Shown here in pieces: positions 1 through 64,000 of a stretch of 64,000 nucleotides of DNA. This stretch comes from Melioribacteraceae bacterium. GTDB lineage: Bacteria; Bacteroidota; Ignavibacteria; Ignavibacteriales; Melioribacteraceae. Position 1 is the stretch's first letter; every line of letters starts with the position of its first letter. Under the pieces are notes generated by a model. That model saw nothing but the letters and a program-made list of their open reading frames with translations. It did not search any database and was not told where the DNA came from. A program made the position numbers and the translations under genes. The DNA lies in the NCBI GenBank assembly GCA_011525875.1, contig WYBN01000001.1:1-64000 (forward strand), in the 5' to 3' direction.

Positions 1-1
1 A

Positions 2-139
2 GCATTTATAAACGACAAACTCCCCGCGGGGCAGCGCTCAGCTAAACTTAATACAAACAACTTTGCAATCGGAATATATTTTGCCGCTTTAAGATCGGGG
101 GGTGATTTGCAAACGATTAAGGTTAGCCTGCTTAGATAA
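2..139 (+). CDS. C-terminal end of a T9SS type A sorting-domain protein (partial)
   Basis: An open frame enters from the left edge and stops at TAA 137-139, giving the last 45 residues of a protein. It reads LPAGQRSAKLNTNNFAIGIY, a short segment, then a basic end, VSLLR. This matches the last strands of type A T9SS sorting tails, which usually read L.aG.+...d...l.sGvY.y.l......t.kk..l.+. The resemblance to the tail of the complete cargo gene at 38214-39557 supports the call. The protein is probably exported through the outer membrane and anchored or released at the cell surface. Its catalytic or binding part lies outside the window, so the specific function is unknown. Confidence 0.7.
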   Translation, partial: AFINDKLPAGQRSAKLNTNNFAIGIYFAALRSGGDLQTIKVSLLR

Positions 140-152
140 TTAATAAATCCGA

Positions 153-181
153 TTGTCAATACTTATAAACAATCATAAATT
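153..181 (+). promoter_or_regulatory. Predicted sigma-70-type promoter for the homocysteine methyltransferase gene
   Basis: TTGTCA at 153-158 and TAAATT at 176-181 are separated by exactly 17 bases. The start point would fall near 188, about 100 bases before the ATG at 288. The TTG that would open a longer version of the downstream reading frame is the first triplet of this -35 box, which argues against that long version. Confidence 0.45.
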
Positions 182-287
182 CAATTATTCTCAAGCGATA
201 GAGAACATGGGATTGTTTCCTTTAGATTATGGAATTTTCAAAGCAATCATTTATTTTAGGAGTAGCAATAATAATAGGAATATTTCA

Positions 288-1187
288 ATGGGGAAAATAA
301 TCGAATTACTTCAATCGAAAAAAGTGCTTCTATCAGACGGGGCATGGGGGACTTTTCTTCAGCAGAAAGGACTCAAAACCGGGGAGTGCCCGGAGATGTG
401 GAATATAACACACAGAGATGATGTCTTAGCAATTGCGAAGAGTTATGTTGAAGCCGGATCCGACATGATTGAGACAAATAGTTTCGGTGGAAGCGCGCTT
501 AAATTATCTCACTACAATTTAAGCGCGAAGTGTTATGAATTAAACAGAGAAGCTGCGGTTATTTCAAGGGAAGCTGCTGGAAGTGAAGCAATTGTATTGG
601 GTTCGGTAGGGCCTACCGGAAAATTTTTGATGATGGGCGACGTAACCGAGGAGGAATTGTATAACTCATTCAAAGAACAATGCAGAGGACTTGCGGACGG
701 TGGGGCTGACGCAATTTGTATCGAAACTTTTTATGACCTGGAAGAAGCAAGAATTGCCGTTGCCGCAGCAAAAGATTATACCGGTCTCGAAATAATCTGC
801 ACATTTACATTCGACAAGACCGATGAAGGCGCTTATAACACAATGATGGGAGTTAATCCAGCGCAAATGGCAGCCGAATTAAACAAATATACGGTAGATA
901 TCATCGGCACAAATTGCGGAAACGGTTTTGCCGGCATGCTGGAGATTATCCGTGAAATAAGGGGAGTGAATGGCGGGAAGCCTTTATTAGTGCACGCTAA
1001 CGCAGGATTACCTCAATTGAATGACGGCTTTCTGGCTTATCCCGACACGCCCGAACTGATGGCTTCTTTGGTGCCTGAAATGATCAAAGCGGGAGCGGAT
1101 ATTATCGGCGGATGCTGCGGAACTACGCCCACGCACATAAATGCAATGCGCAGAGCAATAGATAGTTACATGAATAAACAGCTATAG
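288..1187 (+). CDS. Homocysteine S-methyltransferase family protein
   Basis: This 299-residue protein belongs to the cobalamin-independent homocysteine methyltransferase fold, as in betaine-homocysteine methyltransferase and the N-terminal module of MetH. Visible signatures are the early DGAWGT strand, a TNSFGGS segment, IGTNCGNGF with the first zinc cysteine, and GGCCGTTP near the end with the other two. Together these give the Cys/Cys-Cys zinc site that activates the homocysteine thiol. It is a free-standing domain with no cobalamin or folate module attached. The frame could extend upstream to a TTG at 153, but ATG 288 is preferred because AGGAA lies 7 bases before it and conserved sequence begins there. 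The methyl donor is not predictable. The transglutaminase gene follows after 8 bases, so the two are probably cotranscribed. Confidence 0.88.
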   Translation: MGKIIELLQSKKVLLSDGAWGTFLQQKGLKTGECPEMWNITHRDDVLAIAKSYVEAGSDMIETNSFGGSALKLSHYNLSAKCYELNREAAVISREAAGSEAIVLGSVGPTGKFLMMGDVTEEELYNSFKEQCRGLADGGADAICIETFYDLEEARIAVAAAKDYTGLEIICTFTFDKTDEGAYNTMMGVNPAQMAAELNKYTVDIIGTNCGNGFAGMLEIIREIRGVNGGKPLLVHANAGLPQLNDGFLAYPDTPELMASLVPEMIKAGADIIGGCCGTTPTHINAMRRAIDSYMNKQL

Positions 1188-1195
1188 GGGATAAA

Positions 1196-2626
1196 ATGAA
1201 AAATATTTTTTTATTTCTGTTTTCATATTCAATGATATTTTGTCAAACAAATTATGAAAGTATTAATACCGCAATAAACAGCGGCGAATTTTCGAAAGCT
1301 GCAGATATGCTTGACAGTGTCATAAGAAAAGGCAGCTTATCACAGCTTGAGATCTACGAAATGGAATTTGAGAAAGAACGTATGGAACGAATACGAAAAG
1401 ATTTTCAGAAAACGGAAGAGGATATATTAAAATATGTGAGGCGTTATTTCCCGGACGCAGATGCAAATAAATTATTAATTTGGGAGGAAGACGGCAGTTT
1501 GGAGTTCAAAGTAATCGACGGAAAGAAGTATTATTTCAACCGCGCCCATTCTAATTTATTCCGTGTGAACAAGCTGGCAAAAGAGCAGAAGATAATCATT
1601 GACGGAGAAAAAAAAGATAATCTCGATCTATTTCTCGAAGAGTATCTTCCCGGCGTAATAAAAGAAGTTCGAAAAAAAAATGACAACGTAGTTATGCCTG
1701 TATCATTGCGATTGAATTACAAACTTATTGTCGAAGCAAATGCCGTTCCCGAAGGCGAAATAATCAGATGCTGGCTGCCTTATCCGAAAGAAAATTTCAC
1801 CCGGCAAAAAGACGTTAAACTGATATACATTAATTCAGATGATTATATCATTTCGCCGGAACATTATCGGCACAAAACATTATACATAGAAAAGATTTCA
1901 GAGAAAGATAAACCGGTGGAGTTTGAATATACACTTGAATACACAGGCTATAATGAATGGCATAAAATCGATCCGGCTTCTATTTTAGATTACAACTCTT
2001 TTTCGGCGGATTATATTGCTAATACCGGTGAGAGAACCCCGCATATTATTTTCACTGACAAGATTAAAAATCTTTCTGCCGAAATTACCGAAAGCGAATC
2101 GAATCCATATCTAAAAGCAAAAAAAATATACAAGTGGATAAATGATAATATACCGTGGGCAGGCGCGCGCGAATATTCAACCATTTATAATATACCCGAT
2201 TATTGCATTTCAAACGGCTGGGGCGACTGCGGAATTCAAACCCTGCTCTTTATGACTTTGTGCAGATACAACGGTATTCCGGCCAGATGGCAGAGCGGAT
2301 GGATGCTTCATCCTCGCGAAGTAAATCTGCACGATTGGTGCGAAATATATTTTGAAGGGATCGGATGGATTCCCGTTGATCAATCGTTCAAACTGGTTGA
2401 TTCGGACGATGAGGACGTGCGCTGGTTCTTCTTCGGAGGAATAGACGCATTTCACTTAATTGTAAATAACGATTATTCACAACCGCTATTCCCGGCAAAG
2501 ATTTTTCCGAGGAGTGAAACCGTTGATTTTCAACGCGGCGAAGTTGAATGGAAAGGCGGAAATCTTTATTTCGATCAATGGGATTATTTCATGACAGTTG
2601 AATATCTTAATCCAAGCTTTGAATAA
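1196..2626 (+). CDS. Secreted transglutaminase-like domain protein
   Basis: The 476-residue protein begins with a signal peptide (about residues 1-16, ending FCQ). A long alpha/beta N-terminal region precedes a transglutaminase-like papain-fold domain around residues 300-400. The catalytic triad is readable: Cys345 in WGDCGIQT, His379 in LHDW and Asp395 in PVDQSF. The segment YNGIPARWQSGW between Cys and His is typical of bacterial transglutaminase-like hydrolases. The domain may act as a protease, amidase or crosslinker in the periplasm; the substrate is unknown. A good ribosome site (GGGGAT) precedes the ATG. It follows the methyltransferase gene by 8 bases and ends at a strong hairpin terminator. 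The role is inferred from fold only. Confidence 0.8.
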   Translation: MKNIFLFLFSYSMIFCQTNYESINTAINSGEFSKAADMLDSVIRKGSLSQLEIYEMEFEKERMERIRKDFQKTEEDILKYVRRYFPDADANKLLIWEEDGSLEFKVIDGKKYYFNRAHSNLFRVNKLAKEQKIIIDGEKKDNLDLFLEEYLPGVIKEVRKKNDNVVMPVSLRLNYKLIVEANAVPEGEIIRCWLPYPKENFTRQKDVKLIYINSDDYIISPEHYRHKTLYIEKISEKDKPVEFEYTLEYTGYNEWHKIDPASILDYNSFSADYIANTGERTPHIIFTDKIKNLSAEITESESNPYLKAKKIYKWINDNIPWAGAREYSTIYNIPDYCISNGWGDCGIQTLLFMTLCRYNGIPARWQSGWMLHPREVNLHDWCEIYFEGIGWIPVDQSFKLVDSDDEDVRWFFFGGIDAFHLIVNNDYSQPLFPAKIFPRSETVDFQRGEVEWKGGNLYFDQWDYFMTVEYLNPSFE

Positions 2627-2685
2627 TGTTTAACATGGTTATGAAACAGGAAGGAATGGATTTCAACAAAATGATATTTAAAACA

Positions 2686-2715
2686 AAAAAGGCTGCCGGT
2701 TAAGGCAGCCTTTTT
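2686..2715. terminator. Bidirectional rho-independent terminator
   Basis: A 12-bp perfect stem (AAAAAGGCTGCC pairing with GGCAGCCTTTTT) has a 6-base loop. An A-run on one side and a T-run on the other give a usable U-tract in both directions. It lies between the convergent transglutaminase gene and secF and probably ends both transcripts. Confidence 0.85.
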
Positions 2716-2732
2716 ATTATTAATGATTCTTA

Positions 2733-3860
2733 TTAAAACTCTATTTTCTTTTTCGAACGAAACGCATATTCAAGCACAAAAGGACTTGCTACAAAGATCG
2801 AAGAATATGTGCCGATAATAATACCGAAGAAAAGAGTAAAGGCAAACCCTCTGAGCACATCGCCGCCGAAGAATAACAAAATTGTAACGACAAATAAAGT
2901 CGTAGCGCTTGTTATTACAGTTCGCCTGATCGTTTTATTAATGGCTTTATTGATATTTACTTCGAGGTTAGCTGTCTTGTGAATTTTTAAATTCTCTCTG
3001 ATTCTGTCAAACACAATCACGGTATCGTTGATGGAATAGCCAACAAGCGTTAAGAATGCAGCGACAACGCTTATGGAGATCTCAAGGTTAAGTCCGGGTA
3101 TCAAATTATATAGTAATGAAAACAAACCTAAAGTAATCAATACGTCATGGAAGAGAGCGGCAACAGCGCCTAAAGCGAAAACAAATTTAAATCTAAAGCC
3201 AAGATAAATTAATATTACAAGCAGAGCTAAGAGAACAGCGATGATTGAGTCTCTCTTTAATTCGCTTCCTATTTTGGGACCTACCTGGTCCTCCTTCTGA
3301 ATTACGAATGGGTTGTCCGTAATGCTGTTTCTAAGACTTTCTTCAATCAAGAAAGCCATGCCAATATTGACAACAAGTTTATTGCCCTCTTGAACTCCGG
3401 TCTGATAACCAGCCGCAAATAATTCATCCGAAACGGAATTTGCATTAAAGGTGGTATCAAGCTGATATACGATTGCAGAGCTTGAAGTATCAACGATGGC
3501 TCTATTAACTTCAGGGAAAAGTTCAGATATTCTCTTTTCTACAGAGGCGACAACATTCTGCAGAAGTGCAGGGGGAATTTCCTGAAGCTCCGTTCGGATT
3601 AGCGCCCCTGTCTCGCCGCCGAAAGTTTTAACTTCCACATTGCCCAATCCGATCTGATTCAATTCGTCTCTCATCTCGGAAATATTAATCGGCTTCTCGA
3701 ATTTTAAAGCTATTTCGGTGCCGCCCTTGAAATCAATGCCCAGCTGCAGCCCTCTAAACATTATGCCTATTATGCCTATTATCAACAAAGCGCTCGAAAA
3801 AATATAGGCGATTTTTCGTTTGCTCAAAAAATCAATATTAAGGTTTTCTAGAAATTGCAT
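2733..3860 (-). CDS. secF: Protein translocase subunit SecF
   Basis: This 375-residue inner-membrane protein is SecF, partner of SecD in the accessory complex that uses the proton motive force to help SecYEG finish export. It starts with a cytoplasmic segment and TM1, then has the GIDFKGGTEI signature of the periplasmic domain near residue 42. Five further TM helices follow, including LVGYSINDTVIVFDRIREN in the fourth, the conserved Asp/Arg region of the SecDF family. The length is typical. It sits 32 bases after secD and closes the operon beginning at prs. GGAG precedes the ATG. Confidence 0.96.
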   Translation of the reverse strand: MQFLENLNIDFLSKRKIAYIFSSALLIIGIIGIMFRGLQLGIDFKGGTEIALKFEKPINISEMRDELNQIGLGNVEVKTFGGETGALIRTELQEIPPALLQNVVASVEKRISELFPEVNRAIVDTSSSAIVYQLDTTFNANSVSDELFAAGYQTGVQEGNKLVVNIGMAFLIEESLRNSITDNPFVIQKEDQVGPKIGSELKRDSIIAVLLALLVILIYLGFRFKFVFALGAVAALFHDVLITLGLFSLLYNLIPGLNLEISISVVAAFLTLVGYSINDTVIVFDRIRENLKIHKTANLEVNINKAINKTIRRTVITSATTLFVVTILLFFGGDVLRGFAFTLFFGIIIGTYSSIFVASPFVLEYAFRSKKKIEF

Positions 3861-3892
3861 TTATAAATTATCTCCTAATCAATCATCAAGAA

Positions 3893-5764
3893 CTATATTT
3901 TAATTTTGCCGCCTTTGGCAGCCATCATATCTAAGACTACTCTTGTAATAACTAAAGCGCTGAACAAACTGCAGACGATACCAATCATAAGGGTAAGAGC
4001 AAAACCCTGTATCGGTCCGCTTCCAAACTGATAAAGAATTATTCCCGTAAAGAAAGTTGTTATGTTCGAGTCAAAAATTGCAGAATATGAATTTGAAAAA
4101 CCGCTTTCGATGGAAGCCTTTGCTGTTTTACCGGTTGCGATTTCTTCACGGATTCTTTCATAGATAATTACGTTTGCATCTACAGCCATACCAATTGTAA
4201 GAATTATTCCCGCTATACCGGGTAAAGTAAGTGTGGCTTGAAATCCGGCGAGTATTCCCATTATGAAAACCATTGTAAAGAATAACGCAAGGTCGGCTAC
4301 AGCGCCGATTTTTTTATAATAGTAAACCATAAAAATAGCAACTAACAAAAATCCAAAAGCAGTAGATCTGAAACCTTGCGTGATCGAGTCTTGCCCCAAT
4401 GAAGGACCGACCGTTCTTTCTTCAATAATTTCGACAGGCGCCGGCAGCGCACCAGCTTTAAGAACGATTTCAAGAAGCTTTGATTCATTAAGATCGGACA
4501 TGCCGGAAATAACCGAACGTCCCGAAGGAATTTTCTCATTTATCCGCGGAGCAGAATAAACGCCGCCGTCAAGCACAATAGCGCATCGTTTGCCAACATT
4601 AGCGCCTGTGATTCTTGCCCATTCTCTTGCGCCTTCGGAACTCATAATCATATTCACTATAGGTTCGGTAGTCTGAGGGTCAATGTTAGCTAACGCATCT
4701 TCAATAACCCCGCCTGTTAATTCGGGTTGTTTATTAACAAAATATAGCTGGTAGAAATTTTCGCCGTCTTGCTGAAGTATCGGCTTTGCGCTGAATAAGA
4801 ATTCCGCATTATCTGGGATAACATTTCTAACGTCAGATCTTCTTAAGAAGGCAGTTAGTTTATCTCTATCGGATTCTTTTACGTAAGCATCAGCGAATTG
4901 ACTTTGGGGGTTTATTCTTGCAATGGCAAAGAAAGGATGACGCTTGGCGAACTCTTCTTCCGATAAGTTTTCTTCATTAACCTGCGTCGTATCGGAAGCG
5001 GCATCTTTTCCTGCAAGAATTTCATCAATTCTGTTCATTATAGGAATTGTAAAATTTGCTTCTTTCAACATACGGAATTCGAGAAGAGCACTGCCTTTTA
5101 ATAAATTTTTAGCTTCTTCTTCTTTTGAAATTCCCGGCAGCTCAACAATAATTCTTCGAGAGCCTTGCTTCTGAATATTGGGTTCGGAAACGCCGTATTG
5201 GTTAACTCTATTATTAATGATTTCTATCGCGCGTGTAACTGCATCTGATTCCTGTGATTCCAGACGAGCAATAATATCGGCGTCCTCATCTCTTATTGTT
5301 CCAAAGTAACGGCTTAATCGTTTTCCCCGTTCCTGAATTTTTGCAGCAAGAGCCGATACAATATTTTCATCCGATACTCTGGAGACTTGTTCGGCTTCTT
5401 TGAGCATTTCAAAAAATTCCTCATCGGGATTTTTAACAAGATTCTCAATCAGCTTTGCAGTATTGACTTCCATTACGAGATACATTCCGCCTTGCAAGTC
5501 AAGACCTAATTTAATGCGTTTCTCCCGCGCTTCTCTTATTGAGGGATCGGAAAGGCGCATACTGTCTTCTTTTGACAGTATCAACTTGGTTAATTCCTCT
5601 TTTGATATGTCCGGTTGATTTGAAATAAAGGTCTCTTTGTATGCAGTCAGTTTCGTTTCGATTTCCTTGTTGTTCAAATAATCGGTAAGAGTCGGATAAA
5701 GCAGGTAAAGGCTTAACCCAAGAAAAGCTAAAATGATGATTATTCGTGGTCTAAATTCTTTCAT
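3893..5764 (-). CDS. secD: Protein translocase subunit SecD
   Basis: The 623-residue SecD has an N-terminal TM helix, the GLDLQGGMYLVMEV signature near residue 88, a large periplasmic domain, and a C-terminal block of five TM helices with GMAVDANVIIYERIREE. Inserted charged stretches in the periplasmic part (about residues 115-175 and 250-270) explain its greater length than compact versions. With SecF it couples the proton gradient to late steps of Sec export. No clear Shine-Dalgarno site precedes its ATG. The 60-base gap after rplI is the widest in this half of the operon and includes TTGTCG with an AT-rich stretch, so an internal promoter is possible but unproven. Confidence 0.96.
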   Translation of the reverse strand: MKEFRPRIIIILAFLGLSLYLLYPTLTDYLNNKEIETKLTAYKETFISNQPDISKEELTKLILSKEDSMRLSDPSIREAREKRIKLGLDLQGGMYLVMEVNTAKLIENLVKNPDEEFFEMLKEAEQVSRVSDENIVSALAAKIQERGKRLSRYFGTIRDEDADIIARLESQESDAVTRAIEIINNRVNQYGVSEPNIQKQGSRRIIVELPGISKEEEAKNLLKGSALLEFRMLKEANFTIPIMNRIDEILAGKDAASDTTQVNEENLSEEEFAKRHPFFAIARINPQSQFADAYVKESDRDKLTAFLRRSDVRNVIPDNAEFLFSAKPILQQDGENFYQLYFVNKQPELTGGVIEDALANIDPQTTEPIVNMIMSSEGAREWARITGANVGKRCAIVLDGGVYSAPRINEKIPSGRSVISGMSDLNESKLLEIVLKAGALPAPVEIIEERTVGPSLGQDSITQGFRSTAFGFLLVAIFMVYYYKKIGAVADLALFFTMVFIMGILAGFQATLTLPGIAGIILTIGMAVDANVIIYERIREEIATGKTAKASIESGFSNSYSAIFDSNITTFFTGIILYQFGSGPIQGFALTLMIGIVCSLFSALVITRVVLDMMAAKGGKIKI

Positions 5765-5824
5765 TATAATTCTGTAGATAATTTAAAAAATTCTTAATTA
5801 AACACGACAAAATGAATTCAAAAG

Positions 5825-6268
5825 TTATTCGCGAACTACCCACGTCTTTACAACCGCTGTAACGTCGTGGTGTAATTTTATATTTACGCTGTAAATTCCC
5901 AACGCTTTTATCGGCTCGTCAATTGCAATTTTCTTTCTGTCTATATCGAAACCCTTTTCTTTAAGAGAATCAGCAATCATCTGTGCAGTGACAGAACCGA
6001 AAATTTTGTCTTCTTCACCGACTTTAACGGGAATTGTTATACTTACTTTCTCCAATTCGGCGCTGAGTTTTTGTGCGGCTTCAAATTCTTTTGTTTGCTT
6101 GCGAGCCATTTGTTTTTTTTCTTCTTCCAACGCTTTAACGTTTCCTGTAACTGCGGGATAAGCAATAAGCCTTGGTATAAGGAAATTTCTTGCATAACCG
6201 TCTTTTACGTCAATTATATCGCCGATCTTGCCTAGCTGGTCGAAATTTTTTCTTAATATTACTTTCAT
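5825..6268 (-). CDS. rplI: 50S ribosomal protein L9
   Basis: The 147-residue protein shows the classic L9 start MKVILRKNFDQLGKIGDIIDVKDGYARNFLIP in two blocks (N-terminal RNA-binding domain), a long central helix (about residues 45-75), and the C-terminal globular domain with GSVT and KKIAIDEPIKALG. L9 binds 23S rRNA at the base of the L1 stalk. It lies 10 bases after rpsR, the usual S6-SSB-S18-L9 order. AAGGAG stands just before the ATG. Confidence 0.97.
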   Translation of the reverse strand: MKVILRKNFDQLGKIGDIIDVKDGYARNFLIPRLIAYPAVTGNVKALEEEKKQMARKQTKEFEAAQKLSAELEKVSITIPVKVGEEDKIFGSVTAQMIADSLKEKGFDIDRKKIAIDEPIKALGIYSVNIKLHHDVTAVVKTWVVRE

Positions 6269-6278
6269 GGTTTACTCC

Positions 6279-6488
6279 TTATTTAACGGCTTCAGAAATA
6301 TAAGGCATAATAGCAATCTGCCGCGCCCTCTTGATTGCTTTTACCAATTCTCTGTGTTGTTTTGCGCTAAGACCTGTTATTCGTCTGGGTATTATTTTAC
6401 CCTGATCGGTTACAAATTTCTGCAACCTTTTTGAATCTTTGTAATCAATATATTCGTCAATTACTCTTCTTACTTTCTTATTTCTCAT
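6279..6488 (-). CDS. rpsR: 30S ribosomal protein S18
   Basis: This 69-residue protein has the S18 core: [43 protein letters not shown], read here in blocks, with the basic IPRRITGLS motif that contacts 16S rRNA. S18 pairs with S6 on the small-subunit platform, and rpsF is two genes upstream. The short N-terminus has no zinc-binding cysteines, so it is a zinc-free form. A purine-rich GAGG site precedes the ATG. Confidence 0.97.
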
Positions 6489-6507
6489 TTAATTACCTCG
6501 CTAAAAA

Positions 6508-6984
6508 TTATTTTTTTTCTCCGTTGATCAGATCGGATTCTTCGTCTGTCAGAAATTTGTCAAAAGAATTATCTTCAAAATCACCTTCGTCCGTTAGAAC
6601 AACTTCATCTTCAACATGAGAACCGTTTTCGGATTTATTTAATTTATTAAGGAACTGGATTCTTTTTGCTTTAATTTCAACGATTGTCCTGTTCTTGCCG
6701 TCTTCTGTCTTGAATGTGCGGCTCTGCAATTCGCCGTCGACCAAAACTGCGCTGCCTTTTTTCAATCTCTCGCGGCAGCTGTCGGCAAGCTTATTCCAGG
6801 CAACAACTCCAACATAACATACGTCTTCCTGCCATTGGTTAGTGCTGTCCTTATATCTTCTGTTGGCAGCGATATGAAAGTTTACAACAGGAGTATTGTT
6901 GGAAGTTTCACGAAACACCGGATCCTTGGTTAAATTTCCGGCAACAATTACGCTGTTTAATTCGGGCATTTTCAAATCAGCCAT
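6508..6984 (-). CDS. ssb: Single-stranded DNA-binding protein
   Basis: The 158-residue SSB has an OB-fold over about residues 8-112, with NSVIVAGNLTKDP, VVNFHIAANRRYKD and VAWNKLAD typical of the family. It coats single-stranded DNA in replication and repair. The remaining tail is acidic (EDEVVLTDEGDFED), but the protein ends LINGEKK and not in the usual acidic-aromatic tip D-D-x-P-F that recruits partner proteins. The gene is embedded between rpsF and rpsR, the widely conserved position. GGAGG is well placed before the ATG. Confidence 0.94.
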   Translation of the reverse strand: MADLKMPELNSVIVAGNLTKDPVFRETSNNTPVVNFHIAANRRYKDSTNQWQEDVCYVGVVAWNKLADSCRERLKKGSAVLVDGELQSRTFKTEDGKNRTIVEIKAKRIQFLNKLNKSENGSHVEDEVVLTDEGDFEDNSFDKFLTDEESDLINGEKK

Positions 6985-7000
6985 AGCAAATCCTCCGTAC

Positions 7001-7402
7001 TTATTCTGTGCTTTCGTTATTTTTAGTTAGACTATTAACATCTTCCTCCGAAACTTCGGAAACTATATTCTCCTGTGCTTCTTTCTGCTTAGCGTAATGA
7101 TCGAGGGCTTCCTTATCGAGTGCTACCGTAAGATACCTGATGATTGTTTCATCAAGACGATATGCTCTATCGAGTTTACCAATTAGATCACGCGGGGATT
7201 TAAACCTGTAAATACAGTAGAAACCGCTTTTTGCTTTTTTGATGGGGTAGGCTAATCGTTTGCGTCCCCATTTGTCAACGTCAACTATTTCGCCGCCGTT
7301 GTTTTTAATTACTTCTTCGATACGAGACAAAACAGCTTCGATTTGTTCGTCTTCGAGGGAAGCGTTGATTATCACAACGCTCTCATAATGACTTGTTTTC
7401 AC
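7001..7402 (-). CDS. rpsF: 30S ribosomal protein S6
   Basis: This is S6, with N-terminal MKTSHYESVVIINASLEDEQ, the conserved GRKRLAYPIKKAKSGFYCIYRF block and an acidic C-terminal tail. The start is taken as GTG at 7402. An ATG seven codons upstream (7423) is in frame, but an AGGGAGG ribosome site lies inside that extension, 6 bases before the GTG, and the homologous sequence starts there. The protein is then 133 residues. S6 forms a heterodimer with S18, encoded two genes downstream. Confidence 0.95.
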   Translation of the reverse strand: MKTSHYESVVIINASLEDEQIEAVLSRIEEVIKNNGGEIVDVDKWGRKRLAYPIKKAKSGFYCIYRFKSPRDLIGKLDRAYRLDETIIRYLTVALDKEALDHYAKQKEAQENIVSEVSEEDVNSLTKNNESTE

Positions 7403-7428
7403 TAAATACCTCCCTATGGACATTTAAG

Positions 7429-7448
7429 GCTTTCTTTATGTAGAAAGC
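7429..7448 (-). promoter_or_regulatory. Hairpin in the rpsF leader, possible autoregulatory element
   Basis: A 6-bp inverted repeat (GCTTTC / GAAAGC, 8-base loop) lies in the 79-base gap between hppA and rpsF, about 20 bases upstream of the rpsF ribosome site. S6:S18-responsive leaders are known upstream of rpsF in many bacteria. This hairpin is in the right place, but its sequence was not matched to the known motif. It may be chance. Confidence 0.25.
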
Positions 7449-7481
7449 AGGGTTATAAAAAAAATAGGTGTAAATATAAAG

Positions 7482-9554
7482 TTATTTGATTAATGGTGCA
7501 ATAACTAAAGAAACTACCGACATCAATTTGATAAGAATGTTTATTGACGGACCAGAAGTATCTTTGAATGGATCACCGACGGTATCACCGACTACAGCCG
7601 CTTTATGAGCATCGGAGCCCTTACCGTATTTAAACCCGTCTATTTCCAGCCCGCTTTCAATTAATTTTTTAGCATTATCCCACGCCCCGCCAGCATTAGA
7701 TTGGAAAATAGCCATCAAAACGCCGCTGGAAGTCACGCCTGCTAGAAGACCGGCAAGCATTTCCTTACTGATAAAGCCAACTGCGACAGGCACAATAACA
7801 GCCATCAAACCAGGGGCTATCATTTCCTTTATAGCAGCTCTTGTCGAAATCTCGACACATTTTGAATACTCCGCTTTCGCAGTTCCTTCTCTTAATCCTT
7901 TAATTTCTCTAAACTGTCTTCCGACTTCAATTATCATTTGTTTAGCGGCTCTTCCAACAGCTCCCATTGCCATCGACGAAAACAGAAACGGCAGCATAGC
8001 GCCTATAAACAGCCCGCCCATTATAATTGGTTTTGATAAATCGATAACACTTATTTCCGCTTGAATCATGTATGCAGAGAAAAGAGCCAAAGCGGTTAAA
8101 GCAGCCGATCCAATAGCAAAACCTTTTCCGATTGCTGCCGTTGTGTTGCCGACTGCATCAAGTTTATCAGTTCTTTCTCTAACTTCTTTTGGCAATTCAG
8201 CCATTTCGGCAATACCGCCTGCATTATCAGAAATTGGTCCGTAAGCATCAACGGCTAATTGAATACCGGTTGTAGAAAGCATTCCGAGAGCGGCAATTGC
8301 GATTCCATATAAATTAGAGAAGTGGAAAGCCCCGATTATTCCTATTGCAATTATCAAAATTGGAAAAGCTGTAGACATCATTCCTACGCCCAGTCCGGCA
8401 ATTATATTTGTTGCCGAGCCAGTTATAGATTGATTTGCAATTGATTTTACCGGTTTGTATTCGGTGCCTGTATAATACTCTGTTATTAAACCTATTAGAA
8501 CCCCAGCTGTCAATCCAATAATAGTTGAATAAAAAACCCCGTTGCTTGTATAGGTAAATCCTCCGGAAACCCACGATTCTGGAAGCATAGCTTTTATTAT
8601 GAAATAAGAAGCGACGAGCATCATTCCAGAAGCACCGAATTCACCAATATTCAAAGCCTTTTGTGGGTTACCGCCTTCTTTAACATTTACAAAAAAAGTA
8701 CCGATAATAGATAAGATTATTCCTGCGCCGGCAAGCATTAACGGTAAAAGTACTGCTTCAAGACTTAATTCGGGAATATCAGGCGAGGTGAAGACGGCTC
8801 CTAAAACCATTGTGCCAATTATAGCCCCGATGTAGGATTCGAATAAGTCAGCTCCCATTCCGGCGACATCGCCGACATTATCGCCGACATTATCGGCTAT
8901 CGTTGCCGGGTTTCGGGGGTCGTCTTCGGGGATGCCTTCATAGACTTTTCCGGCGAGATCAGCACCAACGTCAGCTGCTTTGGTATAAATTCCGCCTCCA
9001 ACTCTTGCGAACAAGGCAATGGAAGACGCACCTAAAGAAAACCCTGATAATACATTTATTACTTTGAATATAGTCCAATCTAAATTGTAATATGCAATGA
9101 ATAGAATGCTAAGTCCGAGAATGCCGAGTCCGACAACGTTCATTCCCATAATAGAACCACCTGAGAAAGCAATTTTAAGCGCAGCACCTAATCCGGTTCT
9201 TGCCGCGTGAGTTGTTCTTACGTTAGATTTAGTCGCGGCGATCATTCCCAGATACCCTGCGAGAGCTGAGCATAATGCGCCGACCACAAATGAAAAGGCT
9301 ATTAACCATGAAGAATCGTCTCTGCCGCTGTTTGAAATTGCCAGAAGAACTGCCACGGTAGCCACAAAAACGAATAGTACTTTATATTCTGTTCGGAGAA
9401 AAGCAATGGCGCCGTCCCGGATATAAGTGGCTATTTCTGTCATCTTATCGGTACCGGTACTCTGTTTGCTAATCCAGATATTTTTCGAAAGAGAGAAAAG
9501 CAAAGCTAATACACCGGTTGAAGCAGAGATAATTAATAGTACTATTGGTTCCAT
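7482..9554 (-). CDS. hppA: Membrane-bound ion-pumping pyrophosphatase
   Basis: This 690-residue, about 16-helix protein hydrolyses cytoplasmic PPi and pumps H+ (or Na+) across the inner membrane. Substrate-site motifs are present: [20 protein letters not shown]-type sequence around residue 185, [21 protein letters not shown], and [16 protein letters not shown] near the end. [10 protein letters not shown] at 469-478 has Ala where K+-independent enzymes have Lys, so this should be the K+-dependent class. Whether H+ or Na+ is pumped cannot be read with confidence. The gene lies inside a translation operon, overlaps the end of pth by 13 bases, and has GGAG before its ATG. Confidence 0.95.
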
Positions 9555-10177
9555 GTATTCTCCAGGTTGTCTTCTTGTGAATTTATTTCCAATGGGTTAT
9601 TATTTCTTTTGTTGAGATTCTTGCTGTAATATTCAAACATTGTTTTTGCGCCGCCCGACAAAAACTGCATTGAGAGGTCAACGCATTGTTCTATCGGTTC
9701 TTTTATTATTTCAGATTCTTGATCAGAAAATTTTCCAAGGACGTAATCACTCACTTGACCATCGTTAAAAGTTTTTCCTATTCCAATCCTCAGCCTGGGG
9801 AATTGATCGGTATTAAGATGATAAATGATTGAAGATAATCCGTTATGCCCCCCGTCGCTCCCGGAACTCCTTAATCTAATTTTACCGGCTTCCAGGTTGA
9901 AGTCGTCAAGAATTACTAAAAAATCTTTAGGGAAAATATCAAATTCCTCAAAAATTTGCTGTGCTGCTAAACCGCTCAGATTAACATAAGTAGTGGGTTT
10001 AACTAAAATAAAAGGGGAAGAGCTTTCGCTACTTCCCGCATAATAATAATCCTTCTTCGATGCAGCAAAATCCAGTTTATTCCTAATGGCTAATTTATCG
10101 AGAACCATAAACCCGATATTGTGGCGGGTGTTTTCGTAAATAGAACCGTAGTTTCCTATACCGAAAATGACTCGCAA
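9542..10177 (-). CDS. pth: Peptidyl-tRNA hydrolase
   Basis: The 211-residue enzyme frees tRNA from peptidyl-tRNAs that dropped off the ribosome. Visible are the N-terminal [20 protein letters not shown] with the catalytic His (NTRHN), [13 protein letters not shown] with the catalytic-site Asp, and SDGGHNGL. The start is TTG at 10177, only 5 bases after the rplY stop, with the purine-rich GAAGAAGA at the end of rplY as ribosome site. The last about 20 residues are an asparagine-rich extension overlapping the start of hppA. The rplY-pth pairing is common and supports the call. Confidence 0.94.
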
Positions 10178-10182
10178 TTCTA

Positions 10183-10818
10183 CTAATCTTCTTCTTCTGC
10201 TGATTTTCCTTTTGCTATAACCTCCGGCTCTGAAATTTGTTCTTCTGCCGAGGCTTCCGGTGTTTCAGTACCGCGGATATGAGTAACAGCCGTGATAGAT
10301 GCATCAGGCGCATTGAGTATTTTAATATTCTCCAGCGATAAATCTCTTACATGAACAGCGTCTCCTATATGCAAATCAGTAACGTCAATATCAATATGCT
10401 GTGGAATATGACGCGGCAGACACTCGATATCCAATTTGTGAAGATAATGCTGCAGTAATCCACCTTCCCTAACTCCAGCCGCATTTCCTTTAAGCATTAC
10501 CGGAACCTGAAGCTGTATTACTTGCCCGACGGTTATTCCCTGGAAGTCGATGTGAATCACTTTATCGGTTACCGGGTCAAATTGAACGTTCTTCAGAATA
10601 CATCTTAGAGGTTCTTTTCCATCAACGACGAGATTAACAATGTGAGTCTCGGATGTGAAAACCAAAGGATTTATAGAATTGACCGGGACAAAAAATCTAA
10701 CCGGTTCTTGACCTTTTGCATAATAGATTCCCGGAACAGACCCACCTTTACGTTTTTGATTAAGAGTCCCCTTAGTTGAAATTTCCCGGGCTGAAACATT
10801 TAAGCTTATTTCTAACAT
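10183..10818 (-). CDS. rplY: 50S ribosomal protein L25, general stress (CTC/TL5) form
   Basis: The 211-residue protein has the two-domain CTC/TL5 structure. The N-terminal L25 domain (about residues 1-95; GSVPGIYYAKG, KGTLNQKRKGG) binds 5S rRNA. The C-terminal beta domain (about 96-185; VPVMLKGNAAGVREGGLLQHYLHKLDIECLP, seen in pieces) is found in the longer forms. An acidic tail ends EEED. It follows prs and precedes pth, the usual gene order. GGAG stands before the ATG. Confidence 0.95.
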   Translation of the reverse strand: MLEISLNVSAREISTKGTLNQKRKGGSVPGIYYAKGQEPVRFFVPVNSINPLVFTSETHIVNLVVDGKEPLRCILKNVQFDPVTDKVIHIDFQGITVGQVIQLQVPVMLKGNAAGVREGGLLQHYLHKLDIECLPRHIPQHIDIDVTDLHIGDAVHVRDLSLENIKILNAPDASITAVTHIRGTETPEASAEEQISEPEVIAKGKSAEEED

Positions 10819-10850
10819 TTTAAATTATCTCCAAATAATTTTCTTGTTTT

Positions 10851-11792
10851 CTAACTTTTATCAACATCAAATAGTGAACTAATAGATTCATTATTGTGCG
10901 ATCTTAAAATCGCTTCCGCAAAAAGCGGAGTAGCAGATTTAATTTCAATTTTTTTTGATTTTCGCGAAAGAGGAATAGAATCAGTTACAAAAAGTTTATC
11001 GAGCGCACAGTTTTCAATTTTTTCCAGGGCATTTCCAGAAAGAAGCGGGTGAGTGATTGCGCCGAAAATATTCCTTGCTTCATGCTCCTTTAGCGCTTCA
11101 ATTGCAGAGACAAAAGTACCAGCTGTATCGATTAAGTCGTCAATTACAAGTACATCCTTGCCCTCAACGTCTCCCATAATGTTCATTACTTCAGTTTTAT
11201 TGGGTTCGGGTCTTCTTTTATCAATTACTACGAATCGGGCATTCAGCCTCTTTGCATAAGATCTGGCAATTTTAATTCCGCCGATATCAGCCGAGACCAC
11301 TACAAGGTCGTCATGTTTATTCTTAAATTCAGAAGTAAAGATCGGGGATGCATACAAATGGTCAAAAGGAATATCAAAAAATCCCTGAATTTGAGCGGCG
11401 TGGAGATCCATAGTAATTACACGGTCGGCACCCGCAACTGTAATTAGATTTGCAACCATTTTAGCAGTGATCGAAACTCGCGGCTGGTCTTTTCTATCCT
11501 GACGGGCATATCCAAAATATGGAAGGACAGCAGTTACTCTTGATGCCGAGGACCTCTTTGCAGCATCAAGCATTATCAACAATTCCATCAGATTTTCTGC
11601 CGGCGGCATAGTAGATTGGACAATATAAACATCCCGTCCGCGGATATTTTCTTTGAATTTTGTCCATATTTCGCCATCACTGAATTTCCTTAGGTCAATT
11701 TGCCCTTGGGGAATTCCCAAATACTTGCAAATTTTCTCGGTGAACTCAGGATTGGAACTGCCTGAAAATATTCTTGGTTCGCTGTTATGCAT
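10851..11792 (-). CDS. prs: Ribose-phosphate pyrophosphokinase
   Basis: The 313-residue enzyme makes PRPP from ribose 5-phosphate and ATP for nucleotide, histidine and tryptophan synthesis. Motifs include the ATP-binding FSDGE and YARQDRKDQPR, the metal-binding DLHAAQIQGFF, and the PRPP-binding DVLVIDDLIDTAGT. It is the first gene after a strong promoter and so leads the operon that continues through rplY, pth, hppA and the S6-SSB-S18-L9-SecDF genes. Its substrate could be supplied by rpiA at 57070. Confidence 0.97.
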   Translation of the reverse strand: MHNSEPRIFSGSSNPEFTEKICKYLGIPQGQIDLRKFSDGEIWTKFKENIRGRDVYIVQSTMPPAENLMELLIMLDAAKRSSASRVTAVLPYFGYARQDRKDQPRVSITAKMVANLITVAGADRVITMDLHAAQIQGFFDIPFDHLYASPIFTSEFKNKHDDLVVVSADIGGIKIARSYAKRLNARFVVIDKRRPEPNKTEVMNIMGDVEGKDVLVIDDLIDTAGTFVSAIEALKEHEARNIFGAITHPLLSGNALEKIENCALDKLFVTDSIPLSRKSKKIEIKSATPLFAEAILRSHNNESISSLFDVDKS

Positions 11793-11822
11793 ATTTAAGA
11801 CTAATTACCTAAAAAAAGATTC

Positions 11823-11853
11823 CAAATATACCAATTAGTAAAAGGTATGTCAA
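11823..11853 (-). promoter_or_regulatory. Strong predicted promoter of the prs-to-secF operon
   Basis: On the minus strand TTGACA (11853-11848) is followed after exactly 17 bases by TATATT (11830-11825), which continues as TATATTTG. The element satisfies both the general sigma-70 consensus and the Bacteroidota TAnnTTTG form. The prs ATG lies about 30 bases downstream. The same arrangement occurs at lexA. Confidence 0.7.
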
Positions 11854-11889
11854 TAAAACTAAGTCAGCAATTTATTGTAAGTACTTAAC

Positions 11890-12555
11890 TTAGCTCCGCT
11901 TTTTGATAAACAAATATATTAAAACAATAATTAGAACGCTAAAAGCGAGTATGTAAATCCAGACTGGAGTCTCTTTAAGTTTGTAGGGTATAAACTTAGC
12001 AATCAAGGTATGGCTGCTTCCAATATTTTCAATATCAAAATTCCAGGTTAATTTATGGTTGCTGAGTTCCGCAGCATTGTGAAAAGTAACCTTGCCGGGT
12101 ATGTAATAGATATAACTTACTTGAAAAGTACTGTCTTCAAAACCAAAGCCAGTGGTCATTGGTTGAACCGTTTGGGAAAAAAGTACCGTATCGCCGGTCA
12201 ATTTTGTAAACGAAAAATTAGCTCCGTTGAAGGGTTGTGTGAAATTAAGCGAGTCGATAGACCGGAATCTGAACTTGACCTTCCCATTAAGAGTTTTATT
12301 TTTGTAATCATTGTAAACCTCGATATAGTCAAGCTGAATATGCTCTGAGTTAAATTCTTTAGCTATAGAGTCTTTCTGAAATAAGCCGATCTTTTCGAAA
12401 AAAGCATCTTCTAATTCCCCGCTTGTATTAACCCAGTAGTGAATAAACATCTCGCCCGAGCCGTCAATTTTCAGAGTAGTTACTTGAGTATAATTTAAGC
12501 AGCCGCTGATCGCAAAAGATAAGATTAACAAAAATGCAAGGAAAAGTTTTTTCAT
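11890..12555 (-). CDS. Putative membrane-anchored lipoprotein of unknown function
   Basis: A 221-residue protein with a lipoprotein signal (MKKLFLAFLLILSFAISGC, lipobox Cys19), a beta-rich periplasmic body, and a C-terminal TM helix (about residues 198-217) followed by KKRS. A lipid anchor and a C-terminal TM in one protein is unusual; the basic end suggests the tail is cytoplasmic and the body periplasmic. The opening LNYTQVTTLKIDGSGEMFIHYW resembles LppM-type lipoproteins, but this is only an impression. It appears monocistronic, divergent from the FmdB-like gene. No function can be assigned. Confidence 0.7.
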   Translation of the reverse strand: MKKLFLAFLLILSFAISGCLNYTQVTTLKIDGSGEMFIHYWVNTSGELEDAFFEKIGLFQKDSIAKEFNSEHIQLDYIEVYNDYKNKTLNGKVKFRFRSIDSLNFTQPFNGANFSFTKLTGDTVLFSQTVQPMTTGFGFEDSTFQVSYIYYIPGKVTFHNAAELSNHKLTWNFDIENIGSSHTLIAKFIPYKLKETPVWIYILAFSVLIIVLIYLFIKKRS

Positions 12556-12585
12556 TTCTAAGTAAAGTTAATAAATAATTCTTTT

Positions 12586-12593
12586 CAAATATA
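12586..12593 (-). promoter_or_regulatory. Predicted -10 element of the lipoprotein gene
   Basis: TATATTTG on the minus strand, about 30 bases before the ATG at 12555, is identical to the -10 elements of prs and lexA. The -35 is weak (TGAACA, 16 bases upstream). Confidence 0.4.
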
Positions 12594-12657
12594 ACAGTTT
12601 ATTTTGATGTGTTCAGTAATTAATTTCGAAGCATTGAAAATTTTTATTTGAGGTAAA

Positions 12658-12924
12658 ATGCCGACTTATGATTATACATGCACGAAGTGCGGAGATAGAT
12701 TTGAACATTTTCAAAAGATGACTGATCCACCTCTTGATAATTGTACTAAATGCAAAGGGAAACTTCGTCGACTTATCGGAAAGGGGATAAGCCCCATCTT
12801 CCGGGGCAGCGGTTTCTATCAAACGGATTATAAACAGAATAAAAATGAATCTGTAAAAGAAACTGTAAAAACCCCTGCAAAGGAAACGAAGAACGATTCA
12901 GGACAAGAAATTAACAAAAGTTAG
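12658..12924 (+). CDS. FmdB-family zinc ribbon protein
   Basis: The 88-residue protein starts MPTYDYTCTKCGDRFEHFQ, the conserved beginning of the FmdB family. It has two CxxC pairs (CTKC and CTKC) forming a zinc ribbon in the first 45 residues, then the family segment GSGFYQTDYK, and ends in a Lys/Thr-rich low-complexity tail. The family is called regulatory after its founder near formamidase genes, but the biochemical role is not settled. GAGGT lies just before the ATG. Confidence 0.9.
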   Translation: MPTYDYTCTKCGDRFEHFQKMTDPPLDNCTKCKGKLRRLIGKGISPIFRGSGFYQTDYKQNKNESVKETVKTPAKETKNDSGQEINKS

Positions 12925-12942
12925 TTTTTTTAATGTGATTGG

Positions 12943-15900
12943 CTAAAAATCCGTCCCTATTGAAAAATAATATTTGGGTTTCGAGTAACTATCAATATTG
13001 TATGCCCAAGCGACATCGAAACGCAGAAGAAAGAAAAGAAAATACGAACGGACACCAAAACCGGTTCCGATTAGTAAATCTTTTGTAATCCTGTTCCCGA
13101 ATTGATCCTTCCCAAAAAGCTGAAGCTGTTTATTATCATCCCAGGCAGTTCCGATATCAATAAACGCGGTGCCTAAAATATTTTGGAAGAAAAGCGGAAT
13201 AGGGCCAGTAAGCAGATACCTGATTAACGGCATTCTTAATTCAAGATTGATGAGTGAATACTTACTGCCTATTTTTTCAGCGTAATTATAACCGCGCATC
13301 GGCAGAGCCGGGGAAAGAAATGCAAAATCTTCAGCCGAGGAAACTGGTATTTCGCCGGTTGCGAAAGTACGATTAATCCAATTGTCCGTTCCGCCTAAGA
13401 AAAATCGCTGCGGGTTAGCTCCTCCTGAATATCCACCGGAAAATCTGAAGACAAATGAATTATCGAACCAAAATCTTAAATAGTTTCTTACATCATAATT
13501 CAATGAAAAGAAGCTTCTACTAGGCTTGTCAAATCCAGGGTTGCCGAAAACTGTAAAATTGTATCTTGTGCCTTGAATAGGCGAATAGTATCCCCACATT
13601 GTATTATCGTGAACAAAACTTGCAGATGGGATAAAATAAGTTGCATTTTCCATTGGCTCGTTCAGGTCGTCAAGATTTTCGGAAGAAATGCTCATAGCGC
13701 TTAAGCCAAAATCAAACCTATAAAATCTATTTAGAGGGTAGGATGCCGAAAGTACGCCTCCGTAATTCCTGAATCTATAAAGAGAATAACCGAAACCTCT
13801 TGTGATATAAATAAAACGTGCTGTGTGGAAGCCTTCAATTCCGTAATTTAACCTGTTACCGAGATAATAATAAGCCAATCCGTAGTCGCTATTTTTTAAA
13901 TCAATCTGCAGACTTGTAATGCCAATAAGTCTGTGATTGCCGAGCATGTCGCTGAAAGATAGTACCGTGGTGCCGAGAAGTCCGTATAAGCTGCTCCAAC
14001 CCGCATTTGCATAAATTAAATCCGGGGAAAAATTAATTTTATAAGGATTAAGCAAGTAATTCCCATTTCTATCTAAATTCGGTTGGAAGAGGTCTTCATC
14101 TCTTGCAACTGTGCTGTTAGTATCTATATTCAAATTCCTTACGCTGAAGATATATTTACTGTAATCAATTTTTGATGTATCCTCATCCGGCTCGCCTTCA
14201 ATCAATTGCCCCGTAAAAATAATGTTCTTTTTGCCCTCGTTAGTTTCCTTTTCTTTTTCAAAACTTTCCACTGATTTTGAATTAATTATTGAGTCGGTTT
14301 TTGAATTGGAAAGTATAATGTTTTCTTTTTCAACCATAGAATCTTGTTTGACAAGCGATGCCATGAAAGGAGTATATTCAAGCTCTTCGACATCAAGCTG
14401 AAGCTCAAAAGGGTTATTAATGAGAAAAATATTATAGCCTTGCTTGTACAAAGTGGTGAAAACAAGTTTTTTGCCGTCCGATGAAATTGAAAGCTGGTTA
14501 ATCTCGTTTAATGAATTAGTTAACGGTATTTCTTTTTGATCAGATATCGATTTGAACGAGTTGTTTTCGGAAGGCGCCAAAGATTTCTTGTAAAGGTTAT
14601 TAATTCCATTTTTATCCGAAGAAAAAATCACCTTTTTCCCATCAGCTGAAACCACAGGCGAACGTTCGTCGCTGAAAGGGAGTTCGGTTATTCTTGTTAT
14701 AAGGCCACTTTCAATTTCTACGAAATATAAATCGAGCTGATGATAATTATGTTCATAAATATCAAAGTCGGAAGGAATGGAATCGCGGTTAATGTATTTT
14801 CCTCTATCCGATGAAAAAAATATTCTTTCACTCTTCGGATCCCATGCCGGATCGAAATCGGAAAAAATATCATTGGTAATGTTTTTTAATTCGTTCTTCT
14901 CTATATCGTAAACGTAAATATCAGATTGTTTAGAATCGGCTCCATTAAAAGCAATCTTTTTTCCATCCGGCGACCAGCTAACAGATTCAATGCCGTCTAA
15001 CTTGAAAGGCATCACAGAACTTTCTTTTGTCTCTGTATCAATCACACTGATTACGTTGTAACCGTTTCTCTTAACCGACAGCGCTATTCGTTTGTTATCG
15101 GGCGCCCATGTTAAAGAAGGGAATAAAATATTCAATTCCTCAAAATCGTTAGTCACTCCGCTTTTAACTACCTTAACTACTTTTTCTTTATTTTTTAAAT
15201 CGACAACGTAAACATCAAGATAAATATCCCTGTCAGATATGAACGCAACTTTATCGCCCATTGGAGAGATTGCAGGGCTTGTGTTATAAAATCCTATTGA
15301 TTTCTTATTGTCTGTAATTCGTTCTGCAAAATCATCAGGTTCCCGCCGGGAAGCAATTTCAGGCCAAAATTCCACCTTAAGATCTTTCTTCCATCTTTCG
15401 TTCAGCTCTTCAATAGTCAAACCGATTGATGCTTTAAGCCCTTCTTCAAAGGAACTGGTTCCGCGAGTCTTGCTGATAATTTCGCCTATCTTTTCGTCAC
15501 CATACTTTTGGGAAATATAATAAAACACCGATTGCCCGCCGCGGTAACCGAAATATCCCGACAGTCTTTCAATGTCAGGTAAAAACTCATTAATTATTGC
15601 GTTTCTAATAAATTGATCTGAGTTTGTTTCCCAAGCGCTCGAATAATATTCAGCAGTTCCTTCCCAAACCCAGTGCGGAAGTTGCAGCGTAATGCCTTTG
15701 GCAATAATATTTTGTACTGTGCCGCCGTAAAACATATCGCGCATTACAGCGTGAACAAGTTCGTGATGAATAACGTGACGGAATTTAGTATAAGAGCCTT
15801 CAAAGGGAAATACGACTCTATTCTTAAACGGTTCGGTAAATCCGCCTGTTCCTTTACTTAGATAAGAATCCGTAGTATTGGTTTCTTGAAAATCGTTATG

Positions 15901-16170
15901 CGAGTTGTAGACAATAAGGCTGATACGGTTATTGATTCTATAGGATAATCTTTGTTGAAGGTCTGCAAGAGCATCTTCGGCTGCTTTGGCTGCAAATTCA
16001 GCAATTGATGAGCCTTCGCCGGCGAAGTAAATATCAAAATGCTCGGTCTGAATGAAGAACCATTCGAAATCTTTATAGTTCACTCTGTTCATTCCGAACT
16101 GGGAAAAAATGTTGCTGAACGAAATCAGAAACAAAATTATTATCGGATATATTTTTGTCATTTTCATCAT
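12943..16170 (-). CDS. Peptidase MA-like / TolB-type beta-propeller / outer-membrane barrel fusion
   Basis: A 1075-residue exported protein in three parts. After a signal peptide (about 1-23) there is a gluzincin-like peptidase domain: HELVH at 136-140 and, about 30 residues on, WEGTAEYY with Glu170 and Glu174 as candidates for the third metal ligand. Next comes a TolB/WD40-like propeller, roughly residues 285-600, with repeated SPDGKKIAF and SADGKKVIFSSD blades. After a low-complexity linker (about 620-690) the rest looks like a beta-barrel of the BamA/Omp85 surface-antigen type, ending in the aromatic YYFSIGTDF. It is the last gene of the envelope operon. It is likely an outer membrane protein with a periplasmic metallopeptidase; the substrate is unknown. 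A start at a later Met (16161) is possible. Confidence 0.75.
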   Translation of the reverse strand: MMKMTKIYPIIILFLISFSNIFSQFGMNRVNYKDFEWFFIQTEHFDIYFAGEGSSIAEFAAKAAEDALADLQQRLSYRINNRISLIVYNSHNDFQETNTTDSYLSKGTGGFTEPFKNRVVFPFEGSYTKFRHVIHHELVHAVMRDMFYGGTVQNIIAKGITLQLPHWVWEGTAEYYSSAWETNSDQFIRNAIINEFLPDIERLSGYFGYRGGQSVFYYISQKYGDEKIGEIISKTRGTSSFEEGLKASIGLTIEELNERWKKDLKVEFWPEIASRREPDDFAERITDNKKSIGFYNTSPAISPMGDKVAFISDRDIYLDVYVVDLKNKEKVVKVVKSGVTNDFEELNILFPSLTWAPDNKRIALSVKRNGYNVISVIDTETKESSVMPFKLDGIESVSWSPDGKKIAFNGADSKQSDIYVYDIEKNELKNITNDIFSDFDPAWDPKSERIFFSSDRGKYINRDSIPSDFDIYEHNYHQLDLYFVEIESGLITRITELPFSDERSPVVSADGKKVIFSSDKNGINNLYKKSLAPSENNSFKSISDQKEIPLTNSLNEINQLSISSDGKKLVFTTLYKQGYNIFLINNPFELQLDVEELEYTPFMASLVKQDSMVEKENIILSNSKTDSIINSKSVESFEKEKETNEGKKNIIFTGQLIEGEPDEDTSKIDYSKYIFSVRNLNIDTNSTVARDEDLFQPNLDRNGNYLLNPYKINFSPDLIYANAGWSSLYGLLGTTVLSFSDMLGNHRLIGITSLQIDLKNSDYGLAYYYLGNRLNYGIEGFHTARFIYITRGFGYSLYRFRNYGGVLSASYPLNRFYRFDFGLSAMSISSENLDDLNEPMENATYFIPSASFVHDNTMWGYYSPIQGTRYNFTVFGNPGFDKPSRSFFSLNYDVRNYLRFWFDNSFVFRFSGGYSGGANPQRFFLGGTDNWINRTFATGEIPVSSAEDFAFLSPALPMRGYNYAEKIGSKYSLINLELRMPLIRYLLTGPIPLFFQNILGTAFIDIGTAWDDNKQLQLFGKDQFGNRITKDLLIGTGFGVRSYFLFFLLRFDVAWAYNIDSYSKPKYYFSIGTDF

Positions 16171-16183
16171 ACCTTATAAAATT

Positions 16184-18277
16184 TTACTCTATCAATGCGA
16201 AATCAAGCTCGCGCTTTTCGAGGTCAACTCGTTTTAACTTTACTTTTACACGGTCGCCAAGTCTTAAAGTTTTCCCGGAATTCCTTCCGGTAATTGAATA
16301 ATGCCTTTCGTCGAAAATATAAAAATCATTCTCTATGTCTCTAAGCCTTATTAAACCCTCGGCAAGGTTTTCCGTCAACTCAATAAATATTCCGAAATGT
16401 GTAACTCCAGAGATAACCCCGTTAAATTCAGTATTGATTTTATTCTCGAGATACTGCAATTGTTTCAATTTAATCGACATCCGCTCGGCAGAAATTGCAT
16501 TTCGTTCCTGAGCTGAAGAATGATTACAAATTTCATTTAATTCTTTCAAAGAATAAGATTCCGGCAAATCATTTTCAAGGTATTTATAAAGCAACTTATG
16601 GACGATTAAATCGGGGAAGCGCCTTATTGGAGATGTGAAATGGGTGTAATATTTGAATCCCAATCCATAGTGTCCGATGTTATCAACCGAATAAACCGCT
16701 TTTGCCATTGAACGTATCGCAATCTCGTTTACTACAGATTCTTCAACGGAATCTTTTGCTTGTTCAAGAAGTTTCTGCATTTCTTTCGACTTATTTTTTG
16801 CACCGGAGTTAAACATATAACCCAGAGTTCTTACAAATCGTTCAAATTCCTGTATCTTTTCAATTTCCGGTTCATCATGAATGCGGTAAACAAACGGAAG
16901 TTTATTTTTATTTCCCTTTTTATTAAAATGTGCCGCAACTATTTGATTTGCAAGCAGCATATAATCTTCGATTAACTGATGACTTTCTTTAACTTCTTTC
17001 AGAACTATACCCGAAGGTTTGCCTTTATCATCTAATTCAAATTTTATTTCAGGCGTAATAAAATTAATGCTTCCCTTTTTCATCCTGCTCTTTCTAAGCG
17101 ATCTTGCCAAATTGTTTAGCATGTTGATTTCATGATAATATTCGCCGTCTTTATCATCTAATATTTTCTGTACTTCATCGTAAGTGAATCTTCGTTTGCT
17201 ATTAATGACAGTTTTTCTTATTGAATAGTTTAAAACTTTGCCGCTGCGGTCCAACTCTGTAATAACAGAATAAGTCAGCCTGTCTTTGCCGGGAACGAGA
17301 GAACAAATATTGTTTGATAATTTTTCCGGCAGCATAGGAATTACAGTGCCGACAAGATAAACAGAAGTAGCTCTTTTAGCTGCTTCGGCGAATAGGGTAG
17401 TATCCTTGTTGATGAAATGACTAACGTCAGCAATATGAATACCAACTCGGAAACTATCTTTGGAAGCTGTTATAGATAAGGCATCATCAAAATCCTTTGC
17501 GTCTGCCGGGTCAATAGTAAAAACAATTTCGTTTCTTAAGTCTAATCTACTGTCAATTTCCTGCGGGCTTATTTCTTCGGAAAATAGTTCGGTTTCTCCT
17601 AAGACTTCTTCCGGGAATTCAATATCAAATTTAAATTCGTTTGCAATCGTTGCCATTTCTGTTGAGTACAAACCTTCTTTGCCGAGTACGGTTACAATTT
17701 TTCCGCGTAGAGTCACAGATTTTTCTTCCCAATTAATAAAACCTACTTTAACTTTATCCCCGTCTTCTGCGCCGTTTAAGTCAGCGCTATCTATATATAT
17801 ATCTTTCAAAATATCCTTTGGGTCAGGGTAAACGAAGTAGTGAGAATTTTTTTTGCGGAGCTTTCCGGTAAACTCTGTATGCTTTCTTTCAATTATTTCA
17901 GTTATTCTTCCTTCAATATTCTTGCCTCTTTTTTTCGAAATCAACTCAATCCTAACTTTGTCCCCGTTCATAGCAGACCCAAAATGCTTTTCGGGAATAA
18001 AGACATCATTCATTTTAGAATCTTTAATAATTACAAAGCCGTAAGTAGCTTCTCTTGATAACTGAAATATGCCAATAAGTTCGTTATCAATATTTTCAGA
18101 AAGCTGATATCGTTTGCCGATTTTTTGCAGGTATCCTTCCTGTGTGAGGCTGAAGAGAATTTCTTTCAGTTCGGAAAATTCGTAATCTTTCTTCAAATGA
18201 AGTTTCTTGCAAATTTCGTTTGATTTTATCTTTAACCGGGGGTTCGATTTAAAGAATGCTTTAATTTCTTTTTTCAT
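16184..18277 (-). CDS. rnr: Ribonuclease R
   Basis: The 697-residue exoribonuclease of the RNB family degrades structured RNA 3' to 5'. Features in order are an N-terminal winged helix, cold-shock-like OB folds (about 70-220), the RNB catalytic domain with TIDPADAKDFDDALSI (metal-binding Asp cluster) and HIADVSHFI, HYGLGFKYYTHFTSPIRRFPDLIVH in pieces, and a C-terminal S1 domain (GVITHFGIFIELTENLAEGL-type sequence, about 615-695). Its start overlaps the tamB stop by one base, so the two are translationally linked despite unrelated roles. Confidence 0.95.
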   Translation of the reverse strand: MKKEIKAFFKSNPRLKIKSNEICKKLHLKKDYEFSELKEILFSLTQEGYLQKIGKRYQLSENIDNELIGIFQLSREATYGFVIIKDSKMNDVFIPEKHFGSAMNGDKVRIELISKKRGKNIEGRITEIIERKHTEFTGKLRKKNSHYFVYPDPKDILKDIYIDSADLNGAEDGDKVKVGFINWEEKSVTLRGKIVTVLGKEGLYSTEMATIANEFKFDIEFPEEVLGETELFSEEISPQEIDSRLDLRNEIVFTIDPADAKDFDDALSITASKDSFRVGIHIADVSHFINKDTTLFAEAAKRATSVYLVGTVIPMLPEKLSNNICSLVPGKDRLTYSVITELDRSGKVLNYSIRKTVINSKRRFTYDEVQKILDDKDGEYYHEINMLNNLARSLRKSRMKKGSINFITPEIKFELDDKGKPSGIVLKEVKESHQLIEDYMLLANQIVAAHFNKKGNKNKLPFVYRIHDEPEIEKIQEFERFVRTLGYMFNSGAKNKSKEMQKLLEQAKDSVEESVVNEIAIRSMAKAVYSVDNIGHYGLGFKYYTHFTSPIRRFPDLIVHKLLYKYLENDLPESYSLKELNEICNHSSAQERNAISAERMSIKLKQLQYLENKINTEFNGVISGVTHFGIFIELTENLAEGLIRLRDIENDFYIFDERHYSITGRNSGKTLRLGDRVKVKLKRVDLEKRELDFALIE

Positions 18278-21200
18278 TAGAATATAAAAATATATTTTAG
18301 ACCTAATTCGTTGATCTTCTCATCAAGATTGGTCGATAGTATGATAGGATCTTTTCGTTCTATTCTTATTAAAAAATTTGGATTAAACAAATACTCTATA
18401 CGCAGATTGGCTTTATTAATATTTTGGAATACCTCTTCAGTTCCGCCCAAGGAATATCTAATATTCTTGATTCTACCGGAGACGTTAAATCGAGTGTATT
18501 GACCCACAGTGCTTAAACGAATATCATTAATAACATCGCCGACTTCCGAATTCACAAGAGATGTGAGAGTCTGTCCTAAAAAAGAATCGGCAGTATTCTG
18601 AGCCACGTTTTGTGCAATGCTTTCTCTGCCGCCCGAATCGAGACCGTCTCGTACGAACTGCCCGACTAAAATAAAAGAGACTGCATCAACGGCACCGTAA
18701 CGGGGGTCGGGTGTATTATCTGCAATATTCCTGGCGCCTATAAAAACCTGGATATTATCCTTAGTGGCAGTTAGCTTCTGCCCGAGCTCGCTAAACCTGC
18801 TCTTTATTTTTATTTTCACCGCAACAGGCTGCGATGTGCCGTTTGTTTCATTGGGATTTTTGTATTCCGAAAAGTATGTTGCCAGCACATCAAGATAAGG
18901 GTCGGCAATTTCACCTTCAAATCTTATTGAGCCCGAGGCTTCGAAAGATTTGAAGAAATCGAGTTTTGAACCGTTAAGGATTCTAAACTCGCCCTGTGCC
19001 GTGGGTATGCCGTCTCTTGTTTCGTATCGTAAATCGCCGTCGGCTTCAACGGTCAACTTTTGATTGAAAGCCTGCGAAAGAACAAACTCGAGTTTTGCAG
19101 ATGACTCAATTCTAATATTCATATCATAAGCGAAATCGGAAAGTCTGTCTTTAGTTTCGGCATTTAATTTTTCTCGTCTGCTCTTAATTAATTTATCAAA
19201 CTTTAGCTGCTGCTGATCAATCTTTGAAGAGTCAATTAAAAACTCGTAGCTAATATCGTTAGCCGAAGCGCTGTAGCCGCCTTGCGCCGGCGATAATATC
19301 AGATCAGTTTCTTTCAATAAAACCGTTCCCGAAAATTTTCCTTTGCCGCCGCTGTAAGTTAACACCCATCTATTTTGACTGCCCATATACAAGTCGCCAT
19401 AAATTACCGGCGAAACCGCTCTGGATGCTTGACCTAAAACGGCTAAATTGCCGTCGAGATAAATATCCGCAGACTGCAATTCATTTTCTGACAAAACCAA
19501 GTAGCCGCCGCCTTTCATTGTTCCTTTTCTTTTTGAACCGCCTGTGTTGGCAATAATAAAACTATCAACTGAAATAACATTGCTGTTGAGATTCAACTTT
19601 AAGCCTGCTTTGTAGTCAAGATTGTTTAGCTCTGACCGGAAGAAGAAATTTCTTAGCGATAGGTCCCCGAAATATTCAATTTGGTCAAAGCCTCCTTTAA
19701 TTTCAACATTTGATTTTAGAGTTCCTTCCGGATTTTTTATTGTGGGAATCATGTCTCCGAGAGTTTTAAGCTCAAAATTATCTGATACGAGTTTTAAATT
19801 AATCTGTTCGCTGTCTGCTTCACTGCCGTTTTGATTAAAAGGAACAGTTCCGGAAAGTCTTAAGACGGGTTCATTATAATTCTTGGCGATATTTAAAAAT
19901 CTTAAATCCAATCTGGCTAAATTGTTGAAATAATTAATATCGCAGACAAAATCGCCGAAGTTGGATTTGCCAATTAGAATATCTTCAAATAGTATTTTTA
20001 TGCTGGCTGATGGATTTGAAATTGTACCTTTTACATCAATAATCAAATCACCTTGGGCGTTGATGCCGCTCTCCATTTCGCCGGCAAGATAATAACTTAA
20101 CAGACTTACCGGAATTTTATTGACTTTCACTTGAAGATCCTGATTTCCGGCTCCAGAAAATTTTCCCGAAAGATTAATAACGGTTGAATCTCGGCTAACA
20201 GAAAATTTATCTATGGATAAGCTGTCAGAATATAGCGACAAAATTATTGGTTCAGTGTTAGCCCATATCAAATCTTTATAATCAACGCTAAGCTCATCAA
20301 TGGTAAGAAGCTGTTTTTGGGGTTGTAGTTCAAGCATACCTTGCAAACTGCTTTTTAATGAAGTATCTATCTCGGCAAAAAGATTGTAGAATAACTTGCT
20401 CTGGTTAAAAATAATATCGCCTTCAAAATCATTTATTGTAACGCCAGAGATAATCCTTTCGGAACTTAAAGACAAAGCGCCGAAAAGTTTGTCAAATTCC
20501 TCAAATCGATTATCCCGGCTGAAATTTACACCGAGGTTTAAATCAGAGAAGTAAATAATTTCCTCATTGTTCACTGTATAAAAATAATCGAGATCAACAG
20601 AAGTATTAACCGTAAAATTTGAAGCGTTATTTTTAACTAATCCGTCGCCGCTGCCGGCGATGCCAAATTCTTCCATCTGAAAAATTTTAGAAAGCAGGTC
20701 GAAATTCTTAATCTCAAAATCAAAGTCAAAATTAATTTCCCGATCAGTAATTGTTTGGGGAATTTCCTGATCAGTCTCAACGGTTGTAATTTCATCTGTC
20801 GAGATTACCGGGTTTAACTCATCAATTTTTTCAGCGATAATCTTTGAAGTGACTTTTCCCTGGTAAACCAGCAGATCAATAGCGTCCTGCAGAGAAAAAT
20901 TTCCATTTATGTTAAAATCCAGGAAATTAGAGCCAAAAAGTATTTTCCTGCCTGATGTATCTGACTTCGCCTCAAGTTCTATAATTGCATCGTCGAATAG
21001 TTTATCTTGAAAAGCAGAGCCTGTAAAATCAAGCGAGAATCTTCCGCTGATGCTGTCTATGTCGAAGTGCCGCCCTTCAGCTTCGAATGCAAAATTAAGC
21101 GAAGAGGAAAAAGAAGAATCGTTTGTAAAAGAAGCGAGATTCAAATTCTCCGTACTGCCCGAAATCTTATAAGCCGGTGCGTTTACATCGGTTAAGTCGA

Positions 21201-22734
21201 GATTGCCAGACACATAATTTAAAGAATTGTTTACATCTATCATCAAAATCAGATAGATGACTTTGGAGGCTGAAGATGCGGTCAATCTAAGTGAATCGAT
21301 TTCGTAACCGTTAAATTTACTTCTATTCAATTCCAACCTAAGAGTGTTTGCTAATTCCTCGGGGCTGAAACCTTTTCCCTTTAAACTACCCGAACCCGTT
21401 AGAGACGATTTGATTTCAGTAAATGGTTTTAAGTTAAGTTCTTTTGTTTGAAATTTTATATCATACGTTGCAGGTTCGGCATCAAAATTCAATTTTGAAT
21501 TAATGATTAAAGATTTTTCATCAAGCCGTCCGGCAAAGGATGCATCAAAGTTTGTCGGCGAGCCATAAAACTTAATCTCATAATTATCCACATCGAAGTT
21601 TTGAAATTCCGGAAGTTCTAAAGAAGGAAGTAAATTTAAGACATCGTTGTAATTCGTTGAAGCGTTATTAACATTTATATCCAGCAGTAAATTTTCCGGC
21701 TCGTGAAGATTAGCGATATTTCCCTGCAAGCTGAAGCGGGAATTACCAAAATTAACTTTTGCTGAATTAATATTCAGATTTCCGAAATAACCATCAGCCG
21801 AAAGACTTAATTGCGGATTGCCTTTTAATAAATCGGTTGCAGGAATAAACGTTGAAAGATCTGCGAAATGAAACGGCTCGGCTTCGACATTCAATTTTAT
21901 CGGGTAACGGTTGAAATCCGTCAAGGAAAAACTTTCGAAAATATTTACACTGTCGAGATGCGCATCAATATTTATTTGAGAAAGCTCCGTTGAAAGAGTG
22001 AATTTTTTTAAATCAATGAACCGTTCGGTGATATGAAATGCGCCTTCTAATTTATTTATTGCAAAAAGATTGAAATTGGGTTTTAACGAAAAATGATTAA
22101 TAACAAGCTGAATATCAGGATTATCCAATTTGGCAATGAATTTTGTATCGAAGAAAAGACTATCAATAAGAAGGTCGTCAAGATTCATTGAGGGATAAGA
22201 ATTTCTCGAACCTCTCTTTTCGTAGGTCTGCATGCAAAAACTTAAATTGGAAATTCTAAAATCATTTACTTGTATTTTGAAGGTAAAAGGAGAAGATGCA
22301 GTTATATCTTCCGGTTCGCCGGATGGAAATATTGTGGCGAAATTCCAATTTCCCTCACTATCCTCGATCAGATTAATATGTGTATCCTGAATCAGCACCT
22401 TTCTTACGTATATTTTTTTTATTAAAAGCTGAAGCGGGCTGACCTGCACTTCTAATTTCTCTAAACTTGCAGCCGTATCGCCGGAAGCCGAAGTTAAAAC
22501 AGCATTCCGCAAAATTAAACTTGTAAGAACAGAGCCGTCAATGGCATCAATGGAGAGTTTGCCGTTTATACTTTTATTGACATTATTAACTATTTGATCG
22601 CGCAGAAGATCTCTAAAGGATTTAGTCTGAGTATAGCCGAGCAGAAGTATTATGAGGGCGATGAAGAATACCGCAGTCCCGATCAATACGTTGATCAGCT
22701 TGTGAAATAAGGATCTTTTTTTTGCCGTTGTCAC
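18277..22734 (-). CDS. tamB: TamB-type translocation/assembly module (DUF490) protein
   Basis: The 1485-residue protein has one N-terminal TM helix (about 17-34), a long periplasmic region of beta-rich AsmA/TamB-like repeats, and the C-terminal DUF490/TamB domain (about the last 350 residues). That end includes DPRYGAVDAVSFILVGQF, STVGQYTRFNVSGRIKN and a terminal KYIFIF. TamB-like proteins span the periplasm as a hydrophobic groove for phospholipid transport or barrel assembly, usually with an Omp85 partner. The BamA in this operon is a candidate partner since no separate tamA is present here. It starts with GTG overlapping the rfaE2 stop (GTGA). Confidence 0.88.
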   Translation of the reverse strand: MTTAKKRSLFHKLINVLIGTAVFFIALIILLLGYTQTKSFRDLLRDQIVNNVNKSINGKLSIDAIDGSVLTSLILRNAVLTSASGDTAASLEKLEVQVSPLQLLIKKIYVRKVLIQDTHINLIEDSEGNWNFATIFPSGEPEDITASSPFTFKIQVNDFRISNLSFCMQTYEKRGSRNSYPSMNLDDLLIDSLFFDTKFIAKLDNPDIQLVINHFSLKPNFNLFAINKLEGAFHITERFIDLKKFTLSTELSQINIDAHLDSVNIFESFSLTDFNRYPIKLNVEAEPFHFADLSTFIPATDLLKGNPQLSLSADGYFGNLNINSAKVNFGNSRFSLQGNIANLHEPENLLLDINVNNASTNYNDVLNLLPSLELPEFQNFDVDNYEIKFYGSPTNFDASFAGRLDEKSLIINSKLNFDAEPATYDIKFQTKELNLKPFTEIKSSLTGSGSLKGKGFSPEELANTLRLELNRSKFNGYEIDSLRLTASSASKVIYLILMIDVNNSLNYVSGNLDLTDVNAPAYKISGSTENLNLASFTNDSSFSSSLNFAFEAEGRHFDIDSISGRFSLDFTGSAFQDKLFDDAIIELEAKSDTSGRKILFGSNFLDFNINGNFSLQDAIDLLVYQGKVTSKIIAEKIDELNPVISTDEITTVETDQEIPQTITDREINFDFDFEIKNFDLLSKIFQMEEFGIAGSGDGLVKNNASNFTVNTSVDLDYFYTVNNEEIIYFSDLNLGVNFSRDNRFEEFDKLFGALSLSSERIISGVTINDFEGDIIFNQSKLFYNLFAEIDTSLKSSLQGMLELQPQKQLLTIDELSVDYKDLIWANTEPIILSLYSDSLSIDKFSVSRDSTVINLSGKFSGAGNQDLQVKVNKIPVSLLSYYLAGEMESGINAQGDLIIDVKGTISNPSASIKILFEDILIGKSNFGDFVCDINYFNNLARLDLRFLNIAKNYNEPVLRLSGTVPFNQNGSEADSEQINLKLVSDNFELKTLGDMIPTIKNPEGTLKSNVEIKGGFDQIEYFGDLSLRNFFFRSELNNLDYKAGLKLNLNSNVISVDSFIIANTGGSKRKGTMKGGGYLVLSENELQSADIYLDGNLAVLGQASRAVSPVIYGDLYMGSQNRWVLTYSGGKGKFSGTVLLKETDLILSPAQGGYSASANDISYEFLIDSSKIDQQQLKFDKLIKSRREKLNAETKDRLSDFAYDMNIRIESSAKLEFVLSQAFNQKLTVEADGDLRYETRDGIPTAQGEFRILNGSKLDFFKSFEASGSIRFEGEIADPYLDVLATYFSEYKNPNETNGTSQPVAVKIKIKSRFSELGQKLTATKDNIQVFIGARNIADNTPDPRYGAVDAVSFILVGQFVRDGLDSGGRESIAQNVAQNTADSFLGQTLTSLVNSEVGDVINDIRLSTVGQYTRFNVSGRIKNIRYSLGGTEEVFQNINKANLRIEYLFNPNFLIRIERKDPIILSTNLDEKINELGLKYIFIF

Positions 22735-23219
22735 TTTTTATCTTGATATGATTCAATAATCTTTTTAATAATTTTAGTTGTTGATTGATCAATATCGAAA
22801 AAAATATTGCGGACAATGCCGCCGTGATTCTCAACAACCTCTCTTCCGACAATATTTTCAATACTCCAATCAGCTCCTTTCACCAAGACGTCGGGTATCA
22901 AATCAGAAATTATTTCAGCCGGAGTGTCTTCTTGAAATAGTGTCGCAATATCCACGCACTTCAATTGAGAGACAACAAACAGTCTTTCTTCTTGATTTGT
23001 AATCGGTCTTTTCCCGCCTTTGATTCTCCTAACCGACTCATCCGAATTGAGTGCAACAATAAGAACATCCCCCATTTGCTTCGCTTTAGTTAAATAATCA
23101 ACATGACCCGCATGAAGTATATCGAAACATCCATTTGTGAATACAACCTTTTTGCCATTATTGCGGTAATGTTCTCTCTTTTTTAGTAACTCATTCCGGT
23201 CAATTATTATTGTGTTCAC
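22731..23219 (-). CDS. rfaE2: D-glycero-beta-D-manno-heptose 1-phosphate adenylyltransferase
   Basis: This 162-residue nucleotidyltransferase corresponds to the C-terminal half of HldE. VVFTNGCFDILHAGHVDYL contains the HxGH nucleotide-binding motif, and GGKRPITNQEERLFVVSQLKCVD and LVKGADW are family segments. It makes ADP-heptose for the LPS inner core from the product of a phosphatase not seen here. The GTG start overlaps the rfaE1 stop (GTGA), so the two halves are separate but coupled polypeptides. Confidence 0.95.
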   Translation of the reverse strand: MNTIIIDRNELLKKREHYRNNGKKVVFTNGCFDILHAGHVDYLTKAKQMGDVLIVALNSDESVRRIKGGKRPITNQEERLFVVSQLKCVDIATLFQEDTPAEIISDLIPDVLVKGADWSIENIVGREVVENHGGIVRNIFFDIDQSTTKIIKKIIESYQDKK

Positions 23220-24205
23220 TTAATCTCTTCTTGAATGTAATTAAAAAGTTTTTCCAATTCAATAGGGATAATCCCTACATGCTCGCAGACCAAGCCGGCG
23301 GCATAATTAGCGAGCAAAGCCGATTCTTCAATTGATGCTTCTGCAGTAAGCGCAATTGTCAACGTGGCAATTACCGTATCGCCTGCGCCGGATACATCCG
23401 CTACTTTTCTTGCTTTTGTCGGAATACTTATACGCGTATTATCGGAATTAAAAAGTATCATTCCTTTGTCGCCAAGTGTAAGTAAAACATTTTTCGCTTT
23501 CAATAATTTTAATAATTTATTTCCTGCAGCGATAATTTCTTCTTCATTATTTAAGCGTATGCCGAGAGCGTCTTCCGTTTCCTTTTTGTTAGGTTTAAAT
23601 ACTGAAACATTTTTATATGCAAGGAAGTTTTCGAATTTTGGATCCACCGTTACTATTTTTGAATTGTCATTAGCGATTTTAATTATTTGGTTAATCAAGG
23701 ATGAAGTTAAAACGCCTTTGTTGTAATCCTGAAGAATAACGGCATCTACTTCGGAAATTATAGAATCAAGAAAGTTTAATATCTTTTTTTCTAATCCGGG
23801 AGAAATATTTTTTTTTGATTCTTTGTCTATTCTGACAAGATGGTGTTTCTGAGCGATAACTCTAATTTTCAATGTTGTGGGTCTGTCTTCCGCAGTAAAA
23901 ATCCCGTCCGAAGTAATCTTGTTTTCAGCAAGAAGATTTTTGAACTTCTCTCCTTCGTTATCGTTTCCAATAACTCCTATTGGAATAGGAATTCCTCCCA
24001 AGGTAGCAATATTCAAAGCGACATTTGCAGCACCGCCGAATCTGTGAAATTCGTTTGATATTTCAACTACCGGCACCGGCGCTTCGGGGGATATTCTTTT
24101 TACATCGCCCCAGTAATATCCATCAAGCATCATATCGCCGATAACTACGATACGCTTTCCGGAAAAGCTCCTCTTTATCAATTCAAGTTTTTTACCGCTA
24201 ATCAT
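23216..24205 (-). CDS. rfaE1: D-glycero-beta-D-manno-heptose-7-phosphate kinase
   Basis: The 329-residue PfkB-family kinase corresponds to the N-terminal half of HldE. It has VVIGDMMLDGYYWGDVKRISPEAPVPVV, the typical HldE opening, RFGGAANVALNIATLGG for substrate binding, and the catalytic DVSGAGDTVIATL near residue 280. It phosphorylates heptose 7-phosphate at C1 in ADP-heptose synthesis. It sits directly before rfaE2 with a 4-base overlap. Confidence 0.95.
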   Translation of the reverse strand: MISGKKLELIKRSFSGKRIVVIGDMMLDGYYWGDVKRISPEAPVPVVEISNEFHRFGGAANVALNIATLGGIPIPIGVIGNDNEGEKFKNLLAENKITSDGIFTAEDRPTTLKIRVIAQKHHLVRIDKESKKNISPGLEKKILNFLDSIISEVDAVILQDYNKGVLTSSLINQIIKIANDNSKIVTVDPKFENFLAYKNVSVFKPNKKETEDALGIRLNNEEEIIAAGNKLLKLLKAKNVLLTLGDKGMILFNSDNTRISIPTKARKVADVSGAGDTVIATLTIALTAEASIEESALLANYAAGLVCEHVGIIPIELEKLFNYIQEEIK

Positions 24206-24207
24206 TT

Positions 24208-25284
24208 TCAGTCCTGTTTTTTTGAAAAGTCGCTAATAAAAGAATTATAAAAATTAATCTGCACCAATCCGTCTTCAGCTCCAAGCCACATATTCACACC
24301 GTCGAAATATAATGCATGAACGGTTTCAGGTAATGAAGGATGATTTAGTGTACGCACTGTTTCTGTTTGCCTGTCAATCAGCGCAATTCCGCGCCCATAG
24401 GGCTCTTTTGTATTGATGCTGAACTGATAGAGCGAAACCCAAATATGGTTTCCAGTGATCTCGATATCAAAAATGCCGTTGCCTCGAAGACCCGAGCTGT
24501 TATCGAAACGTATCCATTGATTTCGTCTGTCGTATTTATATAGTCCGCCGACGTTGTATTCAGGATTAGTCCGGGTAATAAATTCATCGCAGCCAATCCA
24601 TACAAAGTTTTGTTCAAAAAGTATTTTTGAAATCGAGACTGCGCTGCCTTGTCCCTTAAAATAATTCAGCCGGTTGTCGTAAAATGTTAAAGCGCCGGGT
24701 TCGGCAATATCTCTGTATTTATCATACTTGTGAAGTCCGTTCTCCGTTCCGAACCAAACAAGGCTGTCTCCATCAATTGCAATAGTTTTTATAGTGTTTG
24801 TCTTTTCGTCTCTGTTAATCGTCAAATCATAGTCAATGAATCTTCTATTATTGATTTCATATTTTGTTAGGTACATGAAACGCCCAATCCATACGATGTT
24901 TTCCGAGCGGTCGTATTTTACAGATCTTATCCAATTTCCGAGCTGCCCGCCTTTACTAAATTTTCTTTTCGACCAGTTGTTTCTTTTTTTATCGTAAATG
25001 AATAAACCGTCGGTAGAACCGGCCCAAACGAAATTTTCATTCGCGTCAACAGCATGGAAAAAGTCCAGAGAAAGCGAGCCGTCCGAAGTAGAAAAATTCC
25101 GCCACTTTTTTTCTTTTAGGTTATAACGATATATCCCGCTGCCGTTAGTTGCAATCCAGATATTATTTCCGTCGCCGGTGATATCGTAAACACTTACGCC
25201 GGAGAGGTGTTTTGTGATTTCCTCATTTGCTTGAGCTGAGAGTACCGATATTAATAATAAAAAAATAGAAAGAAATATTTTCAT
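24208..25284 (-). CDS. Secreted two-component-regulator-type beta-propeller protein
   Basis: The 358-residue protein has a signal peptide (about 1-19) and blades resembling Reg_prop repeats: IWIATNGSGIYRYNL, VWAGSTDGLFIYDK, VWFGTENGLHKYDKY and MWLGAEDGLVQINF. It probably folds as one seven-bladed periplasmic propeller. Unlike hybrid two-component sensors with such repeats it lacks a Y_Y_Y domain, TM helix and kinase, so it is a free-standing propeller of unknown ligand. It lies 2 bases upstream of rfaE1 and 12 bases after the lipoate ligase-like gene, inside the LPS operon. A role in envelope sensing or scaffolding is speculation. Confidence 0.7.
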   Translation of the reverse strand: MKIFLSIFLLLISVLSAQANEEITKHLSGVSVYDITGDGNNIWIATNGSGIYRYNLKEKKWRNFSTSDGSLSLDFFHAVDANENFVWAGSTDGLFIYDKKRNNWSKRKFSKGGQLGNWIRSVKYDRSENIVWIGRFMYLTKYEINNRRFIDYDLTINRDEKTNTIKTIAIDGDSLVWFGTENGLHKYDKYRDIAEPGALTFYDNRLNYFKGQGSAVSISKILFEQNFVWIGCDEFITRTNPEYNVGGLYKYDRRNQWIRFDNSSGLRGNGIFDIEITGNHIWVSLYQFSINTKEPYGRGIALIDRQTETVRTLNHPSLPETVHALYFDGVNMWLGAEDGLVQINFYNSFISDFSKKQD

Positions 25285-25296
25285 TGCAGGATATAG

Positions 25297-26055
25297 TTAT
25301 TCCAGTGTTTGGGAAACTAAGTTAAGTAAGGGTAAATTTCCCTCCGATCTGAGTTTTGTAGCGAATACTTCTTCAAAACCGGATTTTAGTGAATCGGCTA
25401 ATCTTTCATAATCGGTTCTTTCGTTCAAGATGGTTTCCAGTTCGATTGTTTTTTGCGAAAGATCGGAAAAGCTATTGTTTGATGAAATATAATCGATCAG
25501 CTTTCTGTGGTGCGTGCCGCATAGAATTGAACCATGCTGCAATAGGGAATGATTTAATTTTCTTTGCGCGCTGCCGACAATTTTTTTCCCTTCGTACTTA
25601 ATTTCATTTTTTGCGGCACTTGCAAAACACAATTTACCTTCCGGTCTCTTCCGAAGAGAATTAAAATCAGGCTGCTCTTCCTCCAAAGCAAGGGTGCTTA
25701 ATCTATCGTCGTATTTTTTTAATGCAGTAATTATAGCCAAGGAAATCTTTCTGTAAAGTTCTTTTGCAGTAATATTCATCGCGGTAGGTACAACAACTGA
25801 ATAAGTAATTTCTTCGGCATGAAGAATTGCTCTTCCTCCGGTAGGGCGTTTAACAACATCAATATTATTTGCCTTTGCAAGCTCTAAATTAATATCATCA
25901 AACTTTTGATTTGCGCCAAGCGATATACAGAATGGCTTCCACCGGTATAATCTAAAAAAAGCTTCGTCAGCTTTACAGATTCTTGCGAGTTCTAAATCGA
26001 ACTCCATATTGAACAAGCCGTTTGATGAAAAAGTGTTTATGAAATTCCAAGTCAT
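25297..26055 (-). CDS. Lipoate-protein ligase A / octanoyltransferase (LipM-like) family protein
   Basis: The 252-residue protein has the biotin/lipoate transferase fold: RPTGGRAILHAEEITYSVV, a Cys-Phe pair in KLCFASAAKNEI, and KKIVGSAQRK with the conserved Lys, then LLQHGSIL. The Cys is placed as in LipM-type octanoyltransferases that form a thioester, which favours octanoyl transfer over ATP-dependent ligation, but this is inference. The target is lipoyl domains of 2-oxoacid dehydrogenases or GcvH. Its start overlaps the lpxA stop (ATGA), linking lipoate or fatty-acyl supply with lipid A synthesis in one transcript. Confidence 0.82.
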   Translation of the reverse strand: MTWNFINTFSSNGLFNMEFDLELARICKADEAFFRLYRWKPFCISLGANQKFDDINLELAKANNIDVVKRPTGGRAILHAEEITYSVVVPTAMNITAKELYRKISLAIITALKKYDDRLSTLALEEEQPDFNSLRKRPEGKLCFASAAKNEIKYEGKKIVGSAQRKLNHSLLQHGSILCGTHHRKLIDYISSNNSFSDLSQKTIELETILNERTDYERLADSLKSGFEEVFATKLRSEGNLPLLNLVSQTLE

Positions 26056-26831
26056 CTTTTTATCGTTCCGCGCTTGCTTTTGGCTAAAAAATCGAGAATG
26101 TTCTTGACGCCCTCATCACCGGGAAATTGTTCTGTCACTTTTTGTTTAGCCATAGATAAATTCAGCTCTTTGCCGAATAATATACTGTAAGCTTTTTTTA
26201 AGTTCTCAATTTGTTCGGCTTTAAAGCCCCTTCTTCTTAATCCGATAATATTTAAGCCCATGTAGCGGAGAGGTTCGCCTCCGGCTAATACGTAGGGAGG
26301 TACATCGGCAATAACTCTGAAGCCGCCTCCAATCATCGCATGCTGACCTATAAGTGAAAACTGATGAATTGGCGTTGTGCCGCCGACGATTACATAATCT
26401 TCAATATGAACATGACCGCCAATTTGGACGCTGTTTGCGAGAATCACATTATCACCGATCACACAGTCATGTGCAACATGCGCGTAAGCCATCAAAAGGC
26501 AGTTCTTTCCAATGCGGGAATAGCCTGTTTCTTTTGTCCCTTTGTGAAGAGTTGCAAATTCTCTTATGGTTGTTCCGTCGCCAACATAGAAGTAGGCTTC
26601 TTCGCCGGCGTATTTCAAATCTTGAGGATTATTACTTATTGAAGCACCTTGAAATATTTTTACATTATTTCCAATTCGTGCGCCGTTGTAAATTGCCGCG
26701 TTTGGTCCAATAGAACAGCCGTCACCTATTTCGACATCATCTTCAATGTAAACGTTTGGACCGATAAAAACATTGCTGCCGATTTTTGCTTTAGAGCTGA
26801 TTAGTGATGTAATGCTTGGCGTAAACATCAT
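26052..26831 (-). CDS. lpxA: UDP-N-acetylglucosamine O-acyltransferase
   Basis: The 259-residue enzyme is a left-handed parallel beta-helix of hexapeptide repeats (IGSNVFIGPNVYIEDDVEIG and following). The LpxA-specific HKGTKETGYSRIG, MAYAHVAHDCVIGD with the catalytic His, and GLNIIGLRRRGF lead into a helical C-terminus. It catalyses the first step of lipid A synthesis. Start and stop overlap those of lpxC/fabZ and the lipoate-family gene. Confidence 0.97.
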   Translation of the reverse strand: MMFTPSITSLISSKAKIGSNVFIGPNVYIEDDVEIGDGCSIGPNAAIYNGARIGNNVKIFQGASISNNPQDLKYAGEEAYFYVGDGTTIREFATLHKGTKETGYSRIGKNCLLMAYAHVAHDCVIGDNVILANSVQIGGHVHIEDYVIVGGTTPIHQFSLIGQHAMIGGGFRVIADVPPYVLAGGEPLRYMGLNIIGLRRRGFKAEQIENLKKAYSILFGKELNLSMAKQKVTEQFPGDEGVKNILDFLAKSKRGTIKR

Positions 26832-28246
26832 TATTCCTCTCTAAAATTTGAATCACGGTCAACAACAGCCGCCATAAATTCTGCTTCAGCAGCTAATTTA
26901 TTATCGACGAAAGCTTTGCCTTTAATTGAAACGTAGCGGGATTTTTTTTCTACTAACTCCGCCTCTAAAATAATCTGGTCGCCCGGCGTTACAGGTTTTC
27001 TGAACTTCGCATTATTTATTGTCATAAAGTAAACGAGTTTGTCGGCTGCGTTCGGTATAGAATTCAACAGCAAAATCCCACCGCATTGCGCCATTGCCTC
27101 AAGAATTAATACTCCAGGCATTACCGGCTGTCCGGGAAAATGTCCCTGAAAAAATTGTTCATTGATTGTAACATTTTTAATGCCGGTAACTTTTTTATCA
27201 AATTCCAATTCCAATATTCTGTCAACAAGAAGAAACGGATAGCGGTGAGGAAGAATTTTGTTAATAGCGTTTATATCGAATACAACGCCTTCCTTCTTAA
27301 CGTTTTGATACTTCTTAACTAATTTTTTCTGCTGATAGAGTTTTCTGATTTTTTTAGCAAACTCAACATTGGCTTTATGTCCGGGGCGCGCAGCAAGTAT
27401 CTGCGCTTTAATTGGAACTCCTATCAGAGCAAGATCGCCAATCATATCCAGCAGTTTATGTCTTACGGGTTCATTCCTAAATCTCAAAGTTTTTTCATTC
27501 AAGAAACCGCTTTGCCCGACGGAAATAGGCTCTTTCAAGCCGAGTTTTTCTCTTAATTGATCAAGTTCGTTTTGTTCCACTTTTCGGTCAACAATCACAA
27601 CTGCATTATCAAGATTTCCTCCCTTTATTAAGCCTTGATCTGCAAGAGCCTCTACTTCGCTCAAGAAACAAAAAGTCCTTGTCGGTGCAAACTCAGTTAC
27701 GAATTCTTTTTCAAGATCAAATAGCCCAGTATGCTGGCTTCCCAAAGCGGGATTCATATAATCAACAAGAATTGTAATTCTATAACCATTTAAAGGAAGG
27801 GCGACAATATCAATGTTTCTATCTTCATCATGAAACATTACAGTTTCATCAATTATTAGATAGTCTTTCGGCGCATCCTGCTCAATGAAGCCTGCTTCAA
27901 GAAGTTTTTCAACATAAGGCACGGCGCTGCCGTCGCCGATCGGGGGTTCAATTCCGTCAAGTTCAATTCTGATATTATCAATTTGCAATCCGGCAACGGC
28001 TGAAAGAACATGCTCAACGGTATGAACCCTTGCTTCGCCGATTCCAAGCGTAGTTCCCCGCGCGGTATCTATAACATAATCGGCTGTTGCAGGTATTTCC
28101 GGGCTGTCTCCCAGATCGGTTCTGACAAATTTAATCCCATAATTTTCCGGAGCCGGGTTGAAAGTCATTTTGCATGAAGTGCCTGTGTGCAACCCCATAC
28201 CCGAAATGGAAGTTTTTTTACCTATTGTTCTTTGTTGTACCAGCAT
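26831..28246 (-). CDS. lpxC/fabZ: Bifunctional UDP-3-O-acyl-GlcNAc deacetylase / 3-hydroxyacyl-ACP dehydratase
   Basis: A 471-residue fusion. Residues 1 to about 310 are LpxC: MGLHTGTSCKMTFNPAP, HTVEHVLSAVAGLQIDN with a zinc His, and RHKLLDMIGDLALIG plus the catalytic H in GHKANVEFAK. Residues about 325 to 465 are FabZ: INKILPHRYPFLLVDRILEL with the catalytic His and GHFPGQPVMPGVLILEAMAQ with the catalytic Glu. The fusion is characteristic of Bacteroidota and Chlorobi. It ties the committed lipid A step to type II fatty acid synthesis, which uses the same 3-hydroxyacyl-ACP. The start overlaps the lpxD stop (TAATG). Confidence 0.97.
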   Translation of the reverse strand: MLVQQRTIGKKTSISGMGLHTGTSCKMTFNPAPENYGIKFVRTDLGDSPEIPATADYVIDTARGTTLGIGEARVHTVEHVLSAVAGLQIDNIRIELDGIEPPIGDGSAVPYVEKLLEAGFIEQDAPKDYLIIDETVMFHDEDRNIDIVALPLNGYRITILVDYMNPALGSQHTGLFDLEKEFVTEFAPTRTFCFLSEVEALADQGLIKGGNLDNAVVIVDRKVEQNELDQLREKLGLKEPISVGQSGFLNEKTLRFRNEPVRHKLLDMIGDLALIGVPIKAQILAARPGHKANVEFAKKIRKLYQQKKLVKKYQNVKKEGVVFDINAINKILPHRYPFLLVDRILELEFDKKVTGIKNVTINEQFFQGHFPGQPVMPGVLILEAMAQCGGILLLNSIPNAADKLVYFMTINNAKFRKPVTPGDQIILEAELVEKKSRYVSIKGKAFVDNKLAAEAEFMAAVVDRDSNFREE

Positions 28247-29304
28247 TAACTATTTCCCTTATTGTTTTGATTTATAATTTTTTCAAGCTCTGCGATTTTT
28301 TTTGTAAGCATTTTAATTTTTAATGCGTATTCCGGAAGGCTTCTTATGTGAGCTTCCTGTCTCAAGCTTTCACCCAATTCTTTGGCAGGGTAACCGAAAT
28401 ATTTTCCGGCTTTGGTAATGCTTTTCGAAACGCCTGATTGTGCCCCGATTAAAACTCCGTCAGCTATTTCAATATGACCCGTAATACCAACTTGCCCGCC
28501 AAAGATACAATTCTTTCCTATAATAGTGCTTCCTGCTATTCCTGTTTGTGCAGAGATTGCAGTATTCTCGCCTATTATCACGTTATGAGCTATTTGAACA
28601 AGATTGTCGATCTTAGCGCCGCGTTTAATAATCGTTGAACCTATAGCAGCTCTGTCAATTGAAACATTCGACCCGATTTCAACGTCATTTTCTATAATTA
28701 CATTTCCGATCTGAGGAATTTTATCATATCCGCCTTCTTTGCGAGGTGAGAAACCAAAGCCATCCGAACCTACAACGGTATTTGAGTGAATAATCACATT
28801 ATCGCCCACTACAGTGTTTTCACGCAAAGTAACATTTGGATAGATCAGAACATTGCTTCCGATAGTGCTGTTACGCATTATCACGGTGTTGTGGAAAATT
28901 TTTGTTCCGGCGCCGATTGCACAATTTTTTTCAATTACCACATTTTTTCCGACTGCGGTATTTTTACCGAGCGTAACTGATTGATCTATGTCGGAGGTGT
29001 TATCAATTCCTTCCAGATCGAGTGATTCCGTAAAAAATTGGAGTATGACTTTTTGAAATGCATTGTTGGGATTATCAACTTCGATATAAGTTAAGTCAGT
29101 GCGGTCTTTTGGAAATTTTGCACTTAGAAGTACTGCAGATGCTCTTGTGGTAGATAAATGTTTCTGATATGCCGGCAGATAAAGAAATGTTAAATCGCCA
29201 GGCTGTGATTCCTGAATCTTTGAGACATTAGAAATTATACATTCTTCGTCTCCGATAATTTTGCCGCCGACTAAGTCGGCGACATCTTTCACTTTTATTT
29301 TCAT
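28246..29304 (-). CDS. lpxD: UDP-3-O-acylglucosamine N-acyltransferase
   Basis: The 352-residue protein has an N-terminal LpxD uridine-binding domain (MKIKVKDVADLVGGKIIGDEE; LTFLYLPAYQKHLSTTRASAVL) and a long hexapeptide-repeat helix (about 105-300). It includes VVGSDGFGFSP, IAHNVIIGENTAISAQTGIAGS with the catalytic His, and GGQVGITGHIEI. A helical C-terminus follows. It adds the N-linked acyl chains of lipid A, acting after LpxC, the next gene. Confidence 0.97.
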   Translation of the reverse strand: MKIKVKDVADLVGGKIIGDEECIISNVSKIQESQPGDLTFLYLPAYQKHLSTTRASAVLLSAKFPKDRTDLTYIEVDNPNNAFQKVILQFFTESLDLEGIDNTSDIDQSVTLGKNTAVGKNVVIEKNCAIGAGTKIFHNTVIMRNSTIGSNVLIYPNVTLRENTVVGDNVIIHSNTVVGSDGFGFSPRKEGGYDKIPQIGNVIIENDVEIGSNVSIDRAAIGSTIIKRGAKIDNLVQIAHNVIIGENTAISAQTGIAGSTIIGKNCIFGGQVGITGHIEIADGVLIGAQSGVSKSITKAGKYFGYPAKELGESLRQEAHIRSLPEYALKIKMLTKKIAELEKIINQNNKGNS

Positions 29305-29310
29305 GAAATT

Positions 29311-29814
29311 TCATTTTAGTTTTTCAAGAACGAGGTTTGTAATATCATATTCCTCTTTCGCATACAAAAATAATATATCTCCGCTTCTATCAAAAACAAA
29401 ATCTAAGTTTTCTTCTTTGGCTACTTCCTGAATTAAATTAAAAAGTTTGTTTTGAACGGGCTTCATCACTTCTTCCTGGTTCTTAAACAATTCGCCGTTA
29501 ACCCCGAATTTTGCCTGTCTGTATTTGTTTATGTCATCTTCCAGCTTAATTAATTCTTTCTCGATCTCAACGCGTTTTTGTTCACTTAATATCATTTTTC
29601 TTTTTTCGTAATCATCGTACTTTTTTTTGAATTCGCTTTCCATTTTGCTTAATTCTTCCTGCCACTCGTCAATCAAAGCGTCAAGTTTTTTTTGAGCGTC
29701 CTGCGCATCGGTCATCTGTTTCAAAACTGTGTCGGAATCAACATATCCAATCTTCAGTTGAGCGGAAACGCCTATGTATAAAAATAAAAGAAATAAAAAA
29801 GTCAGCCGTTTCAT
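29311..29814 (-). CDS. OmpH/Skp-family periplasmic chaperone (copy 1)
   Basis: The 167-residue protein has a signal peptide (about 1-18), LKIGYVDSDTVLKQM at the mature start, a highly charged coiled-coil middle (about 40-110, KKLDALIDEWQEEL onward), and NLDFVFDRSGDILFLYA near the end. This is the OmpH/Skp layout, whose trimers hold unfolded outer membrane proteins in helical tentacles. It neighbours a second, related copy and bamA. AAGGGGG lies before the ATG. Confidence 0.9.
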   Translation of the reverse strand: MKRLTFLFLLFLYIGVSAQLKIGYVDSDTVLKQMTDAQDAQKKLDALIDEWQEELSKMESEFKKKYDDYEKRKMILSEQKRVEIEKELIKLEDDINKYRQAKFGVNGELFKNQEEVMKPVQNKLFNLIQEVAKEENLDFVFDRSGDILFLYAKEEYDITNLVLEKLK

Positions 29815-29832
29815 TTTAAGCCCCCTTAATGA

Positions 29833-30354
29833 TTATTTTCCTCTTTTAAGCTTATCAAGCACTTTAAAAGTAAGGTCGAATTCAGAATCGGCATAGAGAA
29901 GAAGAACTTCGCCGGTTTTATCGAATATGAACTGCATACCTTCCTCTTTAGCGACTTCGCTGATTGAAGCCAGAATTTTTTCTTTAACTGGAGCAAGAAG
30001 CTCTTCATTCTTTGTATATAATTCGCCGCCCGGTTGTCCGAACTTTTCCTGTTCAAATCTTTGTATTTGCTGCTGCATCGCAAGAAGCTGCTGCTGTGTT
30101 TCGCGCTGCTTATCAGGCGTCATCATTTCCTTTTGTTTATCATAGTCCTGAAAAGATGTTTGCAATGACGCAACCAAACTATCTCTGGTCTTAGTCCATT
30201 TCGATGCAAGAGCATCCAGATCGCTCTGCGCTTTAATCGCCGGAGGATACTGAGCTAAGATAACCTGCGAATCGACATATCCGATTTTTTGATTCTGCTG
30301 AGCAGAAGCAGCGATAGCTGTTATAAAGAAAAATAATAAAACAAGATTTTTCAC
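29833..30354 (-). CDS. OmpH/Skp-family periplasmic chaperone (copy 2)
   Basis: A second OmpH/Skp protein, 173 residues when started at GTG 30354. GAGG lies 5 bases before this GTG, and the signal peptide (VKNLVLLFFFITAIAASA) begins there; a longer frame to 30417 would overlap bamA and hide the signal. The body shows KIGYVDSQVILAQYPPAI, a Gln-rich coiled coil (about 50-110), and MQFIFDKTGEVLLLYAD. It is clearly paralogous to the following gene. The tandem pair may form different or mixed trimers. Confidence 0.9.
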   Translation of the reverse strand: MKNLVLLFFFITAIAASAQQNQKIGYVDSQVILAQYPPAIKAQSDLDALASKWTKTRDSLVASLQTSFQDYDKQKEMMTPDKQRETQQQLLAMQQQIQRFEQEKFGQPGGELYTKNEELLAPVKEKILASISEVAKEEGMQFIFDKTGEVLLLYADSEFDLTFKVLDKLKRGK

Positions 30355-30380
30355 GTTAACCTCATGTATTTTGTTTGTTG

Positions 30381-32879
30381 TTAGAATCCTTTGCCAAATT
30401 GAAAATGAAATAACCATTCCGGGTCTTTACCATCAACCGATTTGCGGTCGAAACCGTAACCAAAATCAAAGCCGATTAAGCCAATGGGATTTATAAGCAG
30501 CCGTGCACCGACGCCGATAGACCTTTTCAAGTCAAAAAAATCAGCATCCTGAAAATTCTTATAAATATTTCCTGCCTCTGCAAACAGTAAAACATAAATC
30601 GGCATTGGTTCGAGAGTTAGAGCAGCCCTGATTTCAGCAGAATATTTTGTCATCACACGTCCTCCCAATTCGAAGCCTGTATCGCTTAGCGGTCCGATGC
30701 TTCTATCGGGATAGCCGCGAAGGGGGGTGGTCGCTATTACCAGACCATTTCCGCCCATAAAGTAAAACTCGAAAGGCTGAATAGCAGTTGATTTTGTAAG
30801 TTCATCAAGATAACCCATCTCCGAGCCGATATATAAAGCGAGCCGGTTTGTATTGAATAATCTTCTGTAAAAGTCGGTTCGAAATTCGAGTTTATAGTAA
30901 TCAACATTTCCAGGAAGGAAAGGGCCTCCGGATAATTCCGCATTGAATAAAATCTTTGAACCCTGTGAAGGGAAGACCGGGTTGTCAATATCATTTCGTG
31001 AGATAGTTGCACCTAAAGTATACTGCCTCGATAATCCTTCGCTGTAAAAGCTTCTTCCATCAATAACATCATTATATTGAAATCGCGCTTTGCCCTGAAT
31101 ATAAAAAAATCTATCGGGCCAGTTTAATCTACGCCCTACTCGAAGCGTAATTCCCGACTGTTGAAGATCGTAAACATATCTTTGGCGCGTATCGAACAGA
31201 TCGAACCCGAGAGATGTAGGGGTATCGTTAAACCAAGGTTCTGTGAAACCCAAAGAAAATGTACGGTAATAATTTCCCACTCCGAACTGCCAGTTGAAAT
31301 TAAAAATTTGGCCTGCTCCCATACTAAAAGGTTCTGCAAGCGAAAAGTTTGTTAGCGTAACTCCGACGGCTCCGCTGAAACCGAAACTGCCGCTGTATCC
31401 GATTGAAGCATTCAGATAATCGCTTGATTTCTCTTCGACATTATAAATCAAATTTACAGTGCTGTCGTTTGCGAGCCTCGTGTCAATACCTTTTGAATAT
31501 AATTTTTCTACGTTGAAATACTGGAGATTTGCCAGCTGTTGAAGACTGCTGAAGATGTAGTTTCTGCTGAAATAATCGCCGGGCAAAGTATAAAGCTCCC
31601 TCCTTATTACTTTATCCATTGTTTTCGTATTTCCGGTAATTTCTACTCTGCCTACTTTAAAGCGGTTATTTTCTCTAATGGTTATATGAATATCTAAGGA
31701 ATCCTCGGCAATGCGTTCTTCTTTTGCATCTAAGTTAAAAGTTAAAAAGCCGTTGTCTTGATAAAGCGAGGAAACATCCGTCTGTTTTTCGTTAAACCGC
31801 AAATTAGTATTGAATCTTTCATAATTAAATATATCACCTTTTCGAAAATCTAATCTTTCCGAAAGAGCCTCGTCGGAATAAATAGTGTTTCCTATCCAGA
31901 AAATATTCCTTACTTTGTATTGCGGACCTTCGTACAAATCTAATTCAATCTCAACGTGTTTTTTGTTGTTAGTATAAATTAAAGTGTCCCGCAAAATTTC
32001 AAAATCACGGTAGCCGTTTTTATGATAGAACTTTTTTAACAGTTCCTTGTCCTTCTCAAAATCCTCTTTGTTCAGTTTAGATGAGCTGAATATTTTCCAC
32101 CATGCATCTTCGGAAGTTTCATCAAACTCGCTTTTCAATTCGCCTTCATCAAAGGCTTCGTTACCGTTAAATCTAATTTTCTTGACTATAACCTTGTCGC
32201 CTTCATCAATATCGAATTTTACTAGAACGCGGTCTTTAATTTTATCAATCATATTAGACGTGGTTTTTGGATCGTAGTCGTATTTAGTTTTATAAACATC
32301 CGATAAATCCTCTTCGTTTCTCCAGGTAACTTCAATCTCCTTTTTTAAAGTATCGGCTTTATAAAATTCCATAATCGAGTAAGTGATTGTGGCATTTAGA
32401 AATCCATCTTTCTCATATAAAGCTTTGATCTGCGAAATGGTTTTAAAAATTTCATGAGTTCTGAGTATCTGTCCTTTTCTAAATGGAATTTCTTTTTCAA
32501 TATCATCTTCATCAATTTCGTCAAAGCCTGATATTATATGCTGTTCGAATCGCGGGTATTCATCAACTTTTATAAGAAGAAAAACGCCGTTATCCAATTT
32601 CTTATCAATAACAATCTCAATATCGGGAGTGAATAAATTTAAATTCCACAGCCTTTTAATAGCATTTAAAGTTTGATCACCTGGTATCTCAATTTCATCG
32701 CCAACTTTAAGCCCGCTGTTGGCAATAATGGTCGAAGCATCGGCGGTTTTGTTTCCTTCGACTGAAATTCCCAAAATCTTAAAATTCTTCCTGCTCAATT
32801 GAGGATAAACGCTGCTTGAAAAAAGAATAATCAAGATCAGAGAGTATTTAAGCAATTTGTTTAGGTCGTTTTTCGACAT
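30381..32879 (-). CDS. bamA: Outer membrane protein assembly factor BamA
   Basis: The Omp85-family protein is 832 residues from ATG 32879, with a signal peptide (to about VYPQ), five POTRA-like repeats (about 30-430; FKILGISVEGNKTADAS, VGRVEITGNTKTMDKVIRRELYTLPGD) and a 16-strand barrel. The barrel includes the family ATTPLRGYPDRSIGP (lid/L6 region, here LRGYP) and ends WLFHFQFGKGF with the terminal Phe of a beta-signal. BamA folds and inserts outer membrane proteins. A TTG 16 codons upstream is in frame but lies deeper in uppS; the ATG gives a clean signal peptide and still overlaps uppS by 32 bases. Confidence 0.95.
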   Translation of the reverse strand: MSKNDLNKLLKYSLILIILFSSSVYPQLSRKNFKILGISVEGNKTADASTIIANSGLKVGDEIEIPGDQTLNAIKRLWNLNLFTPDIEIVIDKKLDNGVFLLIKVDEYPRFEQHIISGFDEIDEDDIEKEIPFRKGQILRTHEIFKTISQIKALYEKDGFLNATITYSIMEFYKADTLKKEIEVTWRNEEDLSDVYKTKYDYDPKTTSNMIDKIKDRVLVKFDIDEGDKVIVKKIRFNGNEAFDEGELKSEFDETSEDAWWKIFSSSKLNKEDFEKDKELLKKFYHKNGYRDFEILRDTLIYTNNKKHVEIELDLYEGPQYKVRNIFWIGNTIYSDEALSERLDFRKGDIFNYERFNTNLRFNEKQTDVSSLYQDNGFLTFNLDAKEERIAEDSLDIHITIRENNRFKVGRVEITGNTKTMDKVIRRELYTLPGDYFSRNYIFSSLQQLANLQYFNVEKLYSKGIDTRLANDSTVNLIYNVEEKSSDYLNASIGYSGSFGFSGAVGVTLTNFSLAEPFSMGAGQIFNFNWQFGVGNYYRTFSLGFTEPWFNDTPTSLGFDLFDTRQRYVYDLQQSGITLRVGRRLNWPDRFFYIQGKARFQYNDVIDGRSFYSEGLSRQYTLGATISRNDIDNPVFPSQGSKILFNAELSGGPFLPGNVDYYKLEFRTDFYRRLFNTNRLALYIGSEMGYLDELTKSTAIQPFEFYFMGGNGLVIATTPLRGYPDRSIGPLSDTGFELGGRVMTKYSAEIRAALTLEPMPIYVLLFAEAGNIYKNFQDADFFDLKRSIGVGARLLINPIGLIGFDFGYGFDRKSVDGKDPEWLFHFQFGKGF

Positions 32880-33681
32880 TTTGGTTATGGTTGGATTTTG
32901 GGGATATTTGTTCGCTGACAAGTCCAAATCTTCTCTCTCTTTTTTGAAAATCAGTTATTGCTTCCAATAATGTTTTGTAATTAAAATCCGGCCAAAGAGT
33001 ATTGGAAATAAATATTTCTGAATATGCAATCTGCCACAATAAATAATTGCTTATTCTAAATTCACCGCCACTTCTTATTAGTAAATCCGGGTCTGGTAAT
33101 TGACCGGTGGATAGAAAGTTAGAGAACAACTCTTCATTAATATCCTCTCTTGTGATTTGCTGCTTCGAATGAGCATCCACTAATTTTTTAACAGCTTCTA
33201 ATATATCCCATCTGCCGCTATAGCTTAGGGCTAAATTTAGAGTCATCTTTTTATTGCCCATGGTTTTTTCGATAGCGTCAAATAATTCTTCCCTTACAAT
33301 ATCAGGCAGCTTGTCAATATCTCCAATTGTAGTCAATCGAATATTATTTGCATGCAGTTCATCAGTTTCATCGTGCAAACTCTTAACAATTAATCTCATT
33401 AAGGTTGAAACTTCATTCTTAGGTCTTTTCCAATTTTCCGTAGAAAATGTGTAAAGGGTTAAGACCTCAACCCCTAAATTTGTGCATGTTTCAACGACTT
33501 CACGAACAGTTTCGATTCCGCGCTGATGACCCGCAACTCTGGGCAAACCTCTCTTTTTTGCCCATCTGCCGTTACCGTCCATTATTATTGCTATATGCTT
33601 GGGGATATTACCCTTTTTCTTTATTTCGTTTATTTCTGCTATAATTTTGGATGTTAAATACTTACTCAAATCCCAACTCAA
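32848..33681 (-). CDS. uppS: Isoprenyl (undecaprenyl) diphosphate synthase
   Basis: The 277-residue cis-prenyltransferase makes the C55 lipid carrier for peptidoglycan and O-antigen. Motifs: HIAIIMDGNGRWAKKRGLPRVAGH with the catalytic Asp, YTFSTENWKRP, and DPDLLIRSGGEFRISNYLLWQIAYSEI. It is the first gene of the long envelope operon, just behind a canonical promoter. The C-terminal tail (PKSNHNQNVEKRPKQIA) is an extension overlapping bamA. Confidence 0.97.
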   Translation of the reverse strand: MSWDLSKYLTSKIIAEINEIKKKGNIPKHIAIIMDGNGRWAKKRGLPRVAGHQRGIETVREVVETCTNLGVEVLTLYTFSTENWKRPKNEVSTLMRLIVKSLHDETDELHANNIRLTTIGDIDKLPDIVREELFDAIEKTMGNKKMTLNLALSYSGRWDILEAVKKLVDAHSKQQITREDINEELFSNFLSTGQLPDPDLLIRSGGEFRISNYLLWQIAYSEIFISNTLWPDFNYKTLLEAITDFQKRERRFGLVSEQISPKSNHNQNVEKRPKQIA

Positions 33682-33701
33682 ATAATTTTTTACAGACTTC
33701 T

Positions 33702-33730
33702 AAAATAGCCCTCAAGCAAAGTAATGTCAA
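33702..33730 (-). promoter_or_regulatory. Predicted promoter of the uppS-bamA-lpx operon
   Basis: On the minus strand TTGACA (33730-33725) and TATTTT (33707-33702) are 17 bases apart, placing transcription start about 15 bases before the uppS ATG. It drives what looks like a 20-kb envelope operon. The spacing and -35 match those at prs and lexA. Confidence 0.6.
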
Positions 33731-33831
33731 GAATCAAAAGTCCGCACTATTTTCTTGTTACTGTTGCCAGTTCGTGGGTTTATACAATGGAATTAACTAT
33801 TTGTGTCAGGAAAAATTGATGAATTGAAAAA

Positions 33832-34212
33832 TTATTCGGGAAGGGTAACGATTTTTATATTCTCGACATTTTCTGACGGAAGCTGCAAGAGTAGATCACG
33901 AACTTTTTCGAGTAAATTTCCTGGAACACCCAAGAACAATTTCACCTTGGATGAGGAGTATTTTGTATTTCTGGAAGATAGATATTTGATTTTATTCAGA
34001 GTTTTAGGATTGTCTAAATCTTCTTTATTTAATATCAATCCTATAACATATTTCTTTTTGTATTTACCGATTGCATCTACGTCATATTTCCCGATTGGAT
34101 TAGGGGAGGGCAGATACTGCCCGTGCTTTCTGCTAACGGTTAAATAACCATCTTTCCAGAAATGATTGATCAACTTGTCTACTCTGTCCTTATGTGAGAT
34201 CATCTTTTTCAT
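33832..34212 (-). CDS. Unknown small protein resembling a degenerate PD-(D/E)XK nuclease, lexA operon
   Basis: A 126-residue protein with no signal peptide. An N-terminal helix (HKDRVDKLINHFWKDGYLTV) precedes YLPSPNPIGKYDVDAIGKYKKKYVIGLIL, which looks like the core strands of a restriction-endonuclease-like fold, where D-V-D-A-I-G would be followed by an E-x-K strand. Here that strand reads Y-V-I-G-L, so the catalytic Glu and Lys appear to be lost. LFLGVP and a C-terminal helix follow. It is the third gene after lexA (5 bases after the WYL-like gene) and probably shares its damage control. The fold is an inference from pattern only; it may be unrelated to nucleases. Confidence 0.55.
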   Translation of the reverse strand: MKKMISHKDRVDKLINHFWKDGYLTVSRKHGQYLPSPNPIGKYDVDAIGKYKKKYVIGLILNKEDLDNPKTLNKIKYLSSRNTKYSSSKVKLFLGVPGNLLEKVRDLLLQLPSENVENIKIVTLPE

Positions 34213-34217
34213 TTTAA

Positions 34218-34466
34218 TCAGCTTGCAATCGGTAGAATTGGAATAATTGGCGAAAATCTGGTTGTTCCCAGAACTCGAATATTGAAAATTTTCGCATATT
34301 CAAATATTGAAACTTCTGATGAATTGTTTTTTCTGCCAAATAAGACTTTTTTCCCATGCCTGTCCCTGCTTATGTAATACGGTTCGATAATAATTTCATC
34401 TAGTCCGTACAAAAATCTTAGTTTTCTTCTGCATCTAATGGCGTTTGAGAATATTTCACTTTTCAT
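34218..34466 (-). CDS. Small WYL-domain-like protein, lexA operon
   Basis: The 82-residue protein reads like an isolated WYL fold without its usual HTH. It has an N-terminal helix AIRCRRKLRFLYG, then DEIIIEPYYISRD with the strand pattern Y...(I/V)EPY, VLFGRKNN, and a last helix EYAKIFNIRVLGTTRFSP. WYL domains bind nucleotides or nucleic acids and regulate DNA repair and defence genes. AAGGAGG is ideally placed before the ATG. It lies 20 bases after lexA on the same strand. A role in the DNA damage response is inferred from position and fold impression only. Confidence 0.6.
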   Translation of the reverse strand: MKSEIFSNAIRCRRKLRFLYGLDEIIIEPYYISRDRHGKKVLFGRKNNSSEVSIFEYAKIFNIRVLGTTRFSPIIPILPIAS

Positions 34467-34486
34467 TTCAATGCCTCCTTAATTAA

Positions 34487-35116
34487 TTAAAACCATCTAA
34501 AAACACCCAATGCCTTCCCTATAATCGTAAAGCTTTCTGAATTGTTAACCTCGATTGGAGCGTAATTCTTATTTTCCGGTATTAAATAAATAATATCGTT
34601 TACTTTTTTGTATCTCTTTAATGTTGCTTCATTTTCGAGAAGAGCAACCACAATATCCCCGTTAAGAGCATGGTTTTGCGGACTTACTATAACAATGTCC
34701 CCATCAAAAATTCCGGCTTCAATCATACTGTCACCACGAACTTTTAAGCCGAACGAATCCGAACGGCTTTTTAATAAACTTGCTTGTAAAGTTAAAGAGC
34801 CTTCAATATTCTGCTCAGCAAGAATGGGCTGCCCGGCAGCGACTCTGCCAACTACAGGTATTTCAACAACTTCTTCGGAAATTCGGTTTCGTCCAGATGC
34901 AAGCTCTGTAAGTGATATGGTTCTACTTGCATTAAACTCATTGTTCAAATAACCTTTTTTAGACAAAGCATCAAGATGACGTTTCACCCCGAATGTGCTT
35001 GATATTCCAAAATTCTTTCCGATTTCTCTATATGTTGGGGGATAGCCGTTGAATTCAACAAAGTCCTGTATAAATCGCAGGATGTCAAGTTGTCGTTCTG
35101 TAGGTTTTGTTTTCAT
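34487..35116 (-). CDS. lexA: LexA repressor
   Basis: The 209-residue SOS repressor has an N-terminal winged helix (TERQLDILRFIQDF, GYPPTYREIGKNFGISSTFGVKRHL) and a C-terminal self-cleaving peptidase. The scissile bond is Ala94-Gly95 in VGRVAAGQPIL, the nucleophile Ser130 in GDSMIEAGI, and the base Lys167 in EATLKRYK. RecA filaments trigger autocleavage and derepression. Two palindromes over its promoter indicate autoregulation. The ATG has no clear Shine-Dalgarno site, unlike the strong site of the next gene, so its translation may be weak. Confidence 0.96.
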   Translation of the reverse strand: MKTKPTERQLDILRFIQDFVEFNGYPPTYREIGKNFGISSTFGVKRHLDALSKKGYLNNEFNASRTISLTELASGRNRISEEVVEIPVVGRVAAGQPILAEQNIEGSLTLQASLLKSRSDSFGLKVRGDSMIEAGIFDGDIVIVSPQNHALNGDIVVALLENEATLKRYKKVNDIIYLIPENKNYAPIEVNNSESFTIIGKALGVFRWF

Positions 35117-35125
35117 AATATTCTA

Positions 35126-35145
35126 TAGTGTTAATTTGTACACTA
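35126..35145. promoter_or_regulatory. Proximal candidate LexA operator (TAGTGT-N8-ACACTA)
   Basis: A 20-base interrupted palindrome with perfect 6-base arms, TAGTGT and ACACTA, and an 8-base centre. It lies 10 bases upstream of the lexA ATG and downstream of the -10 box, over the likely transcription start and 5' end. Its 19-base core (35127-35145) is the exact reverse complement of the core of the second copy. Confidence 0.7.
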
Positions 35146-35176
35146 CAAATATAGTGTACAAATTAACACTTGTCAA
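35146..35176 (-). promoter_or_regulatory. Promoter of the lexA operon
   Basis: On the minus strand TTGACA (35176-35171), a 17-base spacer, and TATATT (35153-35148) continuing to TATATTTG. It is the same type as the prs promoter. The spacer is filled by one operator and the next operator starts just after the -10, so repressor at either would block polymerase. Confidence 0.75.
35152..35171. promoter_or_regulatory. Distal candidate LexA operator (TAGTGT-N8-ACACTT)
   Basis: The second palindromic copy, with AGTGT and ACACT arms around 8 bases, sits between the -35 and -10 boxes of the lexA promoter. Its 19-base sequence (35152-35170) is the exact reverse complement of 35127-35145. Centre-to-centre distance between the copies is 26 bases. 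Confidence 0.7.
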
Positions 35177-35224
35177 GTTATTTTCAGTAATAGGATGGTT
35201 GTTGATGGTAAAATCTTCTTAAAT

Positions 35225-35250
35225 AAAAAAAAGCGGCTCATAAGCCGCTT
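35225..35250 (-). terminator. Rho-independent terminator of ilvE
   Basis: An 8-bp perfect stem (AAGCGGCT / AGCCGCTT) with a 4-base loop is followed on the minus strand by eight T residues. It lies 24 bases past the ilvE stop and insulates lexA from ilvE transcription. Confidence 0.85.
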
Positions 35251-35273
35251 CTGAAAAAGTTTACAATTTCATT

Positions 35274-36344
35274 TTAATCAAGAATTTTCATCCAGCCGTA
35301 ACGGTCTTTAATATGACCATATTGAATGCCGGTTATTTCGGAATAGAGTTTTTTGCCAAGTTCGCCGGCTTCGTCTTCACTAAATTTCATTTCCAAGTCA
35401 TTGTATTTGAGCCTGCTTAATGAAGATATAACAGCAGCCGTTCCTGTCCCGAATATCTCTTTCAATTTCCCGTTTCGATAAGCTGCAGCGACTTCATCAA
35501 TAGAAACATCGCGTTCAGTGATATTGTAGCCCCAGTCTTTAAGAATCTGAATTACAGAAAGTCTTGTAACACCGGGAAGTATTGATCCGGTTAATCTTGG
35601 TGTTACTACTTCATCCTCAAAGTGGATAAAGATATTCATCGTTCCAACCTCCTCAATATACTTTTGCTCAATGGCGTCCAGCCAAAGTACTTGTGAATAG
35701 CCGGCGGCTTTTGCTTCTCTTTGAGCCATTAGGCTTGCGGCATAATTTCCGGCGCATTTACAAGCTCCAACTCCTTTTGCTGCGGCTCTGACATATTTAT
35801 CGGTAACCATAATAGGGACGGGTTTAAAACCTTCCGGATAATACGGGCCGACCGGACTGAGCAGAATTGCGAACTTGTACTCCTCTCCGGGTCGAACCCC
35901 AAGAAAAGGATCTGTAGCGAACATAACCGGTCTGATGTACAAGGCATGTCCGGCTTTTGTTGGTATCCATTCGCGGTCAACTTTAACTAACTCGTCAAGT
36001 GCATGAAGCACAAAGTTATTATCCAATTCCGGCATACATAATCTTGATGCGCTGCTATTCATTCTTTCAATATTTTTATCAGGTCTGAAAAGACCGATTT
36101 TGCCATCTACTCTTTTAAAGGCTTTTAAACCTTCAAAAATTGCCTGACCGTAATGAAACACCATAGCAGCAGGACTAAAATCCATTTTACTTAGATTTCT
36201 GATAGTAGGATTATACCAGCCATTCTTTTTTGAACTATAATCCATTTCGAACATATGTGAGGAAAAAGTTCTCCCGAAAATCAAATTATCGGGCAGTTCT
36301 ACCTTACTTTCTTTCCTCTCGGTTTTAATTATTATTTCAGACAT
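35274..36344 (-). CDS. ilvE: Branched-chain amino acid aminotransferase
   Basis: The 356-residue PLP enzyme of fold type IV performs the last step of Val, Leu and Ile synthesis. It is the long BCAT form: FHYGQAIFEGLKAF, the PLP lysine in a GNYAASLMAQREAKAAGYSQVLWLD-type stretch before KYIEEVGTMN, and EIFGTGTAAVISSL near the end. AGGTG lies before the ATG and a strong terminator follows, so it is likely a single-gene unit. Confidence 0.95.
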   Translation of the reverse strand: MSEIIIKTERKESKVELPDNLIFGRTFSSHMFEMDYSSKKNGWYNPTIRNLSKMDFSPAAMVFHYGQAIFEGLKAFKRVDGKIGLFRPDKNIERMNSSASRLCMPELDNNFVLHALDELVKVDREWIPTKAGHALYIRPVMFATDPFLGVRPGEEYKFAILLSPVGPYYPEGFKPVPIMVTDKYVRAAAKGVGACKCAGNYAASLMAQREAKAAGYSQVLWLDAIEQKYIEEVGTMNIFIHFEDEVVTPRLTGSILPGVTRLSVIQILKDWGYNITERDVSIDEVAAAYRNGKLKEIFGTGTAAVISSLSRLKYNDLEMKFSEDEAGELGKKLYSEITGIQYGHIKDRYGWMKILD

Positions 36345-36515
36345 AAAGCACCTTTAAATTATAACTGGAGATGGACAAAATTAGTTATAAAAATTCTCAA
36401 ATGCTCTGATACTGTAAGTTGAAAAATTCTTCTATAACTTTATTTAGGAATCAAGAACGGCAACGAGGAAATAAAAGGTTATTTCATTAAGTTTGAGCAA
36501 TAATAATATTTCGAC

Positions 36516-37283
36516 ATGAAAATTCTTCAAAAATTAGGAAGCAGAATCTTATATTTTTTACAAGAAACCGGGCAGATATCCATTCTATTTCTTGAAATTC
36601 TCAAATCCTCTGGAAATTTAATTCGGAAAAGAAAACTTCTATTATTTCAAATAGAACACATCGGTGTAAATTCGCTTCCTTTAGTGGTTATTATTGCAGT
36701 ATTCACCGGCGCTGTTGCCGCTTGGCAGGCAGCCTATCAATTAAAAGGAGTTGCGCCGCTTTCATTTTTAGGAACAGCAACCAGCAGGGCTATTATCACC
36801 GAATTAGCACCTGTATTAACAGCAATAGTGATAGCGGGAAGGGTTGGGGCTTCCATTGCCGCAGAACTGGGCTCGATGAAAGTTACCGAACAAATCGATG
36901 CACTTGAAACAATGGGAATTAATCCTGTGATGTTCCTTGCAATGCCCAGGTTTTTCGCGGCAGTTTTTTCGATGCCGATTCTTGTCGTATTTGCAAATAT
37001 TATTGCTATTGCCGGAGCGTTTGTAATATCTAATTATTTTCTAGGAGTTTCTTATGAAGTTTTCTTCGATTCGGTAAAGCGTTATTTTTATATCGGCGAT
37101 TTTCTTTTCGGGATGACGAAAGGCGTCGTCTTCGGCGGTGTAACTGCTCTGATTGGCTGTCATATTGGTTTCAAAACTGAAGGCGGCGCCGAGGGAGTCG
37201 GGCTTTCAACTATACGCTCATTTGTGCTAACTTCTGCTTTAATTCTAATTATTGACTACTTCCTCTGGACACTAATTTTTTAA
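36516..37283 (+). CDS. mlaE: MlaE/YrbE-family lipid ABC transporter permease
   Basis: The 255-residue integral membrane protein has the MlaE family pattern: GVNSLPLVVIIAVFTGAVAAWQAAYQL, ITELAPVLTAIVIAGRVGASIAAELGSMKVTEQIDALETMGINP (read in parts), and five to six TM helices. It forms the permease dimer that exchanges phospholipids between membranes with an ATPase (MlaF) and an MCE protein (MlaD). Neither partner follows here; the next gene is a sugar transferase, so partners must be encoded elsewhere. No clear ribosome site precedes the ATG. Confidence 0.9.
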   Translation: MKILQKLGSRILYFLQETGQISILFLEILKSSGNLIRKRKLLLFQIEHIGVNSLPLVVIIAVFTGAVAAWQAAYQLKGVAPLSFLGTATSRAIITELAPVLTAIVIAGRVGASIAAELGSMKVTEQIDALETMGINPVMFLAMPRFFAAVFSMPILVVFANIIAIAGAFVISNYFLGVSYEVFFDSVKRYFYIGDFLFGMTKGVVFGGVTALIGCHIGFKTEGGAEGVGLSTIRSFVLTSALILIIDYFLWTLIF

Positions 37284-37356
37284 GACAAGCTGTATTTTTT
37301 GTTGCATTTCATTAATTACTTTTGCATTATTCGATTGAAATTTTATTAGAAAGGAT

Positions 37357-38199
37357 ATGAAGTATCATTTCGTTATAAAAAGAATTTTAGAGCTTCTTTT
37401 AGCGCTACTACTACTACCCGTTATTATAATATTTTTAGCAGCTGTATCAATAATACTTTTGTTTGAATTGAAGGAATCGCCTTTTTTTGTTCAAGACAGG
37501 GGATTGACACTTTCGAAGCATAGATTTTTTATGGTTAAGTTAAAAACCATCAGGACAAAAAAAAATGAAGAATTTATTGACGGCAGCAAGAACATTCTTG
37601 TTAAAACATATCTTGAATCTAGTCTCACTCCCTTTGCCAAATGGCTGCGAAGAACCGGGCTTGATGAACTGCCTCAAATATTTCATGTTATCACCGGAAA
37701 GATGAGTCTTGTCGGTCCACGCCCACTGATGCTATTCGATTTACAATTTATTGAGAAAAATTTTCCAGAGTTTTACCGACAAAGAGATTTATTAGGGTCA
37801 AAACCGGGAATTACCGGATTATGGCAAATATTCTGCAATAGAGAACAAGGAATTGAAAATCTTATTATTCTTGATGAACTTTACGAAACTGAAAGATCAT
37901 TCGTCGTAGACTTGAAAATCTTGTTGTTAACATTGGCAACATTATTTTCCGGCAGCAACGACGATGCAATAGTCAGTAACAATAATTCACTAATTAAAAA
38001 TTTTTCCTGGGTTCTTAGGAAAGCTAAAATTAAATATCGAACACTGTCGCAAAATTCCCTCGTTCTGTTAAGCCCGCATCAATTTGACAACAAAATTGAA
38101 ATTCCTTTCGATTGGTGGGAAAATACAAACTCCTATGAACCTTATGCATCCAATAAACACAAACTGAGAATATTTAGGATAGAAAAAAACTCAGCATAA
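37357..38199 (+). CDS. Bacterial sugar transferase (polyprenyl-phosphate glycosyl-1-phosphate transferase)
   Basis: The 280-residue protein starts with a re-entrant membrane helix (about 8-35) and has the PglC/WcaJ catalytic core: FVQDRGL, FFMVKLKTIR (usually F..-K-F-R-T/S-M), LRRTGLDELPQIFHVITGKMSLVGPRPLM and KPGITGLWQI. It should move a sugar 1-phosphate from a nucleotide sugar to undecaprenyl phosphate, the first step of a surface glycan. About 75 extra residues after the core (from 206) are polar with a WWENTNSYEPY patch and match nothing I recognise. No other glycan genes adjoin. AAGGA precedes the ATG. Confidence 0.85.
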   Translation: MKYHFVIKRILELLLALLLLPVIIIFLAAVSIILLFELKESPFFVQDRGLTLSKHRFFMVKLKTIRTKKNEEFIDGSKNILVKTYLESSLTPFAKWLRRTGLDELPQIFHVITGKMSLVGPRPLMLFDLQFIEKNFPEFYRQRDLLGSKPGITGLWQIFCNREQGIENLIILDELYETERSFVVDLKILLLTLATLFSGSNDDAIVSNNNSLIKNFSWVLRKAKIKYRTLSQNSLVLLSPHQFDNKIEIPFDWWENTNSYEPYASNKHKLRIFRIEKNSA

Positions 38200-38213
38200 T
38201 ATTTAGGTGAGAT

Positions 38214-39557
38214 ATGAAAATAATTTCTCTGATTATTTTCTCCTCTTGCTCTCTTCTTGCACAAGCTCTTCTTCTCGAGGAAAATTTTGAGTATGAATTA
38301 GGCGACCTTACGGGTTCCGTAAATTGGACTGCGAGCCCGACTACCGGTACGTCTGAAATCCAAGTTGTTGACGGTAATTTAAGTTATTCCGCATATTCAT
38401 CTTCTGACGTGGGCAGAATGATTTTTTTGGACGCTCCCGGCGGAAGCACTAATAGAAGAGGAGCAAAAAGGTCTTTTACTCTTACAAGCAGCGGTACAAT
38501 ATATATATCATTTTTAATCTTTGCTACTTCGACAGCGGAAATGAATACCAACGACACTGATGGAGATTACTTTTTTAATACAAGTAATTCCACCGGAGGC
38601 TCCTTAAAAAATATAATTAATGTAAAACAAGGAAGTTCAGGCGATAAATATAACATAGGTTATAGAAAAACTACATCTCAGACACCCACCTGGTATGGAA
38701 CAGAATTATCTGTTTCAACAACCTACCTAATCGTTGTTTCTTATACGTTTCAAACGGGCTCAGATGATATTAAGCTGTGGATAAACCCCTCATTGGATGG
38801 GAGTGAACCAGCAGCAGATATAGAAATATCAGACGGGGTTGATTATTCAGATATTAACTATGTGCAATTCAGACAGAATGCAAAATCCGGCGATTTTTAT
38901 ATTGACGGTATCCGCGTATCTGATTCGTGGTCGCAGGCTCCTCTGCCGGTTGAATTAATTGATTTTAATGCGGCGGTCATAGATAACAGTATTCGGCTAA
39001 GCTGGGCAACTGCCACCGAAACAAACAACTATGGATTTGAAGTGGAAAGAACCGCAGATAGGTTGAATGAAGGATTGCATAAATGGATAAATATCGGTTT
39101 TATACCCGGGCATGGAACTTCCTATTCCCCAAAGTTTTATGAGTTTTTTGACTACAATCCTCCTATAGGAAATCTTAAATACAGACTTAAACAAATTGAC
39201 CTTGACGGCAGTTATAAATATTACAACACATTTGCGGAAGTAACATTCGGTATTACAGACATCAAAGAAGAACAATTTCCAGGCGGATTTACATTATACC
39301 AGAATTACCCAAATCCTTTCAATCCAAAGACAACAATAAAATTCAGTATTAAAAGACAGCTCAAAGAGTGGAATAATACCTCGCTTAAGATTTACAATGC
39401 GCTGGGACAAGAAATAAGTTCACTATTAAATAAACAACTCCAAGCGGGAGAATACGAAATTGAATTTGACGCAAATGAACTGCCAAGCGGAATGTATTAC
39501 TACACTCTTAAATCAGGTGAATATACACATACGCGAAAACTTCTTTTGATTAAGTAG
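38214..39557 (+). CDS. Secreted T9SS type A cargo protein with LamG-like domain
   Basis: A 447-residue exported protein. A signal peptide (about 1-17, ending LLAQA) is followed by a jelly-roll region (about 20-240; LEENFEYELGDLTGS..W at the start and YIDGIRVSDSW at the end). Then comes an Ig-like module common before sorting tails (PVELIDFNA, SIRLSWATATETNNYGFEVER, LKYRLKQIDLDGSY). The last about 80 residues are a textbook type A sorting domain: LYQNYPNPFNPKTTIKFSI, LKIYNALGQEI, LPSGMYYYTLKSG, TRKLLLIK. The cargo is sent through the T9SS. The ligand is unknown; jelly rolls of this kind often bind glycans. It follows the sugar transferase by 14 bases. Confidence 0.88.
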   Translation: MKIISLIIFSSCSLLAQALLLEENFEYELGDLTGSVNWTASPTTGTSEIQVVDGNLSYSAYSSSDVGRMIFLDAPGGSTNRRGAKRSFTLTSSGTIYISFLIFATSTAEMNTNDTDGDYFFNTSNSTGGSLKNIINVKQGSSGDKYNIGYRKTTSQTPTWYGTELSVSTTYLIVVSYTFQTGSDDIKLWINPSLDGSEPAADIEISDGVDYSDINYVQFRQNAKSGDFYIDGIRVSDSWSQAPLPVELIDFNAAVIDNSIRLSWATATETNNYGFEVERTADRLNEGLHKWINIGFIPGHGTSYSPKFYEFFDYNPPIGNLKYRLKQIDLDGSYKYYNTFAEVTFGITDIKEEQFPGGFTLYQNYPNPFNPKTTIKFSIKRQLKEWNNTSLKIYNALGQEISSLLNKQLQAGEYEIEFDANELPSGMYYYTLKSGEYTHTRKLLLIK

Positions 39558-39573
39558 TATCGAAAATCTCTGT

Positions 39574-40086
39574 TTATTTAATCAGCCAGTTAGTAACTGA
39601 GTCAACAGCCTTTTTTATAAATTCCGTTTTTACCGGCTCATTCCCATCATCTTTTGCGAGGCTTTCATAACCGAGACAGACAAGGTAAACAGCCTTATCG
39701 TAAAAGTTATTTGCTTTTTGAAAAAACTCAAAAGCCTGCTGAGTATCGAAAGGAGTATTGATGATTGCTTCGTTCAAAATAAATTTAAACATAACATTCC
39801 TCGATAAAAGCATTGCATAGACAACTTCGCTTAAATGAATCTTTTCGGCGGCTCTTTCCCTGCCAAGCATAAAATAATGTTCGCCTGTTCTGATATCCGA
39901 CGGCTCATCTTGAAGAATCCACAAACCGAATTTTTTGTAAACATCGTAAATGCGGGTGGATAGAATATTGTCTGGAATATTGCGGTAACCTGTTGTTGAG
40001 GGGTTGCTTTTTACTTCTTTCATCCATTCGCCGGTTATTTTCTCGGCATGTTCTTCGACTATCCGTATAAACTTTGAGTACAGCAT
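39574..40086 (-). CDS. RsbRD N-terminal-like sensor domain protein
   Basis: A 170-residue all-helical soluble protein. FIRIVEEHAEKITGEWMKEV, then HYFMLGRERAAEKIHLSEVVYAMLLSRN, resemble the RsbRD N-terminal domain, a globin-like sensor fold of stressosome and kinase proteins. Here it stands alone without STAS or kinase. It may sense a signal or bind a partner. AGGAGG lies just before the ATG. It is the last gene of a minus-strand group after a small lipoprotein and ends head-to-head with the T9SS cargo gene. The domain call is from pattern only. Confidence 0.55.
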   Translation of the reverse strand: MLYSKFIRIVEEHAEKITGEWMKEVKSNPSTTGYRNIPDNILSTRIYDVYKKFGLWILQDEPSDIRTGEHYFMLGRERAAEKIHLSEVVYAMLLSRNVMFKFILNEAIINTPFDTQQAFEFFQKANNFYDKAVYLVCLGYESLAKDDGNEPVKTEFIKKAVDSVTNWLIK

Positions 40087-40102
40087 CTCACACCTCCTTT
40101 GC

Positions 40103-40522
40103 TTAATCTTTAGAAAGCGTAAAACTCGCGGTAGAAGTATCCTTTTGATTTTTTATTGAGTCTTCAACGATAAATATAACTTTATATTCTCCGGTTTCAA
40201 ATTCGCTGTTCAAGCTGATTTGTGAATCAATAACGAGTTCGGGCAAAAAATCCTCGCTGCTCTCTTCAATTAAACCGAAATCAGCAGCATAAATAGTATC
40301 CGAAGGCGAAACCAGATCAAGTCTATAGTTTATGGAAACATAATATAAATTATTTTCCTCGGTCTGACCGAAATTTCGTAAGCTGACTGATGCATTCAAT
40401 TCCCATTCGTCTTCAAGATAAAAAGCGAATGCATCCGGATTGAACAATTCAAGAGGCGGAGTCTCTCTCGAACAGGATAGAGCAAGCGCGAAAACAATTA
40501 AAGCCGACAGATAATTTTTCAT
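40103..40522 (-). CDS. Small hypothetical lipoprotein
   Basis: A 139-residue protein with a lipoprotein signal peptide (lipobox LALSC, Cys17) and a mature part that looks like a single Ig-like beta sandwich (SVSLRNFG, YYVSINYRLDL, GEYKVIFIVEDS, TASFTLSKD). It is acidic and without catalytic motifs. It may be a periplasmic or outer-membrane-anchored accessory. It precedes the RsbRD-like gene by 16 bases. I do not recognise the family. Confidence 0.6.
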   Translation of the reverse strand: MKNYLSALIVFALALSCSRETPPLELFNPDAFAFYLEDEWELNASVSLRNFGQTEENNLYYVSINYRLDLVSPSDTIYAADFGLIEESSEDFLPELVIDSQISLNSEFETGEYKVIFIVEDSIKNQKDTSTASFTLSKD

Positions 40523-40560
40523 AATTAAATTGAATAAATAAATGAAATCTTTTGCAATAG

Positions 40561-40595
40561 TTGCGTATGCCGTCGAACGCCGGCGGCATACGCAA
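40561..40595 (-). terminator. Strong hairpin after serC, possible terminator or repeat
   Basis: A perfect 12-bp inverted repeat (TTGCGTATGCCG / CGGCATACGCAA, 11-base loop) starts just after the serC stop. There is no T-run on the minus strand, so it is not a standard intrinsic terminator. It may stabilise the serC mRNA 3' end or be a dispersed palindromic repeat. Confidence 0.5.
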
Positions 40596-40599
40596 GCAA

Positions 40600-41688
40600 T
40601 TAATTTTTCGCTTTGAAGTCCTTCATAAATTCCACCAAATCTTCAACTCCTTTTTTAGGGAATGCATTATAAATCGAAGCTCTGATGCCGCCGACAGAAC
40701 GATGACCTTTTAATCCCTCAAAACCTTTCTGTTTCGCTTCATCAAGAAATTTCTTTTCAAGTTCTTCGCTCGGCAATCTGTAAGTAACATTCATTAGCGA
40801 GCGGTCTTCTTTAATCTTGACTGTTCCCGTGTAATAACCATCGCTTGAGTCAAAATAGTCATAAAGTATTCCGGCTTTTTCCGTGTTCAATTTGTACATT
40901 GCATCCAATCCGCCCATATTCAGCAGCCATTTAAAAACAAGCCCGGCGATATATATTCCGAAAGTGGTCGGCGTGTTGTACATCGAATCGTTTTCAACGT
41001 GGATTTTATAATTCAAATAAGTATGCAATGAATCGGAGGAACGCTCTAAAATGTTCTTGTTGATTATTACAACAGTTACCCCCGAAGGTCCAATATTTTT
41101 CTGAGCGCCCGCGTAAATTAAAGTGTATTTATTAACATCAATCTTTCTGAAAAGAATATCGGAAGAAGCATCGCAAACAAGCGGAATGCTGCCAACAGCG
41201 GGTTCGGTTTTATACTGGGTCCCGAAAATTGTATTATTCGAAGTAAAGTGAACATAAGAAGCATCCGCGGATAAATTAAGTTCTTCTTGTTTTGGCAGAC
41301 GTGTAAAATTTTCGGATTCGGTGGTTCCAGCAATATTAACCGAACCGACGCGCTTTGCCTCTTTCACCGCTTTTTTCGACCACGCACCCGTTACTATATA
41401 ATCTGCCTTATTAGCAGGAGGCATTAAATTTAAAGGCACCATAGAAAATTGAAGAGTTGCCCCTCCCTGCAAAAATAAAACTGCATAATTCTGCGGTATA
41501 TCTAAGAGCTTCCGTAAATCTAATTCTGCTTCTTTGATTATTCCGTCAAATATCTTACCGCGGTGACTCATTTCCATTACCGACATGCCCGAACCTTTAT
41601 ACGAATAAAAATCTCTCTGCGCTTCTAACAATACTTCTTCGGGTAAAATAGCCGGTCCCGCACTAAAATTATAGATTCTCTTTTCCAT
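40600..41688 (-). CDS. serC: Phosphoserine aminotransferase
   Basis: The 362-residue PLP enzyme converts 3-phosphohydroxypyruvate to phosphoserine in serine synthesis. Family sequence is clear: YNFSAGPAILPEEVL at the start, EMSHRG, LFLQGGATLQFSM, DASSDILFRKIDVNKYTLIYAGAQKNIGPSG with the PLP lysine, and GLKGHRSVGGIRASIYNAFP near the end. GGGGAAAT precedes the ATG, and a promoter overlaps the end of the upstream DUF1015 gene. Confidence 0.97.
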   Translation of the reverse strand: MEKRIYNFSAGPAILPEEVLLEAQRDFYSYKGSGMSVMEMSHRGKIFDGIIKEAELDLRKLLDIPQNYAVLFLQGGATLQFSMVPLNLMPPANKADYIVTGAWSKKAVKEAKRVGSVNIAGTTESENFTRLPKQEELNLSADASYVHFTSNNTIFGTQYKTEPAVGSIPLVCDASSDILFRKIDVNKYTLIYAGAQKNIGPSGVTVVIINKNILERSSDSLHTYLNYKIHVENDSMYNTPTTFGIYIAGLVFKWLLNMGGLDAMYKLNTEKAGILYDYFDSSDGYYTGTVKIKEDRSLMNVTYRLPSEELEKKFLDEAKQKGFEGLKGHRSVGGIRASIYNAFPKKGVEDLVEFMKDFKAKN

Positions 41689-41726
41689 TTGATTTCCCCA
41701 TGTTATTTAATTATTGATACTAATCT

Positions 41727-41756
41727 ATTATAAATTGGTTCATCAAATAGTGTGAA
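41727..41756 (-). promoter_or_regulatory. Predicted serC promoter overlapping the DUF1015 stop
   Basis: On the minus strand TTCACA (41756-41751) and a perfect TATAAT (41732-41727) are 18 bases apart, about 40 bases before the serC ATG. The -35 box lies within the last codons of the upstream gene. Confidence 0.5.
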
Positions 41757-42978
41757 CCAATAAACCATCGCGCAGCTTTGGTTCGAACCATGTTGATTTA
41801 GGCGGCATGGTTTCACCGGCATTTGATATATTAATTAGATCGTCAACAGATACCGGATACATCGAAAAAGCCGCCGAGGCTTTGCCGCTTTCAACAAGTC
41901 TCACTAATTCGTCTGTGCCTCTTATACCGCCGATAAAATCTATGTTATCGCTGGTACGGGGATCGTTAATATCGAGAAAAGGATGAAGTAAAAAGTTCTG
42001 AAGAATACTCACGTCAAGTTTTTCGCCGAAGCTTTCGCCGGGTATAACGCTTTCATTCGGCGTTAAACTATGCCATTGACTTTTAATGTACATGCAAATT
42101 TCGCCTTTCTTCTTGGGCGTACTGTAATCAGCTATTTCAACATTGAAATATTTTGAAATAAGCTGGATGAACTGCAGGTTGTCAACGCCTTTAAGGTCGA
42201 AAACAACCCGGTTATACGGCAGTATTTTTAACTGCTCTGCAGGGAATAAAACACCGAGAAAGTAATTATATTCTTCTTTTCCGGTATGGTCAACATTTTT
42301 TTCTTTATTTATTTTTTGAGCGCGGCTTGCACTTGCTGCTCTGTGATGACCGTCGGCAATGTAAAGTTTTTCGGTTTTGCCAATTTCGAATTCGATTACG
42401 TCATGAAAATCAGCCGGTAAAATCCAAATGGTGTGAATGACGCCGTCTGGAGCCTCGAAATTATAAATAGGTTCTGTATTATTCACCGTTTCTTCAACAG
42501 CGTAGTCAATCTCCGCTACGCCTTTGTAAGTTAGAAATACGGGTCCTGTTTGCGCTCCAGTTGTTAGAATATGATTAGTTCTATCGTCTTCTTTAACGCG
42601 CCTTGTTTTTTCGTGCTTCATTATTATATCGCTGTCATAATCTTCAACAGAAAAAGCAGCGGCAATTCCGGTCTGAATCTGCTTGCCCCATTTTATTCTG
42701 TAAATATAAAATTCCGGTTTTTCGTCCCTATTCATGGGCGCATCATCTATCAATCTTTGAAGATTCTCTTTTGCTTTTTCATAGACTGCCGGAGAATAGG
42801 GATCAATACTTTTATTCAATTCAATTTCGGATCGGGTCACACGTAAAAAGCTTATCGGGTTGTCTTTTGCCAATGCCGCAGCTTCTTCTCTATTTACAAC
42901 GTCATATGGAACGCTTGCTACAAGATGAGCGACCTGTTTATCAGGTCTAAGCGCTTTAAAGGATCGTATTACTGCCAT
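41743..42978 (-). CDS. DUF1015 family protein
   Basis: The 411-residue soluble protein matches the DUF1015 (COG4198) family. It shows AVIRSFKALRPDKQVAHLVASVPYDVVNREEA at the start (in two blocks), NPISFLRVTRSE, MKHEKTRRVKEDDRTNHILTTGAQTGPVFL, and LYIADGHHRAASA, whose DGHHR is invariant and resembles ParB-type CTP-binding proteins. The family is often next to serine-pathway genes, as here with serC. Its biochemical role is unclear. GGAG precedes the ATG. Confidence 0.9.
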   Translation of the reverse strand: MAVIRSFKALRPDKQVAHLVASVPYDVVNREEAAALAKDNPISFLRVTRSEIELNKSIDPYSPAVYEKAKENLQRLIDDAPMNRDEKPEFYIYRIKWGKQIQTGIAAAFSVEDYDSDIIMKHEKTRRVKEDDRTNHILTTGAQTGPVFLTYKGVAEIDYAVEETVNNTEPIYNFEAPDGVIHTIWILPADFHDVIEFEIGKTEKLYIADGHHRAASASRAQKINKEKNVDHTGKEEYNYFLGVLFPAEQLKILPYNRVVFDLKGVDNLQFIQLISKYFNVEIADYSTPKKKGEICMYIKSQWHSLTPNESVIPGESFGEKLDVSILQNFLLHPFLDINDPRTSDNIDFIGGIRGTDELVRLVESGKASAAFSMYPVSVDDLINISNAGETMPPKSTWFEPKLRDGLLVHTI

Positions 42979-43197
42979 TCTTACTCCAGAATAAATTACA
43001 TCAGTTTATTTTTTTTTATGACATAAAGTTAATGGTTTTTAAATAGATTTTCCTTCGCAAATTCCAATTATGGGATTATTTTCAGGAAGAATTAAAAAAA
43101 GGTGCATGTCAGGAATGCAGACGAGGCATTATTTTGAAGAAGGGCTTGTCTCATAGGCTGATTTGCTAAAGCCCTGAATACTGCAGTAAAATTAGAC

Positions 43198-43217
43198 CCC
43201 CGGCATAAATACCGGGG
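43198..43217. repeat. GC-rich inverted repeat of unclear role
   Basis: CCCCGG and CCGGGG flank an 8-base loop in the 294-base gap between the TlpA-like and DUF1015 genes. On the minus strand only a weak, interrupted T stretch follows, so it could be a poor terminator for the TlpA-like gene. A second, looser stem (AGGGCTT 43141-43147 with AAGCCCT 43169-43175) lies beside it. The rest of the gap is AT-rich with nothing recognisable. Confidence 0.35.
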
Positions 43218-43272
43218 TGTAAAATTATTTCAAATCAAATAAAGAAGCCGATGGCAATTTTATTGACGAAAA

Positions 43273-45174
43273 TTATTCAGTTTGAAGCGCTAAATCAATC
43301 ATAGCGCTTATCTCATCAACCATGTGGTCGGCGTTGCCGTCAAACCCTACGCTTTTGAAAACAATGTTTCCGCTTGGAGCTACAACAAACTTCGTTGGTA
43401 TTCCGCTTACTTTATAATCGGCAATTACTTTATTATCTAAATCCATCAATACATTGAAAGGGTAACTATTCGTTTTTATAAAGTCAGCGGCATTTTTTAT
43501 CTTGTCTGGTACATTTTCCCATGAGTTGATGAACACAAATGAAACTTTTTCATTACCGAGATATTTTTCCACAGCCTTTTTCATGCCGGGGAATGACGCC
43601 TTACACGGACCACACCAGGTAGCCCAAAAATCAATAACAACAGCTTTGCCGTACAAACCGGAAAGCGTTACCGTCTCCCCATTTAAATTCTTTAATTCAA
43701 AATTCGGTGCGGGTTCTGATATCATTTCCTTTTTTAGTTTGGTAAATAGCTCGCCCTTTGCATGGCTCTCAAGTAAGTCGAGATATTCATCAAACCCTTC
43801 TATAGAACTGTTTTTTGTGGAATAAGCGTTTTTCAACGATTCTTTCATTCCATTAGTCGCAGTTCCCGATTTAATAAATTCCTCAATTTTCGAAATAGCA
43901 TCATCGAGCTTTCCATTAGCAATTAGAACATCGGCATAAAACTCGTTTATTTCAGAATCTTTGCTGGATGATAAAGATAAAGATTCTGTTATGTTCTTCT
44001 CGGACTCATTCAAGTTTCCTAATCCTTTCTGAGCTCTTGCTAAACTGAATAAGTTATAAGCGAGCATTTCCAAGTTGTCTTTTTTCCACTGGGTAAGGGA
44101 TAAATATTCCGGCTGTTTGCCCGATGGATTCTCTGATTCTTTTCTGCTTCTTTCAACACCCATTTTGGCAATCGCTAAAGCACTTTCGTAATCCGGCATT
44201 TTGCTTTTAAGAATTTTATCGCTAATAGAATAAAATCTGTAAAGGCTTGGCTTTTCTAAATTTGCCGAAAGAAAACTTAATGCATTTTTGAAGTCCTCTT
44301 TGTCCCGGTAATAATTGGCTGCAAGATCGTAAAGATTGACGGTCAATTCATGACCGGGGAATTTTTCTTCGAACTCACGAATAATTTTTAATTTCTCGTC
44401 GATTGAAGTTTCATTGACGAATTTGAAATACAACGAGTAGGCGGCTTTAAAGTTAGTTGGAAATCTATCGTTAAGCTCTTCGGTAAATTTGTCAACTTTA
44501 TCAAGCTCCGAAATGGTTTTGTACCAGTCGATCAAAACATTCAAGTTCTCCTCGGTTTTATTTTCCAGACTTTCGATCTTTACAAGAAGTTCTTTTGCAA
44601 CAGCATTAACAATCTCAGGGTCTTGCTGCGTTTTCTGGAGTATTGCTAAAAATGTTTCTGCAAACTCGATGTTGATTTCCGGATTAATTTTCATAGCCTG
44701 TTCAAAATAAGATTTTGCTTTTTCGAAATCTCTGTCGCCGTCTAGAAAATAAATCCATCTATAATGTGCGGCAGCCAATCCGGCATAAGTTTGCGCCGAT
44801 ATATCTCCGTTGTCGAAGACAGGAATCAAGTATCCCTGTTTCGAATTATTATCCGAAAGATCGCCGCCGGAAAATTTGAGCAAGGCGCCGTATGAACCGG
44901 AAGGCATTAAAAAATTTCCGCTCCAATAACCGTCTTCTTTCTTCAAATCAACGCTGAGAGTTTTGAACAATTTATTGTTAAAAGTATAAACGGTCATTTC
45001 TATTGATACTGCATCTTTTAGCTCAGTGCTGTCAGCGGCGTACATTACTTTGATTTCTTCACCCGCAGAAGGTTCGGCGGGTTTAAATGAAAATATAGAA
45101 TCGGGTTTTGTTGAACAGTTCAGCAACAGAAGCGAACCGATTATTAAAGTTGAAAACCAAGATTTGCGAATCAT
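43273..45174 (-). CDS. TPR-containing TlpA-like thioredoxin lipoprotein
   Basis: The 633-residue protein has a lipoprotein signal (MIRKSWFSTLIIGSLLLLNC), an N-terminal beta region (about 30-120), a long helical repeat section of TPR type (about 125-470), and a C-terminal TlpA/redoxin domain with FWATWCGPCKASFPG (CxxC near 521-524) and the cis-proline segment GIPTKFVV. It probably reduces or isomerises disulfides in periplasmic clients selected by the TPR arm. The start is ATG 45174 because GGGAG lies 5 bases before it; the longer frame to 45186 would contain this site. Confidence 0.85.
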   Translation of the reverse strand: MIRKSWFSTLIIGSLLLLNCSTKPDSIFSFKPAEPSAGEEIKVMYAADSTELKDAVSIEMTVYTFNNKLFKTLSVDLKKEDGYWSGNFLMPSGSYGALLKFSGGDLSDNNSKQGYLIPVFDNGDISAQTYAGLAAAHYRWIYFLDGDRDFEKAKSYFEQAMKINPEINIEFAETFLAILQKTQQDPEIVNAVAKELLVKIESLENKTEENLNVLIDWYKTISELDKVDKFTEELNDRFPTNFKAAYSLYFKFVNETSIDEKLKIIREFEEKFPGHELTVNLYDLAANYYRDKEDFKNALSFLSANLEKPSLYRFYSISDKILKSKMPDYESALAIAKMGVERSRKESENPSGKQPEYLSLTQWKKDNLEMLAYNLFSLARAQKGLGNLNESEKNITESLSLSSSKDSEINEFYADVLIANGKLDDAISKIEEFIKSGTATNGMKESLKNAYSTKNSSIEGFDEYLDLLESHAKGELFTKLKKEMISEPAPNFELKNLNGETVTLSGLYGKAVVIDFWATWCGPCKASFPGMKKAVEKYLGNEKVSFVFINSWENVPDKIKNAADFIKTNSYPFNVLMDLDNKVIADYKVSGIPTKFVVAPSGNIVFKSVGFDGNADHMVDEISAMIDLALQTE

Positions 45175-45293
45175 ATTTACTCCCATTTAATTTCTTGTCC
45201 AAAGTTAAAAAAACTTTTTATGACAAAGTTCCAAACGGCTCAGTAATTTTTTCTGATGAAAACCAGTTTCGAAATGTTTAGTATGAGAAAAGT

Positions 45294-45322
45294 AAAAAAC
45301 AGCGGGCACATTGATTGCCCGC
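45294..45322 (-). terminator. Rho-independent terminator of the osmC gene
   Basis: A 7-bp stem (GCGGGCA / TGCCCGC, 7-base loop) is followed on the minus strand by TGTTTTTTACTTTT. It begins 8 bases past the osmC stop and separates it from the TlpA-like gene. Confidence 0.8.
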
Positions 45323-45329
45323 GATTAGA

Positions 45330-45755
45330 TTATTCTTTGACCGCCTTAAATGAATATGTTATATCAACTGCTTTCTGAAGCATTGCAGTTACGCTGCAAT
45401 ATTTTGTCTGAGATAGTTCGATTGCTCTTTCAAGGTCTGCATTTTTTAATTCTTTGCCGTAAAAAATATATTCAATATGAATCTTTGTGTAAACCTGAGG
45501 GTGTTCGTCAGCAGATTCGGCGGAGATGTTCATTTCAAATTTGTCCAGTTTAACGCGTTTTTTGCTCAATATTGCGGCAACGTCGCTGCCGCTGCAACCG
45601 CCGAGTGAAAGTAAAAGTAATTCCTTCGGTCTTATCCCCGCATTACTTCCGCCGAAATTTTCCGGACCATCCATCATTACCCAATGATTTGAGTCTGTTT
45701 TCCCGGCAAATGTGATGCCTTGAAGTTGTTTAACAAATGCTTTCTTTTGTGCCAT
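45330..45755 (-). CDS. OsmC/Ohr family protein
   Basis: The 141-residue protein is of the OsmC family (thiol-dependent peroxidases and relatives): GITFAGKTDSNHWVMMDGP, RPKELLLLSLGGCSGSDVAAILSKKRVKLDKF with the first cysteine, and ELSQTKYCSVTAML with the second. The two cysteines are spaced as in active peroxidases. It probably detoxifies organic hydroperoxides, although the closest relatives of this YhfA-like shape are less well studied. GAGGT precedes the ATG and a terminator follows. Confidence 0.88.
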   Translation of the reverse strand: MAQKKAFVKQLQGITFAGKTDSNHWVMMDGPENFGGSNAGIRPKELLLLSLGGCSGSDVAAILSKKRVKLDKFEMNISAESADEHPQVYTKIHIEYIFYGKELKNADLERAIELSQTKYCSVTAMLQKAVDITYSFKAVKE

Positions 45756-45815
45756 TCTAACCTCAATAATTTTTTGGAATATGATGCAAGTTTTTACTAA
45801 CAGATTCAGAATAGT

Positions 45816-46829
45816 TTAATTAAAAAAAAAATCTCTTATTTCCCGGCTGCATCTGTCAAGCTCGCAACCGACAGCAAGGTGCCCGCAATTGTTATCGAGA
45901 ATAAGAAGTTTCGCATTAATTTTTTCGGCAAGTTCCATTGAAGTTTTGGGATGCAGTAGATGATCCGTTAAAGAAATGATCATAAAAACCTCTGCGGTTA
46001 TTACATTTGCTGCGGAGTCAATTGAGTTGCCGAAACGATTATAAATATTATGAGATATCATTGCTTTTAACTGAGCTCGGTAATTATCAATTGTAAAAGT
46101 AACGCCCGGCTCTCTGTCGAAAGAATCTAAATATTTTTTGAATTCATCGGCGTTTATTTTTTCGGCAAGATAATCGGGAGTTCTACCAAGCTGTGCGCTC
46201 AACATGCTTAATATTTTATTTATCTGCCGGTCATCTGCGCCTAATTTTCTGTAACTATCAATAATTTCGAGGCGGATATTCCACTGAAGAAGATCATTTG
46301 CGGTGCTTTTAGGAGTGCAGACATAAGGGACGGCTTTTTTAATATACTCTGGATATGACGTAATCCATTCAAAAACCTGCATGCTTCCCATCGAACCGCC
46401 GACTGCTCCGTAAATTTTATTGAAGCCGAAAATATTTTTCAGCAGGTGATATTGAGAATTAACCATATCGCGGATAGATATTTCAGGGAAACTTTGCGGT
46501 CCATAATTTGAAGGTGAAGTAGAAATTCCGTTGCCTAAGGCATCTATAGCAACAACAAAATACAAAGAGTCGTCTACAAATCCATTTTTCCCGATCAGAC
46601 CAGAAAGCTGTTCGGAACTGCCGCCGAACCACGTTAAGAATAAAATAACATTCGATGAATCGCCGTTCAATTTGCCGAATGTTCTATAGCCTATTCTGCA
46701 ATCTATTAAAGTATCGCCGTTCGTCAAGGGCAGTCTGCCTATATCAGCAAACTGCAGCTTCGGCTGAGGAAGTAAATCAGCAGCGAGCAGGAAAATGAAA
46801 ATCAGAATGTACCGATACATATATTTCAT
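45816..46829 (-). CDS. Secreted alpha/beta hydrolase of the MetX-like family
   Basis: The 337-residue protein looks like homoserine acyltransferase (MetX) in sequence: IGYRTFGKLNGDSSNVILFL, the nucleophile Ser in GAVGGSMGSMQVFEW, Asp in SLTDHLLHP and His in NNCGHLAVGCE. It carries a signal peptide (about 1-22) that MetX enzymes lack, so it is probably a periplasmic hydrolase or acyltransferase and not the methionine enzyme. It lies 11 bases after cdsA. The substrate is unknown. Confidence 0.78.
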   Translation of the reverse strand: MKYMYRYILIFIFLLAADLLPQPKLQFADIGRLPLTNGDTLIDCRIGYRTFGKLNGDSSNVILFLTWFGGSSEQLSGLIGKNGFVDDSLYFVVAIDALGNGISTSPSNYGPQSFPEISIRDMVNSQYHLLKNIFGFNKIYGAVGGSMGSMQVFEWITSYPEYIKKAVPYVCTPKSTANDLLQWNIRLEIIDSYRKLGADDRQINKILSMLSAQLGRTPDYLAEKINADEFKKYLDSFDREPGVTFTIDNYRAQLKAMISHNIYNRFGNSIDSAANVITAEVFMIISLTDHLLHPKTSMELAEKINAKLLILDNNCGHLAVGCELDRCSREIRDFFFN

Positions 46830-46840
46830 ACGATTACCCG

Positions 46841-47665
46841 TTAATAGTATTGGAAGTACAAATACATATAGATGAAGGGAGCCGAATAAATTAATGAGTC
46901 AAAACGGTCAAGCATACCGCCGTGACCAGGAATTATGGAGGAAGAGTCTTTTACGCCGGCGTCGCGCTTTATCATGCTTTCAACAAGGTCTCCCGTCTGT
47001 CCGATAACTCCTACAATCAATCCGAAAACCATTACATCCTGCCATGAAAAGAAGTCGATGAGTAAAATCTTCAACGCAGCCATTGAAATGAGCGCAAATA
47101 CAAACCCAGCAACTGCGCCTTCCCAGCTCTTATTGGGACTTATTCTCGGGAAAAGTTTATGCTTCCCGAAAGCAGTGCCCAAAAAATATGCTGCGGAATC
47201 GCAGACCCAAATTGATATCAAAATTGAAATAATCAGAAAGCCGCTTTGTTCGTACATAATTTCATTTCCATGGTAGAACTCACGGATGCTTATTAAAGAG
47301 GATGAAAATAAACCTACGTAAAAAACCCCGAACAGTGTTAATCCGGAATTAATAATTGCCGATTTTTTTTTTCGAAAAAGTTCTGCGCTGAGAATAGCTA
47401 TAGTTATGAGCAGAAATAGAATGTTTATTTCAATGAAAGGGGAATAAGAATTTATACATATAATTAATACCGAAAGAAAACCAGCGGCAAGATTAATATG
47501 AGCTTCCTTTTTTTGTGCCATAGTGAAAAACTCATGGAATGCTGTCAGAGTTAAAATGGAAACAAAAAAAAGGAATGGCAGTCTGCCTATATAAGCGACG
47601 AATAATAGCAAGGGTATTGCGATAAGCGAGACAATAATTCTTACAGAGCGATTCGATAAATCCAT
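46841..47665 (-). CDS. cdsA: Phosphatidate cytidylyltransferase
   Basis: The 274-residue membrane enzyme with about eight TM helices makes CDP-diacylglycerol for phospholipid synthesis. The family signature is complete near the C-terminus: SMIKRDAGVKDSS followed by IIPGHGGMLDRFDS. SPNKSWEGAVAGF is also typical. It follows the zinc-ribbon gene directly (stop and start adjacent) in a five-gene minus-strand unit. Confidence 0.95.
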   Translation of the reverse strand: MDLSNRSVRIIVSLIAIPLLLFVAYIGRLPFLFFVSILTLTAFHEFFTMAQKKEAHINLAAGFLSVLIICINSYSPFIEINILFLLITIAILSAELFRKKKSAIINSGLTLFGVFYVGLFSSSLISIREFYHGNEIMYEQSGFLIISILISIWVCDSAAYFLGTAFGKHKLFPRISPNKSWEGAVAGFVFALISMAALKILLIDFFSWQDVMVFGLIVGVIGQTGDLVESMIKRDAGVKDSSSIIPGHGGMLDRFDSLIYSAPFIYMYLYFQYY

Positions 47666-47998
47666 TTATTCTTCCGAGCGGCTGCTAATATCGTTGAGTA
47701 TAGCTAAAGCATCTTCAGCATCCTCTTTGCCAACAAGAACTTTTATAACAGAAAGGTCGCCGACGCCTGGGAAACTGCTGTCGCGCTGGGATAGAATTTG
47801 TGTTTCAATCTCTGCGCTTTCAAGATTAGTTTTTAGTGTCTCCGCTTCTATAAAACTGTCTGTAGTGGTCAGAACAATCCAATCGGATTCGTGCTTCTGC
47901 TGCTTCTCGAATTCTTCAATTTCAATAAGCTCTCTGCCGCAGTCAGGGCATGTTTTAATTCCTTTGACATATTCATACTTACAGTTAGGACATATCAT
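47666..47998 (-). CDS. Zinc-ribbon and DUF2007-type small protein
   Basis: A 110-residue protein. MICPNCKYEYVKGIKTCPDCGREL gives a zinc ribbon with two CxxC pairs (in blocks), and the second half, VLTTTDSFIEAETLKTNLESA then VLVGKEDAEDALAIL, resembles the DUF2007 (putative signal transducing) ferredoxin-like fold. It may sense or bind a small partner. It overlaps the end of the CPBP gene by 14 bases and GGAGG within that gene is its ribosome site. Confidence 0.7.
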   Translation of the reverse strand: MICPNCKYEYVKGIKTCPDCGRELIEIEEFEKQQKHESDWIVLTTTDSFIEAETLKTNLESAEIETQILSQRDSSFPGVGDLSVIKVLVGKEDAEDALAILNDISSRSEE

Positions 47999-48965
47999 AA
48001 TCGCCTCCGTTTGTTTTTTTTCTTGAATAAAAATTGTTTAGATAATTCATGAAAAATATAAATACTGCCAGCAGAATAAAAAACATTACAGTTTGTGATG
48101 AGATACTCTCGGCATCAATTACATTAGTAGAAAAGATTTCTTCGCTGCCAAAAATAAAGTAAGCCGTGACAGTGATAAAATTATTCAGAAAATGCAGCAT
48201 AACGGGAATTAGTATCGAGTCTGAACGGTAAGCTGAATAGCCAAGATAAATACCGAGAACTATAAGTGGAATCAGCCCGTATGGATTAAAGTGATATAAA
48301 CCGAAGAAGAGAGAAGTAATAATTATAGCTTTGGCGGGTCTATATTTTTGTTCGAAACTTTTCTGGACAAAACCTCGAAAAAAAACTTCTTCGCAAATTC
48401 CCGGGACGACAGCTACTACGAAAACGATAAATATACCCTCGTAGAAATTTGTGGCGCTTAATAATTCTCCGTAAGTTGTTTCAACAAGCTCGTTCAGCTT
48501 GTCGAAAAGAGTTTTGATTGAATTAACAAAAGCGCTGCTATCGGCAAGTTTTTGGATTAAAAAATTCTGTAGATATAAAAATGTTTGCAATGTTGGGATT
48601 AGAATCAACAGCCCGATTGTGTATAATCCGGCTTCCTTCATTGACGGCATTTTAAGTCTTATTACAAGCGGCACGTTATTGTAAACGAGCTTTGAGAAAA
48701 TCAATGCGGGCGCAAGTATCAGTAATATCTGTCCGCCAGCTGTAAGTATTCTCATTATGTTAATATCGGCGGATTCCAGATTAAGACCAAAAATTGCGAG
48801 GGTGATTATACTGCCTCCGATCTGGTAGAGAAAAAAAACTACTATCAAGCTGAAGTAGGCGGCTTGAACTGGAGACATTGCAGCATTTTTAAGAGGATCA
48901 TAATCAAACGCCGTTAAAAATTCTTGGGAAGAATTATGATTTGATCCGGGTTCTTGTTCGCTCAT
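47985..48965 (-). CDS. CPBP-family intramembrane metalloprotease
   Basis: The 326-residue protein has about eight TM helices and the three CPBP/Abi motifs: GICEEVFFRGFVQ (glutamate pair plus Arg), FFGLYHFNPYGLIPL (first His) and PVMLHFLNN (second His). Family members process CAAX proteins in eukaryotes, while bacterial ones act on membrane peptides or in immunity to bacteriocins. The client here is not known. It starts the group CPBP, zinc ribbon, cdsA, MetX-like. Confidence 0.88.
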   Translation of the reverse strand: MSEQEPGSNHNSSQEFLTAFDYDPLKNAAMSPVQAAYFSLIVVFFLYQIGGSIITLAIFGLNLESADINIMRILTAGGQILLILAPALIFSKLVYNNVPLVIRLKMPSMKEAGLYTIGLLILIPTLQTFLYLQNFLIQKLADSSAFVNSIKTLFDKLNELVETTYGELLSATNFYEGIFIVFVVAVVPGICEEVFFRGFVQKSFEQKYRPAKAIIITSLFFGLYHFNPYGLIPLIVLGIYLGYSAYRSDSILIPVMLHFLNNFITVTAYFIFGSEEIFSTNVIDAESISSQTVMFFILLAVFIFFMNYLNNFYSRKKTNGGDYDMS

Positions 48966-49055
48966 TTAATCCCAGTTGGTATATCGCATAATATCAAATG
49001 TAAATAAAAATCCGATTAAATAGAAGTTATACCCGGCAAGAATCGGCAAATCTAA

Positions 49056-49847
49056 TTATTTAACTCTTGATAACAGCTCCGACTTAAGCCCTTCGTATGA
49101 TGTTAATTCCGCATCTATTGAACCGATCAAAACCTTAGTCTTTACTTTTACAGGTATCCTTAAGTCATCATCAGACAACCAAATAATTATGTTGCCTTCG
49201 CTTTTGAACAATCCGCCTTCTTTGACGAGAGGTTCAATAATAATGCAGTCAAAGGTTCCGGCTGATACTGTAATTCTTTCTTTGCCGAGATAGACCACGT
49301 CAAGAGGGTAAGTTTTTTCTTTAAAGAAATTTACAAGACTTACCTTGTCGCCCGGTTTCATATTTGAAAAGTCAATAACTCTTGTATAATAAAATGCTGA
49401 TACAATATCGAGAACATTTTCAGGAATATCGTAAGTGCCTTTTTTTGTCTTTGCTTTGTTTCTGCGCTGATCAAAGAATGCGGAGTAATCTCGTTTGTAT
49501 TTGCCCTCTCTTATGTGCTGTTCGAAACGCCAGGGGAATATGCCTTCAACGTCAACATAAGATTCATACCTGTCGCGGACTTTGTAGAAAGAATCAAAAG
49601 CGGGAACGGAGTTAACCGTAAAATTTATATGATAAACATCTCTGCCCGACATTTTCTTTACTGATGGAATTTCCATAACTGCAATACCTGCAGTAACAAA
49701 ACCGTATTTCACGTCGAAGGTAAGTTTCTCTCCGACTTCAAATGCTTTATTTTCTATAACTCTGAAATCGGATTTCTGCGGATAGAGATTGCTTGATAAC
49801 ATCAAAGCAGATAAAAATAAAAGGGTAAATATTTTATTTGGATTCAT
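49056..49847 (-). CDS. DUF3108 domain-containing exported protein
   Basis: The 263-residue protein has a signal peptide (about 1-23) and a beta-rich body with FEVGEKLTFDVKYGFVTAGIAVMEI, FYKVRDRYESYVD and IIIWLSDDDLRIPVKVKTKVLIGSIDAELTSY (in two blocks), all typical of DUF3108. The fold is lipocalin-like and the family is periplasmic or outer-membrane linked with no agreed function. It lies apart from its neighbours by about 90 and 160 bases. Confidence 0.85.
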   Translation of the reverse strand: MNPNKIFTLLFLSALMLSSNLYPQKSDFRVIENKAFEVGEKLTFDVKYGFVTAGIAVMEIPSVKKMSGRDVYHINFTVNSVPAFDSFYKVRDRYESYVDVEGIFPWRFEQHIREGKYKRDYSAFFDQRRNKAKTKKGTYDIPENVLDIVSAFYYTRVIDFSNMKPGDKVSLVNFFKEKTYPLDVVYLGKERITVSAGTFDCIIIEPLVKEGGLFKSEGNIIIWLSDDDLRIPVKVKTKVLIGSIDAELTSYEGLKSELLSRVK

Positions 49848-50006
49848 GACAATTCCATTTTTGTTTTACTTATAAGAAAACAATTTCAATGCCAAGATAA
49901 TTATAAATAAATAATGACTTACTGGAAATTTAACTCAAAAAAAAATACGTCAATCTTATACTGAAAAATTTTGTGAACAAACTGTCTAAAATATTAGGCA
50001 AATAAA

Positions 50007-50654
50007 TTACTGCGATCCGAAGGTTTTAAAAGTTTTATTCAATTTATGTTTTGTGACATAATTATTTCCTTCGATAAAAAAACGCCATTCCAATTCACGG
50101 GATTTTTTTATTCCGATTCGCTGTGAACAAACAACAGAAAAGTTATCAGCATCACCGCCTTCGGCAAGAAAAATTCTGTCGCCTGTTAAATCAACACCAT
50201 TATTCTTTTTTGTTATCCCGAATGCAATGCAGATTTTGCCGGGACCGCTAGTTAAATTTATTTTTTCTTGCCCGGTAACTTTTCTTCTTCCATAACGGTT
50301 ACGGCTCATTAAAGCGATGCCCTCAATAGGCTCAATTCCTCTAATAAGAACGCCCTGTCCTGTGCCTTTGATGCCGGCCACAACGTTGCAGCAGTAATAC
50401 ATTCCATAAGTAAAATAGACGTATAAAAAACCGCCGCCGCCGAACATGACTTCATTTCTGCGGGTTATACCGCCGAACGAATGCGAAGCTTCGTCAACTC
50501 TGCCGTCATAAGCTTCCACTTCTACAATTCTGCCGGCAATAATTCCACTGGAAAGTTTTCTGCAAAAAATTTTCCCAATTAAATCCGGAGCCAGTTCCGC
50601 TGCATCACGCTGGTAAAAATCTTTTGGGAGTTTTGAGGAAATAAGAGAGTTCAT
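50007..50654 (-). CDS. 3-methyladenine DNA glycosylase (AAG/MPG type)
   Basis: The 215-residue base-excision enzyme removes alkylated purines. Signatures: VEVEAYDGRVDEASHSFGG with the catalytic Glu, RNEVMFGGGGFLYVYFTYGMYYCCNVV (the Tyr-rich intercalation region, in blocks), GVLIRGIEPIEG, and LTSGPGKICIAFGI. No lexA-like palindrome lies upstream. It is the last gene of the group lptE, glycosyltransferase, TPR protein, glycosylase, spaced by 2 to 16 bases. Confidence 0.94.
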   Translation of the reverse strand: MNSLISSKLPKDFYQRDAAELAPDLIGKIFCRKLSSGIIAGRIVEVEAYDGRVDEASHSFGGITRRNEVMFGGGGFLYVYFTYGMYYCCNVVAGIKGTGQGVLIRGIEPIEGIALMSRNRYGRRKVTGQEKINLTSGPGKICIAFGITKKNNGVDLTGDRIFLAEGGDADNFSVVCSQRIGIKKSRELEWRFFIEGNNYVTKHKLNKTFKTFGSQ

Positions 50655-50668
50655 AATAGCGGAAACTA

Positions 50669-51370
50669 TTATTTCATCCTTTGCCGGATCAGTTCTATTT
50701 TTTGCTGATAGTAGTCTGACTGTGCAGGATTGACTTCTTTTAAGGTTTCGTAAATCGCTAATGCTTCTTTCAAGTTTCCCTGATTGAAATAAATTTTAGC
50801 AAGTGTTTCGGATACGAGGCTTTTACCCGGTTTGATGGCATCGTCAAAAGTATCTGTATCCGTTAATGTTTCTTTTACCGTTTGCTCATCCGATTGCGGC
50901 ATTGACGCTTTAGAAAGTTTCTCGGCTAATTCCTCCAGATCCAAATCGTAGGTATCCTCTATAGGGATTCCTTTCGTTTCTTTTTCTTCAGTGATTCTTT
51001 TTGCGCTCACATCGGAGATTTCGTTGACGAAAAAGGAAGAAGCTCTTTTCCCGGGCGGAAGCGAATGATCTACAACAATTGCATCAATTTTTTCCAAATA
51101 ATAATCGGTTGTCGCCGTGCAATTTATTATGCCTGAAGCATCACTAATAATTTTTTTTGCTTCGTCTTTGCTTCCGGTAACTGCTAAAGCGACGGCATAA
51201 ATCAAATATGCTGTGGGATAGTTTGGGTAATATTTAATCCCTTTCTCTAAAATAGAAAGAGCCTCGGATGTATTTCCAAGATCAAGCTGTTTTGCCGCAA
51301 CTCTTGCGAATAAAGGCGACTCATTGTTGAACTCATAAACGAGTTCTATTTTATCCGAAGCAGATACCAA
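50669..51370 (-). CDS. TPR protein of unknown function
   Basis: The 233-residue cytoplasmic protein has TPR-like helices at both ends (LGNTSEALSILEKGIKYYPN; IYFNQGNLKEALAIYETL) flanking a low-complexity acidic middle (about 120-180). It starts at TTG 51370, one base after the stop of the glycosyltransferase gene, so it is translationally linked and may bind or scaffold that enzyme. Confidence 0.7.
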   Translation of the reverse strand: MVSASDKIELVYEFNNESPLFARVAAKQLDLGNTSEALSILEKGIKYYPNYPTAYLIYAVALAVTGSKDEAKKIISDASGIINCTATTDYYLEKIDAIVVDHSLPPGKRASSFFVNEISDVSAKRITEEKETKGIPIEDTYDLDLEELAEKLSKASMPQSDEQTVKETLTDTDTFDDAIKPGKSLVSETLAKIYFNQGNLKEALAIYETLKEVNPAQSDYYQQKIELIRQRMK

Positions 51371-51371
51371 T

Positions 51372-52850
51372 CTAATTACCCGTTGCTTTCACTTTATTCT
51401 TTTTAATTATTCCCTGCCTGATTGACATGACGGACACAATGCCGAATCCGAAGAAGAACATCAAATGGAATGGAAGCGCGGCAATTTCCCAAAAGTAAAT
51501 TGATGCTATTACGCCAATCGAACAGTAAAGAGCAAGTATCAATTCAATTATTGCCGAGTTGTCAATTTTCATTTTTTGAAGATATGTGTTCGATACAATG
51601 GCTTTCTCGTTCTCAACAACATTAAATTTTGGTGTGCGAACAAACTCGGATTTGCGGCTGATTAAGCCTTCGATTACCGCTCTAGTATTATTTAAAGCAA
51701 AGCCCATGCTGCCTGCCATAAATATTGGGAATAAGACTATTTTTTTCCGCCAGTCAATGTAAACATCTTTTTGAGCGTATAAATAGAATAGAAAAGAACT
51801 GATGAAAGCCAAAACAAATATTGACATGAAATTGAAAAAGTTATCGTACGGTCCGCTGTTTTTAATAAATATTAATGGCACATTCAAAATCCCTGCAAGA
51901 AGAATAAACGGAAAGACAATATTATTAGTCAAATGAAAAGTAGACTGAAGTTTTACCTTTAAATCTATATTGGCTTTCCATACCATCGGCAAAAGTTTCT
52001 TAGCCGTTTCAATTGCTCCTTTAGTCCACCGGAACTGCTGCGCTTTCAAAGCATTAATTTCAAGGGGTAATTCGGCGGGAGTGGTAAAGTCACGAAGAAA
52101 AATAAATTTCCATCCTTTTAACTGTGCTCTGAAACTTAAGTCCAGGTCTTCGGTTAATGTGTCTGCGTGCCAGTTGCCGGCATCTTCTATGCAGCTCTTT
52201 TTCCAAACGCCGCCGGTTCCGTTGAAGTTGATAAAGAAGCCGGCTTTATTTCTAACTGTCTGCTCAATAACAAAATGACCGTTCAAAGCCAAAGCCTGAA
52301 TTTTTGTCAGTAAAGAAAAATCTTCGTTTAAATGTTCCCAGCGTGTTTGAACCATTCCAACATTGTCGTCGGCAAAATATTGAAGCGTGCTCTTCAGAAA
52401 ATCTTTTTTAGGCAGGAAGTCAGCGTCAAAAATAGCAATGTAGTCTCCAGTCGCCGTTTTTAATCCCTCTTTTAGCGCACCAGCTTTGAATCCCTCGCGG
52501 TTCTGCCTTCGGATATGAAGAATATTAAAACCGAGATTGAATTTCTCTTCAACCTTTTTTCGGACGATGTCAACTGTCTCATCCGTTGAATCATCGAGCA
52601 CTTGAATTTCAAGTTTCGCTTTGTTGTAGTCGATCTCGCAGACGGAATCAATCAGCCTTTCGGCTACATACATTTCGTTATACAGGGGGAGCTGTATCGT
52701 AACGGTGGAATTAAATTCGTTCTGTCCGGTTTTATCGTGCTCTTTTTTTTCAAATTTATTGTGATAATAAATCATAATAAATCCATGGCTCGAAAATACA
52801 AGCAGTACGAACAATGAAAATATGTAAACAAATAGAATTATTTCGTTCAT
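51372..52850 (-). CDS. Family 2 glycosyltransferase, cellulose synthase-like
   Basis: The 492-residue membrane protein has an N-terminal TM helix, a GT-A domain with VTIQLPLYNE, DDSTDET, AIFDADFLP (DxD), TLTEDLDLSFRAQLKGW (TED) and QQFRWTKG (QxxRW), then four to five TM helices. The TED and QxxRW motifs suggest a processive or cellulose-synthase-like enzyme, as in hyaluronan or glucosylceramide synthases. The acceptor and sugar are unknown. The start is set at ATG 52850 with AGAGAA before it; a longer frame would overlap lptE. Confidence 0.85.
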   Translation of the reverse strand: MNEIILFVYIFSLFVLLVFSSHGFIMIYYHNKFEKKEHDKTGQNEFNSTVTIQLPLYNEMYVAERLIDSVCEIDYNKAKLEIQVLDDSTDETVDIVRKKVEEKFNLGFNILHIRRQNREGFKAGALKEGLKTATGDYIAIFDADFLPKKDFLKSTLQYFADDNVGMVQTRWEHLNEDFSLLTKIQALALNGHFVIEQTVRNKAGFFINFNGTGGVWKKSCIEDAGNWHADTLTEDLDLSFRAQLKGWKFIFLRDFTTPAELPLEINALKAQQFRWTKGAIETAKKLLPMVWKANIDLKVKLQSTFHLTNNIVFPFILLAGILNVPLIFIKNSGPYDNFFNFMSIFVLAFISSFLFYLYAQKDVYIDWRKKIVLFPIFMAGSMGFALNNTRAVIEGLISRKSEFVRTPKFNVVENEKAIVSNTYLQKMKIDNSAIIELILALYCSIGVIASIYFWEIAALPFHLMFFFGFGIVSVMSIRQGIIKKNKVKATGN

Positions 52851-52866
52851 AAAGTTCTCTTTAGTT

Positions 52867-53397
52867 TTACCAGTTGGAAACAACCGCTAATAAAATATCT
52901 TCCGTAATTAATTCGACCGCTTCGGTCAGCGCATTATTCCTGGAAGTGAGGAAATCAGCGGCATCGTAAGTAGTGTAATTCGAAAACGTTTTGTCTATCA
53001 ATGTTTGTTTTTTGATCATGTCTCTATAAAGAACTTTTACCGAAATTGTAAGCCGTCTGAGCGTTGCCTTTTCAGCCTGCCCGGCGGCGGTTGTAGAAAC
53101 AGCTTCGGGGTTGTCATTTATCGAAAGTATTGTGCATTCGAGCAAAGCATCGGCGTTAACGCGCTCGGTAACCTCAAGATTATTATCATTGATAAATTTT
53201 TGGATCAGCTCATTTGTGAAATCGTTGCTTAGATTCGGCTCACCCGAGCCGCTTCGGTCGGCAAACATCGGTATTGCTATAGTCTGCAAATGCGGCGGAA
53301 CAGAAGCCCCTGTAAAAGAATAACTGCATCCTACCAATAATGAAATCAACGCTGATGCGATAAGCAGCGCCGCCGAAGATTTTAATTTAACCGACAT
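52867..53397 (-). CDS. lptE: LptE-type LPS assembly lipoprotein
   Basis: The protein is about 176 residues from ATG 53397, with a lipoprotein signal (ALISLLVGC) and the LptE family pattern CSYSFTGASVPPHLQTIAIP, EPNLSNDFTNELIQKFIND, LECTILSI and KVLYRDMIKKQTLIDKTFSNY. It should plug the LptD barrel that delivers LPS to the outer surface. lptD itself is not in the window. An ATG 11 codons upstream is in frame; the later one is preferred for a clean signal peptide, but neither has a good ribosome site. Confidence 0.85.
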   Translation of the reverse strand: MSVKLKSSAALLIASALISLLVGCSYSFTGASVPPHLQTIAIPMFADRSGSGEPNLSNDFTNELIQKFINDNNLEVTERVNADALLECTILSINDNPEAVSTTAAGQAEKATLRRLTISVKVLYRDMIKKQTLIDKTFSNYTTYDAADFLTSRNNALTEAVELITEDILLAVVSNW

Positions 53398-53472
53398 GTA
53401 ATTAAAATAATTTAATAGAATTTTTGACATATATAATGATACGTATGTTAAAACGATTTACATAAAAAAAAT

Positions 53473-54576
53473 TCAAACATCATACTCTTTTAATTTTCTG
53501 TAAAGAGTCCTTTCGCTGATCCCGAGCAGATGAGCCGCCTTTTTCTTATTCCACTTAGTATGGTTTAAAGCATTAATAATAGCGTCTCTCTCAAGCACAT
53601 CCATCGGTATTACCTCTGAAATATTTGTATATCCCGGACTCTCTTCCTTTTGAGGGCTGTAATCGGATGCAATGCTTTTTAACTCTATCAAATCTTTTTT
53701 TATTTCAATTAATGCGCGGTATATCATTTCTCTATCCAGTTCTTCCGAAGGCTTATTCAGATGAACCGGAAGGTTTTTCAGCGTCCTGTCTTCTGCGTGA
53801 ATCGATAAAAGATGCATAAGATCATCGGAATCAAGTACATTAGATTGATTAAGCGCTAAAGAGGATTCAATCACGTTTTTCAACTCTCTGATATTGCCGG
53901 GCCAATAATAGTTATTTAACAGCTCGCGCGCTGAATCAGTGATATCAAATTTTCTTTTTAACTTGCCTGCAAACTGATCAATAAAAAAATCAACAAGAGC
54001 ATTTATATCTTCTTTTCTCTCGCGAAGGGGGGGAATTGTAAGCGTAACCGCTTTCAGTCTGAAAAACAGGTCTTTTCTAAATCTGCTATTACTAACCTCG
54101 TCCTGCAGATTTTTATTTGAGGCGGCGATAATTCTCACATCCACCTTTGTAACGGTTTCGCTGCCAAGTCTCATAAACTCGTTGGTTTCGAGAACGCGGA
54201 GCAGTTTTACTTGAGTTGTCAGAGGCATTTCGGCGATTTCATCAAGGAACAATGTGCCGCCGTTGGCAATTTCAAAATAACCTTTTCTGGAATCCACTGC
54301 GCCGGTGAAAGAACCTTTCTCGTGCCCGAAAAGTTCGCTCTCCAAAATACCCTCGGGTATAGCTCCGCAGTTTACACTTACAAGTTTTTTATCCGACCGG
54401 TTGCTGATTCCATGTATGGCGAGAGCAAATACTTCTTTGCCGACACCGCTTTCGCCGTGAAGCAAAACGGAAATATCGGATTTGGCGACCTGAATCATAA
54501 TATCAACCAAATCCTTAATTGCCTTTGATTTGCCTATAATTCCAAACTGTTTTTGTATTTCGTCTCTGTAAAGCAT
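53473..54576 (-). CDS. Sigma-54-dependent transcriptional activator, no sensor domain
   Basis: The 367-residue bacterial enhancer-binding protein has an AAA+ domain with Walker A GESGVGKE (41-48), the sigma-54-contacting loop GSFTGA (88-93), Walker B GGTLFLDE (107-114) and FFRLKAVTLTIPPLRERKEDI. A Fis-type HTH ends it (KAAHLLGISERTLYRKLKEY). It opens eight residues from the AAA+ core, so it has no receiver, GAF or PAS input domain. Control must come from partners or expression level. It lies 75 bases before the lptE start on the same strand and may regulate surface genes. GSFTGA is a known variant of GAFTGA. Confidence 0.92.
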   Translation of the reverse strand: MLYRDEIQKQFGIIGKSKAIKDLVDIMIQVAKSDISVLLHGESGVGKEVFALAIHGISNRSDKKLVSVNCGAIPEGILESELFGHEKGSFTGAVDSRKGYFEIANGGTLFLDEIAEMPLTTQVKLLRVLETNEFMRLGSETVTKVDVRIIAASNKNLQDEVSNSRFRKDLFFRLKAVTLTIPPLRERKEDINALVDFFIDQFAGKLKRKFDITDSARELLNNYYWPGNIRELKNVIESSLALNQSNVLDSDDLMHLLSIHAEDRTLKNLPVHLNKPSEELDREMIYRALIEIKKDLIELKSIASDYSPQKEESPGYTNISEVIPMDVLERDAIINALNHTKWNKKKAAHLLGISERTLYRKLKEYDV

Positions 54577-54713
54577 AAAAATTATTTTCTATTACCGTAA
54601 AAATACATGAATTTTTGGAATAATTTCTATGCAAATTGAAAGTGAATAGTGTAATCCAAGCTTCATTTTAATGTTTGTTATTCAGCTCGAATCAATAGAT
54701 CGAGGAAATTATT

Positions 54714-55424
54714 TTACTTTGCCTCTTCAATTTGAATTACTCTGCCCTTGAGATTAAACTGCTTTTCTATCTCAGCAAGCGTTTTAACTGCATCGGCTTC
54801 GGCAGTAAATTTTCCTGCAGTAACTACATTGAGAATAGAGCCGCCAACTTCCTTAGTGAAAATAGACGAGGGCAGTCCGCTGTTTTCAAAACGGGATTTC
54901 AATGACGCCGCATTTGAGTAATTTAAAAATGCGCCGGCTTGAATTGTGAACTTAAATGGAATATCCGCAGGTGTTTCACTGATTTTTTCGGTTGTATTGC
55001 TTACTACTAACTGATCGGACAAAAGCTCTTCTTCGGGGATATTGCGGTCAGCCATGGTGATGTATTGTGATTCTGGATAATTTCTTTTCAATTCGGCGAG
55101 ATATTCGTTTGCCCTGGAATACGAACCTGCCGAGAAGTAATACATAAAAATTCTGTAAAGCGCCGCATCGGCATATTTGCTTTTAGGATACTTCTGATTT
55201 ATAATCAAATATTTATTAAGAGCTTCCGAAGCATTCTCGGAAAGAACTGCATCGAGAAAGATTACAGAAGGATCGCCCGATTTAGTAACCAGCAATTCTG
55301 CAAGCCCTTTTTTTGCTTGCGAACTATTTCCACTTTCAATTTCCCTCAGAAGAGGGACTATATTAGTTTCCTGAGAAAATAATATTACCGGAAGTAATAC
55401 TATTAATAATAGTATGGTTTTCAT
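54714..55424 (-). CDS. Exported SPOR-domain protein with TPR-like repeats
   Basis: The protein is about 236 residues from ATG 55424, with a signal peptide (MKTILLLIVLLPVILFSQ), a helical TPR-like middle (KYLIINQKYPKSKYADAALYR, YSRANEYLAELKRNYPES), and a C-terminal SPOR domain (FTIQAGAFLNYSNAASLKSRF, NVVTAGKFTAEADA). SPOR domains bind denuded peptidoglycan at division sites. A start at 55463 overlapping the miaB stop is possible but would bury the signal peptide. Confidence 0.8.
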   Translation of the reverse strand: MKTILLLIVLLPVILFSQETNIVPLLREIESGNSSQAKKGLAELLVTKSGDPSVIFLDAVLSENASEALNKYLIINQKYPKSKYADAALYRIFMYYFSAGSYSRANEYLAELKRNYPESQYITMADRNIPEEELLSDQLVVSNTTEKISETPADIPFKFTIQAGAFLNYSNAASLKSRFENSGLPSSIFTKEVGGSILNVVTAGKFTAEADAVKTLAEIEKQFNLKGRVIQIEEAK

Positions 55425-55462
55425 TTTATTAATAATTTCAGTTATAAAAAATCTTTTCTGCA

Positions 55463-56809
55463 TTACGCGGTAAGGTTAATTTTATTTTTACCGGGCAGAA
55501 TTTCAATCAATTCGCCGAATAGAGTTGCGGATGTAACTCTGAAAATCTTTGTCTTAACATAATCGCCCGGCTTGATATTATTTGTCTTCTCGAATACAAC
55601 TACTTTATTTGTATCTGTTTTGCCGGCGAGAAATTGGTTTGATTTTTTACTGGCGCCTTCGACGAGAACGGGTTCGATACTGCCGATAAGCTTCTGATTC
55701 ACCTCAAAAGAAATTTGCTGCTGAAGATCAATTATTTCATTCAGCCTTTTTGCTTTTACTTCTTCCGGCACGTCATCTTCCATTCTATAAGCTTTTGTTC
55801 CCTCACGAGGCGAATACTTAAACATATATGCGCCGTCGTATTTAACCTTCTGCATTATGTCAAGAGTCATAACATGGTCTTCATAAGTTTCAGTAGGAAA
55901 GCCGGAAATTATATCAGTTGAAAAACTTACGCCAGGAATTATCTGCCTTGCCTTTTCAATCAAAGCTAAATAATGCTCTACGGTATAAGTGCGGTTCATC
56001 AGTTCCAATATTCTGTTTGAACCCGACTGCAGCGGCAGATGAATATAATTGCAAATATTTGAATGACCCGCAATAGTAAACAATAATTTATCTGAAAGGT
56101 CCTGCGGGTGCGATGTGGTAAATCTTATGCGGATAGAATTATCCACCGAAGCAGAAGCGGCAAGAAGATCGGCAAAGTCATTGTTGTCATCTCTGTAAGA
56201 ATTTACGTTCTGTCCTAAGAGCGTAATTTCTTTAAATCCTTTTTGGGACAAAATTTTTATTTCGTCAACGATTGAATTCAAAGAGCGGCTGCGTTCGCGT
56301 CCGCGCGTGAAAGGAACTACACAGAAAGTGCAGAATTTATCGCAGCCCCTCATCACCGACAGCCATGCGGATAATCCTTCCTCTCGGTAGGGAAGAATAT
56401 CGTCGTAGGTTTCTGTCCGCGAAAGCTTAACTCCAATGCCTTTAATGCCGGAGAATGCGTCGTCGATAAATTCCGGCAGACGCCTGTATTCATCAGGCCC
56501 CACTACAAGGTCAACAATTTTTTTGTCTTCAATCAATTCACGTTTAAGTCTTTCTGCCATGCAGCCGAGAATCCCGATTATTGTATAAGGTTTTTTCTGT
56601 TTGATTTTTTTCAGATTGCCAAGCCTTCCGTAAATTCTCTGTTCGGCGTTGTCTCTAACGCTGCAGGTATTTAATAGAATGACGTTTGAGTCCTCGGCAT
56701 TTTCCGCAAGCTCGAATCCTTTGTTCTTCATAATGCCGAGAACTACTTCGGTATCGGCTAAATTCATCTGGCAGCCGTATGTTTCAATATATATTTTATT
56801 TTTTGTCAT
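55463..56809 (-). CDS. miaB: tRNA-2-methylthio-N6-dimethylallyladenosine synthase
   Basis: The 448-residue radical SAM methylthiotransferase has an N-terminal cluster site (YGCQMN, NTCSVRDNAEQR, GCMAER), the SAM cluster CDKFCTFC inside RGCDKFCTFCVVPFTRGRERSR, and a C-terminal TRAM domain (about 385-440). It modifies A37 of tRNAs reading UNN codons. The full motif set identifies MiaB and not RimO. GCGGAT precedes the ATG. Confidence 0.96.
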   Translation of the reverse strand: MTKNKIYIETYGCQMNLADTEVVLGIMKNKGFELAENAEDSNVILLNTCSVRDNAEQRIYGRLGNLKKIKQKKPYTIIGILGCMAERLKRELIEDKKIVDLVVGPDEYRRLPEFIDDAFSGIKGIGVKLSRTETYDDILPYREEGLSAWLSVMRGCDKFCTFCVVPFTRGRERSRSLNSIVDEIKILSQKGFKEITLLGQNVNSYRDDNNDFADLLAASASVDNSIRIRFTTSHPQDLSDKLLFTIAGHSNICNYIHLPLQSGSNRILELMNRTYTVEHYLALIEKARQIIPGVSFSTDIISGFPTETYEDHVMTLDIMQKVKYDGAYMFKYSPREGTKAYRMEDDVPEEVKAKRLNEIIDLQQQISFEVNQKLIGSIEPVLVEGASKKSNQFLAGKTDTNKVVVFEKTNNIKPGDYVKTKIFRVTSATLFGELIEILPGKNKINLTA

Positions 56810-56825
56810 TTATCCGCTTTAAAAA

Positions 56826-56855
56826 ATTAAATCCGTATCGCAAATGTAATTTCAA
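56826..56855 (-). promoter_or_regulatory. Possible miaB promoter
   Basis: On the minus strand TTGAAA (56855-56850) and TTTAAT (56831-56826) are 18 bases apart, about 17 bases before the miaB ATG. It is a near-consensus pair in an AT-rich gap, so chance is possible. Confidence 0.35.
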
Positions 56856-56920
56856 AAGGAACTAATTACAATTTAATAACATGCATGATTTTATAAGAAC
56901 CCAGGATAGAAACCGCTCTC

Positions 56921-56942
56921 AGAATAAAAAATATTTTATTCT
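56921..56942. repeat. AT-rich inverted repeat between miaB and rpiA
   Basis: AGAATAAAA and TTTTATTCT, 9-bp arms around 4 bases, in the 260-base gap between divergent genes. It could be an operator or a chance match in AT-rich DNA. The rest of the gap shows nothing firm. Confidence 0.3.
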
Positions 56943-57069
56943 AAATCAAAACTGTTTTAAGCCACTCAAAATTTCTTGAATTCATAATCAATAATATTTT
57001 TTTATTTTCTTGGAAACTATCGCTTCAATTAATAAGTTACACACAGACAAAACAAAAAAATATTTCTCG

Positions 57070-57792
57070 ATGCAGCTCACAAAAGAACAGCGGAAAAAAA
57101 AAGCAGCGGAAGAATCAGTTAAGTATATTAAAAGCGGAATGACTCTCGGGCTGGGAACCGGCAGCACTGTTTATTATATGATTAATAAACTCGCTGCTGC
57201 ATTTGCCTCCGGCGAGTTAATTAATATAAAGTGCATTCCGAGTTCTACGGCAACGGAAAACATTGCTAAGAAATTGAAAATTCCTTTAACAACTTTAGAC
57301 GAGAATCCTGTTGTTGATTTAACCATTGACGGCGCGGATGAAGTGGACAAGGACTTGAATCTAATAAAAGGCGGAGGCGGCGCACTGCTAAGAGAAAAAA
57401 TTTTAGCGCAGGCAAGCAGACAATATATAATTATCGCCGACGATTCTAAGATGTCAAAACAACTCGGCGAAAAATTTTTTGTACCTGTTGAAGTGGTCCC
57501 TTTTGCTCTTATGTCAGAAAAAAAATATCTGGAATCACTCGGCGCCGAATGTAATGTAAGAATTAATCAACAAAAAAAATTTTTTATTACAGACGAAGGT
57601 AATTATATTTTGGATGCCGATTTCAACAAGATTGAAAATGCGTTTGACCTCGAAGCAAAACTTAACGCAAGGGCTGGCATTGTTGAACACGGTTTGTTCT
57701 TGAATATGACTGATTTATTATTATTATGTGATAACGTCGGCAATTTGACTCTAAAGAGCCGTCTGCTTCCAGCATCACAAATAACAGTCTAA
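57070..57792 (+). CDS. rpiA: Ribose-5-phosphate isomerase A
   Basis: The protein is 240 residues from ATG 57070. It interconverts ribose 5-phosphate and ribulose 5-phosphate, feeding PRPP synthesis by Prs. Motifs: GMTLGLGTGSTVYYMI, DLTIDGADEVDKDLNLIKGGGGALLREKI and KLGEKF-like, here QLGEKFFVPVEVVPFA, with EHGLFLNM at the end. A TTG 20 codons upstream (57010) is in frame but family sequence begins at the ATG. It stands alone between miaB and the giant gene. Confidence 0.95.
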   Translation: MQLTKEQRKKKAAEESVKYIKSGMTLGLGTGSTVYYMINKLAAAFASGELINIKCIPSSTATENIAKKLKIPLTTLDENPVVDLTIDGADEVDKDLNLIKGGGGALLREKILAQASRQYIIIADDSKMSKQLGEKFFVPVEVVPFALMSEKKYLESLGAECNVRINQQKKFFITDEGNYILDADFNKIENAFDLEAKLNARAGIVEHGLFLNMTDLLLLCDNVGNLTLKSRLLPASQITV

Positions 57793-58233
57793 GAAAAAAA
57801 ATATTTAAATAAACATTGCTATTTATTGTGAATAATGTAATATTTTACCGTTCAATTATTGGGGACATTGTTTATTGACGATCATATTTCCATTTCCTTC
57901 GTGCAATTATGGGTTTACTGAAATTTTCTTTAATTCTTATAAATTAAAACTATTCAAATGTAATCGTGATTAAATAAAGGAACTTTTACGGCACGATTTT
58001 GTGATTTGTGGCTTTTAGCATAATTATTTTTTTGAAATTACCAAATTATTATTTTGATGCAAATTGTTGACAAACAGATACTTTTTCTATATTTTTCTAA
58101 AAATAGTTCTTTTTTCTTGTATTTTTACGTTTATTAACGGAAATTAAACTTGGTTTTGAAACAAAATTTATAACTAATTTACTTTTAACAATATAACTTA
58201 TGAGAACATACAACAAAAAACGGAGGCTAATTA
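57793..58233 (+). other. Long AT-rich intergenic region before the giant surface-protein gene
   Basis: About 440 AT-rich bases with no credible gene on either strand. No terminator with a GC-rich stem follows rpiA. The only recognisable element is the promoter-like pair at 58067-58093. A long untranslated leader for the downstream gene is possible. Confidence 0.5.
58067..58093 (+). promoter_or_regulatory. Candidate promoter for the leader ORF and giant gene
   Basis: TTGACA (58067-58072) and TATATT (58088-58093) are 15 bases apart; the -10 continues TATATTTT. The -35 is perfect but the spacer is two bases shorter than at prs and lexA, so strength is uncertain. The implied 5' leader to the giant gene is about 260 bases and contains the leader ORF. 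Confidence 0.35.
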
Positions 58234-58257
58234 ATGAAGAAAAATTTACCACCCTAA
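58234..58257 (+). CDS. Seven-codon leader ORF, MKKNLPP
   Basis: ATG-AAG-AAA-AAT-TTA-CCA-CCC-TAA, with a strong GGAGG ribosome site 7 bases before the ATG. It ends 102 bases before the giant gene and a hairpin lies between. Pro-Pro before a stop codon is a known slow-termination context, so it could be a regulatory leader peptide. It could instead be the decayed start of an exported protein (Lys-rich MKK opening). No similar short ORF is known to me. Confidence 0.4.
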   Translation: MKKNLPP

Positions 58258-58283
58258 ATTTTTGTTCGGATTTTTTGTTTCAG

Positions 58284-58310
58284 TCCCGCATGCGGGATAG
58301 CAGTTTTTTT
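58284..58310 (+). terminator. Hairpin with T-run between leader ORF and giant gene
   Basis: The perfect palindrome TCCCGCATGCGGGA (58284-58297) can form a short stem with a CATG loop, and seven T residues follow at 58304-58310 after a 6-base gap. It may be a weak attenuator upstream of the giant gene or a dispersed palindrome. Confidence 0.4.
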
Positions 58311-58359
58311 AATTCGTCAATTTTAACTAATTCTATTTTATAATATTTTGGAGATAACT

Positions 58360-61300
58360 ATGAGTCTTAAGAAACTCCTTAATTTAAGTTTTGTACTTGT
58401 ACTCTTAACCGCTTTCCTTGTACAAGCTCAAACCTTTTATGTTAACAATCAAACGGGTAATGATGCTAACCCCGGCACTCAGGCTTTGCCTAAGTTAACC
58501 GTCGGTTCGGCTATTATTGCCGCCCCTCCCGGTTCAACAATTTCGGTTGAAGCTACCGGCATTAATTATACCGAGGGTAATATTACAATTAACAAAGCTT
58601 TAACATTTACCTCGACCAATACCGCAACTAATGGCGCACCGGTTTTTGTTAACGCTAATTTGATTGTTCAGGTTAATACAACGTTTACTAATATTTTCCA
58701 GTTTGTTGATCTGACTTTAACTGCTGGGACGGTAACGGGCGCTTCTAATCTGACATTCAGCGGTAATATTACAAGAACAGCCGGTACAGTTGATACACAA
58801 ATTAACTATACCGCCGGCGCCCACAATTTCCTATATGATGGCGGCGCTGCAATTACTTCCGGTTTTGAATTACCTGCTGAAGCTAACACAACTAATTTTG
58901 GAAATTTAACCACAACTGCCGGAACGAATTTGACTTTGAATTCCGGTAAAACAATTAACGGTATTATTACCACTGGCGGAACTCTTAACTTAGGCGGAAA
59001 TACTGTTACCGTTAATGGCGCAAATGCTCACGTTGTTGACGGAGATGTTTCAAATGGCACATTAGCTTTCACATTAACAGGAGCTGCGACAAGCATTGAC
59101 GGCGGCACAGCCGGACGCGCTCTTCCGAACATTACCGCTTCATCAACTACTGCGGGCAGAACTCTTACGATTGATCCTGCCGGCGCTTCTACCATTACTA
59201 ATGTCGGAAGCTTAACATCTAATACAGCCGCAAACATTACTACAAATAATACCGGAACGGTTGGCACTGTTACACTTAATGGTTCAGGTACAGTTAATGT
59301 ATTTAACGGCGGTTCAGTTGGCGCTGTAACCGGTTCTTCAGGCAGCACCGGCACAATTACTCTTGCAAATATTACTGCAGGCGCTGCAACAATTGCCAGC
59401 ATTACTCAATCAGGCACCGGCTTTATCAACTTTGTTGGTACTGCTGCAACATCAATTAATATTACAGGCAATGTTCTTTTGAACACTGCTTTTACATTAA
59501 CTAACGTTGCTTCTATTGGACTTGGAACAATCACTTTCCCTGATCTTGCAACAACAATCGGCGGCACGCTGACAAACTCCGCAGGATTTACTGGTTCCTC
59601 AACTTCAGCCGGAAATGCTGGAAATGGAAATATTATTTTTGGAAATATAACTACCACCGTTACTGTTACCGGCGCTACTACTAACAGCACCACCGGCGGA
59701 TATACTCTTTCGGGCGCGGGTGCTTTTACAGGCAGCGGTAGAATTACTTTTGCAACTACAACCGGCGCTTTGACATTTACCGGCGGTATTACAAACAGTT
59801 CTACTCTTAACGGTACCGCTCCTGTTGGCGATATTATCGCAGCAGGTTTAGGCGGAGCTGCTACGGTTAATTCAGGCGCTGTAGTTAACAGTTCTACAAG
59901 AGCGACAGCTCACATAGATTTTTCGAATTTAACTGGTGTTAATACAATAGCCTCGGTTTCATCCACAGGTTCAACCGGAGGCGATATTTTATTTGGTAAC
60001 GGAAACGTCGTAATTGCAGGCTCAGTTACTAACTCAAGAAGCGCTGCCGGCGCCGACATAGTATTCGGTACTGGCGCTACCGGCGGAACAACTGTAGCTA
60101 TTGCAAGCATAACAAATTCTGGCGCTTCTAATATTACATTCTTAAGCGTAAGCACAGGTAATGTTAACATTACTGGTTCGGTAAGCAATACTTCGAGCGG
60201 AACGATTTCTTTTACAAACTTGTTGACAGGAAATTTCACGCTAAACGGAACGCTTACAAATAGCGGTTCAGGCACAGTTACTTTCCCCGCTGTAACCACA
60301 TGCGTTGTCAACGTTGGCGGTATTTCCGTTAGCGCCGGCACGGTTAACTTTGCTGCTACGCAAACTGGCGCATTCAATGTAAATGGTTTATGGACAGTAT
60401 CCGGCGGTACGCTTAATATTTTAGGCGGCGGCGGCGCTGCTAATATTACTGTTTCGCAGGTTGTTACTTCTACTATAACCTGGACTGCCGGTACAATTAA
60501 CTTTACCGGTCGCCCAACAGTCAGCATAGGAAGTGCCGCAGTTTACATTGGCGGCGCTACAACTAATCCAACATTTACATCAGCAACAACGACTTTGAAC
60601 TTCACAGAGCCACTGCCAAACGTAGTTCAAACCATTTATGTAGGTTTGGCTAACCCGGTTTATCCAGGTCCTTTTACAATTACCAACCCTGCAAATATTC
60701 CGGCTCCGGTAGTAAGGTTCTTGCCTAACGGCGCTGCTTCAGCAAACTTATATGTACTTAATGACGTAACATTTAATACAGGCGCTATAGTTAATTCAGT
60801 TTTAATTGATGGCGTTAGACTTAATGTAGGAAAGAACGGACTTGGCGGCGGTAACGGTAACTTCCAGAATACAACCGGTTATACAACTGCTAACGGCGGT
60901 TATGTTATGATGTCCGGTACAACGCTTGCGCAAACCGTAAACGCTGGCGCTGCACCAAATGCAGGCGCTACATTCGGCGCATTTGGCGTTGACAACGAAT
61001 CCGGTATCATTCCGGCTGTTACCTTCACAAACGCAACATGCACATTTACAAATGACTTCTTCCTTGCTGAAGGTGATGTAAGCTTAGTAAATACACAATT
61101 CAGCGGAACAGCTCCTTGGCCGACTGTTTATAGAACTGAAGGTACTTTCACTACTGCTCCTACAGTCGCTGCCGGCACTATGATTAACGTGACTTATTAT
61201 GGATTTGATAAAGTTACTGCTCTTGAAGTCCCTGCCGGAGCTACATCGTTGAATAACTTAACTGTCTCAACTACAAACGGCGCTTTAGCGGGATTTGGCA

Positions 61301-64000
61301 TTGTTACTTTAGGCGCAGCTGCTACAGTTAACGGAACTTTAACAATAGATGCAAATCAATCATTATATACAGGCGCTTTCGCTCTTACTTTAGCAGGCGC
61401 TTCTGCAGTCGTTAACGGTTACTTAGTTGACGATGGTACTACAAGAGTTCAATTGGCTGCTCCGACTGGAACAGTATTCAGCGGTACGGGTACTCTTCCT
61501 GCAATACAGGTTAATGCTGGTTCCGTAGGTAATAATCTTGCAGGCGCAGGATTAGTTTCCAACGGATTTGGCGGCGACGGTGTATGGGGCGGCGGTAACG
61601 ATGACTTTACAACAATGGACGGAAGTATTAATTATGCGGGCGGCGCAGCATCTTCCTTAACTGTAACATTCGCAGCTCCAACTGCTCCGTCAACAACTAA
61701 TTTCTTTAATTTAACAACCGCTGCGGGCGCAACATTTACGCTTGGCGCAAATGCTATTATGGGCGGTAACATGGCTCATGTTTCCGGCGCAATCGACCTT
61801 GGCGGATTTACATTAGATCACAGAGGAGTAGCTCCAGGCATCACTGTCGGCGCTACAACGACTAACGGTTTGTTATACTTCCAAACCGCTGCTACAAGTC
61901 TGACTGTTACCGGTCCAGGCACCGCAGTTATAGGAGCTAATTTCCAATATAACGACGTTACAAATGGCGGCACAACTCAAACATTTACTCTGTTGTCAGC
62001 ATCTACCGGCGATCTTCAAATTACCGGAGATGTCACTTTAAGTGATGGTACAGCGGCTGCTCCTGCTGGTGACGGCGCAATTTTCGATATTGGCGCTGGC
62101 AGAACATTAACAGCTTCTGGCGCAAATGTTACTGTAGGTAACAACGGCGCTTTCACAGCAGTAAACGGCGGTACAACTGGTATCTTAATACTTGATGTTG
62201 CTGCTCCAAACACATTATTAACTTATAGCACTCCTGCTGCCACTACAGTTACTAATCTTACAGTTAATGACAATGTTGCTTTAACCGGAGGAATTGCTGG
62301 TTCTACTTTAACAGTTACAACAGCAATGATTCACAACGGCGGCGACATAAATATTGGCACTGCAAATTTACAGATTGGTAATGCCGGCGCCGCTACATTT
62401 ACAAGAACAGGCGCTACAGCAACCTACACAGGCTCAGGTTACTTAATTTGGAATAGTACAACAGCAGGCGGATTCCAGCATTCTTCAGCTGTTGCCGCTG
62501 GTACTATGACAATTAATAAATTCAGAACTTTACAAAATATGACATTGCAGAACGCACGAAGTTTTGTAATTGTTCAAAATCTTGATGTCCTTAATTCATC
62601 TGTTATTACAAATCAAGTTTTAGGAGCAGGCCCCGGTTATATAACTGTTGGCGATGCAACTAATGTTCCAATGATAACTTTAAGTGATAACGCTGCAACT
62701 GATCCAAACGTAGCTTCAAATGCATTGACCTTTGCAAATACAACTGCTGATTTTGCATTTAATACAGTAGCTGGCGGTGGTGGCTATACGGTTACCACAA
62801 ACGTTTGGCCGACTGCAGTTCCGGCTAGGGACGTAACAAATACCACAGGCGTAAACACTACGCTGCTTACTTCCAGCAGACAAATTACAACCTCCCTTAA
62901 GCTGGTATCGGGTCAATTTAACTGGGATAGCCCTGTTGTTGTTACCTTAGATTCTGGCATTATTATCTCAAGAACTGTTGGCGCTTCGATGACAAGAGAT
63001 AATAGCGGCGCCGGTGCAGTTGGTACTTTAACCGCTCCTTTAGTAAACTTGGTCTATATTGGCGACTTTACTGCAGCTGCTTCAGCTACAGGAGAAGAAT
63101 ATTCGCTCCCAACAGTTGTTAACAACTTTACTTTAAATACAGCCGGCACAGATATCAGCATAGCTGCTTCTAGAACAATAGCTGGGGTAATAACCTGGAA
63201 TTCTACTTTGAGATTTGGCGGCGGCACAACCACCAATGTTACCCAGGCTCAAACTTTACCTGCTCTTTCAACTGTTATTGTAAACGGAACGGTTAACTGG
63301 AATGGCGGTATTACTGTAAGCGGCACTTACACAAATAATGGCACTACTTCAACTACCGGTGGATTTGCCGGCACAGGCACTATCACAAATAATTTCACAA
63401 TGAATCTTGACGCCTTAAATTTAACAGGCGGAACATTCACAATGGCTGCTGGTACGGCATTGAATTTAACGGGTGACGCAATATTTAATAATATTGTAGT
63501 TCCTGCTTTTGCTGTAGCTCCTGCGGCTGCCACACTTCCGACTGTAATAACTTCATCCGGGAATATGACTTTCAACGGAACATTTACAAACAACATAGTT
63601 GACTTTGTATTTGGCGGAACAAGCGCACAAACAGTTAATTTAGGCGGAAATAGAACTATCAACAATGTTACCTTAGCTAAAACAGCTGATGAAACAGTAA
63701 CATTATCTGGCGGTAACTTAACGCTTAACGCAGTTCAAAGCGCTAATGCTGCCGGTTTACTCACATTAACAAGAGGTATTTTAATAGTTGGCAACATCGC
63801 TGCCAATAACCCTGCTTTGTTAACTATTCAGGCAACTGTAACCACCGGTATTATTACAAATACTGGTTATTTGAGAAATCCTGCTAATAATGTTGATAAA
63901 GCGCATGTCAGCGGTCGTTTAGGAGTATTTATAGCAGCCGGTACAATCGGTAGAACAGAATGGCCAGTTGGCAGCCCCGCAGTTAACGGCGACTACAGAC
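58360..64000 (+). CDS. Giant secreted beta-solenoid/adhesin-like surface protein (partial, no stop in window)
   Basis: An uninterrupted frame of 1880 codons runs from ATG 58360 (GGAG 6 bases before) to the window edge; I read every codon and found no stop. It starts with a signal peptide (MSLKKLLNLSFVLVLLTAFL, ending VQAQ), then TFYVNNQTGNDANPGTQALP, the opening of DUF1565-like right-handed beta-helix proteins. The rest is a degenerate repeat field rich in Thr, Gly, Ala, Asn, Ile and Val, with recurring (I/L)TNSG and TGTVN(F/V). I count 11 Lys and 2 Cys. The last residues (HVSGRLGVF, TEWPVGSPAVNGDYR) resemble the module found before T9SS sorting tails, so the tail probably lies just beyond the edge. 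A surface-layer or adhesin role is inferred. Confidence 0.85.
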   Translation, partial: MSLKKLLNLSFVLVLLTAFLVQAQTFYVNNQTGNDANPGTQALPKLTVGSAIIAAPPGSTISVEATGINYTEGNITINKALTFTSTNTATNGAPVFVNANLIVQVNTTFTNIFQFVDLTLTAGTVTGASNLTFSGNITRTAGTVDTQINYTAGAHNFLYDGGAAITSGFELPAEANTTNFGNLTTTAGTNLTLNSGKTINGIITTGGTLNLGGNTVTVNGANAHVVDGDVSNGTLAFTLTGAATSIDGGTAGRALPNITASSTTAGRTLTIDPAGASTITNVGSLTSNTAANITTNNTGTVGTVTLNGSGTVNVFNGGSVGAVTGSSGSTGTITLANITAGAATIASITQSGTGFINFVGTAATSINITGNVLLNTAFTLTNVASIGLGTITFPDLATTIGGTLTNSAGFTGSSTSAGNAGNGNIIFGNITTTVTVTGATTNSTTGGYTLSGAGAFTGSGRITFATTTGALTFTGGITNSSTLNGTAPVGDIIAAGLGGAATVNSGAVVNSSTRATAHIDFSNLTGVNTIASVSSTGSTGGDILFGNGNVVIAGSVTNSRSAAGADIVFGTGATGGTTVAIASITNSGASNITFLSVSTGNVNITGSVSNTSSGTISFTNLLTGNFTLNGTLTNSGSGTVTFPAVTTCVVNVGGISVSAGTVNFAATQTGAFNVNGLWTVSGGTLNILGGGGAANITVSQVVTSTITWTAGTINFTGRPTVSIGSAAVYIGGATTNPTFTSATTTLNFTEPLPNVVQTIYVGLANPVYPGPFTITNPANIPAPVVRFLPNGAASANLYVLNDVTFNTGAIVNSVLIDGVRLNVGKNGLGGGNGNFQNTTGYTTANGGYVMMSGTTLAQTVNAGAAPNAGATFGAFGVDNESGIIPAVTFTNATCTFTNDFFLAEGDVSLVNTQFSGTAPWPTVYRTEGTFTTAPTVAAGTMINVTYYGFDKVTALEVPAGATSLNNLTVSTTNGALAGFGIVTLGAAATVNGTLTIDANQSLYTGAFALTLAGASAVVNGYLVDDGTTRVQLAAPTGTVFSGTGTLPAIQVNAGSVGNNLAGAGLVSNGFGGDGVWGGGNDDFTTMDGSINYAGGAASSLTVTFAAPTAPSTTNFFNLTTAAGATFTLGANAIMGGNMAHVSGAIDLGGFTLDHRGVAPGITVGATTTNGLLYFQTAATSLTVTGPGTAVIGANFQYNDVTNGGTTQTFTLLSASTGDLQITGDVTLSDGTAAAPAGDGAIFDIGAGRTLTASGANVTVGNNGAFTAVNGGTTGILILDVAAPNTLLTYSTPAATTVTNLTVNDNVALTGGIAGSTLTVTTAMIHNGGDINIGTANLQIGNAGAATFTRTGATATYTGSGYLIWNSTTAGGFQHSSAVAAGTMTINKFRTLQNMTLQNARSFVIVQNLDVLNSSVITNQVLGAGPGYITVGDATNVPMITLSDNAATDPNVASNALTFANTTADFAFNTVAGGGGYTVTTNVWPTAVPARDVTNTTGVNTTLLTSSRQITTSLKLVSGQFNWDSPVVVTLDSGIIISRTVGASMTRDNSGAGAVGTLTAPLVNLVYIGDFTAAASATGEEYSLPTVVNNFTLNTAGTDISIAASRTIAGVITWNSTLRFGGGTTTNVTQAQTLPALSTVIVNGTVNWNGGITVSGTYTNNGTTSTTGGFAGTGTITNNFTMNLDALNLTGGTFTMAAGTALNLTGDAIFNNIVVPAFAVAPAAATLPTVITSSGNMTFNGTFTNNIVDFVFGGTSAQTVNLGGNRTINNVTLAKTADETVTLSGGNLTLNAVQSANAAGLLTLTRGILIVGNIAANNPALLTIQATVTTGIITNTGYLRNPANNVDKAHVSGRLGVFIAAGTIGRTEWPVGSPAVNGDYR

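Follow-up and report, generated by a model that had tools for sequence, protein, structure and literature searches.

The lexA operon of the Ignavibacteriales carries genes for a free-standing WYL-like protein and a PD-(D/E)XK-fold protein that lacks E-x-K

We analyzed a stretch of 64,000 nucleotides from a Melioribacteraceae bacterium (contig WYBN01000001.1, positions 1 to 64,000), referred to below as the window. Its minus strand carries a lexA gene (34487–35116) for a repressor of 209 amino acids with an S24 peptidase domain, here called LexA1. After 20 bases it is followed by a gene for an 82-aa protein (34218–34466) and, another 5 bases on, by a gene for a 126-aa protein (33832–34212). From their open frames and fold predictions, the two small genes encode a free-standing WYL-like protein and a PD-(D/E)XK-fold protein in which the E-x-K motif is missing, respectively. 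A preliminary description of this DNA had given a same-strand layout with these gaps and no intervening terminator. The frames lie exactly where it had placed them, and a terminator scan of positions 33600–35300 found no minus-strand terminator-like site in either intergenic gap. The downstream neighbor of the 126-aa gene is a frame starting at 33681, uppS-like as judged from its sequence, with a promoter-like site of its own (33730–33702).

LexA1 matched the TIGR00498 model with 215.9 bits (equivalog cut-off 110.95) and contains both the DNA-binding and the S24 domain. The cleavage site A94-G95 and the residues Ser130 and Lys167, assigned by motif, are present. The recognition region is distinctive and uniform, i.e., S40, T41, F42, G43, K45 and R46.

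A sequence scan located a sigma-70-type promoter of the operon on the minus strand (35148–35176; TTGACA-17-TATATT, 11 of 12 matches), together with two putative LexA1 operators. Operator 1, AGTGTACAAATTAACACT on the plus strand (35153–35170, PWM score 19.0), lies within the promoter spacer, and operator 2, AGTGTTAATTTGTACACT on the plus strand (35127–35144), found with the same PWM, just 3′ of the −10 hexamer. They are the best two PWM sites of the whole window and belong to an 18-base palindromic type, AGTG-NNCANNTGNN-CACT. Two such palindromes were present in 52 of 53 distinct regions upstream of lexA, a set that excludes the lexA of genome G004 (loci L011 and L059), and nearly all 53 had TTGACA and a TATATT-like −10 hexamer in the same layout. 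This is the layout of an autoregulated LexA promoter, from which we infer that LexA1 is the binder. LexA control of the two small genes is borne out by the operators at the promoter to the extent that control and damage induction of the operon are very likely. At one locus (L019, genome G027) the lexA operators were CTGTAC/GTACAG-like and not of the AGTG/CACT type; the 82-aa protein of the same genome is without the C-terminal tail described below. The third-best LexA1-like site of the window (59470–59487, score 13.1) was tied to no gene or promoter.

A stricter operator pattern missed the window's own sites. With a looser one, sites were few in each genome and in 7/7 did not outnumber those of a reversed-pattern control, so that the LexA1 regulon could not be built from the pattern. 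Upstream of a gene for the C-terminal half of DnaE, the looser pattern occurred in three of the seven genomes scanned. At recA, which 58 genomes have, neither a LexA1 operator nor that of a second LexA (LexA2) was found in any of the 30 loci inspected. With few sites and none at recA, the LexA1 regulon is therefore perhaps very small; judged from these sequence patterns it looks small, with its own operon as the sole target found nearly everywhere.

Of 58 relatives searched, 55 contain the 126-aa family and 56 the 82-aa family; a lexA scoring above the cut-off is present in 56. Wherever the 82-aa gene occurs (56/56 genomes), it lies directly 3′ of a lexA, and the 126-aa gene in turn always lies directly 3′ of the 82-aa gene (55/55). 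The order lexA–WYL–nuclease, which the preliminary description had named as a point to check across relatives, is thus strictly kept. At 53 loci that differ in their upstream regions, lexA is separated from the 82-aa gene by 1 to 38 bases; at the 51 of these where both small genes were measured, the gap between them is −4 to 87 bases. The lexA carrying the pair was the best-scoring copy in every such genome. These genomes have 38 further lexA copies above the cut-off, none of them accompanied by either small gene, a count that includes at least one partial hit (G025) and leaves out matches under the cut-off. The pair is missing from G028 (100% complete) and G033 (81% complete), and neither of these two genomes has a lexA over the cut-off; G028 retains recA and a umuDC-like pair. 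Genome G054 has kept lexA and the 82-aa gene and lost the 126-aa gene, and at locus L073 no 126-aa gene was found.

In nine pairs of related loci, where dS was unsaturated, dN/dS was 0.04–0.08 for lexA, 0.03–0.10 for the 82-aa gene and 0.11–0.19 for the 126-aa gene. All three genes are under purifying selection, and the constraint on the 82-aa gene is about that on lexA. Low dN/dS together with strict lexA linkage in the 58 relatives ruled out that the small genes are chance neighbors or decaying.

Both families were found in the same 31 of 197 genomes of a class-wide sample. In a phylum-wide sample of 395 genomes, the 126-aa family occurred in 39, all within Ignavibacteriales. The 82-aa profile matched in 51, i.e., in the same 39 as the small gene and in 12 as WYL domains within larger frames; all free-standing copies were confined to Ignavibacteriales. 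The 12 larger frames span 312–344 aa; 10 of their sequences were retrieved, and two of these, checked in Pfam, matched WYL at 3e-19 and 7.6e-20. Among 25 chosen genomes of the class, of which G028 and G033 belong to the order, 23 had lexA-type loci (30 loci), with neither family at any of them. The closest named relatives of the 82-aa protein are from metagenome-assembled genomes labelled Melioribacter, Ignavibacterium, Ignavibacteriaceae and similar. By their behavior, the pair are vertically inherited core genes of one order.

In a LexA tree, the pair-bearing LexA1 proteins form one clade (55 of 55, support 0.725, with L208 and L209 counted as LexA1). It adjoins four lexA genes that belong to other orders of the class; the other lexA copies of the order lie elsewhere in the tree. 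From this placement, the association of the pair with LexA1 would date back to near the base of the order. The gene that follows the four sister lexA genes is a dinB-like polymerase in two and an unrelated small gene in the other two. The products of the latter (L113 and L115; 79 and 89 aa) share a common C-terminal end and are unrelated to both families. Residue 132, next after the catalytic Ser-Met, is Ile or Val in 51 of 55 LexA1 proteins, compared with Lys or Arg in 29 of 40 other LexA.

Many genomes of the order have LexA2 with an operator of its own (L191–L206, L210), often beside repair genes; by sequence reading, its neighbors are DUF72-like, alkyltransferase-like, dinB-like and the N-terminal half of DnaE. 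The LexA2 operator TACCATACAAATGTATGGTA or a near variant was found at 12 of 17 loci, and the pair at none of the LexA2 loci. The DnaE N-terminal half adjoins LexA2 in L204, and in L178, L179 and L188 (position 1501) a LexA1-type palindrome is found where a gene for the DnaE C-terminal half only begins. A split damage polymerase composed of the two DnaE halves is possible.

The AlphaFold model of the 82-aa protein (15 sequences, mean pLDDT 85.9) consists of an N-terminal helix and five strands that form an Sm-like barrel. The best Foldseek matches in the PDB were PafBC, DriD, CapW and BrxR (E from 3.3e-3, TM about 0.7). DriD aligned with the model at Z 10.9 and an rmsd of 1.2 over 66 residues, and Hfq at Z 9.6, as expected of an Sm-like barrel. 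An hhalign comparison of the 82-aa profile with HTH-WYL(-WCX)-type proteins of other members of the phylum gave a probability of 95% over 67 columns (E 2.8e-8 for a single comparison). The Pfam WYL model (PF13280) matched weakly in 16 of 38 members (best E 0.0027), with the family not over the curated cut-off and no match in the window protein at E 5. YolD (PF08863) matched none of 38 members at E 1, and a PDB sequence-profile search found no relative of the family at E 1. The fold matches and the hhalign result thus support the free WYL-like domain proposed in the preliminary description; its term “fragment” does not hold, as the protein is a complete single domain of near-constant length.

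Binding of single-stranded DNA by PafB needs R181, Y196, R204, R208, R211 and R214, singly or in tested combinations (PMC11804915). We transferred these positions via a PafB alignment and the profile alignment; in the window protein they correspond to I25, K40, S49, S53, E56 and K59. For residue counts, identical proteins were collapsed, leaving 54 rows for the 82-aa and 51 for the 126-aa family. Among the 54 members, R181 is replaced mainly by Ile, Val or Phe, Y196 by an invariant Lys and R204 mainly by Ser or Thr. The position of R208 is Lys or Arg in 47/54 and Ser in the window, that of R211 is Glu or Asp in 48/54, i.e., with reversed charge, and that of R214 is Lys or Arg in 52/54. Hence two of the six positions are still basic in the family (R208 and R214) and one of six in the window protein; R181, Y196, R204 and R211 are lost. 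With four of the six not kept, the ligand sensing suggested earlier is doubtful, and with most of the PafB positions lost we set aside canonical sensing of single-stranded DNA as the main reading.

The net charge of the 82-aa protein is positive in 54/54. Its C-terminal tail F-S-P-I-I-P-I (residues 71–77) is near-invariant, modelled at low confidence and altered in G027. G054 and L073, in neither of which a 126-aa gene was found, both retain the tail; the partner of the tail is therefore probably not the 126-aa protein. At locus L108 (G007) the 82-aa gene appeared short, with the tail in another reading frame, indicating a frameshift or an assembly error.

The AlphaFold model of the 126-aa protein (13 sequences, mean pLDDT 92.7) arranges its helices and strands in PD-(D/E)XK order, with an α-β-β-β-α-β core of helix 7–20, strands 24–28, 47–51 and 54–60, helix 69–79 and strand 91–97. 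The best Foldseek match in the PDB was the archaeal repair endonuclease NucS/EndoMS (2vld; E 2.1e-3, probability 1.00), and others were XisH, BspD6I and nicking or restriction enzymes. VIA-align scores were moderate (best Z 8.3, with many PD-(D/E)XK proteins near 7 to 8). In a viral structure search, phage MmcB-like DNA repair proteins came out on top (E 3.6e-4, TM 0.51); the MmcB Pfam model matched none of 38 members, and a PDB sequence-profile search found no believable relative of the family. No Pfam or NCBIfam model scored above cut-off for either family. Weak matches of the two families to TP0453, YfmQ, AbiEii, ribosomal, RNase P and other profiles were set aside as chance.

The active-site strand is lost throughout the 126-aa family. 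D12 is kept in 49/51 and D46 in 50/51. We located the two places of the E-x-K motif by their spacing from D46 and by strand order. The place of the catalytic Glu (G58 in the window) is Gly in 51/51; at that of the Lys, mostly Thr, Val or Ile is found, with Lys outside the six commonest residues (49/51). The PD-(D/E)XK-like fold with a lost catalytic strand, which had been read from the window sequence, is therefore backed by the model and its matches to NucS/EndoMS and XisH, and the Gly at the Glu place extends it to the whole family. Other charged positions are invariant in type, with Lys or Arg at residue 50, Asp or Glu at residue 65 and Lys or Arg at residue 74 (each 51/51). The most conserved stretch, R28-K-x-G-x-Y-L-P-x-P37, is the loop between strands 1 and 2, and the net charge is positive in 51/51.

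We tentatively propose, at somewhat less than an even chance, that lexA and the 82-aa and 126-aa genes form an order-specific, LexA-autoregulated SOS operon, in which the two small proteins are accessory factors for tolerating or repairing damage. Cleavage of LexA1, triggered by RecA filaments on single-stranded DNA, would derepress the operon, and the two small basic proteins would be made along with new LexA1. The 82-aa protein, as a free-standing WYL-like barrel, could act as an adaptor, with its poorly ordered tail docking on a conserved damage-response partner, i.e., LexA1, the RecA filament or a translesion polymerase. For its part, the 126-aa protein, as a catalytically dead PD-(D/E)XK fold, would bind damaged, branched or single-stranded DNA without cutting it. 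By analogy, the biochemical role of the pair and the step at which it acts might resemble what YolD and UmuD do together with error-prone polymerases and what MmcB does as an SOS nuclease.

Several observations argue for this accessory role. Linkage is complete (56/56 and 55/55), and the pair and lexA are absent together. Two operators lie over the promoter in 52/53 regions, and purifying selection is lexA-like. The folds are nearest to regulators of damage or phage responses and to repair or restriction nucleases, and both proteins have a positive net charge. YolD and MmcB are precedents, a dinB-like gene comes next after lexA at two of the four sister loci, and the operator pattern precedes the DnaE C-half gene in 3/7 genomes. 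On the other side, the pair always accompanies lexA and is in no case linked to a polymerase gene, an arrangement that a LexA-directed role would explain equally well or better. The PafB positions are mostly lost, YolD and MmcB Pfam matches are missing, the PDB scores of the 126-aa protein are moderate, and LexA1 operator sites are few, with none at recA. Of the “SOS accessory or defence-linked module” first suggested for this locus, we hence retain the SOS accessory part as the best reading and drop the defence part.

The main rival to the accessory pair is a feedback role on LexA1, in which both proteins modulate the LexA1 switch by binding LexA1 or the RecA filament and so set the threshold, speed or shut-off of cleavage. 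We regard this as possible, though less likely than the accessory role. DinI and RecX tune RecA in E. coli in an analogous way. Linkage to LexA1 is absolute (56/56 compared with 0/38 for other lexA copies), and in G054 the loss of the 126-aa gene has left the 82-aa gene beside lexA. The tail kept in G054 and L073 points to a partner other than the 126-aa protein, LexA1 has few other sites and none at recA, and Ile or Val stands beside its catalytic Ser-Met (51/55) where 29/40 other LexA have Lys or Arg. However, a need for the LexA1 promoter could by itself explain a shared operon; moreover, accessory genes after lexA elsewhere are effectors, as in the Geobacter lexA-imuB-C-polY operon (PMC6511836). 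A bolder version, which we consider rather unlikely, is a self-contained LexA switch, i.e., LexA1, with its own operator and with its own operon as the sole target found nearly everywhere, would work only with two dedicated parts, a WYL-fold cofactor and a nuclease dead for cleavage, both of which sense the condition of the DNA and adjust LexA1 itself.

Other readings concern the proteins singly or their setting. That the 82-aa protein is a true sensor of single-stranded DNA like the WYL domains of DriD and PafBC, signalling to LexA1 or RNA polymerase, seems unlikely to us. Its nearest solved folds are indeed the WYL domains of DriD and PafBC with single-stranded DNA bound, its net charge is positive, K40 is invariant and K/R53 and K/R59 are conserved; but R181, Y196, R204 and R211 of PafB are not kept, R208 is Ser in the window, a helix-turn-helix and the WCX domain needed for the ssDNA tunnel are missing, and Hfq fits the model almost equally (Z 9.6). 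Catalytic residues are known to migrate within the PD-(D/E)XK superfamily, and the 126-aa protein might be an active nuclease whose catalytic acid and lysine have moved to the next loop and helix (D46 and residues 65 and 74). The conservation of D46 (50/51), an acidic residue 65 and basic residues 74 and 50 (51/51 each) is consistent with such a site; the canonical strand, however, has Gly at the Glu place in 51/51, the six commonest residues at the Lys place do not include Lys, and we think an active enzyme quite improbable. WYL domains and PD-(D/E)XK nucleases are common in defence loci, and the pair could be a WYL regulator with a nuclease-derived effector that came to lie behind lexA by happenstance. 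This is highly improbable. PADLOC gave no convincing match, only a weak one to WYL (E 0.024). Searches found no relative of either family on viral contigs, none of the 82-aa family in phages and none of the 126-aa family on plasmids, and no defence neighbors lie at 29000–39000 of the window. The position of the genes is moreover that of core genes inherited within one order (55–56 of 58 relatives).

LexA is among the best-studied repressors, yet a whole order has two uncharacterized families locked to it. If the pair tunes LexA or serves a polymerase, these would be new SOS parts, missing from the usual model organisms. With the 82-aa protein one could examine directly how a WYL barrel functions when no DNA-binding domain is attached, and with the dead nuclease whether PD-(D/E)XK folds serve as DNA readers. 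Should the self-contained switch prove true, it would be a LexA circuit with built-in readers of DNA structure beside RecA.

DriD, PafBC, CapW and BrxR are regulators of DNA-damage or phage responses. The 82-aa protein resembles their WYL domains in its helix and Sm-like barrel (DriD, Z 10.9), but is free-standing, without HTH or WCX. Its W-Y-L triplet is changed to K-K-V-type residues, the ssDNA residues are mostly lost and the F-S-P-I-I-P-I tail is added. A closer parallel in size is YolD, a small WYL-superfamily protein of Gram-positive bacteria that occurs in SOS operons with Y-family polymerases and is a proposed UmuD counterpart (PMC6511836, PMC4012209). Both are small single-domain members of the superfamily in an SOS operon; YolD, however, adjoins Y-family polymerases, whereas the 82-aa gene adjoins lexA and the YolD Pfam model (PF08863) matched none of 38 members. 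For the 126-aa protein the comparison is with MmcB of Caulobacter, an SOS-regulated PD-(D/E)XK endonuclease (PMC9578287). They share a small PD-(D/E)XK fold and, very likely, SOS control, and phage MmcB-like proteins were the top viral matches. In contrast to MmcB, the 126-aa protein has lost E-x-K, gave no MmcB Pfam match in 38 members and is encoded in a different operon.

Non-canonical LexA proteins of Bacteroidetes are SOS regulators, as reported in PMC8565304, which mentions neither “WYL” nor “Ignavibacter”. They belong to a related group, but LexA1 is canonical (TIGR00498) with its own operator. We recognized no published account of a WYL protein or nuclease fold in a lexA operon in the literature searched, which consisted mostly of papers free of subscription. 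For the operon as a whole, the nearest parallels are the lexA-imuB-C-polY operon of Geobacter, which also has two LexA proteins, and imuA-imuB-dnaE2 cassettes (PMC6511836). As in Geobacter, accessory damage genes share the lexA operon in the window and many genomes of the order have two LexA proteins; unlike there, the operon has no polymerase gene and its two small proteins are of other families. SOS accessory genes within lexA operons, mutasome genes among them, are thus known, whereas the combination of lexA with a free WYL barrel and a dead nuclease did not turn up in the literature searched.

Follow-up and report, generated by a model that had tools for sequence, protein, structure and literature searches.

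The window, by which we mean the whole 64-kb stretch of DNA that was analysed, carries a lexA gene as the first gene of a three-gene operon on the minus strand, and two palindromic boxes lie over its promoter. From the upstream neighbour to the end of the operon, the features are:

35274-36344, aminotransferase-like gene, the upstream neighbour (assignment read from the translation)
35229..35252, minus strand, terminator-like hairpin, 3' of the aminotransferase-like gene, which it separates from the lexA promoter
35171..35176, minus strand, -35 element TTGACA (promoter scan)
35153..35170, minus strand, predicted LexA operator O1, the promoter-spacer box, AGTGTTAATTTGTACACT on the lexA strand; exact palindrome
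35148..35153, minus strand, -10 element TATATT (TATATTTG; promoter scan)
35127..35144, minus strand, predicted LexA operator O2, AGTGTACAAATTAACACT on the lexA strand; exact palindrome
34487..35116, minus strand, lexA (LexA1), 209 aa; TIGR00498 215.9 bits (cut-off 110.95), PF01726 and PF00717
34218..34466, minus strand, orf82, second operon gene after a 20-nt gap, 82 aa, stand-alone WYL-like domain
33832..34212, minus strand, orf126, third operon gene after a 5-nt gap, 126 aa, PD-(D/E)XK-like fold

The first-pass annotation had described two 18-base palindromes, 26 bases apart and mutually reverse-complementary over 19 bases; all of this was confirmed exactly. On the strand shown, AGTGT-N8-ACACT 18-mers without a mismatch lie at 35127-35144 (AGTGTTAATTTGTACACT) and 35153-35170 (AGTGTACAAATTAACACT), with their centres 26 bp apart and reverse-complementary to each other over 19 bases. 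The pair is the sole inverted repeat in the window with arms of at least 18 within 30 bp. Its position in the lexA spacer and just past the -10, also claimed at first pass, agrees with the promoter scan, where TTGACA-17 bp-TATATT matched 11/12 consensus positions; we take the -10 element to be also compatible with the Bacteroidota-type TAnnTTTG. O1 occupies the -35/-10 spacer, and O2 begins 3 bp beyond the -10, directly 3' of it and over the predicted transcription start. A palindromic site overlapping the lexA promoter, as expected of a LexA operator, is present.

The protein has the build of a canonical LexA, a wHTH joined to an S24 peptidase with an Ala-Gly site and a Ser/Lys pair. The recognition helix reads STFGVKRH, the Ala-Gly cleavage site lies in VGRVAAGQPI, and the Ser and Lys are found in GDSM and ATLKRY.

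The two downstream genes follow lexA at 19/19 loci of the order and at 0/11 loci of family f10. WYL PF13280 was found in 12/20 members of the orf82 family, and the AF2 model of orf82 (pLDDT 88.5) has its best structural match in the DriD C-domain with ssDNA (Z 12.1), followed by PafBC and CapW. The orf126 model (pLDDT 90.9) gave middling matches, Z 7-8, to NucS/EndoMS, XisH and restriction enzymes. In the alignment D46 is the only invariant acidic residue of such a site and no E-x-K was seen, so the protein may be inactive; orf126 is possibly an inactive DNA-binding relative of nucleases.

Conservation and statistics of the box pair

The survey drew its lexA loci from 294 genomes of the class; the promoters read were those of the window's family (f1) and order (f2, f3). 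An inverted box pair stands before lexA in the window and in 49 relatives from the order, at a spacing of 26 bp in nearly all; two genomes (G039, G199) have a spacer box that is shorter by 2 bp. O1 has its counterpart at the same position in the relatives' lexA promoters, and O2 is the conserved inverted partner at 26 bp. The reversed spacer box and the downstream box give one oriented consensus, AGTGAACAaaTGwGCACT, and the consensus of the order is AGTG-nnCAnnTGnn-CACT with AGTG..C....G..CACT as its nearly invariant part. Since both boxes share one consensus, the perfect inverted repeat in the window is its version of the conserved inverted pair. About 50 promoters keep the position, the pairing and the sequence, with LexA identity falling to roughly 52%. 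The alignment of lexA upstream regions that had been proposed as a check thus came out in favour of the box, with the pair conserved across the order. As judged from the aligned promoters, AGTGT-N8-ACACT is one local spelling of the order consensus; the palindrome in the motif as first described stands, and the fifth base T falls as a requirement.

Base composition predicts 0.07 exact copies of AGTGT-N8-ACACT in a window and about 2.6 in a genome. The window's genome has three, two of them at lexA, so the loose motif by itself is uninformative genome-wide. When up to 2 mismatches were allowed there was no enrichment in this genome either, 489 sites as compared to 747 for the reversed control, and the regulon can therefore not be read from the pattern alone. 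At the lexA position the box pair is informative and is not a chance occurrence. With a matrix built from the relatives, the window's site left out, both lexA sites reach 20.9, as against 11.2 for the window's next best site; the 20.9 lies below the order median of about 24. The matrix was trained on lexA promoters, and therefore only the results on dnaE2, on dinB and on genomes lacking lexA are independent of it. In the genome scans the best 150 of 648 first-look candidates were scored, the E-values of the sequence-only box model (R1) are rough, and relatedness inflates all counts across relatives.

The box at other genes

The R1 model was run over 28 genomes, and among the best 150 candidates scored lexA came first or near-first in the genomes that have it. 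Most of the other strong matches were at dnaE2, a C-family polymerase gene, or at dinB. The gene for the C-terminal half of DnaE2 has a box scoring at least 17 in 29/30 loci, as a rule immediately 3' of a TTGA...TATAATAT-like promoter, whereas a LexA1-type or LexA2-type box was found in 0/30 recA promoters, that of the window's own genome included (L292-L321). The difference gives a Fisher P of 5e-16, a value to be read with relatedness inflating the counts. Control of recA by LexA, the classical core of an SOS response, was seen at none of these 30 loci. Some dinB genes in relatives have the box just 3' of the -10. Of the promoters of 16 other Y-family polymerases (420-aa type), only that in G257 has a box and 15 have none; a dinB-like gene of G086, apart from those 16, has the box AGTGAACAAATGTTCACT, which is AGT-GAAC-AAAT-GTTC-ACT. 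Four relatives have no lexA above the cut-off, only four in all, and of these G245, G263 and G283 have no box and G009 has one inside an ORF. Lower-scoring R1 matches elsewhere (L222, L227-L230, L354, L361, L366) were judged to be chance or repeats.

In the window's genome, an assembly of 14 contigs and 81% complete, the two lexA sites were the only R1 matches among the best 150 candidates scored, with O1 as the top match; the other good-scoring sites that were read lie inside genes. As recA there has no box and dinB and dnaE2 are absent from the 81%-complete assembly, the visible regulon consists of just the lexA operon. Among relatives the scan of repair genes suggested with the first-pass annotation was borne out at the C-terminal half of dnaE2 (29/30) and at some dinB genes, and failed at recA (0/30); in the window's own genome recA went against it, and no second target was found in the incomplete assembly. 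The reading of the motif as a LexA box is upheld by the conservation of the lexA promoter throughout the order and by the box at the relatives' error-prone polymerase genes.

The error-prone DnaE2 itself occurs as two separate genes across the order (L402 in G113, L403 in G226, L404 in G029, and L397-L401). The box-bearing C-half gene, about 560-600 aa, holds the fingers, HhH and OB parts. The N-half gene, about 530-580 aa, has PHP and palm and ends after ...LIKIDLLSQRSLGV, the site of the third catalytic aspartate. Among 67 genomes of the order 43 have both halves, 2 the C-half only, 2 the N-half only, and 20 neither; the split genes are absent from the window's assembly (81% complete). The LexA-type box sits at the C-half gene and the N-half is often distant. 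Three genomes (G113, G226, G029) have the N-half gene behind dinB and in divergent orientation to the C-half gene, and a single box is found in the region from dinB to the C-half. In four others (G119, G165, G180, G305) the N-half gene is hundreds of kb distant and has no box. By eye, nothing resembling an intein extension was seen on the halves. Short C-half-like genes were also seen in family f13, and mostly full-length genes in f4 and f12. A literature search for split DnaE2 found only the intein-split cyanobacterial DnaE and a possibly split ImuB.

Fifteen genomes of the order have a second, divergent lexA (lexA2), which was not found in the window's genome. It has a box of its own, ACCATACAAATGTATGGT, that is ACCATAC-N4-GTATGGT, in 14/15 cases (L145-L158), and in ten genomes it is on the same strand as dinB and within about 1-5 kb of it. 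In the tree LexA1, LexA2 and the LexA of family f10 each form a single group, and LexA2 sits on a long branch of its own; that LexA2 is a recent copy of LexA1 was considered and found unsupported, given 38% identity and the separate long branch. The recognition helix varies in step with the box: STFGV-K/Q-RH in the LexA1 of the order, W-N/S-HG-x-ERH in f10 with the box TAGTAGAAATATGTCTACTA, and NRATVQQH in LexA2 with the box ACCATACAAATGTATGGT.

Proposed autorepression and alternative readings

The pair is very probably a double LexA operator for autorepression of lexA. What speaks for this is the sequence of the boxes, the geometry of the promoter, the conserved pair, the box at error-prone polymerase genes and the recognition helix specific to the clade. 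The first-pass annotation had found the geometry to be that expected for LexA autorepression, a view which the conserved pair over spacer and start supports. From what is established for LexA we infer LexA binding, joint binding of two dimers, and induction by damage. One LexA dimer on O1 would cover the -35/-10 spacer and a second dimer on O2 the start point, and we propose that, with both occupied, RNA polymerase would be unable to hold or leave the promoter. Upon DNA damage, RecA on single-stranded DNA would prompt the self-cleavage of LexA, which would release the operon of lexA, the WYL-like mini-protein and the nuclease-fold protein.

It is extremely unlikely that the 44-bp inverted repeat works by folding into a hairpin of RNA or DNA, such as an attenuator or a cruciform, rather than as a pair of protein sites. 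The arms in the window are perfectly complementary over 19 bp, but among 46 genomes only the window's and one more reach at least 17/18 matching positions. The mean arm match is 13.5/18 within genomes as compared to 13.1 between them (permutation P 0.004), a slight difference for which relatedness can account, and the hairpin reading was rejected. Moreover, each box is itself palindromic, single boxes stand alone at dnaE2, and, with O1 upstream of the start point, RNA made from the lexA promoter does not contain both arms. Chance palindromes in an AT-rich promoter would agree with the genome-wide count of the exact pattern, 3 against 2.6 expected, and with the higher frequency of the reversed control; they would not be kept in position, pairing and sequence in about 50 promoters to roughly 52% LexA identity, and we give this reading practically no weight.

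A dimeric repressor other than LexA1 could also be imagined to bind the boxes and to control lexA and the polymerases, all the more as many relatives have LexA2 as a second protein of the LexA family and the link between LexA1 and the box is drawn from sequence. Against it, 14/15 lexA2 genes bear a different box, genomes with a single LexA match (G000, G086, G153) retain the AGTG box, and 3/4 genomes lacking lexA1 (four genomes only) have no box. As it is, furthermore, usually the adjacent gene's product that controls lexA, we consider such a repressor very unlikely, and LexA1 remains our preferred ligand of O1 and O2.

The WYL mini-protein inside the lexA operon is a lead that merits testing. 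Damage responses are driven by ssDNA-binding WYL domains in PafBC (PMC11804915) and in DriD (PMC12340889). It is conceivable, if rather doubtful, that the three genes form a damage-response operon in which the WYL domain senses ssDNA as in DriD/PafBC and works with the nuclease-fold protein beside LexA. Two damage-sensing principles would then be coupled in one SOS operon, and in relatives the box would in addition govern one of the two halves of the split error-prone polymerase.

Relation to other LexA systems

The lexA promoter of E. coli has a double operator, and its box, CTGT-N8-ACAG, is likewise a LexA-type palindrome, but the ends differ: the half-sites here are AGTG/CACT and not CTGT/ACAG, so the earlier statement that the motif does not match the enterobacterial box is correct. 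The relation to the Gram-positive box (Firmicutes/Actinobacteria), GAAC-N4-GTTC, is closer than had been stated. The order's box has the same centre, register and AC-N4-GT core, and in some relatives' sites, e.g. the G086 dinB, GAAC-AAAT-GTTC of the Gram-positive type is complete. The window's own sites read GTAC-AAAT-TAAC, whereby the full GAAC-N4-GTTC is lacking, as the first-pass annotation had said, and at the level of the order only the AC-N4-GT frame is shared. The order's box differs from the Gram-positive one in that the outer AGT/ACT is nearly invariant and the inner positions are loose, and the recognition helix is STFGVKRH as compared to SSTVHGH in Gram-positive LexA.

Neighbouring groups have in common with the order the SOS control of error-prone polymerases. 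In Bacteroidetes the LexA boxes are non-canonical, GGA-N5-TCC and CTAA-N5-TTAG, and there are repressors with CI-type DNA-binding domains (PMC8565304), in contrast to the canonical wHTH LexA found here; the Balneolaeota box is a direct repeat, TTACACATATTTTWTACATA (PMC7739468). These motifs differ from the order's box in sequence, spacing or symmetry. They were the ones that our literature search found, and it returned no LexA motif paper naming Ignavibacteria; the present consensus would thus supply a concrete LexA code where the search had found no SOS motif published for the order. Geobacter sulfurreducens is reported to have a system with two lexA genes (ref 63 of PMC8565304), and the Geobacter box is GGTT-N10-AACC (PMC8565304). 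Many relatives of the window's genome likewise have lexA1 and lexA2, and neither box type was seen at recA; in the order each lexA has its own, different box.

With two LexAs and two codes in one order, the duplication model for changes of LexA motif could be put to a natural test, and as the recognition helices match the boxes, the change of code could be probed by exchanging a few residues. The distribution of the box suggests an SOS network that is built around mutagenic polymerases and does not include recA. Within the class there are several LexA boxes, with a common AC-N4-GT core and differing outer bases. The box TAGTAGAAATATGTCTACTA was read at the f10 loci L104, L106, L108, L109, L111, L114, L120, L121 and L123-L125, the box TTAGACATATGTCTAA at the f18 loci L162 and L163, and ATAGTATATA-like repeats at the f19 loci L200 and L201.
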